From: Parvivirga hydrogeniphila
Lineage (GTDB): Bacteria > Actinomycetota > Coriobacteriia > Anaerosomatales > Anaerosomataceae
Direction: 5' to 3'
Assembly: GCF_023371205.1 (NCBI RefSeq)
Contig: NZ_JAMCCO010000001.1
Location: 988,662 to 1,052,661, forward strand
Length of the DNA stretch: 64,000 nt
This document shows positions 1 through 64,000 of the stretch, piece after piece (position 1 is the first letter of the stretch; each line of letters starts with the position of its first letter). The translations under genes were made by a program, and so were the position numbers. The notes beneath the pieces were generated by a model, which was not told the DNA's origin, ran no database searches, and worked only from the letters and a program-made list of their open reading frames with translations.

Positions 1-492
1 GTGTGCCAGTGGGGCTGCTTCGGCTTCGGCGACTGCGTCAAGGCGTGCCCGTTCGGTGCCCTTTCGCTCGATGAGCGCGGGCTCCCGGTGGTCGACCTCG
101 CACGATGCACGGGGTGTGGCGCGTGCGTTCAAACGTGCCCGCGGAGCAGTTCGGGCCTCCTCTCGTTGGTTCCCGAGCGCGCGCCCGTCTCCGTACGGTG
201 CTCCGCTCACAGCAAGCCGAAGGAGCGGAAGGCCGCGTGCTCAGCGTGCTGCATCGCATGCAAGAAGTGCGAGCGAGCGTGTCCGAGCGATGCGATACAC
301 GTCGTGGAGATGCTCGCTGTGGTCGACTACGAGAAGTGCACCGGATGCAACGCGTGCGTGGAGGCGTGTCCCCAGCAGTGCATCGACATCTACGGGCGCA
401 ACGTGGCGCGGACCACCGGCGCAGACGGGGCCGGATGGCGTGCCGTTGCGGCGGGATCCGCCGTTCAAGAAGCCGAGGTCGCCGAGGCGTGA
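1..492 (+). CDS. rnfB: Rnf electron-transport complex subunit B, 3' part
   Basis: This is the C-terminal 163 residues of an RnfB-type ferredoxin subunit; the window edge cuts the 5' end, so the GTG at position 1 is probably an internal codon. Cysteines at fragment residues 2, 6, 12 and 16 match the RnfB pattern CxWGCxGxGDCxxxC. Further CxxCxxCxxxCP clusters lie at residues 36-46, 80-94 and 113-123, giving a chain of predicted [4Fe-4S] centres. RnfB passes electrons from reduced ferredoxin into the membrane-bound Rnf complex, which pumps Na+ or H+ while reducing NAD+. The TGA stop overlaps the next ATG by one base. The NusG-II and HepI genes that follow are frequent neighbours of rnf or quinone genes. 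The fold is certain; assignment to RnfB rather than another polyferredoxin is likely. Confidence 0.85.
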   Translation: MCQWGCFGFGDCVKACPFGALSLDERGLPVVDLARCTGCGACVQTCPRSSSGLLSLVPERAPVSVRCSAHSKPKERKAACSACCIACKKCERACPSDAIHVVEMLAVVDYEKCTGCNACVEACPQQCIDIYGRNVARTTGADGAGWRAVAAGSAVQEAEVAEA

Positions 493-857
493 TGACACGG
501 GCTGACAAGGTCTTGCTGGCAGTCCTCGCGTGCGCAGCCCTCCTGGCGTCGCCCGTGGCGGCGGCCCATGCGACCCGTGGCGGGCAGGCGGCATACGCGG
601 TCGTTGCTGGCCCGGCTGGGACAAAGCACCTGCCTCTTGCCGAGGACGGCTCGTATGTGGTCCAAGGACTGCGCGGGCGCGTTGTCGTCGCGGTGGAGCA
701 CGGGTCCGTCCGAATCACTGAGTCCACGTGCCGCGACCAGGTGTGCGTGCACACGAAGGCGGCGTCGCGTCCAGGAGAGGCGATAGCGTGCGTTCCCAAC
801 GGCGTGTCGGTGACCGTGGAAGGAGGGGCGCGTGAGCTCGACGCTGTTGTACGCTGA
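492..857 (+). CDS. NusG domain II-containing protein
   Basis: A 121-residue protein with an N-terminal hydrophobic segment (about residues 6-24, signal peptide or anchor) and a small extracytoplasmic NusG_II-type beta domain. The conserved cysteines C80 and C85 (in CRDQVCVHT) and C100 (in IACVPNG) match that family. The biochemical role of such proteins is not established; they commonly sit beside rnf, heptaprenyl-diphosphate-synthase-I or FMN-transferase genes in anaerobes. The ATG overlaps the rnfB stop as TGATG, implying translational coupling. Its 3' end overlaps the next gene by 26 bases. Confidence 0.8.
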   Translation: MTRADKVLLAVLACAALLASPVAAAHATRGGQAAYAVVAGPAGTKHLPLAEDGSYVVQGLRGRVVVAVEHGSVRITESTCRDQVCVHTKAASRPGEAIACVPNGVSVTVEGGARELDAVVR

Positions 858-1395
858 TGCTGCTCCTGCGGGCGCCGGCAGCGTCCGCCCTCTCGGGGCG
901 GCTCGCGTCGTGGCCGAGGACGGCGCGATGCTTGCTCTGGCGTGCGTGCTCGGCATCGTCGAGTCCTGGATTCCATCGCCTGTCCCCGGGATACGGCTCG
1001 GCCTGGCGAACGCAGCCGTCCTGGTGGTCCTGCTCCGTGGCGGTTGGGTCCGTGCAGTCCGCGTGAGCCTTGTGCGAGTGGCGATCGTCGGCGTGGCGAC
1101 AGGGACGCTCTTGGGTCCGGTCTCCGCTCTTTCTCTCGCGGGCGCGGCAGCATCCGTCGTGTGCATGGCTCTCGCGGCCCGTCTCGGCGTTCTTTCAACG
1201 CTCGGGATCTCCGTGGCAGGCGCCTTCTCGCACGTGGCCGCGCAGTTGGTCACCGCCTCGGTCCTCGTCGCGTCGGGCGCGGTGGCAGCGCTTGCTACTC
1301 CCGCACTGCTGGCGAGCCTGCCCCTCGGTCTCGTCACCGGCTCTGTTGCCGGTGTCCTCATCTCCCGGCTGGGAAGGATCTGTCGTCGGGCCTGA
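832..1395 (+). CDS. Heptaprenyl diphosphate synthase component I family membrane protein
   Basis: A 187-residue, strongly hydrophobic protein with about five membrane segments. The motif ESWIPSPVPGIRLGLANA (about residues 44-61) is typical of the Hpre_diP_synt_I (Gx) family, whose fold resembles ECF-transporter S components. The family is linked by context to polyprenyl or quinone synthesis or to Rnf, but a direct catalytic role is doubtful. The GTG start at 832 is chosen because AGGAGG lies at 821-826; this places the start inside the NusG-II gene. It is probably the last gene of the rnf-related transcript. Confidence 0.75.
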   Translation: MSSTLLYADAAPAGAGSVRPLGAARVVAEDGAMLALACVLGIVESWIPSPVPGIRLGLANAAVLVVLLRGGWVRAVRVSLVRVAIVGVATGTLLGPVSALSLAGAAASVVCMALAARLGVLSTLGISVAGAFSHVAAQLVTASVLVASGAVAALATPALLASLPLGLVTGSVAGVLISRLGRICRRA

Positions 1396-1416
1396 TGAGG
1401 TTGGAGGTCGTGGTCT

Positions 1417-2079
1417 GTGGCGCCACGGATGGTCGGCGGGCGTGCCACGCCGCGCGATCTGGTTCTTGCCGGCACGCCGGAGTTCGTGAGCGATGCCGCG
1501 CTGCTGAGCGTGATCCTACGCGAGGACGACGTCGCGCTCGGAGCGCGGCTGGCTCGCGCGCACCCGATTCCTACAGGGCTGTGGTCTCTCCGCGCAGAAG
1601 ATCTCACTGTGCACGAGGGGATCGGTCCAGCCAAAGCGGCGGCGCTCCTCGCGTCTGTGGAGCTCGCCCGGCGGGCGTCTTTGAATCAGGTGGTCGACCG
1701 ACCTGCGATCTCGACGCCAGAAGACGTCGTCTCGCTCTGCGAGCCCCAGCTGCGGGGGTGCGACCGAGAGCACTTCTGGGCGCTTGCTCTGAATACGAAG
1801 AACCGGCTCATCAAGATCATCGAGGTGTCCATCGGGAGCCTGAGCGCGTCGATCGTGCATCCGCGCGAGCTGTTCAAAGAAGCGGTGCGGTCGTCTGCGG
1901 CGTCCGTTGTGGTTGTGCACAACCATCCGAGCGGGGATCCGACGCCGTCGTCTGCTGACATCCATCTGACGCAGCGTTTGGTCAGAGCTGGTGATGTGCT
2001 CGGCATAGAGGTCCTGGATCACGTCGTCATCGGGGAAGGAGGTCGTCACGCGAGCCTGCGAGAGATGGGACTCATGTGA
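1417..2079 (+). CDS. radC: RadC family JAMM/MPN+ protein
   Basis: A 220-residue RadC-type protein. An N-terminal helix-hairpin-helix region (about residues 63-77, HEGIGPAKAAAL) is followed by a JAMM metallo-hydrolase-like domain with HNHPSGDPTPSSAD at residues 168-181, which contains the zinc-binding HxH...D set. Despite its name, a DNA-repair role is not supported for most members. A nuclease or deubiquitinase-like fold is known, but the substrate is unknown. The GTG start has GGAGG at 1403-1407. It lies just upstream of the mreB operon, an arrangement also common in Firmicutes. Confidence 0.88.
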   Translation: MAPRMVGGRATPRDLVLAGTPEFVSDAALLSVILREDDVALGARLARAHPIPTGLWSLRAEDLTVHEGIGPAKAAALLASVELARRASLNQVVDRPAISTPEDVVSLCEPQLRGCDREHFWALALNTKNRLIKIIEVSIGSLSASIVHPRELFKEAVRSSAASVVVVHNHPSGDPTPSSADIHLTQRLVRAGDVLGIEVLDHVVIGEGGRHASLREMGLM

Positions 2080-2159
2080 GAGCTTGTTCCTCTGATCGCG
2101 GAATGTTGGCATCTACCTGCGGCGTTGCTGTATCGACGAACGTTCGGGAAGCCTGCGTG

Positions 2160-2168
2160 TGCTACACT
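2160..2168 (+). promoter_or_regulatory. Probable extended -10 promoter of mreBCD
   Basis: TGC immediately followed by TACACT forms an extended -10 element about 100 bases upstream of the mreB start. No good -35 is visible at 16-18 bases upstream, which fits an extended -10 promoter. It lies in the 186-base gap between radC and mreB, which otherwise shows no gene. Confidence 0.5.
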
Positions 2169-2265
2169 CAGCACGGCGTGCGCAGTGCACAATGTGCTGG
2201 CGCACTGGCGTATGCCGTGAGTGAGCACGTCAGCGGCGTGACCGCCGCCTCGAAGGGAGCCCGCG

Positions 2266-3306
2266 TTGTCGCTTGTAGATATGTTCTTCAACTCGTGGGG
2301 CAGCGACATGGCCGTCGACCTCGGGACGGCGAACACGCTCGTGTCTGTCCGTGGACGCGGCATCGTGCTCATCGAGCCCTCCGTTGTGGCAGTGGAGAAG
2401 GACACGAAGCGCGTTCTGGCTGTCGGGATCGAGGCAAAACGGATGCTCGGCCGCACGCCGGGTTCGATCGTGGCGATCCGGCCGCTGAAGGACGGGGTCA
2501 TCGCCGATTTCGAGGTCACCGAGGCCATGCTGCGTTACTTCATCAACAAGACGCGGCAGAAGCGCTTACCGTGGCAGCCGAAGCCGCGCGTGGTGGTGTG
2601 CGTGCCGTCAGGAGTGACCGAGGTCGAGAAGCGTGCTGTCTTCGAGGCCACGATGCAGGCAGGCGCACGCCAGGCCTACCTGATCGAAGAGCCGATGGCG
2701 GCCGCCATCGGCGCTGGCCTTCCGATCCAGGAGCCCACGGGCAACATGGTCGTGGACATCGGCGGCGGTACGACCGAAGTCGCCGTGATCTCGCTCGGCG
2801 GCATCGTCGTGTCGCAGTCGATCCGCATCGGCGGCGACGAGTTCGACGAAGCGATCATCAACCACATCAAGCGCGAGTACAACCTGCTCATCGGCGAGCG
2901 TACTGCAGAGGAGATCAAGTTCGAGATCGGGTCGGCCCACCCGCTGCCCGAGGAGATGGACGCCGAGGTCCGCGGGCGCGACCTGCTCACGGGACTTCCC
3001 CGGACGATCCAGATCTCGTCCGAGGAGATGCGCGTCGCGGTCGAGGAGCCGACGCAGGCAATCATCTCCGCGATCAAGGGCACCTTGGAGAAGACGCCCC
3101 CTGAGCTGGCGAGCGACATCATGGAGTACGGCATCGTGCTCACGGGCGGCGGCGCGCTGCTGCAGGCGCTCGACGAGCGTATCCGGTACGAGACGGGCAT
3201 GCCGGTGCACGTCTCCGAGAGCGCCCTTACCAACGTGGTCGTCGGCTCTGCGATGGCGCTCGAGGAGATCGACGTCCTCAAGAAGGTCCTCACGGTGACC
3301 CGGTGA
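2266..3306 (+). CDS. mreB: Rod shape-determining protein MreB
   Basis: A 346-residue bacterial actin homologue that polymerises under the membrane and guides lateral wall synthesis. Actin-fold nucleotide loops are visible: DLGTANT near residue 18, [16 protein letters not shown] near 163-178, and a C-terminal LTGGGALL. Length is standard. The TTG start is supported by AAGGGAG at 2253-2259. It is the first gene of mreB-mreC-mreD-PBP2-rodA, the complete elongasome core. Together with rodA and the class B PBP this predicts rod-shaped or elongating cells. Confidence 0.97.
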
Positions 3307-3319
3307 CCCGGGAGATGGG

Positions 3320-4177
3320 ATGAGGATCTCGGATCGAGAGCAAAGCCGCAGGAACCCGGTGCTGCTCGCGGCGCTTCTCGTCGCGTCTCTTGTGGTGATC
3401 ACGGCGTACTACCGAGAGGGCGATGCGGGGCTGCTGCATCGGGCTCGGTCGGCCACGCTTGCAGCCACCGCCCCGCTTTCTCGCGTCGGAGAGGCGACGT
3501 CGCGGCCGTTCAGAGCGGTGGGCGAGTGGTTCAGCGGCCTTACGGTCTCCAGAAAGGAGCTTGAGCGGCTCAAGGAGCAGAACGACGTGCTGCGCGCCCG
3601 CCTCGCGGACCTCGAAGAGGCCCGCCAAGAGAACGACCGCTTGCGGCAGCTCGTCGCATTCGCTGAGGAGCAGCGCCTCACGCAGCTCGGCGCGCGCGTC
3701 ATCGGACGGCCGACGAGCTCATGGGAAGGCGCGATCGTCGTCGATCGCGGCTCCGTAGACGGCATCCGACCGGGCATGCCCGTCATCGCGCCGCAAGGGC
3801 TCGTCGGTCAGATAGAGACGGTGTCAAAGCATGCATCGCGCGTGCGGCTCATCACCGATGCACAAAGCGGGGTCGCTGCGATGATCCAGCGCACGAGAGC
3901 GGTCGGGGTCGTTCGCGGCTCCATCGACCGCACGCTCACGATGGAGTACGTTGACAAGGCCAAGATGCCGAAGGTCGGGGACGTCGTCATCACGTCCGGA
4001 CTCGGAGGCGTGTACCCGAAAGGCATCGTGGTCGGAGACGTCATCCAGGTGGACGCGCGCAGGGCCGACCTGTACCCGCGGATCGTTCTGCGGTCGCGGG
4101 TGCCGATCGACGAGCTCGAAGAGGTGCTGATCGTGCTCGGGACGGTTCCCGCCGATGCCGGAGGTTCGGTGGAGTGA
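3320..4177 (+). CDS. mreC: Rod shape-determining protein MreC
   Basis: A 285-residue bitopic protein: short cytoplasmic N-terminus, one membrane segment (about residues 13-30), a coiled coil (about 75-110, KELERLKEQNDVLRARL), then the two-beta-barrel MreC domain. MreC links cytoplasmic MreB to the periplasmic or extracytoplasmic penicillin-binding protein. It starts 14 bases after mreB and its TGA overlaps the ATG of mreD. Confidence 0.95.
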   Translation: MRISDREQSRRNPVLLAALLVASLVVITAYYREGDAGLLHRARSATLAATAPLSRVGEATSRPFRAVGEWFSGLTVSRKELERLKEQNDVLRARLADLEEARQENDRLRQLVAFAEEQRLTQLGARVIGRPTSSWEGAIVVDRGSVDGIRPGMPVIAPQGLVGQIETVSKHASRVRLITDAQSGVAAMIQRTRAVGVVRGSIDRTLTMEYVDKAKMPKVGDVVITSGLGGVYPKGIVVGDVIQVDARRADLYPRIVLRSRVPIDELEEVLIVLGTVPADAGGSVE

Positions 4178-4692
4178 TGAGCGAGCGCACGTGGTCGTCT
4201 GCGGTTACGCTGCTGGCGGCGGCGGTCGCTCAGGTCGTGGTGGCGCCGCACCTGCGCGTTGCCGGAGTCGTGCCGAACTTCCCGCTGCTCGTGGTCATCA
4301 CCCTCGCGCTCGTGAATGGCGCAGATTCGGGAGCTATCGCAGGGTTCGCTGCGGGGCTCGTGCTCGACATGCTCGGCGACGGGCCGATCGGCGCGTGGGC
4401 GTTCGTGCTGACGCTCGTCGGATACATCGCTGGGCTCCTGGAAGCGAACATCTTCGCCGAGGGGTGGCTGCTGCCGCTTACTGCTGCCTTGCTGGCTGGT
4501 CTCGCGGCCGAGTTCGCGTACCTGATCGTGGTGATCGTTCTAGGCGGGGACCTGCCGTTCTGGCGCTCCCTGACTGCGGTCGTGCTTCCGAGAGGCATGT
4601 ATAATGCCGTGTTGGCTCTTGCCGTCTACCCATGGTTGGCGCGCGCGCTGCGTCCCGACCGCAAGATACGTTCATTCCGCCGTGTCGCGTGA
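4177..4692 (+). CDS. mreD: Rod shape-determining protein MreD
   Basis: A 171-residue integral membrane protein with about five or six helices and an MreD-like C-terminal region (PRGMYNAVLALAVYPWL). It is the least conserved member of the MreBCD complex, so position in the operon carries much of the assignment. The ATG at 4177 overlaps the mreC stop as TGATG; the in-frame GTG one codon earlier (4174) is an alternative. Confidence 0.9.
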   Translation: MSERTWSSAVTLLAAAVAQVVVAPHLRVAGVVPNFPLLVVITLALVNGADSGAIAGFAAGLVLDMLGDGPIGAWAFVLTLVGYIAGLLEANIFAEGWLLPLTAALLAGLAAEFAYLIVVIVLGGDLPFWRSLTAVVLPRGMYNAVLALAVYPWLARALRPDRKIRSFRRVA

Positions 4693-4737
4693 GCGCCAGC
4701 TCCAGAGCGATGCGTTTCCTGAAGGAGTCCGTGCACG

Positions 4738-6660
4738 GTGACCACCTTCCGTGAGGAGCTGAAGCCTCGCTTCGCCGCGCTTGCTGGCGTGGTGTTGCTC
4801 GCGCTCGGCGCGCTCACCGTGCGGCTGTGGACGATGCAGGTGCTGGCCGGCGACACCTACGCCGCGCTCGCGCGCAACAACCGCATCCGCGAGATCTCGC
4901 TCGACGCGCCGCGAGGCCGAATCCTGGATCGCAACGGCAAGCTGCTGGTCACGAACCGACCGACGCTCGCAGTAGCGCTGGACCCAGCCGACGAGCGGAT
5001 CCGCTCGCTCATCGTTCGCGCGCAGAGCGCGTCGAAGAGCGACAATCCGACGCGCGGAGAGATACGAGAGACGCTCGGCCCGCTCGCTGAGATGCTCGGG
5101 ATGGACGTCCAAGACGTCTTCGAGAAGATCATCGACGCTCGCGTGGAGGCGCTCAGGCCACGCGTCGTCGCTGTCGACGTCCCGCTGGACGTCGTGGCGA
5201 AGCTGTCCGAGCAAAGCCAGCGGTATCCGGGCGTGCGGGTGGAGCAGATCGCCGTGCGGGAGTACCCGTTCGGATCTGTCGGAGCGCACGTCCTCGGCTA
5301 CACCGGTGAGATATCGGAAGAGGAGTTCAAGCGGTCCGATCCGACGGCCGGATACGAGCTTGGCGATGTCGTCGGCAAGGCGGGAGTCGAGGCCCAGTAC
5401 GAGGGCGTCCTGCAGGGCGACAAGGGGCGGCGCCTCATCGAGGTGAACGCTTCGGGCAAGCCGATCCGCATCGTCAGCGAAGAAGCGCCGGTCGCCGGAC
5501 GCGACGTGCGGCTCACGATCGACGTCGAGGTACAACGCGTCGCCGAAGAGCAGCTCGAGAACGCGATCAAAGAGGCGCACCGGCAAGGCTTCACGAAGGC
5601 GAAGGCGGGCGCAGCGGTGGTGCTCGACGTGAAGACGGGAGAGGTCCTGGCGATGGCGAGTGCGCCGTCATACGACCCGGCCGTGTTCCTCGGGGGCATC
5701 AGCCAGGCCGAGTGGAAGGCACTGACCGACAAGGCGAGCGAGTATCCGCTGAACAACCGTGTTGTGATGGGCGCCTACCCGCCAGCGTCGACCTTCAAGG
5801 CCGTGACCGGGCTTGCGGGACTCGAGAGCAGTGTCACATACAGCGGCAAGACGTACGTCTGCCACGGAAAGTGGACCGAGATGGGCGAGCAGTGGCCGAA
5901 GTGGTGCTGGAAGCGCGCGGGCCACGGGACCGTCACGTTCGAAGGCGGCATCGAAGAGTCGTGCGACACGGTCTTCTACGAGATCGGCTACGAGTTCTAC
6001 AAGCGCAAGAAAGAGGAGCTCCAGGCGTTCGCGCGGAGCTTCGGGCTCGGAAGCAAGCTCGGCATCGATCTGCCGGGCGAGATACGGGGCCGCGTGCCCG
6101 ACGCTGCGTGGAAGAAGGAGTACAACCGCGACTACCCCGAGTGGCAGACCTGGCTTCCGGGCGACACCGTGAACATGGCGATCGGGCAGGGAGACATGCT
6201 CGTCACGCCGCTGCAGATGGCCGCCGTGTACGCCGGCATCGCCAACGGCGGCACGGTCATGCGGCCGCACGTGCTCAAAGACGTGCTCGATGCGGACGGC
6301 GCGGTGGCGCGGTCCTATCGGCCGGAAGCGGCCGCGCGCGTGCCCGTCGCTCCGGCGCATCTCGCAGTCATGCAGCGAGCGCTCGTGCGCGTCACTGAGT
6401 CGGGCACAGCAGCGGGGGCCTTCAGAGGATTCGGCGTGACCGTCGCTGGCAAGACCGGCACCGCCCAGGTCGCTGGCAAGGACGACTTCGCGTGGTTCTG
6501 CGCGTACGCTCCGGCCGAGGCCCCGCGGTACGCAGTCGCCGTGGTGGTGGAGCAAGGCGGTCACGGCGGCTCGGTCGCAGCGCCGGCCGCGCGGAACATC
6601 TTGGCCAAACTGCTCGGGCAGCCGATAACCGAAGTCCACACGAGGGATGATTCGCGATGA
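4738..6660 (+). CDS. mrdA: Penicillin-binding protein 2 (class B transpeptidase)
   Basis: A 640-residue class B PBP that cross-links peptidoglycan in the elongasome. It has one N-terminal membrane anchor (about residues 14-32), the dimerisation domain beginning at APRGRILDRNGKLL, and a C-terminal transpeptidase domain. Catalytic motifs are S351-x-x-K354 (in PPASTFKAVT), an SCD motif in ESCDTVFYEIGYE near residue 406, and KTGTAQ near 572. The GTG at 4738 is preceded by GAAGGAG at 4721-4727. Its TGA overlaps the rodA ATG (ATGA), matching its functional pairing with RodA. Confidence 0.96.
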   Translation: MTTFREELKPRFAALAGVVLLALGALTVRLWTMQVLAGDTYAALARNNRIREISLDAPRGRILDRNGKLLVTNRPTLAVALDPADERIRSLIVRAQSASKSDNPTRGEIRETLGPLAEMLGMDVQDVFEKIIDARVEALRPRVVAVDVPLDVVAKLSEQSQRYPGVRVEQIAVREYPFGSVGAHVLGYTGEISEEEFKRSDPTAGYELGDVVGKAGVEAQYEGVLQGDKGRRLIEVNASGKPIRIVSEEAPVAGRDVRLTIDVEVQRVAEEQLENAIKEAHRQGFTKAKAGAAVVLDVKTGEVLAMASAPSYDPAVFLGGISQAEWKALTDKASEYPLNNRVVMGAYPPASTFKAVTGLAGLESSVTYSGKTYVCHGKWTEMGEQWPKWCWKRAGHGTVTFEGGIEESCDTVFYEIGYEFYKRKKEELQAFARSFGLGSKLGIDLPGEIRGRVPDAAWKKEYNRDYPEWQTWLPGDTVNMAIGQGDMLVTPLQMAAVYAGIANGGTVMRPHVLKDVLDADGAVARSYRPEAAARVPVAPAHLAVMQRALVRVTESGTAAGAFRGFGVTVAGKTGTAQVAGKDDFAWFCAYAPAEAPRYAVAVVVEQGGHGGSVAAPAARNILAKLLGQPITEVHTRDDSR

Positions 6661-7844
6661 GCGCTCGGTGGCGGACCTCCGGAGGGCGCAGGCCCCTCGA
6701 CAAGAGCACGAAGGAGCGGTTCTTCGACCTCGTGAACCTTCCGCTGCTCATGTTTTCGGCCACACTGGCAGTGTACGGTTCCGTGATGGTTTGGTCGGCC
6801 ACCTCAGGCATGGCAGGTGGAGACGCGCTGTTCAAGCGCCACCTGGTGGGGCTGGCGGTCGGCATCGTGCCGCTCGGCGTGGCTTGGCTTATCGACTACA
6901 AGGCGCTGAAGCACTGGTCTGGTCCACTGATGACGCTCCTCGCGTTCCTGCTCATCTCGCCGCGCATTCCCGGGCTGGGGACGACGGCGAAGGGCGCCAC
7001 GTCATGGCTGCAGGTCGCCGGCGTTCGGCTGTTCCAGCCATCAGAGCCCGGCAAGCTCGTCTTCATCGTGGTGATGGCAGCGCTCATCTCCGAATACGAA
7101 GGCCGGATCGACAGACCGCGCGACATGTGGCGGATCCTCGCGTACCTCGGCGGGGCGCTCGGATTGATACTCCTTCAACCGGATCTCGGCACGGGCATGG
7201 TCTTCGTGGGCATCACGATGGCGATGCTTCTTCTGGGTGGGCTCGAGATGAAGCGGCTCGTGCTTATCGGCCTTCTGGCGGTCGTTGCGGTGGTCGGCGT
7301 GTTCGTGATCGACGGGACGCTCGACCGCATGGCCGGGAAGGACGTCGCGCTCAAGCAGTACCAGAAAGACCGGCTGCTGGTATTCCTCGACCCAACGCGG
7401 GACCCCGCGGGCGCCGGCTACAATTTGCAGCAGTCGAAGATCGCCGTCGGGTCCGGCGGCATCACAGGCAAAGGGCTTCGGGCAGGCACCCAGTCGAACC
7501 TTCACTTCCTCCCCGAGCGGCACACGGACTTCATCTTCGCGGTCCTGGGCGAGGAGCTGGGCTTCGTCGGAGCGGTCGTGTTGCTCGGTCTGTACCTGGG
7601 GTTGCTGCTCTCTGCTCTCAGTATCGCTGCGTCGTCGCGCGACCTGTACGGCGCGCTCATCTGTGCGGGTATCATCGGCATGTGGGCGTTTCAGATACTT
7701 GAGAATGTCGGCATGACGATAGGCATGATGCCGATCACCGGCATCCCGCTGCCCTTCATCAGCTTCGGGTCCTCAGCGATGGTCACGAACTTCGGAGCGG
7801 TCGGGCTGCTGCAGTCGGTGTGGTCGAGACGGTATGGCACGTAA
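6657..7844 (+). CDS. rodA: Peptidoglycan glycosyltransferase RodA (SEDS family)
   Basis: A 395-residue SEDS polytopic membrane protein with about ten helices that polymerises glycan strands from lipid II with its class B PBP partner. Family features include the extracytoplasmic loop with LPERHTDFIFAVLGEELGF and the C-terminal GMMPITGIPLPFISFGSSAM. It overlaps the PBP2 gene by four bases and closes the mre operon. Confidence 0.96.
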   Translation: MSARWRTSGGRRPLDKSTKERFFDLVNLPLLMFSATLAVYGSVMVWSATSGMAGGDALFKRHLVGLAVGIVPLGVAWLIDYKALKHWSGPLMTLLAFLLISPRIPGLGTTAKGATSWLQVAGVRLFQPSEPGKLVFIVVMAALISEYEGRIDRPRDMWRILAYLGGALGLILLQPDLGTGMVFVGITMAMLLLGGLEMKRLVLIGLLAVVAVVGVFVIDGTLDRMAGKDVALKQYQKDRLLVFLDPTRDPAGAGYNLQQSKIAVGSGGITGKGLRAGTQSNLHFLPERHTDFIFAVLGEELGFVGAVVLLGLYLGLLLSALSIAASSRDLYGALICAGIIGMWAFQILENVGMTIGMMPITGIPLPFISFGSSAMVTNFGAVGLLQSVWSRRYGT

Positions 7845-7862
7845 GCGGACGCAGGAGGCGGC

Positions 7863-8750
7863 GTGGATATCAAGCGTGCGCGGCAGGCGCAGGACCTGGT
7901 CAAGTCGGGCGCGAAGCTGGACGAGGAGCGCTCCCAGGAGGTGCTCGTGCAGGTCATCGTCGAAGTCGACGCTCCGGAGGAGCTGGTCGAGGCGCTCCGA
8001 GCCCGGCTGGTTCCTCAGACCTCGCGCGCACGGCTGGCCATCGGCGTTGCGGGCGCGGGCGAGCGACTCGCCGTAGAGCCCGCCGCTGACGCGGTCATCG
8101 TCGCGGGAGGCGGCCTCGGAGAGGACGTCCGTCGGCTGCTCGCCGAGGCGCTGCAGGCGTTCGTCCCGACGGTGCTGCTGTGCGTGGCATCGCCGTCAGA
8201 GCACGCCCGGATCGCGCTTGAGACGGGGCATCCTGCCGCCGACATCCTCGTCGACGAAGACGCCGAGCGGCTCGTGAGCGAACGGCTCGCCGCGTGGCTG
8301 TCCGACGAGATCTCCTCGAAGCGCGTTGCGCTCGCGCACAACTTCCCGTTCATGCGGCGAGCGGTCGCTGAGGCGGCCGTGCAGGCGACGGCGTGGCAGA
8401 ACGCGCTCATCGGGACGGTGGGATTCGTTCCTGGTTCCGACATGCCGGTGATGACGGCCAACCAGATCAAGATGCTCCTGCAGATCGCCGCCGCGTACGG
8501 GGAACCGCTCGGTCCTGAGAGGATCAAGGAGCTCCTGGCGATCGTCGGCGGCGGGTTCGTCTTCAGGACGCTCGCTCGCGAGATCGTCGGTGTCGTTCCC
8601 GTGCTCGGCTGGGCGGTCAAGGGCGGCATCGGCTACTCGGGTACGCTTGCCCTGGGCAAGGCCGCCATCGCGTACTTCGAGCGTGGCGCGGACCTTCCCG
8701 CGGTGGCACGCTCGCTGACGACCCGCATGCGAGGTAGCGCCGTTGAGTGA
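7863..8750 (+). CDS. DUF697 (YcjF-like) protein without GTPase domain
   Basis: A 295-residue protein of unknown function. A segment near residues 160-215, with RRAVAEAAVQATAWQNALI and GSDMPVMTANQIKML, resembles DUF697, which in many proteins follows an Era-like GTPase domain. Here no P-loop is present. The N-terminal half is an alanine/valine-rich alpha/beta region (LAIGVAGAGERL, DAVIVAGGGLGED). Glycine-rich hydrophobic stretches in the DUF697 part suggest membrane association. The GTG start has AGGAGG at 7853-7858. Its stop overlaps the TTG start of the next gene, so it is probably co-translated with the radical-SAM pair. Confidence 0.65.
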   Translation: MDIKRARQAQDLVKSGAKLDEERSQEVLVQVIVEVDAPEELVEALRARLVPQTSRARLAIGVAGAGERLAVEPAADAVIVAGGGLGEDVRRLLAEALQAFVPTVLLCVASPSEHARIALETGHPAADILVDEDAERLVSERLAAWLSDEISSKRVALAHNFPFMRRAVAEAAVQATAWQNALIGTVGFVPGSDMPVMTANQIKMLLQIAAAYGEPLGPERIKELLAIVGGGFVFRTLAREIVGVVPVLGWAVKGGIGYSGTLALGKAAIAYFERGADLPAVARSLTTRMRGSAVE

Positions 8751-10554
8751 TGCCGTCCGCGAAGCCGTCGAGCGGCTGCTCCCTGGCGTCGAGCAGCCGT
8801 CCCGCTACGTCGGCTGCGAGTGGAACGCGATCGACCGGCGCGCGACCGCCCAGCCGTACCGTGCGGTCCTTGCGTACCCGGACGTGTACGACGTCGGGAT
8901 GGCCAACCAGGCCATCCAGATCCTGTATGCGATGCTGAACGCCCTCGAGGGCGTCGCGTGCGAGCGTGTGTTCGTGCCGTGGAAGGACATGGCCGACGCG
9001 CTGCGCAGCGCGGGCGTTGCGCTCTACGCGCTCGAGTCCTTCGATCCCGTGAACGAGTTCGACCTTGTGGGCATCACGCTCCCGCACGAGCTCGCGTACA
9101 CCAACGTCCTCGAGCTGCTCGACCTCGCAGGGATACCGCTGCACGCCGAGGACCGGAGCGATGCGCACCCGCTGGTGGTCGGCGGCGGACCGTGCGCGTA
9201 CAACCCGGAGCCGCTCGCTCCGTTCTTCGATGCCGTGCTGGTGGGCGACGGAGAGGTCGCGGCCGTCGAGATCGTCCAGACGCACCGCCGCTGCAAGCAG
9301 GCCCACATGACCCGGCGCGAGACGCTTGCGGAGCTTGCGAAGATCCAGGGCGTCTACGTGCCGTCTCTTGGCCAGCACCGCGTGCTGAGGCGCGCTGTTG
9401 CAGACCTCGACGCGCACCGGTCGCCTGCGTGCCCGGTGGTGCCGTACACGGACGTCGTCCACGACCGCGTCGCTGTGGAGGTGCTGCGCGGTTGCGCGCG
9501 CGGGTGCCGATTCTGTCAGGCCGGGACGATCTACCGTCCCGTTCGCGAGCGGCGGCCCGACAGCATCGTGCGCGACGCCATGGCCGCGCTTCGGTGCACG
9601 GGATACGACGAGGTCTCCCTGACCTCGCTCTCGACCGCCGACCACTCGGCGTTCGTGGAGGTGCTCGGGCGGCTCGGGCGACGGCTCCAGGGAACGGACA
9701 TCTCGATCTCGGTCCCGTCGCTCAGGGCCGATGCGCTCACGCCGGACGTCGCGCGTCTGCTAGGAAAGGCCAAGCGGACGGGGCTCACGATCGCTCCTGA
9801 GGCCGGCACGCAGCGCTTGCGCGACGTCATCAACAAGAACATCACCGAAGACGGGCTGCTGGACACCGTCGCGCGCGCGTTCGCGAGCGGTTGGCGGCGG
9901 GTGAAGCTGTACTTCATGATCGGCCTTCCTACGGAGACTGACGACGACGTTGCCGGCATCGGAGAGCTCGTCGGCCGGGTGCTCGCAGCCGCCCGAGACG
10001 CAGTACCGGCCAACGAACGTGGGAGCGTGCGGGTCGGCGTGTCGGTGTCCACCTTCGTGCCCAAGCCGCACACGCCGTTCCAGTGGGAGGCGCAACCGCC
10101 GTTGGAGGAAGTGCACCGCCGGCAAGAGCTGCTTCGGGAGCGGATGCCGCGCAAGGGCGTCGAGCTTTCGTATCACGACGCGGAGGCGTCGTTCGTCGAG
10201 GCGGTGCTCGCGTGCGGCGGGCGGGAGGTTGCTGCGGCCGTGGAGGCGGCGTGGCGGCGGGGCGCCCGCTTCGACGCGTGGACCGAACAGTTCTCGCTCG
10301 ACCGCTGGCGCGCAGCGTTCGAGGAATCAGGTCTCGACGCGTCCGCGATCGCGAACCGGCCGCGGGACCCCTTCGAGCCGCTCCCGTGGTCCCACATCTC
10401 CTCAGGCGTCTCGACGGCGTACCTGCGAGCGGAGCGGGAGCGGGCGTTCGCCGGACAGACCACGCCGGACTGCACCTTTGCGGGTTGCACCGGCTGCGGA
10501 GTGTGCGGCGCGCTCGGGGTCTCGAATGTCATTGCGGGAGGCGTGCGTGTCTGA
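8743..10554 (+). CDS. TIGR03960-type B12-binding radical SAM protein
   Basis: A 603-residue protein with an N-terminal cobalamin-binding-like alpha/beta region (YPDVYDVGMANQAIQILY, VGITLPHELAYTNV) and a radical SAM barrel with C251-x3-C255-x2-C258 (RGCARGCRFCQAGTIYR). It ends in a short cysteine-rich tail (CTFAGCTGCGVCG) that may bind another metal centre. This matches the uncharacterised TIGR03960 family; the substrate is unknown, and the constant RNase E/G neighbour suggests RNA modification only by inference. The TTG at 8743 overlaps the preceding gene by 8 bases. Confidence 0.85.
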   Translation: MSDAVREAVERLLPGVEQPSRYVGCEWNAIDRRATAQPYRAVLAYPDVYDVGMANQAIQILYAMLNALEGVACERVFVPWKDMADALRSAGVALYALESFDPVNEFDLVGITLPHELAYTNVLELLDLAGIPLHAEDRSDAHPLVVGGGPCAYNPEPLAPFFDAVLVGDGEVAAVEIVQTHRRCKQAHMTRRETLAELAKIQGVYVPSLGQHRVLRRAVADLDAHRSPACPVVPYTDVVHDRVAVEVLRGCARGCRFCQAGTIYRPVRERRPDSIVRDAMAALRCTGYDEVSLTSLSTADHSAFVEVLGRLGRRLQGTDISISVPSLRADALTPDVARLLGKAKRTGLTIAPEAGTQRLRDVINKNITEDGLLDTVARAFASGWRRVKLYFMIGLPTETDDDVAGIGELVGRVLAAARDAVPANERGSVRVGVSVSTFVPKPHTPFQWEAQPPLEEVHRRQELLRERMPRKGVELSYHDAEASFVEAVLACGGREVAAAVEAAWRRGARFDAWTEQFSLDRWRAAFEESGLDASAIANRPRDPFEPLPWSHISSGVSTAYLRAERERAFAGQTTPDCTFAGCTGCGVCGALGVSNVIAGGVRV

Positions 10555-11236
10555 AGCGAAGTTCCGCCTGCGGGTGACCTATCAGAAGGTCGGACCGGTC
10601 CGGTTCCTGTCGCACCTGGAGACCGCTCGGGCGTGCGAGCGGTCCATCAGGAGGGCCGGTCTTCCGTACGCGGTAACGCACGGTTTCAATCCGCACATGC
10701 GGATCGCGTTCGGGCCTGCGCTCCCGGTCGGGACAGCAGGACGCGCCGAGATGTACGACGTGTGGCTGACGGAGCTGGTCGGCCCAGACGATGCGCTCGA
10801 GCGTCTTCGCCACGCGACACGCGAGGAGCTGCGTGCGATCGCCTGCCGGTATGTCGATCCGAAAGGTCCGTCGCTTGCAGCGGCGGCCGATGTGGCGCAC
10901 TATGAGGTCGCGGTATCAGGTCCACCAGAGGTGGCGGAATCCATCGCTCGGGGCCTGAGCAGCGTGTCGAGGTCAGGCACCTTGACCGTCGAGCACAAGG
11001 GCAAGCAGAAAGTTTTCGAGCTCGCGACGACGCTCCTGAAGGAGCCGGTCGTGCGCCCGGTCGACGAAGGCGCGGTGGTGGAAGTTGTCACCCGCATGAG
11101 CGAGCAGGGCTCGCTCCGTCCAGACGCCCTTGTGAAGGCGGCTCTCGGTCCTGCCCTTGCGGGCGTCGCGTCTGTGTCGGTGACGCGGACACGGCTCGCC
11201 TCGCGCGCCGCGGACGGGACGGAAGAGGCGTTGTAG
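10547..11236 (+). CDS. TIGR03936-type radical-SAM-associated protein (DUF2344)
   Basis: A 229-residue protein starting KFRLRVTYQKVGPVRFLSHL and containing HGFNPHMRIAFGPALPVG, both typical of DUF2344/TIGR03936. In many bacteria this domain is fused to the C-terminus of TIGR03960 radical SAM proteins; here it is a separate gene overlapping the radical SAM gene by 8 bases. The GTG start is supported by GGGAGG at 10536-10541. The function is unknown but is presumably shared with the upstream enzyme. Confidence 0.85.
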   Translation: MSEAKFRLRVTYQKVGPVRFLSHLETARACERSIRRAGLPYAVTHGFNPHMRIAFGPALPVGTAGRAEMYDVWLTELVGPDDALERLRHATREELRAIACRYVDPKGPSLAAAADVAHYEVAVSGPPEVAESIARGLSSVSRSGTLTVEHKGKQKVFELATTLLKEPVVRPVDEGAVVEVVTRMSEQGSLRPDALVKAALGPALAGVASVSVTRTRLASRAADGTEEAL

Positions 11237-11246
11237 CGGGGGCGGC

Positions 11247-12719
11247 ATGGCTGATGTCGTTCGCGAGATGTTGATCTCGCACGATGCGTACGAGACCAGG
11301 GTAGCGATCGTCGAGGACAAGGTGCTCGCGGAGCTGTACGTCGAGCGTCCGAAGCGCAGCGTCGTCGGCAACGTGTACCTCGGCAAGGTGAGAGACGTGC
11401 TGCCTGGTATGCAGGCGGCCTTCGTCGACATCGGGCTGGGCAAGAACGCGTTCTTATACGTCGACGAGGTCGTCCTGCCCGACGACACACCCGAGCCGCC
11501 GAAGCGGGATATAAAGTCCCTGCTGAAGCCTGGGCAGCAGGTGATGGTCCAGGTCATCAAGGACCCGATGGGCACCAAGGGGGCGCGCGTGACGACGGAA
11601 GTCACGCTTCCCGGGAGATTCGCGGTGCTCATGCCGTTCGCGCCCTATGTCGGCATCTCGCGCAAACTGCCGGCGGAAGAGCGCGACAGGCTCCACGACA
11701 TCGTGGCGCCGCTCGTTCCCGAGGGGATGGGCGTCATCGTGCGGACGGCGGCCGCCGGCGCGGACGCGAAGGACCTCGAAAGCGACATCCAGTTCCTGTT
11801 GCGGCTGTGGCGGCGCGTGCAGCACCAAGCGCGCGAAGGCATCGCTCCTGAGATCGTCTACACGGAGATGGATCTTGCTCTCCGTATGGTCCGCGACGTG
11901 TTCGGGCCTGACTTCAAACGGCTCGTGGTGGACGACAAGAAGGAGCACGAGAAGGTCGTCGGGTTCTTGAAGCGGAGCTCGCCCGGGCTGGTCCGGAGAG
12001 TCGTGCTGCACAAGGAACGGGAGCCCCTGTTCGAGCAGTACGGGATCGGCCGTCAGGTGGAGCGTGCGCTGCATCGCGTGGTGCCGCTCCCGTCTGGGGG
12101 CCACATCGCGATCGACAAGACCGAGGCGCTGACGGCCATCGACGTCAACACCGGGTCGTACGTCGGCAGGAAGAACCTCGCTGAGACCATACTGCGCACG
12201 AACCTCGAGGCCGCCGACGAAGCTGTCCGGCAGATCCGTCTTCGGGACATCGGCGGCCTGATCGTCATCGACTTCATCGACATGGAAGAGCAGGCGCACC
12301 GCGCCCAGGTGCAGGAGCGCCTCGCGAGGGCGCTCGAGCGCGATCGCACGCGTACCCGCGTGACCGAGATCTCTCGCCTCGGCATCGTCGAGATGACCCG
12401 CAAGAACGTGACGGACGGGCTGTACGGCGTGCTCACGGAGCCTTGCCCAATGTGCGGCGGCGAGGGCAGGGTGCTATCGGAGGCGACCCGGAGGATCACG
12501 GTCACGAGGCGGCTCAAGGAGATCCTCACGACCGGCCGCTCCTCGGCGTACGTGGTCTCGGTCAACCCTGAGACCTATGCGCTGCTCACTGGGCCAGGAG
12601 ACAACACGGTGCCCGCGCTTCGTGCCGAGACGGGAAAGCACCTTACGCTGCTTGCGGATCCCGACTGCCTGCCGACCGAGGTCAAGGTGCTCGTCGAAGG
12701 CCGGCTAGGCGAGGCGTGA
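11247..12719 (+). CDS. rng: Ribonuclease E/G family endoribonuclease
   Basis: A 490-residue RNase G-length enzyme. An S1 domain near residues 35-125 (GNVYLGKVRDVLPGMQAAFV) is followed by the catalytic DNase I-like region with the acidic residues in AIDVNTGSYVGRKN and GLIVIDFIDME, and then CPMCGGEGR, the zinc-link-type cysteine pair used for dimerisation. It makes single-strand cuts in mRNA and rRNA precursors. No long disordered scaffold tail is present, so it is RNase G-like. It lies 10 bases after the DUF2344 gene. Confidence 0.93.
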   Translation: MADVVREMLISHDAYETRVAIVEDKVLAELYVERPKRSVVGNVYLGKVRDVLPGMQAAFVDIGLGKNAFLYVDEVVLPDDTPEPPKRDIKSLLKPGQQVMVQVIKDPMGTKGARVTTEVTLPGRFAVLMPFAPYVGISRKLPAEERDRLHDIVAPLVPEGMGVIVRTAAAGADAKDLESDIQFLLRLWRRVQHQAREGIAPEIVYTEMDLALRMVRDVFGPDFKRLVVDDKKEHEKVVGFLKRSSPGLVRRVVLHKEREPLFEQYGIGRQVERALHRVVPLPSGGHIAIDKTEALTAIDVNTGSYVGRKNLAETILRTNLEAADEAVRQIRLRDIGGLIVIDFIDMEEQAHRAQVQERLARALERDRTRTRVTEISRLGIVEMTRKNVTDGLYGVLTEPCPMCGGEGRVLSEATRRITVTRRLKEILTTGRSSAYVVSVNPETYALLTGPGDNTVPALRAETGKHLTLLADPDCLPTEVKVLVEGRLGEA

Positions 12720-12776
12720 GACCGCCCGGACGGGTATCTTCTTCAGAGCAGGAGGTGCAAGGAAGGGGGTTGCTCG

Positions 12777-13280
12777 ATGGAAATGTGGAAGCGTGCAGTC
12801 TTGGTCGGTCTCTGCGTCCTGGTCGCGCTCGGTTCGGCAGGATGCAAGACGGTTGCCCGGAAGGCCGTTGAGCAGGCAACGGGTGTGAAAGTCGAGGATG
12901 ACGGCGGCTCGGTCACCGTGAAGACAGACGAAGGTGAGGCCACGATAGAAGGCGGGGCAAAGCTTCCTGAGGGATTCCCGGAGTCGGTGCCGGTCTACAA
13001 AGGAACGATCGAGAGCGGCAGCTCGATGACGAGCGGTGAAGCGAAGACCTTTGCCGTGGTCGTGCTCACCGAGGACGCGCCCGAGACAGTAAAGGAGTAT
13101 TACCTCGAAGAACTCCCTGCGAAGGGTTGGGAGGTCGGTATGACGCTCGACACGGGCACGAGCGCGAGCCGCGGCGTCATGATCAGCGCCGAGCGAGAGG
13201 ACCTCACAGTGACGGTGACGATCGAGGAGCGCACAGGCGAGGGCACGCAGGTGTCGCTTCTCGTCGGCACCAAGTCTTGA
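12777..13280 (+). CDS. Predicted exported or lipoprotein of unknown function
   Basis: A 167-residue protein with a short positively charged N-terminus, a hydrophobic stretch (about residues 7-22) and a cysteine at about residue 23 in GSAGC. The lipobox is imperfect because the -3 residue is Ser rather than Leu. The mature part contains a beta-rich domain (FPESVPVYKGTIESGSSMTS) and VKEYYLEELPAKGWEV, a small fold seen in many actinobacterial lipoproteins. I do not recognise a function. The ATG is preceded by AAGGGGG. Confidence 0.65.
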   Translation: MEMWKRAVLVGLCVLVALGSAGCKTVARKAVEQATGVKVEDDGGSVTVKTDEGEATIEGGAKLPEGFPESVPVYKGTIESGSSMTSGEAKTFAVVVLTEDAPETVKEYYLEELPAKGWEVGMTLDTGTSASRGVMISAEREDLTVTVTIEERTGEGTQVSLLVGTKS

Positions 13281-13324
13281 CAAGCGGCGTTGTGGACGGG
13301 CGACGCATTCGCACGACCTGCGCG

Positions 13325-13353
13325 TTGACCGTGCAGATGTGGCCTGGTATCAT
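13325..13353 (+). promoter_or_regulatory. Promoter of rplU-rpmA-obg
   Basis: TTGACC (13325-13330), a 17-base spacer, then TATCAT (13348-13353) preceded by TGG, giving both a good -35 and an extended -10. The predicted transcription start is near 13360, about 40 bases before the rplU ATG. Confidence 0.75.
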
Positions 13354-13398
13354 CGCTCGGCGTGTCTGGACCCCCGTCAAGGAGCGGAGCAGATCCTG

Positions 13399-16684
<3,286 letters not shown>

Positions 16685-16692
<8 letters not shown>

Positions 16693-17938
16693 GGTCGTCA
16701 CGCTCGCTGAACGGGCGCGGGAGGCCGCCAACGCGCTTGCCGTCGCGTCATCGAGCCAGCGGAACCGCGCGCTTCTGGCGATGGCGCACGCGCTGGTCGC
16801 GAGGCAAGACGAGATCCTTGCTGCCAACGAGAAGGACATGGAAGCAGCGCGCACCAAGAACACCCCTGCATCGTTGCTCGACCGTCTGGAGCTCAACCCG
16901 GTGCGCATCAAGGCGATGTCCGAGGCGCTCAAGAGCCTCTCGCTGCTGCCCGACCCGCTCGGGGAAGTGGTGAGCGGAACGAGGATGTACAACGGGATGT
17001 GGCTCCAGCAGGTGCGCGTGCCGCTCGGCGTGGTCGCCATGATCTACGAGGCGCGGCCGAACGTCACTGCAGACGCAGCCGGCCTGTGCGTGAAGACAGG
17101 GAACGCCGTGATCCTCCGCGGCGGTTCGATGGCGATCCAGTCGAACCTCGCGCTCACACGGGTCCTCGCGATGGCCGCCGAGGGAGCTGGGCTTCCCGCC
17201 GCCGCCATCCAGTCCGTCGAGTCGACAGACCATGCTGCGGCAGAGGAGCTCATGGGGCTCCACGGCATGATCGACGTTCTCATACCGCGTGGCGGAGCGA
17301 GCCTGATCAAGAGCGTCGTCGAGAATGCGAAGGTCCCTGTCATCGAGACGGGGGTCGGCAACTGCCACGTGTACGTGCACGCCTCGGCCGACCCTCAGAT
17401 GGCCGAGCGCATCATCATCAACGCGAAGTGCCAGCGTCCCGGCGTCTGCAACGCGGCAGAGACGCTGCTCATCGACGACGCCATCCACGAGCGCGTCTTG
17501 CCGAACATCCTGCGAGCGCTCGAGCGCGAGGGCGTGACGGTCTACGGCGACGAGAAGACCAGAGCGCTCGGTGCCATCACGCGCATCCAGTCTGCGAGCG
17601 ACGAGGACTGGGCGACGGAGTACCTCGACTTGAAGATCGCGTGCAAGGTCGTGAGCGGCCTCGATGAAGCGATCAGGCACATCAACACCTACGGCACCAA
17701 GCACTCGGAGTCCATCGTCTGCCAAGACTACGGCGCGGCCATGCGGTTCGTGAACGAGGTGGACGCCGCGGCCGTGTACGTCAACGCCTCGACGCGCTTC
17801 ACCGATGGCGGGGAGTTCGGGCTGGGCGCCGAGATCGGCATCTCGACGCAGAAGTTGCACGCGCGGGGCCCGATGGGGCTCCAGGCGCTGACGACGACGA
17901 AGTATGTCGGCTTCGGGAGCGGGCAGATCCGGGAGTGA
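16685..17938 (+). CDS. proA: Gamma-glutamyl phosphate reductase
   Basis: A 417-residue NADPH-dependent aldehyde-dehydrogenase-fold enzyme acting directly after ProB. Signatures include VPLGVVAMIYEARPNVT, the catalytic cysteine in NAKCQRPGVCNAAETLL and the C-terminal GGEFGLGAEIGISTQKLHAR. The start at 16685 has GGGGAGG upstream and overlaps proB by 8 bases. Confidence 0.97.
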
Positions 17939-18543
17939 GGAAGAAGCTCAGGATCGGCATCATGGGTGGGACGTTCGATCCCATCCACTACGGGCACCTC
18001 GTGACGGCAGAAGAGGCGCTCGTCCAGTTCAACCTGGACAAAGTCGTCTTCATGCCGACAGGGAATCCGGTGCGCAAGACGCACCGGAAGGTCACCCCCG
18101 CGGAGCACCGCTACCTCATGACGGTGATCGCGACGGCGAGCAACCCGGACTTCGAGGTATCGCGCATGGAGGTCGACCGGCCTGGACCCACGTACACCGT
18201 CGACACGATGCTCGCCTTACGGCAGGAGCTCGGTCCAGACGCGGATTTGTACTTCATCACGGGCGCAGACGCCGTGTGGGAGATCCTCACCTGGAAGGAC
18301 TCCGAGGCGCTTGCGGGCGTGTGCTCGTTCATCGCGGCGACGAGGCCCGGATACGACCTGTCGCGGTTCTCGCGCGACGACGCCGAGCGCATGCGCGTGG
18401 AGTTCATGGAGGTGCCGGCGCTCGCGATCTCGTCGACCGACATACGGCGGCGTGTCGCTGAACGGCGGCCGATCCGATACCTGCTGCCCGAGGCTGTGGC
18501 CGCCTACGTTCGCAAGAACGGCCTGTACGCTTCGGAGGCGTGA
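17935..18543 (+). CDS. nadD: Nicotinate-nucleotide adenylyltransferase
   Basis: A 202-residue NaMN adenylyltransferase of NAD synthesis. The nucleotidyltransferase motif GGTFDPIHYGH starts near residue 11, and the C-terminal ISSTDIRRRV is the second signature. The GTG at 17935 overlaps the proA stop. Confidence 0.95.
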   Translation: MRKKLRIGIMGGTFDPIHYGHLVTAEEALVQFNLDKVVFMPTGNPVRKTHRKVTPAEHRYLMTVIATASNPDFEVSRMEVDRPGPTYTVDTMLALRQELGPDADLYFITGADAVWEILTWKDSEALAGVCSFIAATRPGYDLSRFSRDDAERMRVEFMEVPALAISSTDIRRRVAERRPIRYLLPEAVAAYVRKNGLYASEA

Positions 18544-18545
18544 CC

Positions 18546-19124
18546 GTGGCTGCCGACCGGCATGCCGCGCTCGCTGCGGTGCGGGAGCGCTTGAGCCCTG
18601 AAAGCGCCGCGCACAGCGAGCGTGTCGCTCAGACCGCCAAACGGATCGCAGAAGCCTACGGCCTTGACGCCGAGGCGGCCCACCTCGCGGGCCTGCTGCA
18701 CGATTGGGCCCGCGACCTGAGCGGGGAAGAGCTTCTTCGCGAGGCCCGGCTTTTGGGACTGCCGATCACCGAGGTGGACGAGCAGGTTCCGTACCTCTTG
18801 CACGCGCCGGTCGGCGCCCGGCTCGTTCGGCGCGCGTTCCCGGATGCGGGCGACGCGGTCGTCGACGCGGTCGCCGTCCACACCTTCGGTGCGCCGGGCA
18901 TGTCTGCGCTGGCGATGGCGGTGTTCATCGCGGACTCGATCGAACCGGGCAGGACGCACGAGAGCGCAGCGGTGTTGCGCGCATCGATCGGAGCACTTCC
19001 GCTGAGCGAGCTGTTCGTGAGAACCTATGCCGATGGACTGCGTCATCTCGTAGACACGAGAAGGCCGATGCACCCGCAGACGCTCAAGACCTGGAACTGG
19101 ATAGCCGCCGGAGGCCTTTCGTGA
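18546..19124 (+). CDS. yqeK: HD-domain phosphohydrolase YqeK
   Basis: A 192-residue HD protein with H23, H52-D53 (LLHDWARD) and a downstream HTFG and AD pair. YqeK enzymes hydrolyse symmetrical diadenosine tetraphosphate, and the gene normally follows nadD. The GTG at 18546 is chosen because GGAGG at 18534-18538 has a 7-base spacing. The GTG at 18540, overlapping the nadD stop, is an alternative with spacing too short. Confidence 0.88.
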   Translation: MAADRHAALAAVRERLSPESAAHSERVAQTAKRIAEAYGLDAEAAHLAGLLHDWARDLSGEELLREARLLGLPITEVDEQVPYLLHAPVGARLVRRAFPDAGDAVVDAVAVHTFGAPGMSALAMAVFIADSIEPGRTHESAAVLRASIGALPLSELFVRTYADGLRHLVDTRRPMHPQTLKTWNWIAAGGLS

Positions 19125-20344
19125 GCGGCAGGAAGCGCCCTTCGCGCGCGGGTGCGTCCGCGCGGCGTGACGGCGAGATCCTCGACATCGGTGCCGAGCC
19201 TTCGCCGGCCGCTCCGACGTACCCTCGTCGGCGGGGCGCACCCGCAAACCGCTTCGATGTCGGTGAGGCGCACGGAGAAGCGACCGTCCCACGTCGCGGG
19301 TACCGGACATCGAAGCGTTCGACGAAGGCCGGCAAGCGTGCACGACGCGAAGAGCGCATCGCGCGTTTGCGGGCGGAGGAGCGGGCGATGGCCGCTGGCG
19401 TCGCCCGGTTCTTGCGTCGCCTGGCGACTGCCGTCCTTATCGGCGCACTGATCGTCGGGCTCGCGATCGGCTCGGCGCTCGCCATCAACGCGGCGGCGCG
19501 CCACCTCGCGAAGCGGGCCGCGGAGCGGGCAGCGTCTCCTGAGGCGGTGAAAGAGCAGGCGCGCGACAACCTGCTCATCATCGGCACCGATCCAAACGGC
19601 GGAACGGACTTCCTTGCCGTGCGGCTCGACCGGTCCAAGAAGCAGATCACGGGCATCGCCATCTCTGACGGTGCCTTCATGGAAGTGCCGGGCCAAGGAT
19701 TCGAGCGGGCCGGTGACAGCTTCAAGAGCGGACCTGAGACATCTCTGGCGACCATCTCCAACTACCTGGGGGTGCTGTTCGACAAGTATGTGGTCGTGCC
19801 CAAGCAGGTGTACCAGGACGCCTTGACCAGCCAATCCCTGGCCGGCTTGTTCGACAAGGTGAGCGACACCAACCTCAACGAGAGCGAGCTCGCACAAGTG
19901 AGGCAGTTCGCTGACTCGCTCGGTCCGGACCGTGTGGCGCTCGCGCCCTTGCCGGTTCGTCCGATCAACATGGGCGACCAGACGTACTTCGAGCCCCAGC
20001 GCGACAAGATCGCGGACCTCTTGATGGCGTGGTGGGGAGTGAAGGTGGGCGCCGAGGAGGCGCGCGTGAGCGTCGTCATCTACAACGGGTCCGGCGTGCC
20101 AGGGATCGCCGGGGAGGTGGCGGAGCGCCTCATCCGTGAAGGCATGCGGGTGGCGGACACGAAAAACGCCGACCGCTTCGACTACGAGCAGACGCTGATC
20201 GTCGAGCAACGCGAAGGAAGCGACGCTGGCGAGCGGATCCAGCGCGTCCTGGGCGTCGGCAAAGTTATCGTTCAGCCTTCGGAGCAACAGGTGGCTGATA
20301 TCATCATCATCGTGGGCAAGGACTACAAACCGGTGAAGGAGTGA
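19121..20344 (+). CDS. Degenerate LCP-like membrane protein with LytR C-terminal domain
   Basis: A 407-residue protein in three parts. A basic cytoplasmic N-terminus (residues 1-98, about 25 Arg/Lys) is followed by one membrane segment (about 100-124) and an extracytoplasmic region. That region begins with an LCP-like fold (DNLLIIGTDPN, FLAVRLDRSKKQITGIAIS, about 150-300) and ends with a LytR_C domain (VSVVIYNGSGVPGIAGEVAE, about 315-405). LCP proteins transfer glycopolymers to peptidoglycan, but the usual arginine-containing SIPRDT-type motif is replaced here by AISDGAFMEVP. Transferase activity is therefore doubtful. The GTG overlaps the yqeK stop and has GGAGG at 19110-19114. Confidence 0.75.
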   Translation: MSGRKRPSRAGASARRDGEILDIGAEPSPAAPTYPRRRGAPANRFDVGEAHGEATVPRRGYRTSKRSTKAGKRARREERIARLRAEERAMAAGVARFLRRLATAVLIGALIVGLAIGSALAINAAARHLAKRAAERAASPEAVKEQARDNLLIIGTDPNGGTDFLAVRLDRSKKQITGIAISDGAFMEVPGQGFERAGDSFKSGPETSLATISNYLGVLFDKYVVVPKQVYQDALTSQSLAGLFDKVSDTNLNESELAQVRQFADSLGPDRVALAPLPVRPINMGDQTYFEPQRDKIADLLMAWWGVKVGAEEARVSVVIYNGSGVPGIAGEVAERLIREGMRVADTKNADRFDYEQTLIVEQREGSDAGERIQRVLGVGKVIVQPSEQQVADIIIIVGKDYKPVKE

Positions 20345-20754
20345 GTTCGCTGGAAGCGAGAGACGCCGCCCTGCTCGCTGCCACGGCAGCGGCCGACAAG
20401 AAGGGGTCCGACATCGTCATCGTCGAGGTCGGACCGGTGCTCGTGATCACGGAGTACTTCGTCATCGTGACGGGATCGAACGACCGTCAGGTGAAGGCCA
20501 TCGTGGACGAGGTCGAGAGGCGGCTCAAGGAGGCCGGTCTGTCCGCGATCGGCCGGGAGGGCGAGCAGCAGGCGACGTGGGTGCTGCTCGACTTCGGCGA
20601 GATCGTGGTCCACGTCTTCCAGCCAGCCGAACGCGACTTCTACCGGCTCGAACGCCTGTGGAGCGACGCCCCGCGCGTGCCGCTGCCAGACGACTTCGCT
20701 CAGTCGAGCGAGAACGTCGGCCGCTCGGCAGCTGAGGAGCCGGTCGTCTCGTGA
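20341..20754 (+). CDS. rsfS: Ribosomal silencing factor RsfS
   Basis: A 137-residue Iojap-family protein that binds L14 on the 50S subunit and blocks subunit joining when nutrients are scarce. Family features are VLVITEYFVIVTGSNDRQVKAI and VLLDFGEIVVHVFQPAERDFYRLERLW. It overlaps the preceding gene by four bases (GTGA). The C-terminal ~25 residues are a variable tail. Confidence 0.95.
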   Translation: MSSLEARDAALLAATAAADKKGSDIVIVEVGPVLVITEYFVIVTGSNDRQVKAIVDEVERRLKEAGLSAIGREGEQQATWVLLDFGEIVVHVFQPAERDFYRLERLWSDAPRVPLPDDFAQSSENVGRSAAEEPVVS

Positions 20755-21689
20755 GGTCGCAGTCACGGCGGTACCTGCTCGCCGTTGCGCTCATCGGGGT
20801 AGCGGCGGTATGGGGCGCGACGTTCGTCGTCGTCAAAGACGTGGTCGCCCGCTATCCCGTGAACGCTTTCCTGGCGTGGCGTTTCGCGCTGGCGACGCTC
20901 GTGCTCGGCGCTGCCTTCCCGAAAGCGGTGCGGAGGCTGGATGCCGCGACCGTGCGGGTCGGTGCGCTCGCGGGCGTTCTGCTTGCCGCAGGGTACGTCT
21001 TCCAGACCTGGGGGCTTGAGACGACGAGCGCGAGCAAGGCGGCGTTCGTGACCGGGATGTTCGTGGTGATCACGCCGGTCCTGCAGGCGCTCGTGCTGCG
21101 TCATCCGCCACGGATCGAGACGGTCGTCGGGGTCGTCGTGGCGACCCTCGGGCTGTACCTCCTGTCGGGCGGGTCCGGCGGCGGGTGGAACGCAGGCGAT
21201 ACGAGGGTGCTCCTGTGCGCGCTCGCGTACTCGTTCCATATGATCGTGCTTGGGTCTGCAGGCACGCGCTACGATGCGGTGTCGTTGACCATCGTGCAGC
21301 TGGCGACTGTGACGGTGGTGACGGGTGCGCTCTCCGTGACGCTTGAAGGCGCGCCCACACCGCGGGATCCGCGTCTTGTGGCGGCGATCGCGCTCACGGC
21401 CGTGCTGGGATCGGCGGTGGCGTTCGTGGTGCAGACGTACGCACAGCGCACCATCCCGCCCAGCACGGTCGCACTCATCTTGGTGTGCGAGCCTGCCTTC
21501 GGCGGACTGTTCGGATGGCTCGCTGGCGAGCGCATCGGCGTGCGCGGTCTTGTCGGCGCCGGCCTCATCCTGGGAGCGATGCTGTTCGTCGAGGCGATGG
21601 GGGCCCGTGAGACAGCACGCGGTGTCGAAGAGGTGGCGCTCGCCATCGAGGGGCCCGCCGTGATGCTGGAGTCCGAATCTGCCGATTGA
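20751..21689 (+). CDS. EamA/DMT-family transporter
   Basis: A 312-residue membrane protein with about ten helices in two EamA repeats. AVWGATFVVVKD near the N-terminus and the second-half motif STVALILVCEPAFGGLFGWL are typical of the drug/metabolite transporter superfamily. The substrate cannot be read from sequence. GTG overlaps the rsfS stop. The C-terminal ~30 residues form a short cytoplasmic acidic tail. The stop codon lies inside the -35 box of the tRNA promoter. Confidence 0.88.
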   Translation: MRSQSRRYLLAVALIGVAAVWGATFVVVKDVVARYPVNAFLAWRFALATLVLGAAFPKAVRRLDAATVRVGALAGVLLAAGYVFQTWGLETTSASKAAFVTGMFVVITPVLQALVLRHPPRIETVVGVVVATLGLYLLSGGSGGGWNAGDTRVLLCALAYSFHMIVLGSAGTRYDAVSLTIVQLATVTVVTGALSVTLEGAPTPRDPRLVAAIALTAVLGSAVAFVVQTYAQRTIPPSTVALILVCEPAFGGLFGWLAGERIGVRGLVGAGLILGAMLFVEAMGARETARGVEEVALAIEGPAVMLESESAD

Positions 21690-21713
21690 CCGCAGGCCAA
21701 CGGCTGCTATACT
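21686..21713 (+). promoter_or_regulatory. Promoter of tRNA-Ala
   Basis: TTGACC (21686-21691), a 16-base spacer ending in TGC, then TATACT (21708-21713): near-consensus -35 plus extended -10. The predicted start is near 21720, about 19 bases before the tRNA. The -35 box contains the stop codon of the EamA gene. Confidence 0.8.
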
Positions 21714-21738
21714 ACCGTTTGCTGCGAGACAGCATCGT

Positions 21739-21814
21739 GGGGCCATAGCTCAGCTGGGAGAGCGCATGGCTGGCAGCCATGAGGTCAGGGGTTCGAACCC
21801 CCTTGGCTCCACCA
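21739..21814 (+). tRNA. tRNA-Ala (anticodon GGC)
   Basis: A full 76-base cloverleaf with encoded CCA. The acceptor GGGGCCA pairs with TGGCTCC (one G-T), the D arm is GCTC/GAGC, the anticodon stem is CATGG/CCATG with loop CTGGCAG (anticodon GGC reading GCC/GCU), and the T arm is built on GGTTCGAACCC. Alanine identity is supported by the GGC anticodon. Confidence 0.97.
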
Positions 21815-21826
21815 ACCTGAAGCGAG

Positions 21827-21864
21827 ACGCCCGTCGCCACCAGTGCGGCGGGCGTTCGGTATTT
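21827..21864 (+). terminator. Intrinsic terminator after tRNA-Ala
   Basis: ACGCCCGTCGC (21827-21837) pairs with GCGGCGGGCGT (21845-21855; one T-G pair) around CACCAGT, followed by TCGGTATTT. Its position 12 bases after the tRNA CCA fits a dedicated tRNA terminator. Confidence 0.75.
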
Positions 21865-22089
21865 CTCCGGCAGTCCGCTCATCAGGAGGTGCAACGCACT
21901 TGGGGGAATGGGCGAGGCCAGTGTGCGTGAGAGTGCTGCTACGGCGATGCGATGCCCTGCAATTCGGTGCGGGCCCGCATCGCGTTGTGTGGCGTGGGTG
22001 GGCGCGCGTGTGCGCTCGTGGGCTAGAATAGGTGCTCGCACGCGCTGCTGGGCGCAGGACGCATGGCCGGGACGTTCAGAGGAGCTGAG
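21865..22089 (+). other. leuS upstream region
   Basis: No gene is visible. An imperfect hairpin pairs GCGATGCG (21944-21951) with CGCATCGC (21976-21983), with an inner GCCC/GGGC helix (21954-21957 and 21971-21974). TAGAAT at 22024-22029 is a plausible -10 for leuS, but no -35 is recognisable. I looked for T-box features (specifier loop, the TGGNACCGCG-type bulge) and saw none. Confidence 0.4.
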
Positions 22090-24618
22090 GTGGCGCACAA
22101 GGACTACGATCCGCACGCGATAGAGCCGAAGTGGCAGGCAGTCTGGGACGAGCAGCGCCTGTACTCCGTGACGGAGGACGACGAGCGTCCCAAGAAGTAC
22201 GTGCTCGAGATGTTCCCGTACCCATCCGGTGACATCCACATGGGCCACGTGCGCAACTACTCGATCGGCGACGTGGTCGCGCGGTACTTCACGATGCGCG
22301 GCTACAACGTGCTGCATCCCATCGGGTGGGACGCCTTCGGCCTGCCAGCGGAGAACGCCGCCATCAAGAGCGGCACGCATCCTGCCGAGTGGACGTACGC
22401 GAACATCGACAAGCAGGCGGCGTCTTTCAAGCGGATGGGGTTCAGCTACGACTGGGACCGCACCGTCAAGACGTGCGACCCTGAGTACTACCGCTGGGGG
22501 CAGTGGATCTTCCTGAAGTTCTGGGAGCGGGGCCTGGTGGAGCGCAAGTCCAGCCCTGTCAACTGGTGCCCGTCGTGCAAGACCGTGCTCGCCAACGAGC
22601 AGGTGATCGGGGAAGGCGTCTGCTGGCGCTGCAAGTCCGTCGTGGAGAAGCGCGAGCTCGAGCAGTGGTTCTTCAAGATCACGGCATACGCGCAAGAGCT
22701 GCTCGACGATCTCGCGAAGCTTCCCGGCTGGCCGGAGCGCGTCAAGACGATGCAGGCCAACTGGATCGGGCGGAGCGAGGGCGCGGAGGTAGACTTCGCG
22801 CTCTGCGATGCCCACGGCAACCCCACCGAACAGCGCATCACGGTGTTCACGACGCGCCCCGACACGCTGTTCGGCTGCACCTTCTTCCTGCTCGCGCCGG
22901 AGCATCCCCTCGTCGACGAGCTCGTTGCCGGCACGGAGCACGAACCGGCGGTGCGGGCCGTGGTGGAGGCCGCAGCGCGCGAGAGCGCGATCGAGCGCGA
23001 GAGCGGCGAGGCGAAGAAGCTCGGCGCGTTCACCGGCCGGTACGTGATCAACCCGGTCAACGGTGAGAAGGTGCCGGTGTGGGTCGCGAACTACGTGCTC
23101 ATGGAGTACGGCACCGGGGCTGTGATGGCGGTGCCGTGCGGCGATCAGCGGGACTTCGAATTCGCGCGGCAGTACGGCCTCCCCGTGCCGCCGGTCGTGG
23201 TCGCCGAGGACGACCCGCTCCTCGAGCGTCTGCGCGGACAGAAGGCCAGGGTCGTGGACGACGTGCCCTGGGAGGCTGCGTACGACGGACCCGGCGTGAT
23301 GGTGCAGTCCGGCGATTTCACTGGGCTTCCCGGAGGCAAGGGAAGCGCGGGTGTGAAGGCGGTCACCGCGTGGCTGGAGGAGCGCCGGCTCGGTCGGCCT
23401 GCTGTCAACTTCCGTTTGCGGGACTGGCTGATCTCGCGTCAGCGGTACTGGGGCAACCCGATCCCGGCGATCCACTGCGAGCGCTGCGGACTGGTGCCCG
23501 TGCCCGAACACGATCTCCCTGTGATGCTCCCGATGGACGTGGACATCACGAAGGGCGAGACGCTCGCCGATCATCCGGAGTTCTACGAGGCGGAATGCCC
23601 GCGCTGCGGCGGTCCCGCTCGACGCGAGACGGACACCATGGACACGTTCACGTGCTCGTCGTGGTACTACCTTCGCTACTGCGATGCTCGCAACGACGAG
23701 GAGATCTTCGATCCGGCCAAAGCAGCGTACTGGATGCCGGTCGACCAGTACATCGGCGGGATCGAGCACGCGATCCTGCACCTTTTGTACTCGCGGTTCT
23801 TCACGAAGGTCTTCCGCGATATGGGGCTCGTGGCCTTCGATGAGCCGTTCACCAACCTGCTCACGCAAGGCATGGTGAAAAAGGACGGCGAGACGATGTC
23901 CAAGTCCAAGGGCAATGTCGTCGCGCCCGAGGAGATGATCGCGAAGTTCGGCGCTGACGCGTTGCGCGCGTACATCCTGTTCATGGCCCCGCCCGACAAG
24001 GACCTGGAGTGGAGCCAGGAGGGGCTTGAGGGCATCTTCAGATTCTTGAACCGCGTGTGGCGGTACGTGTGGGAGGTCTACGAGGATGCCGGGAGCGGAG
24101 CGCGCGGCGGCGAGGCCGAAGCGCTCGAGCGCGAGCGTCATCGCGTGATCGGCAAGGTCACCCAAGACATCGAGCGCTTCCAGTTCAACACCGCGCTCGC
24201 AGCGATGATGGAGCTTCTCAACGCCGCAGGCGAATATCGCCGGACGGTGCCGCAGGCCGCTCGCAACGGTGCGGTCGAGCGAGCGGTCGCGCGCACGCTC
24301 GTGCTGCTGCTCGCGCCGTACGTCCCGCACATGGCCGAGGAGCTGTGGCGCGAGGTCATCGGCGAGCCTGAGAGCGTACACCGGCAGCCGTGGCCCGAGT
24401 GGGACCCAGAGCTTGCCCGTTCGCGCGAGGTGGAGTACGCAGTGCAGGTGAACGGGAAAGTGCGTGGTCGGGTCACGCTTCCTGCGGACGCTTCTGCCGA
24501 GGAAGTCGAGGCCGCCGCTCGCGCGCTGCCGAAGGTCGCGGAGATCGTGGCAGCGGGCGAGGTCGTCAAGGTCGTGGTGGTTCCCGGCAAGCTCGTGAGC
24601 TTCGTGGTGCGCGCATAG
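22090..24618 (+). CDS. leuS: Leucyl-tRNA synthetase
   Basis: An 842-residue class I synthetase charging tRNA-Leu. The HIGH-type motif is HMGH ([13 protein letters not shown], about residue 49), a CP1 editing domain lies at about 220-410 ([15 protein letters not shown]), and the KMSKS-type motif is TMSKSKGNV near residues 602-606. An anticodon-binding domain and a C-terminal tail follow. The GTG at 22090 is preferred because GAGGAG (22079-22084) lies five bases upstream; the in-frame ATG at 22063 would add nine residues. Confidence 0.96.
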
Positions 24619-24693
24619 GAGGCGCGAGCAGGTGAGCGATCGGTAAGGTCTCGTGGATGCCCTGTTAGGGGCTTGCGCGTAGAGTGGCACTCG

Positions 24694-24728
24694 GACGCCC
24701 CCTCCGTCCCGGCGAGGAGGGGGCGTCC
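24694..24728 (+). promoter_or_regulatory. Hairpin covering the comEA ribosome binding site
   Basis: GGACGCCCCCTCC (24694-24706) pairs with GGAGGGGCGTCC (24717-24728) with one bulged C. The right arm contains the GGAGG-like ribosome binding site and ends one base before the comEA ATG. No T-rich tract follows. It may serve as a leuS terminator, as an RBS-masking structure, or both. Confidence 0.55.
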
Positions 24729-25370
24729 ATGTTCGAGGAGTGGGAGAACGGCACTGCTATCAGGGAGTCCGTCGAGCGCATCCGTGCGCTTCCGGCATGG
24801 GGTCGCATCGCGCTCGTTGCGGTGCTCGTAGGAATCGTGCTGGCTGCTGGCGGGTGGCTGCGCGGGGTTCCAGCAGACGAGATGAGCGTGAGCCCGCCAG
24901 AGGTGGAGATCGCGGACGCGAGCGCAGCGACCACGACGCCAGCCGGGGTGGTCGTCCACGTCGTGGGTGCCGTGCGAAGGCCGGGCGTGTACACGCTCCC
25001 GCCAGGGTCGCGCGTCGGTGACGCGGTCGAGGCCGCTGGCGGGGTCCTCGGAAACGCCGCGACCGACGCCGTCAACCTCGCGCGGATCCTGAATGACGGG
25101 GAGCAGGTGCGCATCCCGACGAGGGACGAAGCGTCCTCGACGGCAGGGGCTCCGAGCACCGTCGCGGGCGCTCCGCAGAAGGTCAACATCAACTCCGCGA
25201 GCGCAACGGAGCTTGACGCTCTTCCCGGCATCGGGCCTGCAACGGCGCAGAAGATCGTGGACGACCGGACGAAGAACGGTCCGTTCAGCGCGCCAGAGGA
25301 CCTGATGCGGGTGCCCGGCATCGGGCCGAAGAAGTTCGACGCGCTCAAAGACCTCATCACGACGGGGTGA
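24729..25370 (+). CDS. comEA: Competence protein ComEA (DNA receptor)
   Basis: A 213-residue membrane-anchored DNA-binding protein. A membrane segment lies at about residues 22-40, and an SLBB domain (VVHVVGAVRRPGVYTLPPGS) at about 75-130. A C-terminal double helix-hairpin-helix (VNINSASATELDALPGIG, LMRVPGIGPKKFDALKDL) binds duplex DNA outside the membrane and feeds it to ComEC. The ATG at 24729 is chosen; a GTG at 24684 would read through the hairpin and add 15 residues. comEC follows directly. Confidence 0.9.
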   Translation: MFEEWENGTAIRESVERIRALPAWGRIALVAVLVGIVLAAGGWLRGVPADEMSVSPPEVEIADASAATTTPAGVVVHVVGAVRRPGVYTLPPGSRVGDAVEAAGGVLGNAATDAVNLARILNDGEQVRIPTRDEASSTAGAPSTVAGAPQKVNINSASATELDALPGIGPATAQKIVDDRTKNGPFSAPEDLMRVPGIGPKKFDALKDLITTG

Positions 25371-25376
25371 GCCGCC

Positions 25377-28166
25377 TTGGGGGCGGCACGGATCGTGAAG
25401 CGGCCAGCGCTTCCGCCCTCGTTCGGGCTGCTCGGCGGTGTCTGGGCTGGCATCGCGGCCACCGAGGCGGTGTGGTGGAGCGGACACCGTGCTTTCGCGG
25501 CCGCGGTGTGCGGAGCGGTGGTCGTCACGGCCGCTCTGCTGGGCGCTCGTGTGCGTCACCGCGGGTCAGCGCGCGCGGCGGCCACGCTTCTCGTTGCTGG
25601 CTTCGTCGTTGGCGCGGTGTCATGCGCGGTGTCGCTGCACGTGTGGAGCCTTCGGTGGGAGGCCATGAACGCTGCTGGGGCACGGACCTGGCGGGCCACG
25701 GTCATCGCCGACGGGACGGAAGGGCGCTTCGGCGAGCGGACGACCGTGCGCGTTGACGGCGAGCCGTTCGCAGGATGCGTGATGCAGGTCGGCCTTCCGG
25801 AGGGCGTCGATGCACCGGAGATCGGGCGGACGGTGCGGTTCAGCGCCGTCCCGAAAGGGCCGAGCGAGCCCGAACGCGCGCGGGAGTGCGCGCGCGCAGG
25901 CGTCGTCGGCTTCGTGCGACCGTGGCGGTTCGAGGAGACGGGATGGCGCAGCGGCCTGCTTGGCGCGGTCTACCGATGGCGAGCGAGGTCGTCGGAGGCG
26001 CTCGCTCGGATACCGGGCGATCCAGGAGCGCTTCTGCTTGGCGTCGCCCTTGGCGACAGGCGGCGGGTGAGAGGGTCTGCGCTACAGGCAGACTTCCGCA
26101 CGCTGGGCTTGTCGCACGCCATCGCCGTGTCTGGAACGCACCTTGGCATCGTGTGCGGCGTGGTGATGGCCATGCTGCGTTCGGTGGCACGACGACGGAG
26201 AATCGTACAAAGCGCTGTGGTCGCGACAGCGTGGCTCTTCGCAGCCATGACCGGATTCCCGATCTCGGCCGTGCGCGCGTGCGCCATGCTGAGCGTGCTT
26301 GCGGTAAGCCGGATGCTCGTGGTGCGTCCCGATCCGCTCGCCGCGTTGTCGGCGGGAGCGACGGCGGTGCTGCTCGCCCAGCCGATGGCAGCGTTCGACG
26401 TCGGATTCGCGCTGTCGGTGAGCGCGGTCGGCGGGCTCTTGCTGTTCGGCAGGCTCGTTGCAGTATGGCTTGCAGCGGCGGTGCCCGGCGCGTCAGGGAA
26501 GATCGGTCAGCTGGTTTCCGCAGCTATAACGGCGCAGATGTCTACGCTTCCGGTGTCCGCATCAGCCTTCGGTGCGGTTTCGGTGCTCGCGCCTCTCGCG
26601 AACGCCGCGGTGCTTCCTGTGATCGAGCTCGCGCTCAGTTTCGCGCTTGCGGGCGCGTGCCTTGGGGCGTGGGAATCTCCTATCGGAAGGGCGTGTCTGC
26701 TCGTGGCGGCGGCCTGCGCCAAGCTCGTGGCAGGGTTCGCTGCGGCGATGGCGTCGCTTCCCGGAGCGTGTGTTGCGGTGGCTTCCGGTGTGGGCGTCGC
26801 GGCGGTCGTCGTGTCGTTGGGTCTTGTGTGGCTCAGGTGGCCCCAACCAGATCGCGCGCGAGCGAAGCGCGTTCTTGTCGCGTCGGGTGCGTTGGTCCTC
26901 ATCGTGGCGTTCGCGCAGGCGCCTGTGGCAGGCGTTCGCATCGTCGTGCTCGACGTCGGGCAGGGCGACGCCGTGCTCGTCCAGAGCAGGTACGAGACGC
27001 TGTTGGTCGATACGGGTCCGGATCCCATCTCCCTGCGGCAAGCGCTCGGACGTCACCGGATCCGTCGCATCGACGCTGTCGTTCTGACGCACGCGCACGA
27101 CGACCACATCGGTGGGCTTGAGGGTCTGAGGGGGATCGTCAAGCCGCGGTTGATCGGGATCTCAGGAGCTCCCGAAGCGGAGCCATCGCTGCAATCGGCT
27201 GTGACGGCCGCTCTCGGAGCTGACGCGGCCGGTCGGACGGTGGCCGTGCATCAAGGCGACAGCTTCCAGGTAGGTGGAGCGACCGTCTCGGTGCTGTGGC
27301 CGACGCGAGATGCTCACGGGCTCAGTGCGAACGACACGAGCGTGGTGCTCGAAGTGCAGTGCGGCGCCTTCGACGCGGTGCTCACCGGCGACGCGGAGTC
27401 CTACGTCCAAGAAGGATTGCAGCGTGCGGGACTGCTTCGGCGGGTCGAGCTGCTGAAGGTGCCGCACCATGGAAGCGAGAACGGCCTCGTCGAAACGGGC
27501 GCCAGAGGATGGCGACCCGCAGTCGCGCTCATCAGCGTTGGCGAAGGCAACGATTTCGGGCATCCCTCCGAACGGACGGTGGCATTGCTCGCATCTGTGG
27601 GCGCGCGCGTGTACCGGACGGACCTACAAGGCGATCTGACGGTTGAGGCACGAGGATCCACGTGGAGGGTGAAGACGCAACGTGGCAGGGGGGTGAGAGC
27701 TGGGATGCTGCGCAAGACGACGATGGCCTGCAGGGCTACATGTGTGACAATGGTGCGCACAGAAGCAACCGGACACGAGGTGCGGGATGGCTGTCAGGAA
27801 GATCGACGACCTCAAGCCAATCTACCTGATCTACGGCAAGGACGAGTTCTTGCTGGAGGCCGCGGTCCGCCGGCTGCGGAGCATGTTCGAAGCGGCCGAC
27901 CCGTCGCTCATGGACGTGGACGTCTTCGACGGCAAGCAGGTGCGAGGAGAAGAGGTCGTGGCTGCGGCGAACACGCTGCCGTTCATGGGCTCCCGCCGGC
28001 TGGTGCTGGTGCGCAACATCGATCAGATGCCGGCGTCCGAGCACCCGCCCATCGTCGAGTATGTGGCGAACCCCGCTGCCACCACGTGCCTGGTGCTCGC
28101 CGGATCGGGGCTCGCGAAGAACACGCGGCTGTACAAGGCGTTGGAGACCGCCGGGGCGCTCGCTGA
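25377..28166 (+). CDS. comEC: DNA internalisation channel ComEC/Rec2 with unusually long open frame
   Basis: The real protein is about 770-775 residues. It has an N-terminal DUF4131-type region, the polytopic Competence domain (about residues 200-480, LSHAIAVSGTHLGIVCG) and a C-terminal metallo-beta-lactamase-like domain with THAHDDHIGG (about 570-580), TGDAE and LKVPHHGSENGL. ComEC forms the channel for single-stranded DNA uptake. Conserved sequence stops near 27680 (TWRVKTQRG). The frame then stays open to 28166, overlapping holA by 380 bases with meaningless Arg-rich sequence. One G fewer in the G6 run at 27688-27693 would create a TGA at once. A sequence error or recent frameshift is likely. 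The start is TTG at 25377. Confidence 0.85.
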   Translation: MGAARIVKRPALPPSFGLLGGVWAGIAATEAVWWSGHRAFAAAVCGAVVVTAALLGARVRHRGSARAAATLLVAGFVVGAVSCAVSLHVWSLRWEAMNAAGARTWRATVIADGTEGRFGERTTVRVDGEPFAGCVMQVGLPEGVDAPEIGRTVRFSAVPKGPSEPERARECARAGVVGFVRPWRFEETGWRSGLLGAVYRWRARSSEALARIPGDPGALLLGVALGDRRRVRGSALQADFRTLGLSHAIAVSGTHLGIVCGVVMAMLRSVARRRRIVQSAVVATAWLFAAMTGFPISAVRACAMLSVLAVSRMLVVRPDPLAALSAGATAVLLAQPMAAFDVGFALSVSAVGGLLLFGRLVAVWLAAAVPGASGKIGQLVSAAITAQMSTLPVSASAFGAVSVLAPLANAAVLPVIELALSFALAGACLGAWESPIGRACLLVAAACAKLVAGFAAAMASLPGACVAVASGVGVAAVVVSLGLVWLRWPQPDRARAKRVLVASGALVLIVAFAQAPVAGVRIVVLDVGQGDAVLVQSRYETLLVDTGPDPISLRQALGRHRIRRIDAVVLTHAHDDHIGGLEGLRGIVKPRLIGISGAPEAEPSLQSAVTAALGADAAGRTVAVHQGDSFQVGGATVSVLWPTRDAHGLSANDTSVVLEVQCGAFDAVLTGDAESYVQEGLQRAGLLRRVELLKVPHHGSENGLVETGARGWRPAVALISVGEGNDFGHPSERTVALLASVGARVYRTDLQGDLTVEARGSTWRVKTQRGRGVRAGMLRKTTMACRATCVTMVRTEATGHEVRDGCQEDRRPQANLPDLRQGRVLAGGRGPPAAEHVRSGRPVAHGRGRLRRQAGARRRGRGCGEHAAVHGLPPAGAGAQHRSDAGVRAPAHRRVCGEPRCHHVPGARRIGAREEHAAVQGVGDRRGAR

Positions 28167-28782
28167 ATACGCCGCGCCCAAGCGTCGCGAGCTCGCATCC
28201 TGGGTCGCAAAGGCGGTGTCGGAGAAGGGCAGGCGCATCGAGCGGGATGCAGCCGAGGCGCTCGTGGCTGCGACAGGTGGCGACCTTCGCACGATGGACG
28301 CCGAGATCGTGAAGCTCGTGGCGTACATCGGCGACAGAGATACGATCGAGAGGGCCGACGTCGCGGCTGTCGTGACCACGGTCGTGCCGCCGATTTGGAC
28401 GTTCTTGGACGCGCTGGGCGCACGCGATGCGCAAGGCGCGCTCGGCTCCGCTCGCGCGCTCATGCTCGCAGGCGAATCACCGCTTGGCCTGCTTGCTGCC
28501 GCAACGAGGCGCATGCGGCAGCTGGTCAGCGCGAAGGCGTTGGTGGAGCGCGGCGGCTCGGACGGGTTGGCCCGAGAGCTCGGGCTCCAGGAGTGGCAAG
28601 GGCGCAGGCTTGCGCAGGACGCTGCGCGATTCCACGAACCAGAGCTCGCAGACGCCCTGCGCGCGGCAGCCGATGCTGAGGCACGAATGAAAACGAGCCG
28701 CGGCGATGCCGGGCTCGTTCTCGAACGCTGGGTGCTTCGGGTGTGCGTGCCGAGCGACGGCTCGGCTGCGCGCAACGGGTAG
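27787..28782 (+). CDS. holA: DNA polymerase III delta subunit
   Basis: A 331-residue clamp-loader delta subunit beginning with the typical PIYLIYGKDEFLLEAAVRRL. Domain I/II AAA-like folds are followed by a C-terminal collar domain (LGLLAAATRRMRQLVSAKAL). Delta opens the beta clamp during loading. The gene order comEA-comEC-holA-rpsT is common in Gram-positive bacteria. Its stop lies five bases from the convergent rpsT stop. Confidence 0.93.
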   Translation: MAVRKIDDLKPIYLIYGKDEFLLEAAVRRLRSMFEAADPSLMDVDVFDGKQVRGEEVVAAANTLPFMGSRRLVLVRNIDQMPASEHPPIVEYVANPAATTCLVLAGSGLAKNTRLYKALETAGALAEYAAPKRRELASWVAKAVSEKGRRIERDAAEALVAATGGDLRTMDAEIVKLVAYIGDRDTIERADVAAVVTTVVPPIWTFLDALGARDAQGALGSARALMLAGESPLGLLAAATRRMRQLVSAKALVERGGSDGLARELGLQEWQGRRLAQDAARFHEPELADALRAAADAEARMKTSRGDAGLVLERWVLRVCVPSDGSAARNG

Positions 28783-28787
28783 GGCGC

Positions 28788-29054
28788 TCAGTCCTCCATC
28801 GCATTGACGGCGGCCATGATGCCGGACTTGCGGTTCGCCGCCTGGTTGGGATGGATGACGCCCTTGCTCGCGGCCTTGTCGAGCGCGCGGCACGCGACGC
28901 GCGCGGCCTCGAGGGCCTGGGCCTTGTCGCCGGCTGCGATGGCCTCGTGCACGCGCTTGACGTACGTCTTGAGCGCGGACTTGACCGCGCGGTTGCGCTT
29001 GCGCGCCTTCTCGTTGGTGAGGATCCGCTTCTTCTGGCTCTTGATGTTCGCCAC
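28788..29054 (-). CDS. rpsT: 30S ribosomal protein S20
   Basis: An 88-residue S20 ([19 protein letters not shown]) that binds 16S rRNA. It starts at GTG (complement of 29052-29054) with GGAAGGAA at 29063-29070. It is the only core gene on the - strand here, convergent with holA and divergent from lepA. Confidence 0.97.
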
Positions 29055-29117
29055 GACAGTCGTTCCTTCCGGTTCTTCAGGTGGTTCAGCTGGAAACCTG
29101 CATTTCAGAGCTTCGAG

Positions 29118-29146
29118 AGTCTAGCACACGCCGGGAAGGCAGCCAA
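29118..29146 (-). promoter_or_regulatory. Promoter of rpsT
   Basis: On the - strand, TTGGCT (29146-29141), a 17-base spacer ending in TGC, and TAGACT (29123-29118) form a -35 plus extended -10. It lies about 65 bases upstream of the rpsT start, leaving a leader of roughly 57 bases in which S20 autoregulation could act. Confidence 0.65.
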
Positions 29147-29241
29147 GAAGGGGAGCCGCACCGAGGACGCGCCGCGGCGGCCATGCCCCGGTGGTCGCGC
29201 CGGAAGCGATGCCCGTCCGGCTATGTGAACGTGCTGCGGCC

Positions 29242-29250
29242 TGCTATCCT
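29242..29250 (+). promoter_or_regulatory. Extended -10 immediately upstream of lepA
   Basis: TGC followed by TATCCT ends nine bases before the lepA ATG at 29260, so transcription would begin at or within about three bases of the start codon. No ribosome binding site lies between them. Confidence 0.55.
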
Positions 29251-29259
29251 TACGCTCCG

Positions 29260-31065
29260 ATGACTGACCCGGCCCTCATACGGAACTTCTCCATCATCGC
29301 GCACATCGACCACGGCAAGTCCACGCTCGCCGACCGGGTGCTCGAGCTCACGCATACCATCGCGGAGCGCGAGATGATGGACCAGGTGCTGGACTCGATG
29401 GACATCGAGCGCGAGCGCGGCATCACCATCAAAGCGCAGGCCGTGCGGGTGATGTACGACGCCGATGATGGGAAGACCTACCAGCTCAACCTCATCGATA
29501 CGCCTGGGCATGTGGACTTCACCTACGAGGTCTCGCGCTCGCTCGCTGCGTGCGAGGGCGTCTTGCTCGTCGTGGACGCGGCGCAGGGCGTCGAGGCGCA
29601 GACCGTGGCCAACGCGCTTATGGCGATGAACACGAACCTCGAGATCATCCCGGTCATCAACAAGATCGACCTTCCCGCTGCAGACCCGGAGCGCGTGCGC
29701 CACGAGATCGAGGAGGCGCTCGCCATACCCGCGGACGAGGCAGTGCTCACGAGCGGCAAGACCGGTCAGGGCGTGCGCGATGCGCTTGAAGCCATCGTGC
29801 GCCGGGTTCCACCGCCGACAGGCGACCCGGAAGCGCCTCTCAAAGCGCTCATCTTCGACTCGTACTTCGACACCTACCGAGGCGTTGTGGCGCTCGTGCG
29901 CATCGTCGACGGGTCGGTGCGCAAGGGCGAGAAGGTCCTGATGATGGCCACCGGTGCTGTCAGCGAGATCGAGGAGGTGGGCGTCAGGAGGCCCGCCAAC
30001 ACACCAGTCGACGAGCTTTCGGTCGGCGAGGTCGGCTACGTGATCACGGGGCTGAAGGACCCGTCGCTCGTCAAGGTGGGCGACACGATCACGCGTGCGA
30101 AGAACGGCGCTGCCGAGCCACTGCCAGGCTACCGCGACGTCAAACCGATGGTCTACACCGGCCTGTACCCGATCGATGGCGACCAGTACCCCGACTTGCG
30201 CGACGCGCTGGACAAGCTGAAGCTCAACGACCCTGCGCTCGTCTATGAGCCTGAGACGTCGCATGCCCTCGGGTTCGGGTTCCGCGTCGGGTTCTTGGGT
30301 CTGCTGCACATGGAGGTCGTGAAGGAGCGCCTCGAGCGCGAGTTCGGCCTCGAACTGCTCGCGACGGCGCCGAGCGTGGAGTACCACGCGTACCTCACGA
30401 ACGGCGAGATGCGCGAGGTCCACTCACCGCAAGACATGCCCGACCCGAGCCGCCTCGATCGCATCGAGGAGCCATACCTGAAAGCGACGATCCTCGTCCC
30501 GCCTGATTTCGTCGGTCCGGTCATGGAGCTCGCGGACAGCCGTCGCGCGGTCTTCAAGGACATGCAATACCTCTCGGCAACGACGGTGGAGATGCACTAC
30601 GAGATCCCGTTGTCCGAGCTCATCATGGACTTCTTCGACCAGCTCAAGAGCCGCACGAAAGGGTATGCGAGCCTCGACTACGAGTTCATCGGCTACCGGC
30701 CGAGCGAACTCGTGAAGCTCGACGTGCTTCTAGCCGGAAAGCCGGTGGACGCGCTGTCGTTCATCGTGCACAAGGACAAGGCGTACCCGCGCGCGAAGGT
30801 CCTCACCGAGAAGCTGAAAGACATCATCCCCAGGCAGATGTTCGAGGTCCCCATCCAGGCGGCGATCGGTGGCAGGATCATCAGCCGCGAGACGGTCAAA
30901 GCCAAGCGCAAGGACGTCCTCGCGAAGTGCTACGGTGGCGACGTGACGCGCAAACGCAAGCTGCTCGAGAAGCAGAAAGAGGGCAAGAAGCGCATGAAGA
31001 ACCTCGGGACCGTCGAGGTGCCGCAGGAGGCGTTCATGGCGATCCTCAAGGTGGACGAAGGCTGA
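29260..31065 (+). CDS. lepA: Elongation factor 4 (LepA)
   Basis: A 601-residue translational GTPase. G1 is AHIDHGKST (residues 14-22), G3 is DTPGHVDF, G4 is NKIDLP, and the C-terminal domain typical of LepA ends with [20 protein letters not shown]. It acts on stalled or initiating ribosomes. The ATG at 29260 gives the canonical [17 protein letters not shown] start; an upstream GTG (29191) would add 23 unconserved residues. The stop overlaps hemW (TGATG). Confidence 0.96.
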
Positions 31066-32261
31066 TGTCGCCCCCAGCACGAGGTGCTGGAGCGCGCGCC
31101 GGCGGCATGATGCCCGAGCACCTATACTTCCACGTCCCGTTCTGCGCCTCGAAGTGCGCGTACTGCGACTTCTTCTCGGTCGTGCCACAGGGGCCCGGAT
31201 CGCAGGCCGCCCACACCTACGAGCTCCTCTACGAGCAGTGGGCCGGGTGGCTCTCGCGGCTGGAGCCTCGTGCGGCGCGTACGGTCTACATCGGCGGAGG
31301 GACGCCGACGTCTCTGGGAGCCGCGCGGCTCTCAGCGTTCGTGGCGACGGCGCGTGGGCAGATGTGCGGTACGCACGAGGTGGAGATCACGGTCGAAGCG
31401 AATCCGGAATCGTTCGACGAGCTCACTGCTGAGATGCTCGCGGATGCCGGCGCGACTCGGGTGAGCCTGGGCGTGCAGGCGTTCCACGACGACCTTCTCG
31501 CGGTGCTCGGCCGTCCGCACGACGCAACGCGAGCGCTCGCGGCCGCGAGGGCCGCCACGGAAGCCGGGCTGGATCTCTCGGTCGATCTCATCTGCGGCAT
31601 CCCCGGACAGACGCTCGATATGTGGCGTTCGACGGTGGAGTACGCGCTTGAGACGGGCGCGCGGCACGTGTCGGTGTACCCGCTGTCGCTGGAAAGCGGC
31701 ACGCCGCTCGCAGCAGAGGTCCTGCTCGGCCGATATCGTGCGGTCGATGAGGACGTCGTCGCCGACATGATGGTGCTGGCGCGAGACCTCCTTGAGGCGT
31801 CGGGGCTGCTGCGCTACGAGGTGGCGAACTACGCCGTCCCCGGCCACGAGTGCCGTCACAACCGCGCGTACTGGACGGGCCGGGAGTATCTCGGGATCGG
31901 TCCGAGCGCGCACGGCATGCTCGATGCAGCCACGGCGCGGACGGCAGGATTCGTGGTACCTGAGGACGCCGCGCGCGTCAGGTACGCAGTGGCGGCGGAC
32001 ATCGCGCGCGGATTCGGCGAGTGGCCGGCGATGACGGTCGAGGTGCTCACGGAGGCGGAGGCGCTGCGCGAGGACGTGATGCTCGGCCTTCGGCTCTCGG
32101 AGGGAGTTCCTGAGCCGCTCGTCGAGGAGGCGGGCGTTGGGGCGGCGATAGAGCGGCTCGAGCAGGCCGGGCTCCTCGTGCGGTCTGGTGGCCGGGTGCG
32201 CACGACGGAACGCGGGTGGCTCCTCGGCAACGAGGTGTTCGGCGCGGTGTGGACGGGCTGA
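31065..32261 (+). CDS. hemW: Heme chaperone HemW (radical SAM)
   Basis: A 398-residue HemN-like radical SAM protein. The cluster motif is C27-x3-C31-x2-C34 (VPFCASKCAYCDFF), followed by YIGGGTPTSLGA and the C-terminal HemN_C region (HNRAYWTGREYLGIGPSAHG). Members of this subfamily bind and deliver heme rather than act as coproporphyrinogen dehydrogenase. The TGATG overlap with lepA supports 31065; ATG 31107 or 31110 is possible. Confidence 0.9.
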   Translation: MSPPARGAGARAGGMMPEHLYFHVPFCASKCAYCDFFSVVPQGPGSQAAHTYELLYEQWAGWLSRLEPRAARTVYIGGGTPTSLGAARLSAFVATARGQMCGTHEVEITVEANPESFDELTAEMLADAGATRVSLGVQAFHDDLLAVLGRPHDATRALAAARAATEAGLDLSVDLICGIPGQTLDMWRSTVEYALETGARHVSVYPLSLESGTPLAAEVLLGRYRAVDEDVVADMMVLARDLLEASGLLRYEVANYAVPGHECRHNRAYWTGREYLGIGPSAHGMLDAATARTAGFVVPEDAARVRYAVAADIARGFGEWPAMTVEVLTEAEALREDVMLGLRLSEGVPEPLVEEAGVGAAIERLEQAGLLVRSGGRVRTTERGWLLGNEVFGAVWTG

Positions 32262-32285
32262 GGCGTGCGAGCGCCGTGCCGAGCG

Positions 32286-32324
32286 TGATACCATCGTCTA
32301 GCACTCAGAGGCACCGAGTGCCAA
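32286..32324 (+). promoter_or_regulatory. hrcA promoter with CIRCE operator
   Basis: TGA-TACCAT (32286-32294) is an extended -10. It is followed by CTAGCACTC (32298-32306), nine bases, and GAGTGCCAA (32316-32324). This is the CIRCE inverted repeat bound by HrcA, with two positions off the classical TTAGCACTC-N9-GAGTGCTAA. The expected transcription start falls inside the operator, so HrcA binding would block initiation. TAGGAG follows at 32328-32333. Confidence 0.9.
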
Positions 32325-32340
32325 AGGTAGGAGCACGAGA

Positions 32341-33363
32341 ATGCTGAGCGAACGCAGACGCGCGGTGCTGGCCGCGCTCGTAGAAGAGTACGTCGCGACC
32401 ATGCAGCCCGTGGCATCGAAAGCGCTGGTGGAGCGCCATCACCTTGGGTGCTCGCCTGCCACGGTGCGAGCCGAACTGGCCGCCCTCGAGGAGAGCGGGC
32501 ACGTGGCCCAGCCTCACGTCTCCGCTGGCCGCGTGCCGACGGACCGCGGGTATCGCGCGTTCGTCGACGATGTGCGCGAGCGCATCGACGCCCTCAGCCT
32601 TAGCGCAACCGAGGTCGAGCGCATCCACCGCATGTACGAGACGCTCGAGATGGAGATGGACGAAGTTCTGCGCGAGACATCGATGCTGCTTTCGCGCTTC
32701 ACCAACTACGTCGCGATCGTCGCGGCCCCGGCACTGCGGCGAGCTCGCCTGAGGCGGATCTCCATCGTGCCGATGGCAGAACGGCGGGCGCTTGTGGTCG
32801 TGGTGACCGACTCGGGCCAGGTGGCGAACCGCATGCTCGAGCTCGCGGAGCCGGTTGCCGAGAGCGTGCTTTCGGAAGTGGAACGGTATCTGACCGCCGT
32901 GCTCGAGGACAAGATCGGAGAGCAGGTGATCGACGTCCGGGAGGGCGTGCGCGCCGGCAGCGACGTGTTCGCGCGGACGACGATCGAAGTGCTGGACGCC
33001 GTGGCCGACTGTTTGCGCGAGGCGGACGACGATCGCGTCGTCACAGGCGGCGTTGCGGCGCTCCTCTCGCAGCCCGAGTTCGCGGACCCGCACGTGGCGC
33101 GTCCTGTCGTGGAGCTCCTCGAAGACGGCATCACCATGTTGCGCCTGTTGACCGAGGCGATGCGCGAGACGGACGTGACGGTGCGCATCGGGCACGAGAA
33201 CCCCATCGAAGCGCTCGGCAGCGTGAGCGTCGTTCTCAGCCCGTATGGCAGGCGCGGCGCGATGGGCATCGTCGGGGTCATCGGGCCGACCCGCATGGAC
33301 TATCCGCGCGCCATCGGCACGGTCCGCACGGTGGCCGACACGCTGACAGACATCCTGGGCTAG
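32341..33363 (+). CDS. hrcA: Heat-inducible transcription repressor HrcA
   Basis: A 340-residue repressor with an N-terminal winged helix (RRRAVLAALVEEYVATMQPV, residues 5-24) and a C-terminal dimerisation/GAF-like region (GIVGVIGPTRMDYPRAIGTV). It represses chaperone genes via CIRCE and, by the operator upstream, its own operon with dnaJ. grpE and dnaK are not beside it, so they must lie elsewhere. Confidence 0.96.
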   Translation: MLSERRRAVLAALVEEYVATMQPVASKALVERHHLGCSPATVRAELAALEESGHVAQPHVSAGRVPTDRGYRAFVDDVRERIDALSLSATEVERIHRMYETLEMEMDEVLRETSMLLSRFTNYVAIVAAPALRRARLRRISIVPMAERRALVVVVTDSGQVANRMLELAEPVAESVLSEVERYLTAVLEDKIGEQVIDVREGVRAGSDVFARTTIEVLDAVADCLREADDDRVVTGGVAALLSQPEFADPHVARPVVELLEDGITMLRLLTEAMRETDVTVRIGHENPIEALGSVSVVLSPYGRRGAMGIVGVIGPTRMDYPRAIGTVRTVADTLTDILG

Positions 33364-33375
33364 ACGGAGACTGAG

Positions 33376-34491
33376 ATGGCTTCTGTGGACTACTACGCCG
33401 TCTTGGGCGTCAGCCGGGACGCGTCTCAAGAGGAGATCAAGCGAGCGTTCCGCCGCAAGGCGCGGGAGACGCATCCCGACGTTGCTGACGACCCGGACGC
33501 GGAGGAGCGCTTCAAGCTGATCAACGAGGCCTACGAGGTGCTCTCAGACGAGCAGAAGCGTGCGAACTACGACCGCTACGGCACGCCGGATCCACGCGTC
33601 GGCGGATTCGGGTCGGACTACTCCGGGTTCGGCGACTTCTTCGGCATCAACGACATCTTCGAGACCTTCTTCGGCGGCGTTTCCGCGGGTATGGGCGGGC
33701 GTGCCGTGCGCACCGACGGGCGCGACATGAGCGTGCAGGTGACGATCACGCTCGAAGAAGCGGCTGCTGGCGTCGAGCGCGAGATCTCGGTCACGCGTCT
33801 CGGCCCGTGCGCGGCGTGCAACGCGACGGGTGTGTCGCCCGGCGGCTCGGTGAAGGCATGCCCCGAGTGCGGCGGAACGGGCCAGCGCAGGACCGTCAGG
33901 CGCACGATACTCGGCGTGATGCAATCGCTGGCTCCCTGCGAGCGCTGCGGGGCCACGGGCCGCATCGTCGAGCCTCCGTGCCCTGCGTGCGGGGGCTCCG
34001 GTCGCGCGCAGGTGACTGAGCGCGTGACCGTGTCGATCCCGGCCGGCATCGCCGACGGCCAGACGCTCCGCGTTCCCGGCGCGGGCGAGGCAGGCGTACG
34101 CGGCGCTCAGTCGGGCGACCTCTTGGTCCGCGTGCGCGTCGCGGAGCACGAGTTCCTGCACCGTGAGGGCGATGACCTCCACGTGATGGCAGTGCTGAAC
34201 ATCGCGCAGGCGGCGCTCGGTGCGACGGTGACGGTCCCGGGTCTTGGCGGAGACGAGATGGTCGAAGTGCCCGCAGGCACTCAGGCCGGCGACGTGCTCC
34301 GGCTGAAAGGGCGCGGCATGCCAGGGCTCAGGGGTGGCCGCGGCGACCTGCATGTCCACGTGCGCGTGGAGGTGCCTCGCAAGCTCGACAAACGGCAGCG
34401 CGAGCTCCTGCGGGAGCTCGGTGAGACGTTCGGCACGGGTCGCGGCAGCAAGACGCCGATCGAGCGCATCAAAGACTGGCTCGGTGCGTGA
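33376..34491 (+). CDS. dnaJ: Chaperone protein DnaJ
   Basis: A 371-residue type I Hsp40. The J domain has HPD at residues 33-35, a G/F-rich linker follows, and four CxxCxGxG-type zinc repeats (CAACNATG, CPECGGTG, CERCGATG, CPACGGSG) lie at about 150-215. Two substrate-binding beta domains complete it. It stimulates DnaK ATPase. It is in the HrcA-controlled operon. Confidence 0.96.
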   Translation: MASVDYYAVLGVSRDASQEEIKRAFRRKARETHPDVADDPDAEERFKLINEAYEVLSDEQKRANYDRYGTPDPRVGGFGSDYSGFGDFFGINDIFETFFGGVSAGMGGRAVRTDGRDMSVQVTITLEEAAAGVEREISVTRLGPCAACNATGVSPGGSVKACPECGGTGQRRTVRRTILGVMQSLAPCERCGATGRIVEPPCPACGGSGRAQVTERVTVSIPAGIADGQTLRVPGAGEAGVRGAQSGDLLVRVRVAEHEFLHREGDDLHVMAVLNIAQAALGATVTVPGLGGDEMVEVPAGTQAGDVLRLKGRGMPGLRGGRGDLHVHVRVEVPRKLDKRQRELLRELGETFGTGRGSKTPIERIKDWLGA

Positions 34492-35255
34492 GCGTCATGA
34501 CGCTGCACCGGTTCTTCGTGGCGAATCATGCCGAGGGCGGCGTCGGGCCGCTTCGCTTGAGCGACGATGACCTCCACCACGTGCTCGACGTGTTGCGGCT
34601 CGGCATCGGGGACCGCATCGTGTGCGTTGACGCGCGAGGGATCGCGCTCGAAGTCGAGATAACCCACGTCGAAGGAGGCGTGGTCGAAGGCCGTGCAGTC
34701 CGTGATGTGGAAGCCGTCCCGGTGCCTCGCGTGTGGCTCGTGCAGGGCATCGCGAAGGGCGAGAAGATGGACTCCGTCGTGCGTCAGGCGACCGAGATCG
34801 GCGTGGAGCGCATCGTGCCGCTGTCCTCGGCGCGCTGCGTCGTGAAGCTGGACGGCGCGAAGGCGAAGGCCAAGCAGGAGCGCTGGCAGCGCGTCGCGCG
34901 CGAGGCGTCCAAGCAGTCCCAGCGCACGCGCGTGCCGGAAGTCGCTCCGGTCGTAAGCGTCGCGGACCTGGCGACGGAGGTGGGTGCGGTCGCGCTTATA
35001 CTCGTCGCATGGGAGGAGGCCGAAGGCGCCCCGAGCATCAGGCGGGCCATCGTCGGCTCTGATCTGTCGAGCGACGACGTCGTAGCGGTCGTCGTGGGGC
35101 CAGAAGGCGGCTTTTCGGCCGACGAGGTCGCGGCGCTCGTGTCGTCCGGGGCTCGGACGGTGTGGCTCGGTCCGACGACGCTTCGTACCGAGACGGCGGG
35201 CGTGGTGGCCGCAGCGCTGGCGATTTCGGCACGGGGAGGTCTTGGCGGTGAGTGA
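34488..35255 (+). CDS. rsmE: 16S rRNA (uracil-1498-N3)-methyltransferase
   Basis: A 255-residue SPOUT methyltransferase. It has an N-terminal PUA-like part (LHRFFVANHAE, DDLHHVLDVLRL) and a trefoil-knot SAM-binding region with VGPEGGFSADEV and LGPTTLRTETA. GTG 34488 overlaps the dnaJ stop; ATG 34497 is an alternative. rsmE after dnaJ is a common order. Confidence 0.93.
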   Translation: MSVMTLHRFFVANHAEGGVGPLRLSDDDLHHVLDVLRLGIGDRIVCVDARGIALEVEITHVEGGVVEGRAVRDVEAVPVPRVWLVQGIAKGEKMDSVVRQATEIGVERIVPLSSARCVVKLDGAKAKAKQERWQRVAREASKQSQRTRVPEVAPVVSVADLATEVGAVALILVAWEEAEGAPSIRRAIVGSDLSSDDVVAVVVGPEGGFSADEVAALVSSGARTVWLGPTTLRTETAGVVAAALAISARGGLGGE

Positions 35256-36546
35256 CCGGCCGCTCCGCGTCCGCTTCACGACGCTCGGCTGCAAGGTGAA
35301 CCGTGTGGAGGCCGAGACGATCGCTGCAGCGCTCGCGAGCTCAGGCGTTGTGCTGGTCGACGACGACCGCCCAGACATCGTGGTGGTGATGGCGTGCGCC
35401 GTGACGGCCGAGGCGTCGCACAAGGCGCGCAAGGCGGTGCGGCACGCGCTCGGCCTGCCGAGCGCGCCGCGCGTGGTCGCGACGGGCTGCCTGACGGCCC
35501 AGGACGAGGCGCTGCTTGCCGCCCTCGGTCCGCGGGTGAGCGTGGAGCGCAGCAAGGACGCGGTGCCTCGCCTGATCAGAGAGATGGCGGGGCTTCCCGA
35601 GGTGGCTGCAGCTGGTGCGGTCCGAGCGGGCGATGGGTTCCGTACCCGTGCGCTCGTGAAGGTGCAGGACGGCTGCAACAACCGCTGCGCGTACTGCATC
35701 GTTCCAAACACGAGAGGCGCGCCACGCTCGGTTGAGGCCGAGCGCGTGCTCGCCGAGGTCCGTGCGCTCGTCGCCGCCGGGGCGAACGAGGTCGTGCTCA
35801 CCGGCATCAACATCGGGACGTACTCGAGCGGAACGCTCGACCTCGCGGGGCTCGTCAGGGAAGTCGCGGCCACCGGCGTCAGGCGCGTCCGTCTCTCCAG
35901 CATCGAGCCGCCCGACGTGACCGAGCGGTTCATCGAGACGGTCGCGGCGATCCCCGCGTTCTTGGAGCACCTGCACATCCCCTTGCAGTCCGGCTCAGAC
36001 CGGACGCTGGCTGCGATGGGCCGCCGCTATACGGTCGCAGAGTACGAGGCGACGCTGGAACGGTTGCGCGACGCGATACCTGGTGTTGCGGTGACGACCG
36101 ACATCATCTGCGGCTTTCCTGGCGAGACGGACGACGACGCGCGCGAGTCGGAGCGGCGCGTGAGCGAGCTCGGCTTCGCGAAGCTGCACGTGTTCCGGTT
36201 CTCGCCTCGGCCGGGCACACCGGCAGCGGAGCGCAAAGACCGCGTACCGCCCGGGACCGTCGCTGCCCGTGCCGAGCGCATGCGGATGATCGGCGATGCT
36301 GCGCGAGAGCGGTTCTTGCAGCAGCACGTCGGGACCGTGCAGGAGGTCTTGGTCGAGTCGGTCCGCGGAGGCGTCGCCACGGGAACCGTGCGAGATGGTG
36401 CGCGGATCCGGCTGGGCGCACCGGGCCTGCGGCCGGGCGACCTCGTTCACGCGATGGTCGACAGAGTCGACGAGGGCGTGCTCGCGGGTTTCCTGACGGA
36501 CCAGCGGCCGGCCTTTTCGCGTGCTACCATGGAGGCGTGGCAGTGA
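35248..36546 (+). CDS. mtaB: tRNA t6A37 C2-methylthiotransferase MtaB
   Basis: A 432-residue methylthiotransferase adding a methylthio group to t6A37. The N-terminal UPF0004 domain begins RFTTLGCKVNRVEAE, and the radical SAM motif is C143-x3-C147-x2-C150 (GCNNRCAYC). A short C-terminal TRAM-like end follows. The GTG at 35248 is preferred over TTG 35242 because GGGGAGG ends nine bases upstream. Confidence 0.92.
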   Translation: MSDRPLRVRFTTLGCKVNRVEAETIAAALASSGVVLVDDDRPDIVVVMACAVTAEASHKARKAVRHALGLPSAPRVVATGCLTAQDEALLAALGPRVSVERSKDAVPRLIREMAGLPEVAAAGAVRAGDGFRTRALVKVQDGCNNRCAYCIVPNTRGAPRSVEAERVLAEVRALVAAGANEVVLTGINIGTYSSGTLDLAGLVREVAATGVRRVRLSSIEPPDVTERFIETVAAIPAFLEHLHIPLQSGSDRTLAAMGRRYTVAEYEATLERLRDAIPGVAVTTDIICGFPGETDDDARESERRVSELGFAKLHVFRFSPRPGTPAAERKDRVPPGTVAARAERMRMIGDAARERFLQQHVGTVQEVLVESVRGGVATGTVRDGARIRLGAPGLRPGDLVHAMVDRVDEGVLAGFLTDQRPAFSRATMEAWQ

Positions 36547-37541
36547 GAAAGGCGAGTGAGAGCGTGGAACGGAGCCAGGTCCGCCTGGTCGTGCCGCCTG
36601 AAGTCGCGATGGTCGACCTTCTGGGGGAGGGCGATCTGCTGCTGAGGCTCATCGAGGACCAGTTCGAGTCCGAAATCGCCGTGCGCGGCAACGAGGTGAC
36701 CATCACCGGAGAGATTGCGGAGGCGCAGGCCGTCAGCGTGCTCTTCTCGGAGCTCATCCAGCTCCTCCGAAAGGGCGAGCATCTCACGCCGGACAGCCTC
36801 GATCGCGCGATCGATATGCTGAAGCGCGGCGAGTGCACACCGACGAGCGTGTTCTCCGACGTGCTGCTCACGCACCGCGGCAAGACCATCCGACCGAAGA
36901 CCGCAGGTCAGAAGCGGTACGTGGACGCGATCCGCACGCACACGGTCACCTTCGGCATCGGCCCTGCGGGAACCGGGAAGACGTACCTCGCGATGGCGAT
37001 GGCGGTCGACGCGTTGCGGAAGAAGGCGGTCGGTCGCATCATCCTGACGCGGCCGGCGGTCGAAGCGGGCGAGAAGCTGGGGTTCTTGCCGGGGACGCTG
37101 TACGAGAAGGTGGACCCGTACTTGCGGCCGCTGTACGACGCGCTGTTCGACATGATGGACATCGAGCAGTCGACGATGCTCACCGAGCGTGGCGTCATCG
37201 AGGTGGCGCCGCTGGCGTTCATGCGCGGCCGCACACTCAACGACAGCTTCGTCATCCTCGACGAAGCGCAGAACACGACGCCTGAGCAGATGAAGATGTT
37301 CCTCACCCGTCTCGGGTTCGGCAGCAAGATCGTCGTGACCGGCGACATCACGCAGACCGACCTCATCGGCTCGCTTTCGGGCCTCAAGCAGGTCCGCGAG
37401 ATCCTGGAGGGCGTCGACGACGTTGCCTTCGTCGAGCTGGACGCGCGCGACGTCGTCCGGCACCGCCTCGTGCAGCGCATCGTGAATGCGTACAGCGAGT
37501 ACGAGGCCGCGAAGGCAGGCGACCGACCGAAGAATGGATAG
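36543..37541 (+). CDS. phoH: PhoH-like ATPase
   Basis: A 332-residue PhoH/YbeZ-type P-loop protein: an N-terminal KH-like region, Walker A GPAGTGKT (about residues 140-147), and Walker B VILDEAQNTT. It partners with YbeY in rRNA or RNA metabolism, and ybeY lies two genes downstream. The GTG at 36543 has GGAGG seven bases upstream; GTG 36537 is possible. TGC-TACCAT at 36522-36530 could be a local promoter. Confidence 0.92.
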   Translation: MRKASESVERSQVRLVVPPEVAMVDLLGEGDLLLRLIEDQFESEIAVRGNEVTITGEIAEAQAVSVLFSELIQLLRKGEHLTPDSLDRAIDMLKRGECTPTSVFSDVLLTHRGKTIRPKTAGQKRYVDAIRTHTVTFGIGPAGTGKTYLAMAMAVDALRKKAVGRIILTRPAVEAGEKLGFLPGTLYEKVDPYLRPLYDALFDMMDIEQSTMLTERGVIEVAPLAFMRGRTLNDSFVILDEAQNTTPEQMKMFLTRLGFGSKIVVTGDITQTDLIGSLSGLKQVREILEGVDDVAFVELDARDVVRHRLVQRIVNAYSEYEAAKAGDRPKNG

Positions 37542-38982
37542 CCTGGTCGACAAGCTCTCGGGGCTGTGGCCCCGCTCGGGTGTCTTCGCGTCACGAACGG
37601 TGCGCGCCGGGCTTGCTCGCGCTGCGTTGCTCGCCATCGTCGTGCCGCCGCTCGTTTGGGAACGTCCGCCGCTCCAGGCCGTCGCGGTCGCCGGCCTTGC
37701 TGCGCTGTGCATCGGAATCGGCGACCGCTACCTCGCTCGCACGCGTCCGCACCACCACGAGCGGTCCAGGGACGGGTTCGTGGTGTCGCTGCTGACCGCA
37801 GGAAGCGTCTACCTCACGTGGCTGCACGCGCTGGCCGCTCCGGACATCACGCCGTTCGTCTTGCCGCTCCCGATCGGGCCGATGGTCGCGGCCATGCTCG
37901 CGGGGCCGCAGGCGGGGATGTTCGTCGCGGCAGCCTCGGTCGGCGCGGGGGTGCTCCAGGGGGTGCTCGGCGGCCCGGTGGTGTTCGCCGTGCTGCTCGT
38001 CGACGTGGCCGCCATCGCGTCGATGGCGTCGCTCAAAGACCGTGCCCGGCTCGTGGCCGGCGCGAGCAGCGTCGTTGCGGTGATGGCCGCCGCTGCTTCT
38101 GGCGCTGCGGCGCTTGCAGGCGCGCGCCTGGATGCAATCGTGCGGGAGGCTGCTCTTGGCGCGGCAGGCGGCGTCGTGACGGTCATCGCGGCGCTCGGGC
38201 TTCTCGCCGTGTTCGAGGCGCTGTTCGGCGTCACCTCGGACGTGCGCCTGCTGGAGCTCGCGAATCCGAGCGCGCCGCTCATGCGGCGGCTCATGTTCGA
38301 AGCGCCCGGCACATACACGCACGCGATCCTAACGGGCAACCTCGCGGAAGCGGCGGCGCAAGCGATCGGCGCCGATCCGCTGCTTGCTCGCGTCGGCGCG
38401 TACTACCACGACGTCGGGAAGCTGGCGCGTCCGGGATTCTTCGTCGAGAACCAGTCCGTCTGCTCGAACCCGCATGCGAACACCTCCCCATCGCTTTCGG
38501 CCCTCATCATCGCGGCACATGTGCGCGAGGGGGTCGAGCTTGCCGAGCAGCATCGACTGCCGCCTGAGGTGGTGGACATCATCCGTCAGCATCACGGAAC
38601 GTCGGTCATGTCGTACTTCTACCGGAAGGCGACTGCGAACGGCGATCCTGTGGTGGAGGCCGACTTCCGCTACAGCGGCGAGCTGCCCGCGTCGCGCGAA
38701 GCAGCGATCGTCATGCTCGCGGACGCGGCCGAAGCGGCGGTGCGCGCGATGACGAAGCCGACGCCGCCGCGGATCGAGGAGTGCGTGCGGCGGGTGCTCG
38801 ATACGAAGCTCGCCGACCACCAGCTCGACCACGCGGACCTGACCTTCGCGGACTTGGAGCGCATCGTGGAGGTCTACACGCGCCTGTTGAGCGGGTTGTA
38901 CCATCCTCGCATCGAGTATCCGTCGTTCGTTCATGAGAGGGACGCTGATGTTGGTACGCGTGATCAGCCATCGAGACCCTGA
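37534..38982 (+). CDS. PgpH/YqfF-like membrane HD phosphodiesterase (short form)
   Basis: A 482-residue protein with about seven membrane segments (residues 25-235) followed by a cytoplasmic HD domain with HAILTGNLAEAAA, H292-D293 (YYHDVGKLARPGFF), IRQHHGTS and ADAAEAA. Family members hydrolyse cyclic di-AMP. The usual ~200-residue extracellular 7TMR-HDED domain that precedes the membrane block is absent. The ATG at 37534 overlaps the phoH stop; the phoH-yqfF-ybeY order matches Firmicutes. Confidence 0.88.
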   Translation: MDSLVDKLSGLWPRSGVFASRTVRAGLARAALLAIVVPPLVWERPPLQAVAVAGLAALCIGIGDRYLARTRPHHHERSRDGFVVSLLTAGSVYLTWLHALAAPDITPFVLPLPIGPMVAAMLAGPQAGMFVAAASVGAGVLQGVLGGPVVFAVLLVDVAAIASMASLKDRARLVAGASSVVAVMAAAASGAAALAGARLDAIVREAALGAAGGVVTVIAALGLLAVFEALFGVTSDVRLLELANPSAPLMRRLMFEAPGTYTHAILTGNLAEAAAQAIGADPLLARVGAYYHDVGKLARPGFFVENQSVCSNPHANTSPSLSALIIAAHVREGVELAEQHRLPPEVVDIIRQHHGTSVMSYFYRKATANGDPVVEADFRYSGELPASREAAIVMLADAAEAAVRAMTKPTPPRIEECVRRVLDTKLADHQLDHADLTFADLERIVEVYTRLLSGLYHPRIEYPSFVHERDADVGTRDQPSRP

Positions 38983-39394
38983 GCCGCTCGCGCTGGACGC
39001 GTTCGAGCGCCTGGCAAAGCACGTCTTGGCGATGGAGAGCGCGCCCGAGGAGGCTGAGCTCTCGATCGCGATCGTCGATGCGGATGAGATCGCGCGCCTG
39101 AACGAGCAGTACCGCGGCGTCTCGGGTCCGACTGACGTGCTCTCCTTCGGCTGCGACGACCCGTGTCTCGCGAGCGCCGGTGAGCCCATCGTGCTCGGCG
39201 ATGTGATCATCGCACCGGAAATCGCAGAGAAGCAGGCGGCCGAGCTCGGCGTGACCGTGGAATCGGAGCTCAACTTGCTTGTGGTGCACGGCATCCTCCA
39301 TCTGTTCGGCTACGACCACGAACGCGACGAGGACGCCGCAGTGATGCAGGCGCGCGAGCGGGCCGTCCTCGACGCCTACGCGCCCGAGCCGTGA
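38948..39394 (+). CDS. ybeY: Endoribonuclease YbeY
   Basis: A 148-residue metalloprotein with the zinc motif HGILHLFGYDH (histidines at about 114, 118 and 124). It functions in 16S rRNA 3'-end maturation and ribosome quality control. ATG 38948 is chosen with GAGAGGGA five bases upstream; it lies inside the 3' end of the HD gene (35-base overlap). Confidence 0.94.
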   Translation: MLVRVISHRDPEPLALDAFERLAKHVLAMESAPEEAELSIAIVDADEIARLNEQYRGVSGPTDVLSFGCDDPCLASAGEPIVLGDVIIAPEIAEKQAAELGVTVESELNLLVVHGILHLFGYDHERDEDAAVMQARERAVLDAYAPEP

Positions 39395-40104
39395 AGCCGA
39401 TGCGCTCCCGTTCGATCATCTGGTCGTTCAACCACGCGATCGACGGACTGGTATACGCTCTCCGCACCCAGCGCAACATGCGGATCCACGTTGCGGCAGG
39501 CGCGGCCGTTCTGGGAGCGTCGCTGTTCTTCCGCGTGGGGCGGGCCGAGTTCCTCGCGGTGCTGCTCACCGTCGCGCTGGTGATCGCTGCCGAACTCGTG
39601 AACACGGCCATCGAAGCGACGGTGGACGTCGCCACAGAGGGGTACGACCCCGTCGCGAAGATCGCGAAAGACGTTGCCGCATCGGCCGTGTTCGTGAGCG
39701 CCGTGGTCGCCATCGTCGTCGGGTACGTCGTGTTCTTCGGCCGCCTGACCGACACGGCGCACACCTTGCTCGTGCGCGTCCGTGAGGCACCCTCGCACGT
39801 GAGCGTGGTCGCGCTCGGCATCACCGCGCTTGCGGTGCTCGTGCTGAAGGCGGTGAGCGGACAGGCCGGCACGTGGATGCGAGGCGGCTGGCCGTCGGGT
39901 CACGTGGCGCTTGCGACTGCGGGGGCGACTTCGATCGCGTTCATCACCGGGAGCGGAGCCGCGTGGGTGATCGGGCTGTTCGTTGCGGGGCTCGTGGCAC
40001 AGAGCCGCGTGGAGTCCGAAGCGCACACGGTGTGGCAAGCGCTCTGGGGCGGCGTCGTGGGCATCGTCGTGACCGCCGCGGTCTTTACGCTATTCTGGTC
40101 GTGA
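39391..40104 (+). CDS. Fused DgkA-type lipid kinase and PAP2 phosphatase
   Basis: A 237-residue membrane protein made of two enzymes. Residues 1-120 are a diacylglycerol/undecaprenol kinase (SFNHAIDGLVYALRTQRNMR, ELVNTAIEATVD). Residues 125-237 are a type 2 phosphatidic-acid phosphatase domain with GGWPSGH (S169-H171) and SRVESEAHTVWQ. It may interconvert undecaprenol and undecaprenyl phosphate. The PAP2 part appears short, lacking a clear N-terminal KxxxxxxRP motif. GTG overlaps the ybeY stop. Confidence 0.85.
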   Translation: MKPMRSRSIIWSFNHAIDGLVYALRTQRNMRIHVAAGAAVLGASLFFRVGRAEFLAVLLTVALVIAAELVNTAIEATVDVATEGYDPVAKIAKDVAASAVFVSAVVAIVVGYVVFFGRLTDTAHTLLVRVREAPSHVSVVALGITALAVLVLKAVSGQAGTWMRGGWPSGHVALATAGATSIAFITGSGAAWVIGLFVAGLVAQSRVESEAHTVWQALWGGVVGIVVTAAVFTLFWS

Positions 40105-40125
40105 TCGTTCGAGGAGGTGCCGCGC

Positions 40126-41385
40126 TTGGGCGCAGCCGGTTTCGTTGCCGCGTTCCTGTTCGTCGTTTTCGTCGTCTGCGCGATGGCCTTGTCTGCAGCC
40201 GAGGCGTCGATCGCGCTGCTTTCGCGCGGGCGCGCCCATCGGCTGGCGGAGTCAGGGCGCAGAGGCGGCGAGGAGCTCCAGGCGCTCTCGGACCGTCCGG
40301 GCAGGGTGACGGCGGCTGCAACGCTCGTCCGCGCTGTCGCGTACGCCCTCGCAGGAGGTCTGACGTGGGCTGTCGTCGCTCCTCGGACGGGAGGCGCGGC
40401 GTCCGCGGCCATCCTCGCTGCCGTGGTAGGCGCAGTCTATTCGCTTTCTGAGACGTTGCCGCGGTCAGTGGCGGTGCACAACCCGGAGCGCGTCGGTCTC
40501 GCGGTGGCTCCTGCGGCGCGTGTCCTCGTCTCCCTCGCGTACCCGGTGGCGCGCGCGCTCGCTGCCGTGTGGATGCGCGTGATGGGGCTCGTTGCGGAGC
40601 AGCCGGTGGAAGACCCGTGGGTGTCCGAGGAGGACTATCGAGCCTCTGCAGAGGACGAGGAGAGCGCCAAGGAGGAGGCCGAGGAAGCCATCATGGACGC
40701 CGTGGCCGACTTCACGACGAAGATCGTGCGCGAGGTGATGGTCCCTCGGACCGACATGGTGTGCGTGGCAGACGACGCCAGCGTGAGCGAGGCGCTCGAG
40801 ACGATCGAGCGGTCGGGATACTCGCGGCTGCCCGTCTACCACGGGTCGGTCGACGACATCAGAGGCGTCTTGTATGCGAAGGACCTCCTCGTGTGCCTGG
40901 GCAAGAGCTCGTGTCCGGCGACGGTGGCGCCGATCGCGCGGCCTCCGTACTTCGTCCCGGAGACCAAGCCGGTCGAAGAGCTGCTCGTCGAGATGCGCTC
41001 CAAGACGCACATCGCGATCGTCGCCGACGAGTACGGCGGCACAGCTGGGCTCGTGACCATCGAAGATTTGCTCGAAGAGATCGTCGGCGAGATCTTCGAC
41101 GAGTACGACGTCGCCGAACCGACGGTGGTGGATCTGGGAGATGGCCGGGTGAGCGTGGATGCACGCATGCCGGTCGACGACCTCAACGAGATGTTCGGCA
41201 CCGACATCGAACCACAGGCGGACTCCGTGGGAGGGTTGTTCGTCGAGCTTGCCGGGCACATACCCAGCGTCGGGGAGTCCATCGAAGTCGAGGGCCTTCG
41301 GCTCTCCGTGGACGCAGTGGATCGCAACCGGGTGCGCCGGATCCTCGTGGAGCCGGCCGCGCGAGAGGAGGAGCCCGATGAGTGA
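40126..41385 (+). CDS. CNNM/CBS-domain transporter (CorC/HlyC family)
   Basis: A 419-residue protein: an N-terminal DUF21 membrane domain (about residues 5-155), two CBS repeats (VMVPRTDMVCVADDASVSEA; MRSKTHIAIVADEYGGTAGL) and a C-terminal CorC_HlyC domain (PVDDLNEMFGTDIEPQADSV). Members transport or regulate Mg2+/Co2+; hemolysin names are historical. TTG 40126 is chosen because GAGGAGG at 40111-40117 leaves eight bases; GTG 40117 is inside that RBS. Confidence 0.88.
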   Translation: MGAAGFVAAFLFVVFVVCAMALSAAEASIALLSRGRAHRLAESGRRGGEELQALSDRPGRVTAAATLVRAVAYALAGGLTWAVVAPRTGGAASAAILAAVVGAVYSLSETLPRSVAVHNPERVGLAVAPAARVLVSLAYPVARALAAVWMRVMGLVAEQPVEDPWVSEEDYRASAEDEESAKEEAEEAIMDAVADFTTKIVREVMVPRTDMVCVADDASVSEALETIERSGYSRLPVYHGSVDDIRGVLYAKDLLVCLGKSSCPATVAPIARPPYFVPETKPVEELLVEMRSKTHIAIVADEYGGTAGLVTIEDLLEEIVGEIFDEYDVAEPTVVDLGDGRVSVDARMPVDDLNEMFGTDIEPQADSVGGLFVELAGHIPSVGESIEVEGLRLSVDAVDRNRVRRILVEPAAREEEPDE

Positions 41386-41806
41386 GCGCGTCACGCAGGC
41401 CGACCTCGCCCTGCTCGCCTTCGCGCGTGAGGCGAAGCAGAAGGCGTATGCGCCGTACTCGGGGTTCCGGGTGGGCGCCGCCGTGTTCGCGGGCGGGGAC
41501 ATCTACGTGGGAGTGAACGTCGAGAACGCGGCGTACGGCTCGACGATCTGCGCCGAGCGCGGCGCTGCGATGGCCGCGGTGGCCGCCGGTCACACCTTCT
41601 TCGACGCCATCGCCATCGTCGGAGACTCCGAGTCCCCGACGGTCCCCTGCGGGGCGTGCCGGCAGTTCCTCGCGGAGTTCAACCCTGAGATGCGGGTGGT
41701 CATCGGCGGCCGCAGCGACACTGTGGAGGTCATGACGCTCGACGCTTTGCTTCCGGAAGCGTTCGTGCGGGGCTACTTGGACGAGGACGATGGAGGCGAG
41801 GAGTGA
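41378..41806 (+). CDS. cdd: Cytidine deaminase
   Basis: A 142-residue zinc-dependent deaminase converting (deoxy)cytidine to (deoxy)uridine. Zinc and proton-shuttle motifs are C58-A-E60 and P90-C91-x2-C94. It is the short homotetrameric type. ATG overlaps the end of the CBS gene by 8 bases; deoC, two genes on, belongs to the same salvage route. Confidence 0.96.
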   Translation: MSERVTQADLALLAFAREAKQKAYAPYSGFRVGAAVFAGGDIYVGVNVENAAYGSTICAERGAAMAAVAAGHTFFDAIAIVGDSESPTVPCGACRQFLAEFNPEMRVVIGGRSDTVEVMTLDALLPEAFVRGYLDEDDGGEE

Positions 41807-42720
41807 GCGCTGAAGCGTCGTCGTTCGAGGTGGTGCGGAGCGGCTTCGCTGTCCTCGTGGGGCGGCCGAACGCTGGCAAGTCCACGCTCCTGAACGCGCT
41901 CGTCGGTGAGAAGGTGGCGATCGTGTCCAGCACGCCGCAGACGACGCGTCACCGTCTGCGCGGCATCGTGGACCGAGACGACGCACAGGTCGTGTTCGTC
42001 GACACGCCGGGCCTGCACCGGCCTCACGATGCGCTCGGCGAGGAGCTCAACCGCTCGGCCGTCCTCGCGTTGAGCGACGTGGACGTCGCGTGCCTCGTGA
42101 TCGACGCCTCCGCGCCCGTAGGCCCTGGAGACAGGTGGGTCGCCCATCGCGTACAGGAGTGCAGTGCAGCGAAGGTCCTCGTGCTCACGAAGGTGGACCT
42201 CGTCAAACCGAAAGAGCTCGACCGCCAGATGGCCGTGGCGCAGACGCTTGCCGATTTCGACGACATCGTCGCGTGCTCTGGCCGCACGGGCTTCAACGTG
42301 AACGGCGTCGTGAACGCCGTGGTGCGGCTGCTGCCGGAGGGCCCCCGGTACTTCCCGCGGGACATGCGCACGGACCAGCCGGTCGAGGTGCTGATCGCGG
42401 AACTGATCCGCGAGCGCGTCTTGCACCTCACCCGGGAAGAGGTCCCGCACGCCGTCGGTGTCGTGGTCGACGACATCGCCGAGGAACGCGGCGGCGTGCT
42501 GCGCGTGAGCGCTCTCATCTACGTGGAACGCGAGTCGCAGAAGGGCATCATCATCGGGAAGGACGGCGAGATGATCCGCCGCATCGGGAGCGAGGCGCGG
42601 CCAGGCATCGAGCGGATCGTCGGCGCGCACGTCTTCCTCGACCTGCGGGTGAAGGTCAAGCGCGACTGGCGGCGCGACGCGTCATCGATACGGCGGTTCG
42701 GATACGGCGAAGGGCTGTGA
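41803..42720 (+). CDS. era: GTPase Era
   Basis: A 305-residue 30S assembly GTPase. G1 is GRPNAGKS (residues 20-27), G3 is DTPGLHRP, G4 is TKVD, and a C-terminal KH domain has GIIIGKDGEMIRRIG. It binds the 16S rRNA 3' end. GTG overlaps the cdd stop. Confidence 0.97.
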   Translation: MSAEASSFEVVRSGFAVLVGRPNAGKSTLLNALVGEKVAIVSSTPQTTRHRLRGIVDRDDAQVVFVDTPGLHRPHDALGEELNRSAVLALSDVDVACLVIDASAPVGPGDRWVAHRVQECSAAKVLVLTKVDLVKPKELDRQMAVAQTLADFDDIVACSGRTGFNVNGVVNAVVRLLPEGPRYFPRDMRTDQPVEVLIAELIRERVLHLTREEVPHAVGVVVDDIAEERGGVLRVSALIYVERESQKGIIIGKDGEMIRRIGSEARPGIERIVGAHVFLDLRVKVKRDWRRDASSIRRFGYGEGL

Positions 42721-42725
42721 GCGCC

Positions 42726-43412
42726 ATGGACAGGAGCGCGCTTGCTGCAGCGATCGACCAGACGCTTCTCAAACCAACGGTCGGCATGCGAGAGGCCCAC
42801 GAGTGGATGCAGCGGAACGCGGGCCTTGGGTTCGCGTCGCTGTGCGTGTCGCCGTTCCTCGTCCCGCTCGCGGCCGAGGTCCTTGCCGGCACCTCGACGA
42901 CCGTGTGCTCGGTCGTCGGCTTCCCGCTCGGGTACTCGCTCACGGAGACGAAGACCGAAGAGGCCCGTCAGCTCATCGAGCTCGGGTGCACCGAGATCGA
43001 CATGGTGATGAACATCGGAGCGTTCCTCGGTGGCGAGCTCACGGTAGTGGAGGAAGACATCGCTCAGGTCGTTGAAGTGGTGCGGAAGGCCTCGCACGGT
43101 CGCGGTCTCGTGAAGGTCATCCTGGAGACGGGCCACCTCGACGCCGAGCAGATAGCGCACGCGTGTCGTTTGAGCGTCCAGGCAGGCGCTCGGTTCGTGA
43201 AGACGTCCACCGGCTTCGGCCCGCGCGGCGCGTCTGTCGAGGACGTGCGCATCATGCGCCAGACGGTCGGCGATCGCGCAGGAGTGAAAGCCGCTGGCGG
43301 TATCCGGGACCTTGAGACCGCGCTCGCGATGATCGAGGCCGGCGCCGACCGGATCGGCACGTCTTCAGGAGCCGAGATCCTCGCGGCATTCGACGCGGCC
43401 GAGCGGAGCTGA
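42726..43412 (+). CDS. deoC: Deoxyribose-phosphate aldolase
   Basis: A 228-residue class I aldolase cleaving deoxyribose 5-phosphate. The Schiff-base lysine is K159 in FVKTSTGFGPRGA, with the second lysine in GVKAAGGIRD. ATG 42726 is used; GTG 42717, overlapping the era stop, is a plausible alternative. Confidence 0.95.
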   Translation: MDRSALAAAIDQTLLKPTVGMREAHEWMQRNAGLGFASLCVSPFLVPLAAEVLAGTSTTVCSVVGFPLGYSLTETKTEEARQLIELGCTEIDMVMNIGAFLGGELTVVEEDIAQVVEVVRKASHGRGLVKVILETGHLDAEQIAHACRLSVQAGARFVKTSTGFGPRGASVEDVRIMRQTVGDRAGVKAAGGIRDLETALAMIEAGADRIGTSSGAEILAAFDAAERS

Positions 43413-43422
43413 CGCGCGAGCG

Positions 43423-44169
43423 ATGAGCGGGACGTACCCTGCGCGCGTGATCGTGCTTCGCAAGACGAAGCTCGGGGAGGCCGACCTCATCGTAACGCTC
43501 ATCAGTTCCGAGGGCCGGCAGATCCGCGCCGTTGCGAAAGGCGCTCGGAAGCCCGGATCGAAGTTCGGAGCGCGCGTCGAGCCGTTCACGGTGGCGGACG
43601 TGCTGCTCGCACGCGGACGGTCGCTTGACGTGCTCACAGAAGCGGAGACCGTCGCGACGCACGAGCGCTTGAGGAACGACTACGACGCAGTGCGGGCGGC
43701 GTCGGTTGTCGCCGACTTCCTCGACCGCATCACCGAGGAGTGCGATGCCGAGCCGCGGCTGTTCGAGCTCGGCGCGGCCGCTTTGGGCGCGCTCGAAGGT
43801 GCGCAGGCGGCGGCGAGGCCGTCGCTCGTGGCCGCGTTCCTCGTGAAGGCGATGGCGATGCAAGGCTTCCGCCCGCAGCTTGCCGGGTGCGTGACATGCG
43901 GGTCGCCTGGCGGGACACCGACTGCGTTCTCGCTCGAAGGCGGCGGCGTGGTGTGCAGCGCATGCTCGGGCTCCGACCCAAGCGCGATCGGCATCTCGCC
44001 GGAGCTCGCACAGGCCCTGGCGTGGCTTCTGGGCGCGCGTCTTGCGGAGGTCGCCTCCCAGCCGCTGCCGGAGGTCGCGGAGCGCGAGGCCATCATGGTG
44101 CTCCGCGCGTTCGTGGCGTACCACGTGCCCGCGCGGATCCGTGCGCTCGACGCGTACGTCCGCGGGTGA
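43423..44169 (+). CDS. recO: DNA repair protein RecO
   Basis: A 248-residue RecO with an N-terminal OB fold (ARVIVLRKTKLGEADLIVTL), a helical core and a zinc-binding CxxC pair (GCVTCGSPGG, VVCSACSG). It anneals DNA and loads RecA with RecR. It lies in the usual era-recO-glyQS order. Confidence 0.93.
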   Translation: MSGTYPARVIVLRKTKLGEADLIVTLISSEGRQIRAVAKGARKPGSKFGARVEPFTVADVLLARGRSLDVLTEAETVATHERLRNDYDAVRAASVVADFLDRITEECDAEPRLFELGAAALGALEGAQAAARPSLVAAFLVKAMAMQGFRPQLAGCVTCGSPGGTPTAFSLEGGGVVCSACSGSDPSAIGISPELAQALAWLLGARLAEVASQPLPEVAEREAIMVLRAFVAYHVPARIRALDAYVRG

Positions 44170-44238
44170 TGATGTACACTAGCGCCCACGCCAGACGTCG
44201 CGGTTCGCCCGCTGCTGTCGGAATGGAGACGACGCCTG

Positions 44239-45123
44239 ATGACGATGACCTTCCAAGACATCATCCTCGCGCTGTCGCGCTATTGGGCCGACCAGGGGTG
44301 TGTGGTGCTGCAGCCGTACGACGTCGAAGTCGGCGCGGGGACCTTCCATCCGGCCACGACACTCAGGTCGCTCGGCCCTGACGCGTGGCGGACGGCGTAC
44401 GTCCAGCCGTCGCGACGCCCGACGGACGGCCGGTACGGCGAGAACCCGAACCGCCTTCAGCACTACTACCAGTTCCAGGTCATCCTGAAGCCGAGCCCTG
44501 ACGACGTGCTCGACCTGTACTTCGGCTCGCTCAAGGCGATCGGGATCGACCCGAAGGACCACGACGTGAGGCTCGTGGAGGACGACTGGGAGTCGCCGAC
44601 GCTCGGTGCGTGGGGGCTCGGCTGGGAGGTCTGGCTGAACGGCATGGAGGTCACGCAGTTCACGTACTTCCAGCAGGTCGGCGGGCTGGAGTGCCGCCCG
44701 GTGCCGGCGGAGATCACCTACGGTCTGGAGCGCCTCGCGATGTACATCCAAGGCGTCGACAGCGTGTTCGACCTCGTGTGGACGAAGGGCCCCGATGGGC
44801 TCGTGTTCACCTACGGGGACGTCTTCTTGCGCAACGAACGTGAGCAGTCCGCCTACAACTTCGAGGTCGCAGACGTCGACGCGCTGCTCAGTCGGTTCGT
44901 GATGTACGAGGCCGAGTGCAAGCGGACCCTCGATGCCGGCCTCGTGCTGCCTGCATACGACTACGTGCTGAAGTGCTCGCACGTCTTCAACCTGCTGGAC
45001 GCCCGTGGCGCGATAGCGGTGACGGAGCGCACCGGCTACATCTTGCGCATCCGCGCTCTCGCCAAAGCGTGCTGCGAGGCATACGTCGCCTCGCTTCCGT
45101 CGGCGAAAGGCGGTGATGCGTGA
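44239..45123 (+). CDS. glyQ: Glycyl-tRNA synthetase alpha chain
   Basis: A 294-residue catalytic alpha subunit of the alpha2beta2 class II enzyme ([52 protein letters not shown]). ATG 44239 has GGAG about ten bases upstream. TACACT at 44175-44180 may be a -10. It overlaps glyS as TGATG. Confidence 0.97.
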
Positions 45124-47198
45124 TGCCGCGCGACCTTCTGTTCGAGATTGGCGTGGAAGAGATGCCGTCTGCGCCGCTGTACTCTGCGCTCGAGCAGGTA
45201 AGCACGGCATCCGCCGATGCTCTCGCTGCTGCCCGGCTCGAACACGGCGAGATCTCCGTGTACGGAAGCCCGCGGCGCATCGCGCTTCTCGTGCGGGACG
45301 TGGCGGAGCGCCAGCGCGATGTGACGGAGCGCGTCAAAGGCCCCGCGGCGGCGGCAGCGTACGACGCGGACGGGAACCCGACGCCGGCCGCGCTCGGCTT
45401 CGCGCGCAGCAGGGGCGTCGACCCTGGATCGCTCGTGCGTGAGAGCACAGACGGTGGCGAGTACGTGTGGGCCGTCATCGAGCGCCCGGGCCTGCCCGCC
45501 GAAGAGGTGCTTCCCGGCCTCCTCTCCGATCTCGCTGGGTCGATCCAGTGGCCGAAGACGATGCGCTGGGGTAGCGGTGACGCCCGGTTCATCCGTCCGG
45601 TCCGGTGGCTCGTGGCGCTGTTCGGAGACGAGGTTCTGCCCGTGACCTTCGCAGGGCTCACGGCCGGCTGCACGAGCTACGGCCACCGGTTCCTCGCTGG
45701 GCCGGTGACGATCGAGACGCCGTCGTCGTACCTGGAGGCGCTGCGGGCCGCGTCAGTCATCGCGGACGGCGCTGAGCGTGCTGCTGCTATCCGCGAGGGG
45801 ATCGCATCTGTCGCGGACTCTCTCGGCGGCGTTGCCGTGGTACCCGAAGACACGTTCCTCGAGGTGGTGAACCTCGTCGAGAATCCGACTGTGGCTGCCG
45901 GACGGTTCGACGAGGCGTTCCTGCGCGTTCCGCGCGAGGTGCTCGAAGAAGCGATGGAATCGCACCAGCGCTACTTCCCGGTCGAGGACCTGAACGGGTC
46001 GCTGATGCCTGCGTTCCTCGTCGTCCACAACGGTCCCGCGGACCGCACGCCGCAGATCGTCGCAGGCCACGAGCGCGTCATCCGTGCGCGACTGGCAGAC
46101 GCCGCGTTCTTCTACGACGAAGACCTGAAGCACTCGCTGGAGTCCTACGTCGGTAAACTGGACGGCATCGTCTTCCACCAGCGGCTCGGTTCGCTCGGCC
46201 AGAAGGTGGCGCGCGTCGAGCGCCTCACGCGTCTCCTCGCGAAGGAGGTAGGCGCGGGGCCGGAGGACGAAGCGCACGCCGTTCGCGCCGCGCACTTGTG
46301 CAAGGCCGACCTCGTGACACACGTCGTCGTCGAGTTCACCTCGCTCCAAGGCGTGATGGGCTCGTACTACGCCCTCGCCTCGGGCGAGGCGCCGGCCGTG
46401 GCGCAGGCGATCGTAGACCACTACCGTCCGCGGTACGCCGGGGACGCGCTCCCGGAAAGCCTCCCAGGCATGCTGGTCTCAGCGGCAGACAAGCTGGACA
46501 CCATCTGCGGCATCCATGCGGCCAAGCAAGCGCCGACGGGCTCGTCCGATCCGTTCGCTCTGCGGCGGTTCGCAATCGGGATCATCGCGATGGTCATTGA
46601 CGGAGGGTTGCATCTCCGGCTTGGTCGCGCCATCGCGGATGCGGTCGACGGATACGCAGAGGTCCTTTCCGACATGGACGCCGCTTCCGTGGTCGCGGAG
46701 GTGAAGGAGTTCTTCCTCGGGCGCGTGCAGGGCGTTCTGCGCGAACGCGGGTACGCGTACGACACCATCGACGCCGTGCTCGCCTCAGAATCCGACGACC
46801 TCGCCGAGGTCGCTGCGCGGTGCGCCGCGTTGCAAGATGCGCGCGACGCCGACCCGGAGCTGTTCGAAGACCTCGCCATCGCCTTCCGGCGCGCCGCGAA
46901 CCTGGCGGACCCCTCCCTCGGGGAGGGCGTGTCGCGCGACCTCATGGGAGATGAGGAGCGCGCGCTCGCCGACGCGCTGGAAGCTGCGGACCGCACGGTG
47001 CAAGAGCTGCTCGCACGAGGAAGGCACGACGACGTCTTGTCCGAACTGGCTGCGCTCAGGCCCCACATCGATGCATTCTTCGAGTCCGTGCTCGTCATGG
47101 ACGAAGACCTGCGGCTGAGAGAGAACCGTTTGCGTCTGCTCAACCGCTTCGTCCGCGTGTTCTCGCGCTTCGCGGACTTCGGCCGGATTGCAGCCTGA
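45123..47198 (+). CDS. glyS: Glycyl-tRNA synthetase beta chain
   Basis: A 691-residue beta subunit (DLLFEIGVEEMPSAPLYSAL, KGPAAAAAYDADGNPTPAAL), containing the HD-like region and a C-terminal DALR-type anticodon-binding domain. It has the tRNA-binding role in the alpha2beta2 enzyme. ATG 45123 overlaps the glyQ stop; GTG 45120 is equally possible. Confidence 0.96.
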   Translation: MPRDLLFEIGVEEMPSAPLYSALEQVSTASADALAAARLEHGEISVYGSPRRIALLVRDVAERQRDVTERVKGPAAAAAYDADGNPTPAALGFARSRGVDPGSLVRESTDGGEYVWAVIERPGLPAEEVLPGLLSDLAGSIQWPKTMRWGSGDARFIRPVRWLVALFGDEVLPVTFAGLTAGCTSYGHRFLAGPVTIETPSSYLEALRAASVIADGAERAAAIREGIASVADSLGGVAVVPEDTFLEVVNLVENPTVAAGRFDEAFLRVPREVLEEAMESHQRYFPVEDLNGSLMPAFLVVHNGPADRTPQIVAGHERVIRARLADAAFFYDEDLKHSLESYVGKLDGIVFHQRLGSLGQKVARVERLTRLLAKEVGAGPEDEAHAVRAAHLCKADLVTHVVVEFTSLQGVMGSYYALASGEAPAVAQAIVDHYRPRYAGDALPESLPGMLVSAADKLDTICGIHAAKQAPTGSSDPFALRRFAIGIIAMVIDGGLHLRLGRAIADAVDGYAEVLSDMDAASVVAEVKEFFLGRVQGVLRERGYAYDTIDAVLASESDDLAEVAARCAALQDARDADPELFEDLAIAFRRAANLADPSLGEGVSRDLMGDEERALADALEAADRTVQELLARGRHDDVLSELAALRPHIDAFFESVLVMDEDLRLRENRLRLLNRFVRVFSRFADFGRIAA

Positions 47199-47223
47199 AG
47201 GCGCGGACGGAAGGTCCGGCCAG

Positions 47224-48033
47224 GTGACGTACACGGTACACATCCTGTCGGACTCGCTCGGTGAGACGGCCGAGATGGTGGCGCGCGCCGCCATCGCGCA
47301 GTTCGACGGTGACGCGTTCCGCATCGAACGCCTGCCCAGGGTGCGCACGGTCGGTGAGCTCCGCACCGCCGTAAGATCGCACTGCGGGCAGTGGTGTCTG
47401 TTCGTGTACACGCTCGTCGACGACGCGCTGCGGAGGGAGATGGAGACGCTCTGCGCGTCCGGAGTCAACGGCATCGACGTGTTGGGTCCTGCCGTGGCGA
47501 CGATCGGACGCGTGACAGGCCTGCAACCGTCGGGGGAGCCGGGGGCGATACGGCGCACCGACGAGGAGTACTTCGAGCGGATCGAGGCGATGGAATTCGC
47601 CGTCAAGCACGATGACGGCCGCAACCCGCAGGACCTTCCGGAGGCCGACGTGGTGCTCATCGGCGTCTCTCGTTCCAGCAAGACGCCGCTCGCGATGTAC
47701 CTCGCGTTCAAGGGTTACCGGGCGGCCAACGTCCCGCTCACGCCAGGAACGGATCCGCCCAAGGAGCTGTTCGAGGTGAGTCCGCGGCGGGTGTTCGGCC
47801 TCATCACGAGCGCGCGCGTCCTGCGCGAGGTCCGCACAGAGCGGATGCGGGAGCTCGGCACCTACGTCCCGGGGTATGCAGACTTAGAAGCGATCGAGCG
47901 CGAATTGGAGGAGGCCCGGGCGGTGATGCGGAAGATCGGGTGCATCGTGGTGCACACCGACAACCGCGCGATCGAGGAGGCCGCGCAGGAGATCGTGCGT
48001 CACTTGGAAGGCGGCCTTACCGTCTCCGACTGA
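47224..48033 (+). CDS. Bifunctional pyruvate phosphate dikinase regulator (DUF299)
   Basis: A 269-residue DUF299 protein. VHILSDSLGETAEMVARAAI is the N-terminal signature, and a P-loop-like GVSRSSKTPLAMYLA lies at about residues 147-161. The family phosphorylates (ADP-dependent) and dephosphorylates (Pi-dependent) a threonine next to the catalytic histidine of PPDK or PEP synthase. ppdK follows directly, which identifies the target. GTG 47224 has GGAAGG at 47209-47214; TTG 47188 would overlap glyS. Confidence 0.9.
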   Translation: MTYTVHILSDSLGETAEMVARAAIAQFDGDAFRIERLPRVRTVGELRTAVRSHCGQWCLFVYTLVDDALRREMETLCASGVNGIDVLGPAVATIGRVTGLQPSGEPGAIRRTDEEYFERIEAMEFAVKHDDGRNPQDLPEADVVLIGVSRSSKTPLAMYLAFKGYRAANVPLTPGTDPPKELFEVSPRRVFGLITSARVLREVRTERMRELGTYVPGYADLEAIERELEEARAVMRKIGCIVVHTDNRAIEEAAQEIVRHLEGGLTVSD

Positions 48034-48070
48034 GGCGCTCACGCCGTGTCGTGGGGCCACGGCGTTGCGA

Positions 48071-48076
48071 TATGAT
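48071..48076 (+). promoter_or_regulatory. Possible -10 of ppdK
   Basis: TATGAT lies 38 bases upstream of the proposed TTG start, with no recognisable -35 or TGN extension. If used, transcription would begin near 48083 and exclude the ATGs at 48072 and 48075 as start codons. Confidence 0.35.
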
Positions 48077-48113
48077 GGCGCAAGCAGGTTCCCGGACAGC
48101 AAGGGAGAGGGCG

Positions 48114-50837
<2,724 letters not shown>

Positions 50838-50875
50838 GACGAGCGCCGCCGCACGGCGGCAGAAGCGGGGGAGCG

Positions 50876-51247
50876 GTGGCGCGAAGCACGCGGCTGTACC
50901 AGCGAGCGCGGTCACCTCTGATCCAGGGCCGGTCCCGGCGGGAGCGGCCCTGGAGATCGGACTTCGCGCTTGCTGCCGCGTGGGGGATCGCCGTGCTCTT
51001 CGCGCTGATGATGGGCAGTCACTACGCTGAGACCGGAGCGCTCGTTCCCGCTGACGCGCTTGCAAGCGCGTGGGGCGCCAGCGCGGCTGCTGGCGCGGTC
51101 CTTGCGCTCGGTTCGGCGGCTGTCGGCGTGACGCTTGCGCGGGCGTGGGGAGCGGATAGGCCCGCGCGCACCGGCGCTGTCGTATCGTGCGGGACCGTCG
51201 TCGTGTACTGGTTGCTGTTCGGAGGAATGGCGGCGGCACGGAGGTAG
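50876..51247 (+). CDS. Small hypothetical membrane protein
   Basis: A 123-residue protein I do not recognise. A basic N-terminus (residues 1-28, about nine Arg) is followed by three hydrophobic segments (about 31-48, 62-85 and 98-117) and a short basic end. The GTG start has GGGGGAG a few bases upstream, and the gene sits 38 bases after ppdK and just before dgt, so it is probably in the same transcript. Confidence 0.6.
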   Translation: MARSTRLYQRARSPLIQGRSRRERPWRSDFALAAAWGIAVLFALMMGSHYAETGALVPADALASAWGASAAAGAVLALGSAAVGVTLARAWGADRPARTGAVVSCGTVVVYWLLFGGMAAARR

Positions 51248-51252
51248 GCAGC

Positions 51253-52281
51253 GTGCTCACGCGCGAGTTGGCAGAACAAGAAGAGCATCGTCGTCTGGCG
51301 CCGCGGGCGGCGTTCTCGGATGCGAGCAGGGGCCGGCTCCGGTCCCTGACGCCGGACCGGTTCCGCACGGACTTCCAGCGTGACCGCGACCGCATCATCC
51401 ACTGCAAGGCCTTCAGGCGGCTCTCGCACAAGACGCAGGTGTTCCTGGCCCCCGAAGGCGACCACTATCGGACGCGCCTTACGCACACCCTCGAGGTGTC
51501 GCAGATCGCGCGCTCCATCGCTCGTGCGCTCAGGCTGAACGAGGACCTCACCGAAGCGATCGCGCTCGGGCACGACCTCGGGCACACGCCGTTCGGCCAC
51601 ACCGGCGAAGACGCGCTGACGGAGTGCTTCGAGGAGATCCGAGGCTCGTACCCGAACGTCCCGGACGCCTTTCACCACAACCTGCAGTCGCTGCGCGTTG
51701 TCGAGGTCCTGGAGTACGAGGGGAAGGGCCTCAACCTGACGTGGGAGGTCCGGGACGGGATCCGCTGCCACACCGGTCCTGAGCGGGCATCGACGCTCGA
51801 AGGCCAGATCGTGGCGATCGCGGACCGCATCGCGTACGTCAACCACGATATCGACGATGCGATCCGAGGCGGCGTGATCACCGAATCGGATCTTCCTGAC
51901 GGTCCGACGGCCGTGCTCGGCCACAGCCATGGCCAACGCATCACGACCATGGTCAACGACATGGTCTCCTCATCGCTCGATTCCGACGAGATCCGCATGT
52001 CGGACGAGGTATGGGACGCGCTGACCGGCTTGCGGACGTGGCTGTTCGAGAACGTCTATAACTCGTCCAGGGCGAAGGCCGAAGAGCCGAAGGCGCACGG
52101 CGTCGTCAAAGCGCTCTTCATGCACTACCTGAAGAACCCCGCAGATCTGCCGCCCGAGTTCGCTCCGCGCGACGAACGCGAGCTCGTCCAACGGGTCGTC
52201 GACTACGTCGCAGGCATGACCGACCGGTTCGCGATCCGCCGGTACGAGCAGATCTTCGTTCCGTCGCAGTGGCGCGTGTAG
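51253..52281 (+). CDS. dgt: dGTP triphosphohydrolase-like protein
   Basis: A 342-residue HD-domain dNTPase. The core is TRLTHTLEVSQIARSIAR, H107-D108 (LGHDLGHTPFGHTGE), a later HHNLQSLRV and ADRIAYVNHDIDDA. It hydrolyses dNTPs to nucleoside and tripolyphosphate; the shorter dgt-like subfamily often sits next to dnaG-rpoD, as here. GTG 51253 has GGAGG at 51240-51244. Confidence 0.93.
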   Translation: MLTRELAEQEEHRRLAPRAAFSDASRGRLRSLTPDRFRTDFQRDRDRIIHCKAFRRLSHKTQVFLAPEGDHYRTRLTHTLEVSQIARSIARALRLNEDLTEAIALGHDLGHTPFGHTGEDALTECFEEIRGSYPNVPDAFHHNLQSLRVVEVLEYEGKGLNLTWEVRDGIRCHTGPERASTLEGQIVAIADRIAYVNHDIDDAIRGGVITESDLPDGPTAVLGHSHGQRITTMVNDMVSSSLDSDEIRMSDEVWDALTGLRTWLFENVYNSSRAKAEEPKAHGVVKALFMHYLKNPADLPPEFAPRDERELVQRVVDYVAGMTDRFAIRRYEQIFVPSQWRV

Positions 52282-52319
52282 AGCTTCGGGTATCTGCGCG
52301 TCAGGGCGTTACGGTTTTG

Positions 52320-52348
52320 TTGCCGTATACACCCCGTTCGCATAGAAT
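52320..52348 (+). promoter_or_regulatory. Promoter of hppA
   Basis: TTGCCG (52320-52325), 17 bases, TAGAAT (52343-52348). The -35 lies inside a small inverted repeat ACGG/CCGT. The predicted start is near 52355, about 47 bases before the hppA ATG. Confidence 0.6.
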
Positions 52349-52401
52349 CGCGCAAGCACGGCAAGGTCCTGTACGAGGAGATGGAAGGGAGAAGCGCGCA
52401 G

Positions 52402-54492
52402 ATGGCTGATTGGATTGCCTGGTTCGCGCCGGTCGCCGCGCTCATCGGTATCGCGGTGGCGGCGTACCTGGCGTCGTGGGTCCTGAAGCAGGATCCCGGC
52501 AACGAGCGCATGCTGGAGATCTCGAAAGCCACACAGGAAGGCGCGATGGCGTTCCTGTTCCGTGAGTACCGCGTGCTCGTGGTGTTCGCTGCCATCGTGT
52601 TCGTCCTGCTCTCTGTGTCTGTCAGCTGGATGACAGGCGTCGCGTTCCTCACCGGCGGTCTGCTCTCGGCCGCAGCCGGTTACGTGGGGATGTACGTCGC
52701 GACGCGCGCGAACGCACGTACCGCGCAGGCCGCAACGAAAGGCATCGAGAAGGCTCTGTCGGTGGCGTTCCGCTCCGGTCTGACGATGGGTCTGACCGTC
52801 GCGAGCTTCGGACTGGGCGGTCTTGCACTGTGGGCGATCTTCCTGCTGGTCACCGGAAGCGATCCTGCGAAGAACGCTGAGATCGTCAACGGCTTCGCGA
52901 TGGGCGCGTCGTCCATCGCGCTGTTCGCCCGCGTTGGCGGCGGCATCTACACCAAGGCCGCCGACGTCGGCGCGGACCTGGTGGGCAAGGTCGAGGCCGG
53001 CATCCCCGAGGACGATCCGCGCAACCCGGCCGTCATCGCTGACAACGTCGGCGACAACGTCGGCGACGTCGCCGGCATGGGTGCGGACCTGTTCGAGAGC
53101 TACGTCGGATCGATCCTCGCGCCGATGGTGCTCGCCATCTCGCTGTGGTTCGTAGCCGGCTCGCCACGCAGCATCGACCTCCAGTACGGCATCGCCGCTC
53201 CGCTCTTGATCGCAGCGTTCGGCATCATCGCGTCCGTCATCGGCCTGTTCGCAGTTCGCGCGAAGGAAGGCGGCAACCTCCACGCTGCTCTCGATCGCGG
53301 TACCTATGTGGCGGCCGCGCTCGAGGTCCTCGCGATGTTCTGGCTGTTCTACCACTGGAGCACGCGTGTCGGCGCGGAGCCGGAGCGCCTGTGGTACTTC
53401 GGGTCGGTCGTCATCGGTCTTGCCGCCGGCATCTCCATCGGGAAGATCACCGAGTACTTCTGCTCCGATCACTACAAGCCGGTGAAGAAGATCGCTGAGT
53501 CGAGCGAGACTGGCGCGGCGACGAACATCATCGCCGGTCTGAGCACCGGGATGCTCTCTACGACCGCGCCGATCCTCGTTGTTGCTGTCGGCATCGTTGG
53601 CGCGTACCTCATGGGCAACGCAGCGGTACCGGGCAACGACCTGTCGGGCATCTACGGCATCTCGCTTGCGGCGCTCGGCATGCTGTCAATCACGGCGATC
53701 ACGGTCGGCGTCGACGCGTACGGGCCCGTGGCCGACAACGCTGGCGGTATCGCCGAGATGGCGGAGATGGGCGCGCCGATCCGTAAGATCACGGACTCCC
53801 TCGACAGCGTCGGCAACACCACGGCGGCCATCGCGAAGGGCTTTGCGATCGGTTCTGCCGGGCTCACGGCGCTGGCGCTGTTCGTCGCATTCCGGCAGTC
53901 CCTGTCCGTCGGTGGGATGACGGTGGACATGTCACTCGAGAACCCCTACGTCATCGTCGGCCTGTTCATCGGCGGCATGCTGCCGTTCCTGTTCGCTGCG
54001 CTCACGATGGGCGCGGTCGGTCGTGCGGCGTTCGCCATGATCGGCGAGGTGCGCCGCCAGTTCCGCGAGATCCCCGGCCTGATGGAAGGCACGGGCCGTC
54101 CCGATTACGCTGCGTGCGTCGATATCTCGACCAAAGGGGCACTCAAGGAGATGGTCGTCCCTGGCGCAATCGCTGTCGCCGTTCCGCTCGTCGCGGGCCT
54201 GATCGACCTGTCGATGCTCGCTGGGCTGCTCGCCGGTGCGCTCGTCACAGGCTTCTTGCTGGCCATCATGATGGCGAACGCTGGCGGTGCGTGGGACAAC
54301 GCGAAGAAGTTCATCGAGGCCGGGAACCACGGTGGCAAGGGCTCGGACGCTCACAAGGCCGCTGTCGTCGGCGACACGGTGGGCGACCCGTTCAAGGACA
54401 CCTCCGGCCCGTCCATGAACATCCTGATCAAGCTGATGACCGTCGTGTCATTGGTCTTCGTGCCACTGTTCTTGAAGGTGCACGGCGGCTAG
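52402..54492 (+). CDS. hppA: Membrane-bound pyrophosphatase (K+-dependent type)
   Basis: A 696-residue, about 16-helix ion-pumping pyrophosphatase. The substrate site is in [20 protein letters not shown] and [13 protein letters not shown], with a second acidic set near the C-terminus ([15 protein letters not shown]). GNTTA in [16 protein letters not shown] carries alanine where K+-independent enzymes have lysine, so it should need K+. Whether it pumps H+ or Na+ cannot be fixed by eye. It recycles PPi, including that from the ppdK enzyme. ATG 52402 is chosen because AAGGGAG precedes it; ATG 52381 lacks spacing. Confidence 0.95.
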
Positions 54493-54518
54493 CAGCTCCA
54501 GTCACACCGAGGAGTAGA

Positions 54519-54550
54519 ATGCTCCCGGGCGCTTCGGCGTCCGGGAGCAT
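54519..54550 (+). terminator. UUCG-capped hairpin between hppA and dnaG
   Basis: ATGCTCCCGGGCGC (54519-54532) pairs with GCGTCCGGGAGCAT (54537-54550) around TTCG; 14 pairs with one G-T wobble, closed by C-G. The cUUCGg tetraloop is exceptionally stable. The following CGGTCTT is only a weak T tract, so this may be an hppA terminator, an mRNA-protecting 3' end, or the dnaG leader structure. Confidence 0.6.
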
Positions 54551-54578
54551 CGGTCTTGACGCGAGGGGAAGAGGTGCG

Positions 54579-56432
54579 GTGGGTCGGATCTCCGACGAAG
54601 ATATCCAGCGCGTCCGGGACGCGACGGACATCGTGCAGCTCATCTCCGAGTCCGTGCTCTTGAAGCAGCGCGGACGTCTGTGGTGGGGGAACTGCCCGTT
54701 CCACCAGGAGAAGACCCCGTCGTTCAAGGTCGATCCGACAACGCAGCTCTGGCACTGCTTCGGGTGCGGTGCGGGTGGCGATGCGTTCGGGTTCGTCATG
54801 CAGTCGCAAGGGCTCGACTTCCCCGACGCAGTCCGATGGCTTGCCGAGCGTGCCCGGATCGAGATACGCGAAGAAGAAGGCGGCGCGCCGACAGGTGCCA
54901 AGGAGCGTCTCCGCAGTGCGTGCGAGGCCGCTGCGGCCTTCTACCACAGAGTCCTCACGACGGATCGCTCCACAGAAGCGCAGGCAGCTCGCGAATATCT
55001 CTCCTCGCGCGGTTTCAGCAGCGATGTCGCGAAGCGCTGGAATCTCGGATTCGCGCCGTCGAACGGACATGCGCTTGTGAGGCACCTGGGCGACCTGGGC
55101 TTCTCGCGAGACGAGCTTCTCGGCGCAGGGCTCGCTGTCGCCAACGCCGGGGAGCGGTTGAGGGATCGCTTCATCGGCCGCGTGATGTTCCCCATCGCCG
55201 ATATCCACGGGCGTGTGATCGCGTTCGGCGGGAGGGTCGTGGAGCGCATCGGCGGAACAGGCCCGAAATACCTCAATTCCGCGGAGACGCCGATCTTTGT
55301 GAAAGCTGCCAACCTGTACGGCATCGACAAGGCGCGCAATCCGATCGTCGTGAGCGGCACCGCGGTCGTCGTGGAGGGATACACCGACGTCATCGCCCTG
55401 CACGAGGCGGGCATCAGCACCGCAGTAGCGACGCTCGGCACTGCGCTCGGCGAACGGCACGTGCGGCTGCTCGCCCGCTTCGCGAAGCGCATCGTCTACC
55501 TCTTCGACGGCGACGAGGCCGGCCTGCGCGCTGCTGATCGGGCGCTCGAGTTCCTGGACTGGAGCGCCACTCCAGAAGCTGGGAGGGCCCGCGTCGACTT
55601 CGCGGTGGGCATCGTGCCTGGCGGCCTCGACCCCGCGGACTTCGTTGCTGAGCGTGGAGCAGGCGCTATGCAGGCCGTGATCGATTCTGCGGTGCCACTT
55701 GTACGGTATGCCTTGGACCGTCGCATCCAGAAACACGACGTCGCGACGCCGGAGGGCAAGGCAGCTGCGCTCGCTGAGGCGGCGGACGTCTTGGCTCGCG
55801 TGGGAACGAGCATCATCGCCGAAGAGTACGCTCGATACGTGGCGGACCGGCTTCTGGTGGACCCGGTGACTGTGCTCGGAGCTCTCCGAAGCCAGCAGCG
55901 CAACAAGCGGGCAGCGGCGCCGCATGTGACACCGGACGAGTCGGAACCGCACGTGGACCGTGGAGCCGAAATGAGCCCAGCGGAGCGAGCGCTGGTCGCT
56001 CTCGTCGCGATGCATCCCCGGATCCGCCCAGCGGCACGGGAGTTGCTAGCGGAAGACATCGGCGAACAGATCGTCGGCTCCGGCACGAGACGGCTCCTGG
56101 ATGCAGTCCTGGCGTCCGGAGGCGCGGATGGACCGGATCTGGTAGCACGTGTGAGAGATGCCGTCCCGGAAGCCGTGCCGATTCTGAGCGCGGTGCTTGT
56201 GGACGCTCCAGATGTGGAAGAAGTAGAATACGCATTTCACGAGATTGCCTGCAGGCTCAAGGAATCTGCCCTGGAACGTCTAATCTTGCGTAAGAAAGCG
56301 CGTCTGCGCGAGCTGGAGCCGGCGAAAGACGCCGCAGCGTACGAAGAGGCGTTCCGTGAGCTGGTGGAGATCCAACGAGCGCATGCGGCGGTGAAGCAGG
56401 TGCGCGAGCGTGGGCACGAGAAGACGGAGTGA
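54579..56432 (+). CDS. dnaG: DNA primase
   Basis: A 617-residue primase. The CHC2 zinc finger starts at C39 (CPFHQEKTPSFK ... CFGCGAGGDAF). The TOPRIM domain has VVVEGYTDVIALHEAG and FDGDEAG, followed by a helicase-binding C-terminus. GTG 54579 has GGGGAAG/AGAGG upstream; the in-frame ATG at 54519 begins the hairpin and adds unconserved sequence. With rpoD it forms the macromolecular-synthesis operon. Confidence 0.95.
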   Translation: MGRISDEDIQRVRDATDIVQLISESVLLKQRGRLWWGNCPFHQEKTPSFKVDPTTQLWHCFGCGAGGDAFGFVMQSQGLDFPDAVRWLAERARIEIREEEGGAPTGAKERLRSACEAAAAFYHRVLTTDRSTEAQAAREYLSSRGFSSDVAKRWNLGFAPSNGHALVRHLGDLGFSRDELLGAGLAVANAGERLRDRFIGRVMFPIADIHGRVIAFGGRVVERIGGTGPKYLNSAETPIFVKAANLYGIDKARNPIVVSGTAVVVEGYTDVIALHEAGISTAVATLGTALGERHVRLLARFAKRIVYLFDGDEAGLRAADRALEFLDWSATPEAGRARVDFAVGIVPGGLDPADFVAERGAGAMQAVIDSAVPLVRYALDRRIQKHDVATPEGKAAALAEAADVLARVGTSIIAEEYARYVADRLLVDPVTVLGALRSQQRNKRAAAPHVTPDESEPHVDRGAEMSPAERALVALVAMHPRIRPAARELLAEDIGEQIVGSGTRRLLDAVLASGGADGPDLVARVRDAVPEAVPILSAVLVDAPDVEEVEYAFHEIACRLKESALERLILRKKARLRELEPAKDAAAYEEAFRELVEIQRAHAAVKQVRERGHEKTE

Positions 56433-56438
56433 CGGCGC

Positions 56439-57800
56439 GTGACGGAGACCAGCAAGAAGTCGTCGAAGAAGAGCGTATCGGACGCAGGTAGACGGGAGGC
56501 GGGAGGCAAGGGCCGCTCCGTCATCCAGGCGTTGGTGGAGGCGGGCCTGAAGAAGGGCTCTCTGACTGACGAAGAGATCCAGGCCGCGCTGGCGGAGGCC
56601 GACTTCAGCGATGAGCAGGTCGAGCGTGCGTACACGGAAATCGAGAAGGCCGGCATCGAAATCGTCGAAGAGGCGGGCCCTGCAGCGGTGGTCCACGACG
56701 AGGCAGTGGTCGCAGATGACGTCCTTGACGCCGAACTGCCGGAAGGCGTGGCGGCCGTTGCCGACGTCGTGCCCAACATCGAAGGCATCGCCGCCAAGCC
56801 CGAAGCGAAGAAGGCGACCAAGAAGAACGACGCGCGGGCGAGGGCACGCAAGCGTGCGGAGGCGCACGTGAACGTGCCAGTCACCAGCGACCCGGTCCGC
56901 ATGTACCTCAAGGAGATCGGCAAGGTCCCCCTCCTGACAGCTGCTCAGGAGGTGGACCTCGCGAAGAAGATCGAGGCCGGTGTCGAGGCCACGGCGAAGC
57001 TGGAAGAGGCCGAGGCCAAGGGCATCCAGCTCGATCCTGCCGAGCGTCGGCGCCTCGAGCGGCTCGAGCAGATCGGGCTCCAAGCCAAGCAGCAGCTCGT
57101 CGAGGCGAACTTGCGCCTCGTGGTCTCGATCGCCAAGCGCTACGTGGGTCGCGGGATGCTGTTCCTCGACCTCATCCAGGAGGGCAACCTCGGCTTGATC
57201 CGTGCGGTCGAGAAGTTCGACTACAGCAAGGGCTTCAAGTTCTCGACGTACGCGACGTGGTGGATCCGTCAGGCAATCACCCGTGCTATCGCTGACCAGG
57301 CGCGCACGATACGCATCCCGGTGCACATGGTCGAGACCATCAACAAGCTCATCCGCATCCAGCGGCAGCTGCTGCAGGAGCTCGGACGTGAACCAACGCC
57401 CGAGGAGATCGGCGAGCAGATGGACATGACTGCTGATCGCGTTCGCGAGATCCTCAAGATATCGCAAGAACCGGTGTCCCTCGAAACGCCGATCGGCGAA
57501 GAGGAAGACTCGCAGCTGGGCGACTTCATCGAGGACTCGGAAGCGGTGGTTCCGGCAGAGGCAGCGTCGTTCTCGATGCTGCAAGAGCAGCTCCAGCGGG
57601 TTCTGGATTCGCTCTCGGAGCGCGAACGGAAGGTCATCGAGCTTCGGTTCGGATTGGTGGACGGGCACCCGCGGACGCTCGAGGAGGTCGGCCGCGAGTT
57701 CGGCGTCACCCGCGAGCGGATCAGGCAGATCGAGAGCAAGACGCTCTCGAAGCTCCGGCATCCGTCCCGATCCTCGCGACTGCGCGATTACCTCGAGTAG
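56439..57800 (+). CDS. rpoD: Primary sigma factor RpoD
   Basis: A 453-residue group 1 sigma factor. Region 1.1 is replaced by a long Lys/Ala/Glu-rich N-terminus (residues 1-145). Region 1.2 is [16 protein letters not shown], region 2 contains [20 protein letters not shown] and [14 protein letters not shown], region 3 follows, and region 4.2 is [18 protein letters not shown]. It recognises the -35/-10 promoters seen across this window. GTG start six bases after dnaG. Confidence 0.96.
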
Positions 57801-57861
57801 CATCTTTTCAAAGAGCGGCACACGCCCGAGGGAGCGGAAACGGCGTCGATGTGGATTTCCG

Positions 57862-58662
57862 CTACAGTCCCAACCGGGCCGCCACATCCTCGTAATCCGG
57901 GTCCTCGGCGTAGAGCTTCTCGAGCTCGCTGCGCGCCCGCCGGCGCTGGCCGAGGTCTTCGTAAACCAAGGCGCGTTCGTACCTGAGCGCCCGGAGCAGT
58001 TCCTCGGACCGGTCCTTCTTCCGGCGCAGGGCGCCCGTCAGGGTCTCCCGCGCCGCATCCAGGAGCCCGAGCCCGCGCAGGGCCCTGGCCTTGTAGAGCA
58101 GCAGGGCAGTGTGAACCGGCGTCTCGTTCTCGATGCCTTCGGCCAACCGCACGATCTTCCGGCACGCGTTGACGCTCGCCGTCCCTGGCTCGCGCCCTTC
58201 GGGCGTGCCTCCGGCACGTCCAAATCGGCTGTCCTGCCGATTTGTGAGGATGGCCTCGACAAACAAGTCGGTGAAGATCTTTTCCGCCTGGGCAGAGTCG
58301 AGGACGTCACCGATCTTGTCGATGCGGAACTCTTCGAAGATGACCGCCAGTTTCTCCTCCAGGACCTCGCAGACACGGTGTTCCACCGAATCCTCGAACA
58401 CGAAGTTGATGGCGCGCACCGTGTGGGTCTGGCCAATGCGGTCCACCCGGCCGATGCGTTGCTCCAGGCGCATCGGGTTCCAAGGAATGTCGTAGTTGAT
58501 GACCACATGGCAGAACTGGAGGTGGAGCCCCTCACCACCGGCGTCCTTCGAGATGAGGATGCGGGCACCTGCCTGTGCGTGGCCGCACGCAGACAGGTCC
58601 TTGGCGAATCCATCGTGGATTCGCTTGCACTCCTCGAGTCCCATGGCGCTCCTCAAGTGCAT
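57862..58662 (-). pseudogene. Mosaic remnant of SNF2-type helicase joined to a TPR-like tail
   Basis: An open frame of 266 residues. Residues 1-135 contain only helicase motifs V and VI (SKDAGGEGLHLQFCHVV, PWNPMRLEQRIGRVDRIGQT) and the following conserved VCEVLEEKLAVIFEEF. Motifs I-IV, several hundred residues, are missing. Residues ~136-160 are encoded by a palindromic repeat (58186-58250). The rest (KARALRGLGLLDAARETL, YERALVYEDLGQRRRARSEL) is a TPR-like helical tail. A TAG two codons before the ATG is the stop of the peptidase gene in the same frame. I read it as a decayed, recombined gene rather than a functional helicase. Confidence 0.7.
58186..58250. repeat. Triple-hairpin palindromic repeat inside a reading frame
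   Basis: Three consecutive perfect stems: CGCCC/GGGCG (58193-58205, loop TTC), GTGCC/GGCAC (58205-58217, loop TCC) and AAATCGGC/GCCGATTT (58222-58243, loop TGTCCT). It adds about 20 residues (TNRQDSRFGRAGG...) to the - strand frame without breaking it and sits exactly at the junction of the helicase and TPR-like parts. Confidence 0.75.
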
Positions 58663-58668
58663 GAGCCC

Positions 58669-59007
58669 CTAGCTGTCTGTCCGGGAAAGGTATGCTCGAA
58701 CGAGGGCTCGAAAGAGGTTGTTATGGGCGCCTTGGTTGAGCTTGAGGTGCACCAGCTCGTGAACGATGACCTGTCGACGTAAGGCAGGTGGCTGCGTGAA
58801 CAGGTCCACGTTCAGCGTGAGCCGCCCACGGGTTGAGACGCTGGCCCACTTGCGCTTCATTGGACGAATATGGATTTCTTTGATGCGCTCCTCCACGCCG
58901 ATACGGCGCGCCCATGCACGGACCTCGGCCACAAGGATGTCCCGGGCTACAGCCTCCCCTATGAGCTCCTCGGGAGGTTCTGAAACCTTGTCTCTCGCGT
59001 TCTTCAT
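58669..59007 (-). CDS. YgjP-like zinc metallopeptidase (DUF45)
   Basis: A 112-residue protein with H83-E84-x2-H87 and a third histidine H95 (VIVHELVHLKL, QGAHNNLFRALV), typical of the DUF45/YgjP group related to SprT/WLM peptidases. It is shorter than most members (~170-240). The ATG overlaps the hsdR stop as ATGA, so it is translationally coupled to hsdR. Such genes often travel with type I restriction operons, where their role is unknown. Confidence 0.82.
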   Translation of the reverse strand: MKNARDKVSEPPEELIGEAVARDILVAEVRAWARRIGVEERIKEIHIRPMKRKWASVSTRGRLTLNVDLFTQPPALRRQVIVHELVHLKLNQGAHNNLFRALVRAYLSRTDS

Positions 59008-61901
59008 TGAACAGCTCTTCTGAGCAGGGTTAGCATCTCGTCGGCCCAAACGACCACGTCCTTGACGCTGGCGGCGATCAATTCCCGATAAAGCCGCTTT
59101 CGTAACTCTCGCTCATGAGCCTCGATCACGGCCCAATGGGGGAACTCCTTGAAGGCGGGCTCCACAGAGGCCGCCAAGCGTTCGGATCCTTTGGCGTCCA
59201 TCCCTTTCTGCACCCGCAACCACCAGGCCACTGCAAAGGCCTCGGGCGAGAGATCGCTTTCCTGGCGTTGCTTTTGGGCCTCCTGCAGATCGCGAACCAG
59301 CTCGGAGAGTTCTTGCAAAGCCTGCTGACTATTGAGCTGCCTCTCCTCAAAGGCGTGGCGGATGGCCTCGGCGCGTTCACCGATGGGGATCAGATGGGGC
59401 TGTTCCTTGCCCTTGGCTTCGACCAGGCGATGAAGGTCCTTGAGCAAGTTGAACACCTTGACCGTGTCGGGCTTTTCCTCCTTTATCACCGCCAAAAGCG
59501 CCCCCGCGCCGATTTCATAGGTCGCCTCCGGTTCATGCACAGCGTCGGTGGCCGTGTGTTTCTGTGCGATCTCAGCGGTCTTGCGCAGGAACGATTTGTC
59601 CACCGGAATGTGCGGTTCGTAGGCACTGCGAAGCAGCAGGTACATCGCCACGAGCGCCTGGTAATCCTCAAGGAAGGGACGCAGGAACGAATCGGGCGAC
59701 AAGATCTCGTACACCTCCTCCAGCTCACGAAAGTACGCGTAGAACGCCTCCCGGCGCTCCTTGTCCCGGAAGTGTTCAAGCACCGCCTCTGCCGCCTTGT
59801 CTTCGCTTTTGCCTGATGCCAGTGGAAGGAACTCGGCCCGTCCCTGCTCCATCAGAGCCACAAAGCGATCCTTGAGCACATCGAGCTCTCTGATCACGCC
59901 CTCCACATCGCGGGAGTCGAAGGCAAGCGCACGCTCCAAATTGTCGAAAATCCCCACGAAATCTACGATGAGCCCGCTCGTCTTGCGTCGCCCTTCCTTG
60001 TCCTCGTAAGGGCGATTGACACGGGCGATGGCCTGGAGCAGCAGGTGGTCACGCATCGGCTTATCCAGGTACATGCAATACAAAATCGGTGCGTCGTAGC
60101 CGGTGAGCAGCTTTTCGGTGACGATGAGGATCTGTGGGGGCTCGTCCGGCTTACGGAATGCCTTGCGCGCCCAAGCCTCTTCGTCGTCGCTGAGATGGTA
60201 GCGCCTCAGTTCGGCCGGGTCGTTGTGCCCGCGGCTTATCACCACCCGGCTCATCTCGTCAGGCAGATAGCGGTCCAAGGCTTCCTTGTAGAGGCCGCAA
60301 GCCTCCCGGTCCACCGCCACCAAGAGGGCCTTGTAGCCCATGGATCTTACGAACTGCCGGTAGTGCTCGGCCACGAAGCGGGCGATCTGGTCCACACGGT
60401 CGCGGTTCTTGAGCATGTTCTTCAGCGTGACGGCACGGTCCAGCACCCGGTTCAGCTCCTCCACGTCGGATACGCCCTCGAGTTCCGCTGCGGCCCAGAA
60501 TTCCCGCTCCATGGCCTCCCGGTCCACCACCAGGTCGTTGGGGGCCATCTGGTAGTGGAGGAGCACGGTGGTGCCGTCCTCGATGGACTCGCGAATGGAG
60601 TACTTGTCCAGGTAACCGCCGGGGTCGTCGCCGCCGAAGACCTTGAAGGTGCCCTTGCCGTGTTGGGTTTTGTCGATGGGGGTGCCGGTGAATCCTACGA
60701 AGGTGGCGTTGGGCAGGGCACCCATCAGGTAGTTGCCCAGGTCGCCGCCGGTGGAGCGATGGGCCTCGTCCACGAGCACGAAGACGTTTGGCCTCGTGCT
60801 CAGCTCTGCGTCCGCGTCGTCGAACTTGTGGATCATGGACACGATCAAGCCCCGTGTGTCCTCCCGCAGAAGCTTGCGCAGGTGGCGCTTGCTCCGGACT
60901 AGGTGCACACGGCCGAATCCCACCGCCGCCAGGTTCTGGAAGAGCTGCTGCTGCAGCTCGTTGCGGTCGACGATCATGAGGACTGTGGGGTTTTGGAAAC
61001 GGGGGTCTTCCAATAACCGCTTGGCCACTGTCAGCATGGTGTAGGTCTTTCCAGACCCCTGGGTGTGCCACACCAGCCCTCGAGTCCGGTCCGGTTCCTG
61101 GGCCCTGGCCACCACCTTCTCCACCGCCCGCATCTGGTGGGGCCGCAACACGGCCTTGCTTAATTCGCCGTCTTTGCGCACGAAGAGGATGTAGTCGGTC
61201 AGGAGTCGCAGGATGCGCCGAGGGGCCACAAAGGTCTTGACCAGGGTCTCGAAGTCGCCGGCCTGCTCGTCCTTCCAGCTGAAGAGGGCCTTGCGCGAGA
61301 GGTTCCAGGTGGGGCCGTAGAAGAATTGGACCATGTGGGTAAGCGTGAAGAGCTGGGCTTGGGCCATAAGCTCCGGTCCCTGCTCGTGGTAGCGGCGAAT
61401 CTGGTCAAAGGCCGCGGCGATCCCTTCGGGGCGGGTGGCGGCTTTGGTCTCCACCACCACGACCGGAATGCCGTTGACCAGCAGCACGATATCGGCACGG
61501 ATGGCGGTGTGGCCCGAAACAAAGCGGAACTCGTCGGTGATGAGGAAGGAGTTGGCCTCGGGACGGTCGGGGTCGAGCAGGCGGATGTTCTTCTCGCGGC
61601 GCTCGGCCTCCACAAAGAGGGTCTTCAGCCCTTTGAGGTATTCCCAGGCTTCCTGATTGCCCTCGATGGTGGGCCGCACCCGCACCAGGCGGGCGATGAC
61701 CTCCTCGGCCTTGGTGGACGAGTCCACCACACCGGGGTTGAGGCGCTGGAGCTGCTCGATGAGCGCGACCCGGAGCACCGGGCTCCCTTCCCCGCCGCGC
61801 CGCCTTAAGGCTTCTTCCGGTGGTAGGTAGGTCCAGCCCGCCTCTTCGGCGTAGCGGATGAAGGGGTTTTGCACCGCTTGGCGTTCACTGCCGAGGGACA
61901 T
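59004..61901 (-). CDS. hsdR: Type I restriction endonuclease subunit R
   Basis: A 965-residue motor/nuclease subunit. The N-terminal PD-(D/E)xK nuclease has D137 and E151-x-K153 (RADIVLLVNGIPVVVVETK). Helicase motifs are QGSGKT (281-286), DEAH (378-381), FVGFTGTP and LLLQAIARVNRPY. A C-terminal helical domain (EEKPDTVKVFNLLKDLHRL) contacts HsdM/S. ATG at 61901 has AGGAGGA six bases upstream; an in-frame ATG 12 codons earlier overlaps the transposase. No frameshift is visible, so it looks intact. Confidence 0.95.
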   Translation of the reverse strand: MSLGSERQAVQNPFIRYAEEAGWTYLPPEEALRRRGGEGSPVLRVALIEQLQRLNPGVVDSSTKAEEVIARLVRVRPTIEGNQEAWEYLKGLKTLFVEAERREKNIRLLDPDRPEANSFLITDEFRFVSGHTAIRADIVLLVNGIPVVVVETKAATRPEGIAAAFDQIRRYHEQGPELMAQAQLFTLTHMVQFFYGPTWNLSRKALFSWKDEQAGDFETLVKTFVAPRRILRLLTDYILFVRKDGELSKAVLRPHQMRAVEKVVARAQEPDRTRGLVWHTQGSGKTYTMLTVAKRLLEDPRFQNPTVLMIVDRNELQQQLFQNLAAVGFGRVHLVRSKRHLRKLLREDTRGLIVSMIHKFDDADAELSTRPNVFVLVDEAHRSTGGDLGNYLMGALPNATFVGFTGTPIDKTQHGKGTFKVFGGDDPGGYLDKYSIRESIEDGTTVLLHYQMAPNDLVVDREAMEREFWAAAELEGVSDVEELNRVLDRAVTLKNMLKNRDRVDQIARFVAEHYRQFVRSMGYKALLVAVDREACGLYKEALDRYLPDEMSRVVISRGHNDPAELRRYHLSDDEEAWARKAFRKPDEPPQILIVTEKLLTGYDAPILYCMYLDKPMRDHLLLQAIARVNRPYEDKEGRRKTSGLIVDFVGIFDNLERALAFDSRDVEGVIRELDVLKDRFVALMEQGRAEFLPLASGKSEDKAAEAVLEHFRDKERREAFYAYFRELEEVYEILSPDSFLRPFLEDYQALVAMYLLLRSAYEPHIPVDKSFLRKTAEIAQKHTATDAVHEPEATYEIGAGALLAVIKEEKPDTVKVFNLLKDLHRLVEAKGKEQPHLIPIGERAEAIRHAFEERQLNSQQALQELSELVRDLQEAQKQRQESDLSPEAFAVAWWLRVQKGMDAKGSERLAASVEPAFKEFPHWAVIEAHERELRKRLYRELIAASVKDVVVWADEMLTLLRRAVQ

Positions 61902-61912
61902 GGTTCGTCCTC

Positions 61913-61934
61913 CTAGGGGCACGTTGGGGCACGG
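61913..61934. repeat. Two GGGGCACG half-repeats at the transposase 3' end
   Basis: On the + strand CTAGGGGCACGT and GTTGGGGCACGG are adjacent and share the GGGGCACG core with the tandem repeats at 62235-62299. They encode the last residues of the transposase frame (RAPTCP). Confidence 0.5.
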
Positions 61935-62234
61935 CATACCGGGCCCGTATCATCATTGTGCAACATCCGCCAGATGTCCCGCGCCATGGGGTCGTTGCCC
62001 ATAGCGGCAGGGTTATACCGGTCCAGATGCCAGCGCTGTGGATTTTCCAGAATGTATTGGCGGACGGCGCCTAACGCCCGGTCATCCCGAATGATGTGTT
62101 CGTAATAATTGCGTTGCCAGACACGCGCGCCGGGTGTGCCGCGCATTTGGTTGATGCAGCGTGTGACCGCGGATTTGAACGCCCGAACAATCGTCGGAAT
62201 TGAACCGGGAACGGGCTTGCCAAATTGTTCCATG

Positions 62235-62299
62235 GTAGGGGCACGGCGGCGCGTAGGGGCACGGTGTTTCGTAGGGGCACGGCGGCGCCGTGCCCCTAC
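62235..62299. repeat. 18-bp tandem repeats ending in a REP-like palindrome
   Basis: Three direct copies: GTAGGGGCACGGCGGCGC (62235-62252), GTAGGGGCACGGTGTTTC (62253-62270) and GTAGGGGCACGGCGGCGC (62271-62288). The third copy continues into its own inverse, giving 13-base perfect arms (62271-62283 and 62287-62299) around a 3-base loop. On the - strand they encode repeated RAPT residues inside the transposase. Confidence 0.85.
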
Positions 62300-62566
62300 G
62301 TCATCGACGATCCAAATGATGCCGTGAATATGGTTGGGCATGACCACAAATTCGTCGGGGAACAATTCCATTTCGGTGCGGATCTCCGCGGAACGGAACC
62401 ATTCTTCCCCACGATTCCGCCCCATTCGTTCAACACCATTTCCCCATCCACCACGCGGCCAAAGAGGGGCACGCGTTCGTGGGTGCAAATCGTCACGAAA
62501 TACGCACCCGGTTGGGTGTAATCGTACCCCTTCAACCGAATGGGACGGCGATGGCGGCGTTCGGGG

Positions 62567-63922
62567 TTATACCGTGACATGTTCTTCCTCAACGAATCGT
62601 TTTACAAACTCCGCCGGCAATCGCACTTTCGCCGTCATCAGGTGGTGCAGCAGCGCCTTGAAGAGCCTCTCCAGCGCCTCCTTGCGCCTTTCTTCGGCCT
62701 GGATCTTTTCGTCCACCGCGCGCAGGATGCAGGCGATTTCCTGCTGTTCGGGGATAGGGGGGAGGGGGAGGGGGAGTATTTGTAGCTTGCGTTTATTCAG
62801 AGTTTTACCTTTCACGTATGCGTCGAGCAGAGCATCGTAATCGATGCTTTGTAGCAAAAAGAAGAGAAAGTCCTTTACTGCCCGTGCTTCCTCGGGAAAA
62901 ATGGACGCGATGGCTTCGTTATGAACTGCTGGAATACCGAGAATTCCTACTTTCCCGATAGTTAGCTTAAAGCTCAACAGCAAAGTGTCTTCCGGCACGA
63001 AGGTATTGCCAAAGACTTCGTCGAAGGCTTCTTGCGAAATTTTCTCTTTAGTATCCTTTATGATGCCATTATTCAAGTCAGAAATAGAGACCCAAGGAAA
63101 TTCGCCTTGTTGCCAGTATCTTTTTTCTTTTCTTGCAGGTGTCCGTCCTAACTTTAGTTGTGCCACCTCCTCCAACCTCACCACCTGCCAGTGCGCTGGG
63201 ATGGGGCCGATTTCGGTCTCCTGCAGGGGGACTTGGTCGGCCTGGTCCACGGGGACGGGGCCGTAGGTGAAGAGGTGGCGCATGAGGCTCTTTTTCAGCT
63301 CCCGCGCGGCGGCGATGACCCGCTCGGTAGCCTCCTTCGCCTCCTGCACCGTGCGCAAAACATGGGCAATGGCGCGCTGTTCAGGGAGCGGGGGGAGGGG
63401 GATGGGGGCTTGGCTGAGCGCTTTCCATGATGTGCGCGGATGGTTCACACCTGTAGTGGTTGTAATGGCATGTTGTAGAACGAAAGTGGAGTGCATCCAA
63501 GAGGCCATGAAGTAACAATCCGACTTCTTTGGTATCAAGACAAGGATGTCGGTTGAGCATACCCCTTCCCATTCAGCAATGGCAGATTTATCGAGGTATG
63601 GGCGTAGCTTTCCATACAATACATCACCAGGTTTGAAAACAGCCTTTGCACTTTTGGTCTCATGTGCCGCTCCATAGCGCCGAATCCTGATTTCGCCTGA
63701 GTCTAAATGTTCAAGACCCACATATCGAGCATTAGGCGCATCTGAGGGCGAAATCGTACCCTTACGCAAAGCCGCCACCTCCCCCAACCGCACCACCCGC
63801 CAGTGCGCCGGCAGGGGGCCAAGTTCGGTCATGGGGTAGCCGTCGGGCAGGGGCGTGCCCGTGTCGGCTGCCCCTGGCTTGTGCTGTTTCTGGGATTCTA
63901 ACTTGTGCTCCAGCGAAGTCAT
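62567..63922 (-). CDS. hsdS: Type I restriction specificity subunit S
   Basis: A 451-residue HsdS with two target-recognition domains, each followed by a conserved helix. TRD1 (about residues 30-175, starting LGPLPAHWRVVRLGEVAALR) is followed by LPPLPEQRAIAHVLRTVQEA. TRD2 (about 235-390, starting IGPIPAHWQVVRLEEVAQLK) is followed by LPPIPEQQEIACILRAVDEK. The two halves recognise the two parts of a bipartite DNA target. ATG 63922 has GGAAGGAA eight bases upstream and overlaps an upstream stop as ATGA. The last residues (EEEHVTV) run into the transposase start. Confidence 0.94.
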   Translation of the reverse strand: MTSLEHKLESQKQHKPGAADTGTPLPDGYPMTELGPLPAHWRVVRLGEVAALRKGTISPSDAPNARYVGLEHLDSGEIRIRRYGAAHETKSAKAVFKPGDVLYGKLRPYLDKSAIAEWEGVCSTDILVLIPKKSDCYFMASWMHSTFVLQHAITTTTGVNHPRTSWKALSQAPIPLPPLPEQRAIAHVLRTVQEAKEATERVIAAARELKKSLMRHLFTYGPVPVDQADQVPLQETEIGPIPAHWQVVRLEEVAQLKLGRTPARKEKRYWQQGEFPWVSISDLNNGIIKDTKEKISQEAFDEVFGNTFVPEDTLLLSFKLTIGKVGILGIPAVHNEAIASIFPEEARAVKDFLFFLLQSIDYDALLDAYVKGKTLNKRKLQILPLPLPPIPEQQEIACILRAVDEKIQAEERRKEALERLFKALLHHLMTAKVRLPAEFVKRFVEEEHVTV

Positions 63923-64000
63923 GGCAAATATTCCTTCCGAAGCGTCTTCAGGTCCCCAAGGCACTGCTTGAGATCCCCGGGAGGAGGCACCTGATGGTCA
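63919..64000 (-). CDS. 3' end of an unidentified gene upstream of hsdS
   Basis: The - strand frame is open from the window edge for 26 codons (ends GDLKTLRKEYLP) and stops with TGA overlapping the hsdS ATG. The overlap implies an operon partner. By position it could be hsdM or a small accessory gene, but the fragment is too short to identify. Confidence 0.4.
   Translation of the reverse strand, partial: DHQVPPPGDLKQCLGDLKTLRKEYLP

What the first reader, a model, noticed from the sequence alone, without database searches (positions are those of the whole stretch)
57862..58662. Chimeric helicase remnant joined through a palindromic repeat
Helicase motifs V-VI and the next conserved block end exactly where a triple-hairpin repeat begins. 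After the repeat the frame continues as an unrelated-looking TPR-like tail ending YEDVAARLGL. The repeat is read through in frame (about 20 residues). This resembles repeat-mediated gene fusion or in-frame palindromic-element insertion as described for Rickettsia RPEs.
Basis: partly seen in the sequence, partly recalled or inferred. Interest (0 to 1): 0.6.

Follow-up and report, generated by a model that had tools for sequence, protein, structure and literature searches.

The report
BREX helicase remnant fused at palindromic repeat
A broken anti-phage (BREX type 3) helicase gene has been joined in frame to the end of an unrelated TPR gene exactly at a 77-base hairpin repeat of a mobile-looking family that also sits, in frame, inside other BREX genes in distant bacteria, so a small palindromic element seems to travel with, and remodel, phage-defence genes.

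Summary
ORF 57862-58662 (-, 266 aa) is a real chimera. Residues 1-139 are an internal piece of the type-3 BREX helicase (BrxHII); the last ~101 residues are the 3' end of a DUF4236+TPR gene; a 77-bp hairpin element lies between them with no leftover base on either side. Both parents exist intact, without the element, in other genomes of the phylum: BrxHII of G147 (933 aa, 91% DNA identity) and the TPR protein of G139 (346 aa, 86%).

The element belongs to a covarying four-hairpin family (R1): 106 copies in Microbulbifer rhizosphaerae, mostly gammaproteobacterial, absent from sister species G001 and G002, and present twice here, both in BREX genes of one 12-kb defence island between rpoD and tRNA-Asn. 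The second copy is a clean 75-bp in-frame insertion (empty site in G147). In two unrelated MAGs the only detected copy lies in frame in BREX-3 pglZ. The helicase piece also carries a second clean in-frame palindrome (30 bp).

Best explanation: a horizontally acquired BREX-3 operon gained palindromic insertions, was gutted by restriction-modification genes, and its helicase was fused to the TPR gene by recombination at the element. The recombination step is inferred; an assembly misjoin is not excluded.

The parts
57862..58662 (-). Chimeric ORF, 266 aa: BrxHII fragment + element + DUF4236-TPR C-terminus
57862..58167 (-). 3' end of a DUF4236+TPR gene (ACRKIV...RLGL, with its own stop codon); 86% DNA identity to codons 246-346 of G139's intact 346-aa gene; the N-terminal part is absent from this genome
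58168..58244 (.). 77-bp hairpin element, family R1, copy 1; invariant hairpin CAAATCGGC-TGTCCT-GCCGATTTG at 58221-58244; model match 58170-58245, 87.3 bits
58245..58567 (-). Internal fragment of type-3 BREX helicase BrxHII (motifs V-VI); 91% DNA identity to G147's intact 933-aa gene
58568..58597 (.). Second in-frame palindrome, 30 bp (LSACGHAQAG), absent from G147 and seven other BrxHII homologues; near-identical palindromes occur in G334
58598..58668 (-). Continuation of the BrxHII fragment (homologous to NGSMDMGERKRVQDAFAKD), truncated at the ygjP stop codon; contains a perfect 9-bp-arm hairpin 58604-58624
58669..59049 (-). YgjP-like metallopeptidase gene (PF01863), part of the restriction-modification block that truncates brxHII
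59004..61937 (-). hsdR, type I restriction subunit, 977 aa
61913..62592 (-). Frameshifted Y1/RAYT-like transposase gene (Y1_Tnp, E 3.6e-5) carrying palindromic GTAGGGGCACGG repeats in frame at 62234-62300
62567..63964 (-). hsdS-like specificity subunit (named from its sequence and place between hsdM and hsdR; not run against a profile library)
57801..64000 (.). Part of the island inside the window. In extended coordinates it runs to 70007, at tRNA-Asn, with hsdM, brxC', mrr, brxF', element copy 2 (69712-69787) and the HTH gene. G002 has rpoD and tRNA-Asn about 70 bp apart

Best explanation
The ORF is a non-functional chimeric remnant. Shown: a BREX type 3 operon related to G147's (81-94% DNA identity piecewise) lies in an island between rpoD and tRNA-Asn that sister species lack; most of brxC, all of pglX and the front of brxHII are missing and type I (hsdM/S/R, ygjP) and Mrr restriction genes stand in their place; palindromic elements were inserted in frame (a 75-bp R1 copy in the HTH gene, a 30-bp palindrome in brxHII); another R1 copy sits exactly between the brxHII fragment and the 3' end of a DUF4236-TPR gene. 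Inferred: R1 copies had inserted both in brxHII and in the TPR gene (possibly in an earlier host), and recombination or replication slippage between them joined the two halves, replacing the rest of brxHII, pglZ and brxA. All three frames of the element are open in this direction, so the fusion stayed readable. Also inferred: R1 behaves as a REP-like mobile palindrome carried between phyla by BREX-3 operons.
For: Parents intact and separate: G147 BrxHII 933 aa continuing NPDVVETKVDEVLKS after EAIL; G139 TPR gene 346 aa with no element or helicase. Exact junctions at both element ends. Operon collinearity with G147, HTH-brxF-brxC', and PADLOC hits BrxF 1.4e-44, BrxC 2.4e-19 (first 45 residues), BrxHI|BrxHII 4.6e-66. 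Clean in-frame insertions against empty sites: copy 2, 75 bp; 30-bp palindrome. Element family: covariation in helices 1-3 (score 0.267 against 0.089 shuffled); 106 copies in Microbulbifer rhizosphaerae, 2 here, 0 in G001/G002, one weak match in G003. Copies in frame in BREX-3 pglZ at the same site in L022 and L047, each the only copy found in its genome. Decay: motif V STDAGGEGLNL changed to SKDAGGEGLHL, plus two further radical changes.
Against: No genome was found with an R1 copy in the TPR gene or at this site in an otherwise intact brxHII, so the intermediates are hypothetical. The TPR fragment's closest match is in the host's phylum while the element family is mainly gammaproteobacterial, so the order of events and the donor are unclear. 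No att repeat was found at the rpoD side. Assembly error cannot be tested without reads.
Confidence: 0.7

Rival explanations
1. Assembly artefact: the assembler joined two unrelated contigs at the shared 77-bp repeat, so the chimera does not exist in any cell.
For: The junction lies exactly on a repeat with a 24-bp core shared by many genomes, and two direct copies lie 11.5 kb apart.
Against: Both ends of the island join host chromosome that is syntenic with sister species (rpoD, tRNA-Asn), the contig is 1.13 Mb, and the two copies differ at 7 of 67 aligned sites. The helicase piece is already a pseudogene (truncated at ygjP where no repeat lies, motif V mutated, extra palindrome), which is not expected if an intact foreign gene had been misjoined.
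Confidence: 0.12
2. One-ended transposition: the element moved into brxHII together with adjacent TPR-gene DNA in a single event, by an HUH/RAYT-like transposase, without recombination between two copies.
For: A RAYT-like gene lies in the island; the copy-2 insertion has no target-site duplication longer than about 2 bp, as with single-strand HUH transposition.
Against: The RAYT-like gene is frameshifted and has no R1 element beside it; no similar element-plus-flank movement was seen in other loci.
Confidence: 0.13
3. Campbell-type integration: a circle carrying the BREX/restriction segment and an R1 copy recombined with a chromosomal R1 copy between the HTH gene and the TPR end, giving the two direct R1 copies that flank the segment.
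For: The two copies are in direct orientation at the two ends of the BREX remnant, and the element is read in the same frame in both.
Against: HTH, brxF and brxC' are collinear with G147 across copy 2, which is a clean insertion there, so the HTH gene belongs to the same operon rather than to a separate chromosomal site.
Confidence: 0.05

Closest known systems
Intragenic REPs ('REP-decorated' genes), GTAG/CGTC super-families (Di Nocera 2013, PMC3733652)
   Same: Short palindromes in multiple copies, mostly intergenic, sometimes inside ORFs; several families sit inside larger palindromes, as many R1 copies do
   Different: R1 is about 75 bp with four hairpins rather than one of 20-40 bp; the invariant hairpin has a 6-nt loop and no CCA tail, and a CGTC-like foot in only part of the copies; it is carried in BREX operons across phyla
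Rickettsia palindromic elements (Ogata 2000/2002, as summarised in PMC10969869)
   Same: Palindromic units inserted in frame in unrelated protein genes
   Different: RPEs are about 150 bp and encode a conserved peptide; R1 is read in different frames in brxHII/HTH (TNRQDSRFGR) and pglZ (KSAGQPIW); different host range
BREX type 3 (BrxF, BrxC/DUF6079, PglX, BrxHII, PglZ, BrxA; PMC12839542)
   Same: The fragment is BrxHII; brxF and the brxC start lie at the other end of the island in operon order
   Different: The operon is destroyed: brxF has an internal deletion, brxC is reduced to fragments, pglX, pglZ and brxA are absent from the island, and restriction genes fill the gap

Membership tests
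BREX type 3 helicase BrxHII | Sequence homology to BrxHII | tested here: met
   PADLOC 4.6e-66; 91% DNA identity to G147's gene next to pglZ and brxA homologues
BREX type 3 helicase BrxHII | Full-length SNF2 helicase of about 910-940 aa | tested here: not met
   Only about 128 aligned residues remain: a remnant, not a member
BREX type 3 system | Complete operon brxF-brxC-pglX-brxHII-pglZ-brxA | tested here: not met
   Only brxF (deleted), brxC fragments and the brxHII fragment were found in the island
R1 element family (defined here) | Match to covariance model R1 | tested here: met
   87.3 and 85.3 bits for the two copies; both are among the 28 sequences the model was built from. Independent support is the exact-pattern scan
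CGTC/GTAG REP | Unpaired GTAG or CGTC foot, stem 8-9 bp (CGTC), loop 4-5 nt, CCA tail | tested here: not met
   Foot is CGTC or CGCC in most copies, stem 9 bp, loop 6 nt, no CCA tail (against PMC3733652)
RAYT-mobilised REP | The same repeat flanks a RAYT gene | tested here: not met
   No R1 match near 61913-62592
MITE | Target-site duplication on insertion | tested here: not met
   Copy-2 empty site shows no duplication longer than about 2 bp
Rickettsia RPE | In-frame insertion in unrelated genes | tested here: met
   HTH copy, pglZ copies
Rickettsia RPE | Conserved encoded peptide (fixed frame) | tested here: not met
   Frames differ between BREX genes
Rickettsia RPE | Sequence homology to RPE families | not tested
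   No RPE sequence set was searched

The most novel reading that the evidence does not exclude
R1 is an undescribed, structured mobile palindrome with a real affinity for phage-defence (BREX-3) genes: it inserts in frame, is tolerated or useful there (kept at the same site in PglZ proteins only 54% identical), spreads between phyla with the operon, and through recombination between copies creates new protein fusions.
Probability: 0.2. Interest if true: 0.75.

Novelty: new variant of a known kind. Interest (0 to 1): 0.5.

Why it matters
In-frame palindromic insertions have been known since the Rickettsia RPEs, but how such elements reach new genomes and whether they build new proteins is mostly argued without empty sites. 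Here there are clean empty and filled sites in a related operon, a chimeric gene whose two parents are both known intact, and a plausible vehicle (a horizontally moving defence operon). If confirmed, defence islands would be carriers for REP-like elements between phyla, and R1 insertions in BREX genes would make the tolerance or usefulness of such insertions directly testable.

Tried and rejected
The helicase and TPR tail as one natural protein: rejected, since no homologue has both. Tail as a BrxHII C-terminal domain: rejected (PADLOC gave no hit for the tail; normal BrxHII continues differently). Element as a known RNA family: no Rfam match in six sources. Literature search for the element's core sequence: none. 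Elements as inserts in tRNA T-loops (suggested by TCGAACC flanks): rejected on inspection, since the flank is a separate hairpin, although several copies lie downstream of tRNAs. Element in plasmid or phage records: no match at the sensitivity used. BREX helicase in viral contigs: none. R1 as a constant part of BREX-3 pglZ: rejected, 1 of 9 pglZ-bearing genomes in a sample of 398. The stop-codon-poor reverse frames of R1 (all three open in 19 of 28 against 8.0 expected) were not used as evidence of selection, because the sequences share an invariant core.

Full report
OBSERVATION. ORF 57862-58662 (minus strand, 266 aa) exists as described. It has Helicase_C (aa 33-77) and TPR hits in the tail. 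Between them lies a hairpin-rich stretch, 58168-58244, that folds better than shuffled sequence as single-stranded DNA (z = -2.8) and occurs nowhere else in the window.

THE HELICASE HALF. PADLOC assigns it to the BREX helicase model BrxHI|BrxHII (E 4.6e-66, profile 510-637 of 933). Plasmid relatives are full-length 'helicase-related' genes followed by BREX-3 pglZ, so it is the type-3 helicase, called BrxHII in PMC12839542. The closest relative found is in G147 (same phylum; 933 aa, next to pglZ and brxA homologues): 91% DNA identity over window 58245-58567, ending exactly at the element. In G147 the protein continues NPDVVETKVDEVLKS and shows no TPR tail. On the other side the window copy carries a 30-bp palindrome, CCTGTCTGCGTGCGGCCACGCACAGGCAGG (58568-58597, LSACGHAQAG), between AAGGA and TGCCC, which are contiguous in G147; seven other homologues also lack it. 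Homology resumes for about 23 codons and stops at the ygjP stop codon. Two palindromes of nearly the same sequence lie in G334 of the same phylum, where no long frame runs through them. Motif V is altered at conserved sites (STDAGGEGLNL to SKDAGGEGLHL). The fragment is a decaying remnant.

THE TAIL. The last ~101 residues match, at 86% DNA identity and without gaps, the 3' end of an intact 346-aa DUF4236+TPR gene in G139. The match begins at 58167, the base next to the element, and ends at the stop codon. The rest of that gene is absent from G000, and the gene is absent from G001 and G002.

THE ELEMENT. An exact scan of 84,980 genomes with the 26-nt core gave 49 stretches, nearly all gammaproteobacterial, with one Lentisphaera MAG among the exceptions. 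They share four hairpins. Helices 1-3 covary (covariation score 0.267 observed, 0.089 shuffled, at most 0.064 when slid); helix 4 is invariant partly because it was the search pattern. Model R1 finds 106 copies in Microbulbifer rhizosphaerae, 1-12 in ten other genomes reached through the scan, 2 in G000, none in G001, G002 or G139, and one weak match (E 0.009) in G003. Rfam gave no match. Many copies sit inside other palindromes, for example CCCTCTCCC...GGGAGAGGG or GATGGGCAC...GTGCCCATC.

THE ISLAND. In G002 rpoD and tRNA-Asn are about 70 bp apart; G001 has multihaem cytochrome genes there; G000 has 12.2 kb. From tRNA-Asn the order is: HTH gene with R1 copy 2; brxF with an internal deletion (BrxF E 1.4e-44); mrr; brxC fragments (first 45 residues E 2.4e-19, then a piece from 1.3 kb further on); hsdM; an 831-aa ATPase-like gene; hsdS; a frameshifted Y1/RAYT-like gene; hsdR; ygjP; the brxHII fragment; R1 copy 1; the TPR end; rpoD. 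HTH, brxF and brxC' are collinear with G147 at 81-94% DNA identity. R1 copy 2 is a clean 75-bp in-frame insertion near the end of the HTH gene, between GATACG and AAAG, which are contiguous in G147; no target duplication longer than about 2 bp is visible. So R1 insertion is shown at copy 2, and inferred at copy 1.

R1 TRAVELS WITH BREX-3. In L022 (Lentisphaera MAG) and L047 (Rhodanobacteraceae MAG) the only R1 copy found in each genome lies in frame inside pglZ of a BREX-3 operon, at the same place before PFDHxDI; G147 and eight other PglZ lack it. The two PglZ are 54% identical. Completeness of those two MAGs is not known here. In a sample of 398 Pseudomonadota genomes, 9 have such a pglZ and only the L047 one carries R1, so R1 is not a regular part of the operon.

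MECHANISM. Two intact, unrelated genes meet exactly at an element that is known to insert cleanly in this same operon. The simplest account is that R1 copies were present in both genes and recombined. One-ended transposition, Campbell integration and an assembly misjoin are rivals; only reads can exclude the last. In-frame readability is weak evidence of selection: the three frames in this direction are open in copy 1, and one fusion in three would keep the frame anyway.

KNOWN OR NEW. In-frame REPs and RPEs are precedents (PMC3733652, PMC10969869). R1 does not meet the GTAG/CGTC definition, is not beside a RAYT gene, and does not encode one constant peptide. I file it as a new variant of a known kind. 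'New' for R1 rests on one literature search for its core sequence in open-access papers and on Rfam.

Noticed in passing
62234-62300: The frameshifted Y1/RAYT-like gene carries a 14-bp-arm palindrome CGTAGGGGCACGG...CCGTGCCCCTACG and further copies of GTAGGGGCACGG, read in frame as RRAPT repeats: another palindrome inside a coding frame of the same island, of GTAG type.
   Followed up: partly
L022:5747-5823 and L047:2247-2323: R1 element in frame inside BREX-3 pglZ at the same site in MAGs of two phyla, with compensatory differences in the hairpin stems.
   Followed up: yes
L019-L067 (e.g. L025, L043, L050, L052, L065, L066): Many gammaproteobacterial R1 copies are nested in the middle of other, longer palindromes, as if hairpin loops were the preferred target.
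   Followed up: partly
L023, L040, L046, L053: R1 copies lie about 70-80 bp downstream of tRNA genes and are followed by a GAACC...GGTTCTC hairpin.
   Followed up: partly
57801-70007 (extended coordinates; L003, L004): The rpoD/tRNA-Asn interval is an insertion hotspot: empty in G002, multihaem cytochromes in G001, BREX remnant plus type I and Mrr restriction genes in G000. No att repeat was found.
   Followed up: partly
L140 and L142 (genome G334): Near copies of the 30-bp palindrome of brxHII, both in a longer shared palindromic context (CCTGTCTGCGTG...CACGCACAGGCAGGCGCAGACAGG).
   Followed up: no
58604-58624: A perfect 9-bp-arm hairpin GCGAATCCA-TCG-TGGATTCGC inside the brxHII fragment next to the 30-bp palindrome; the homologous sequence in G147 is not palindromic.
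   Followed up: no
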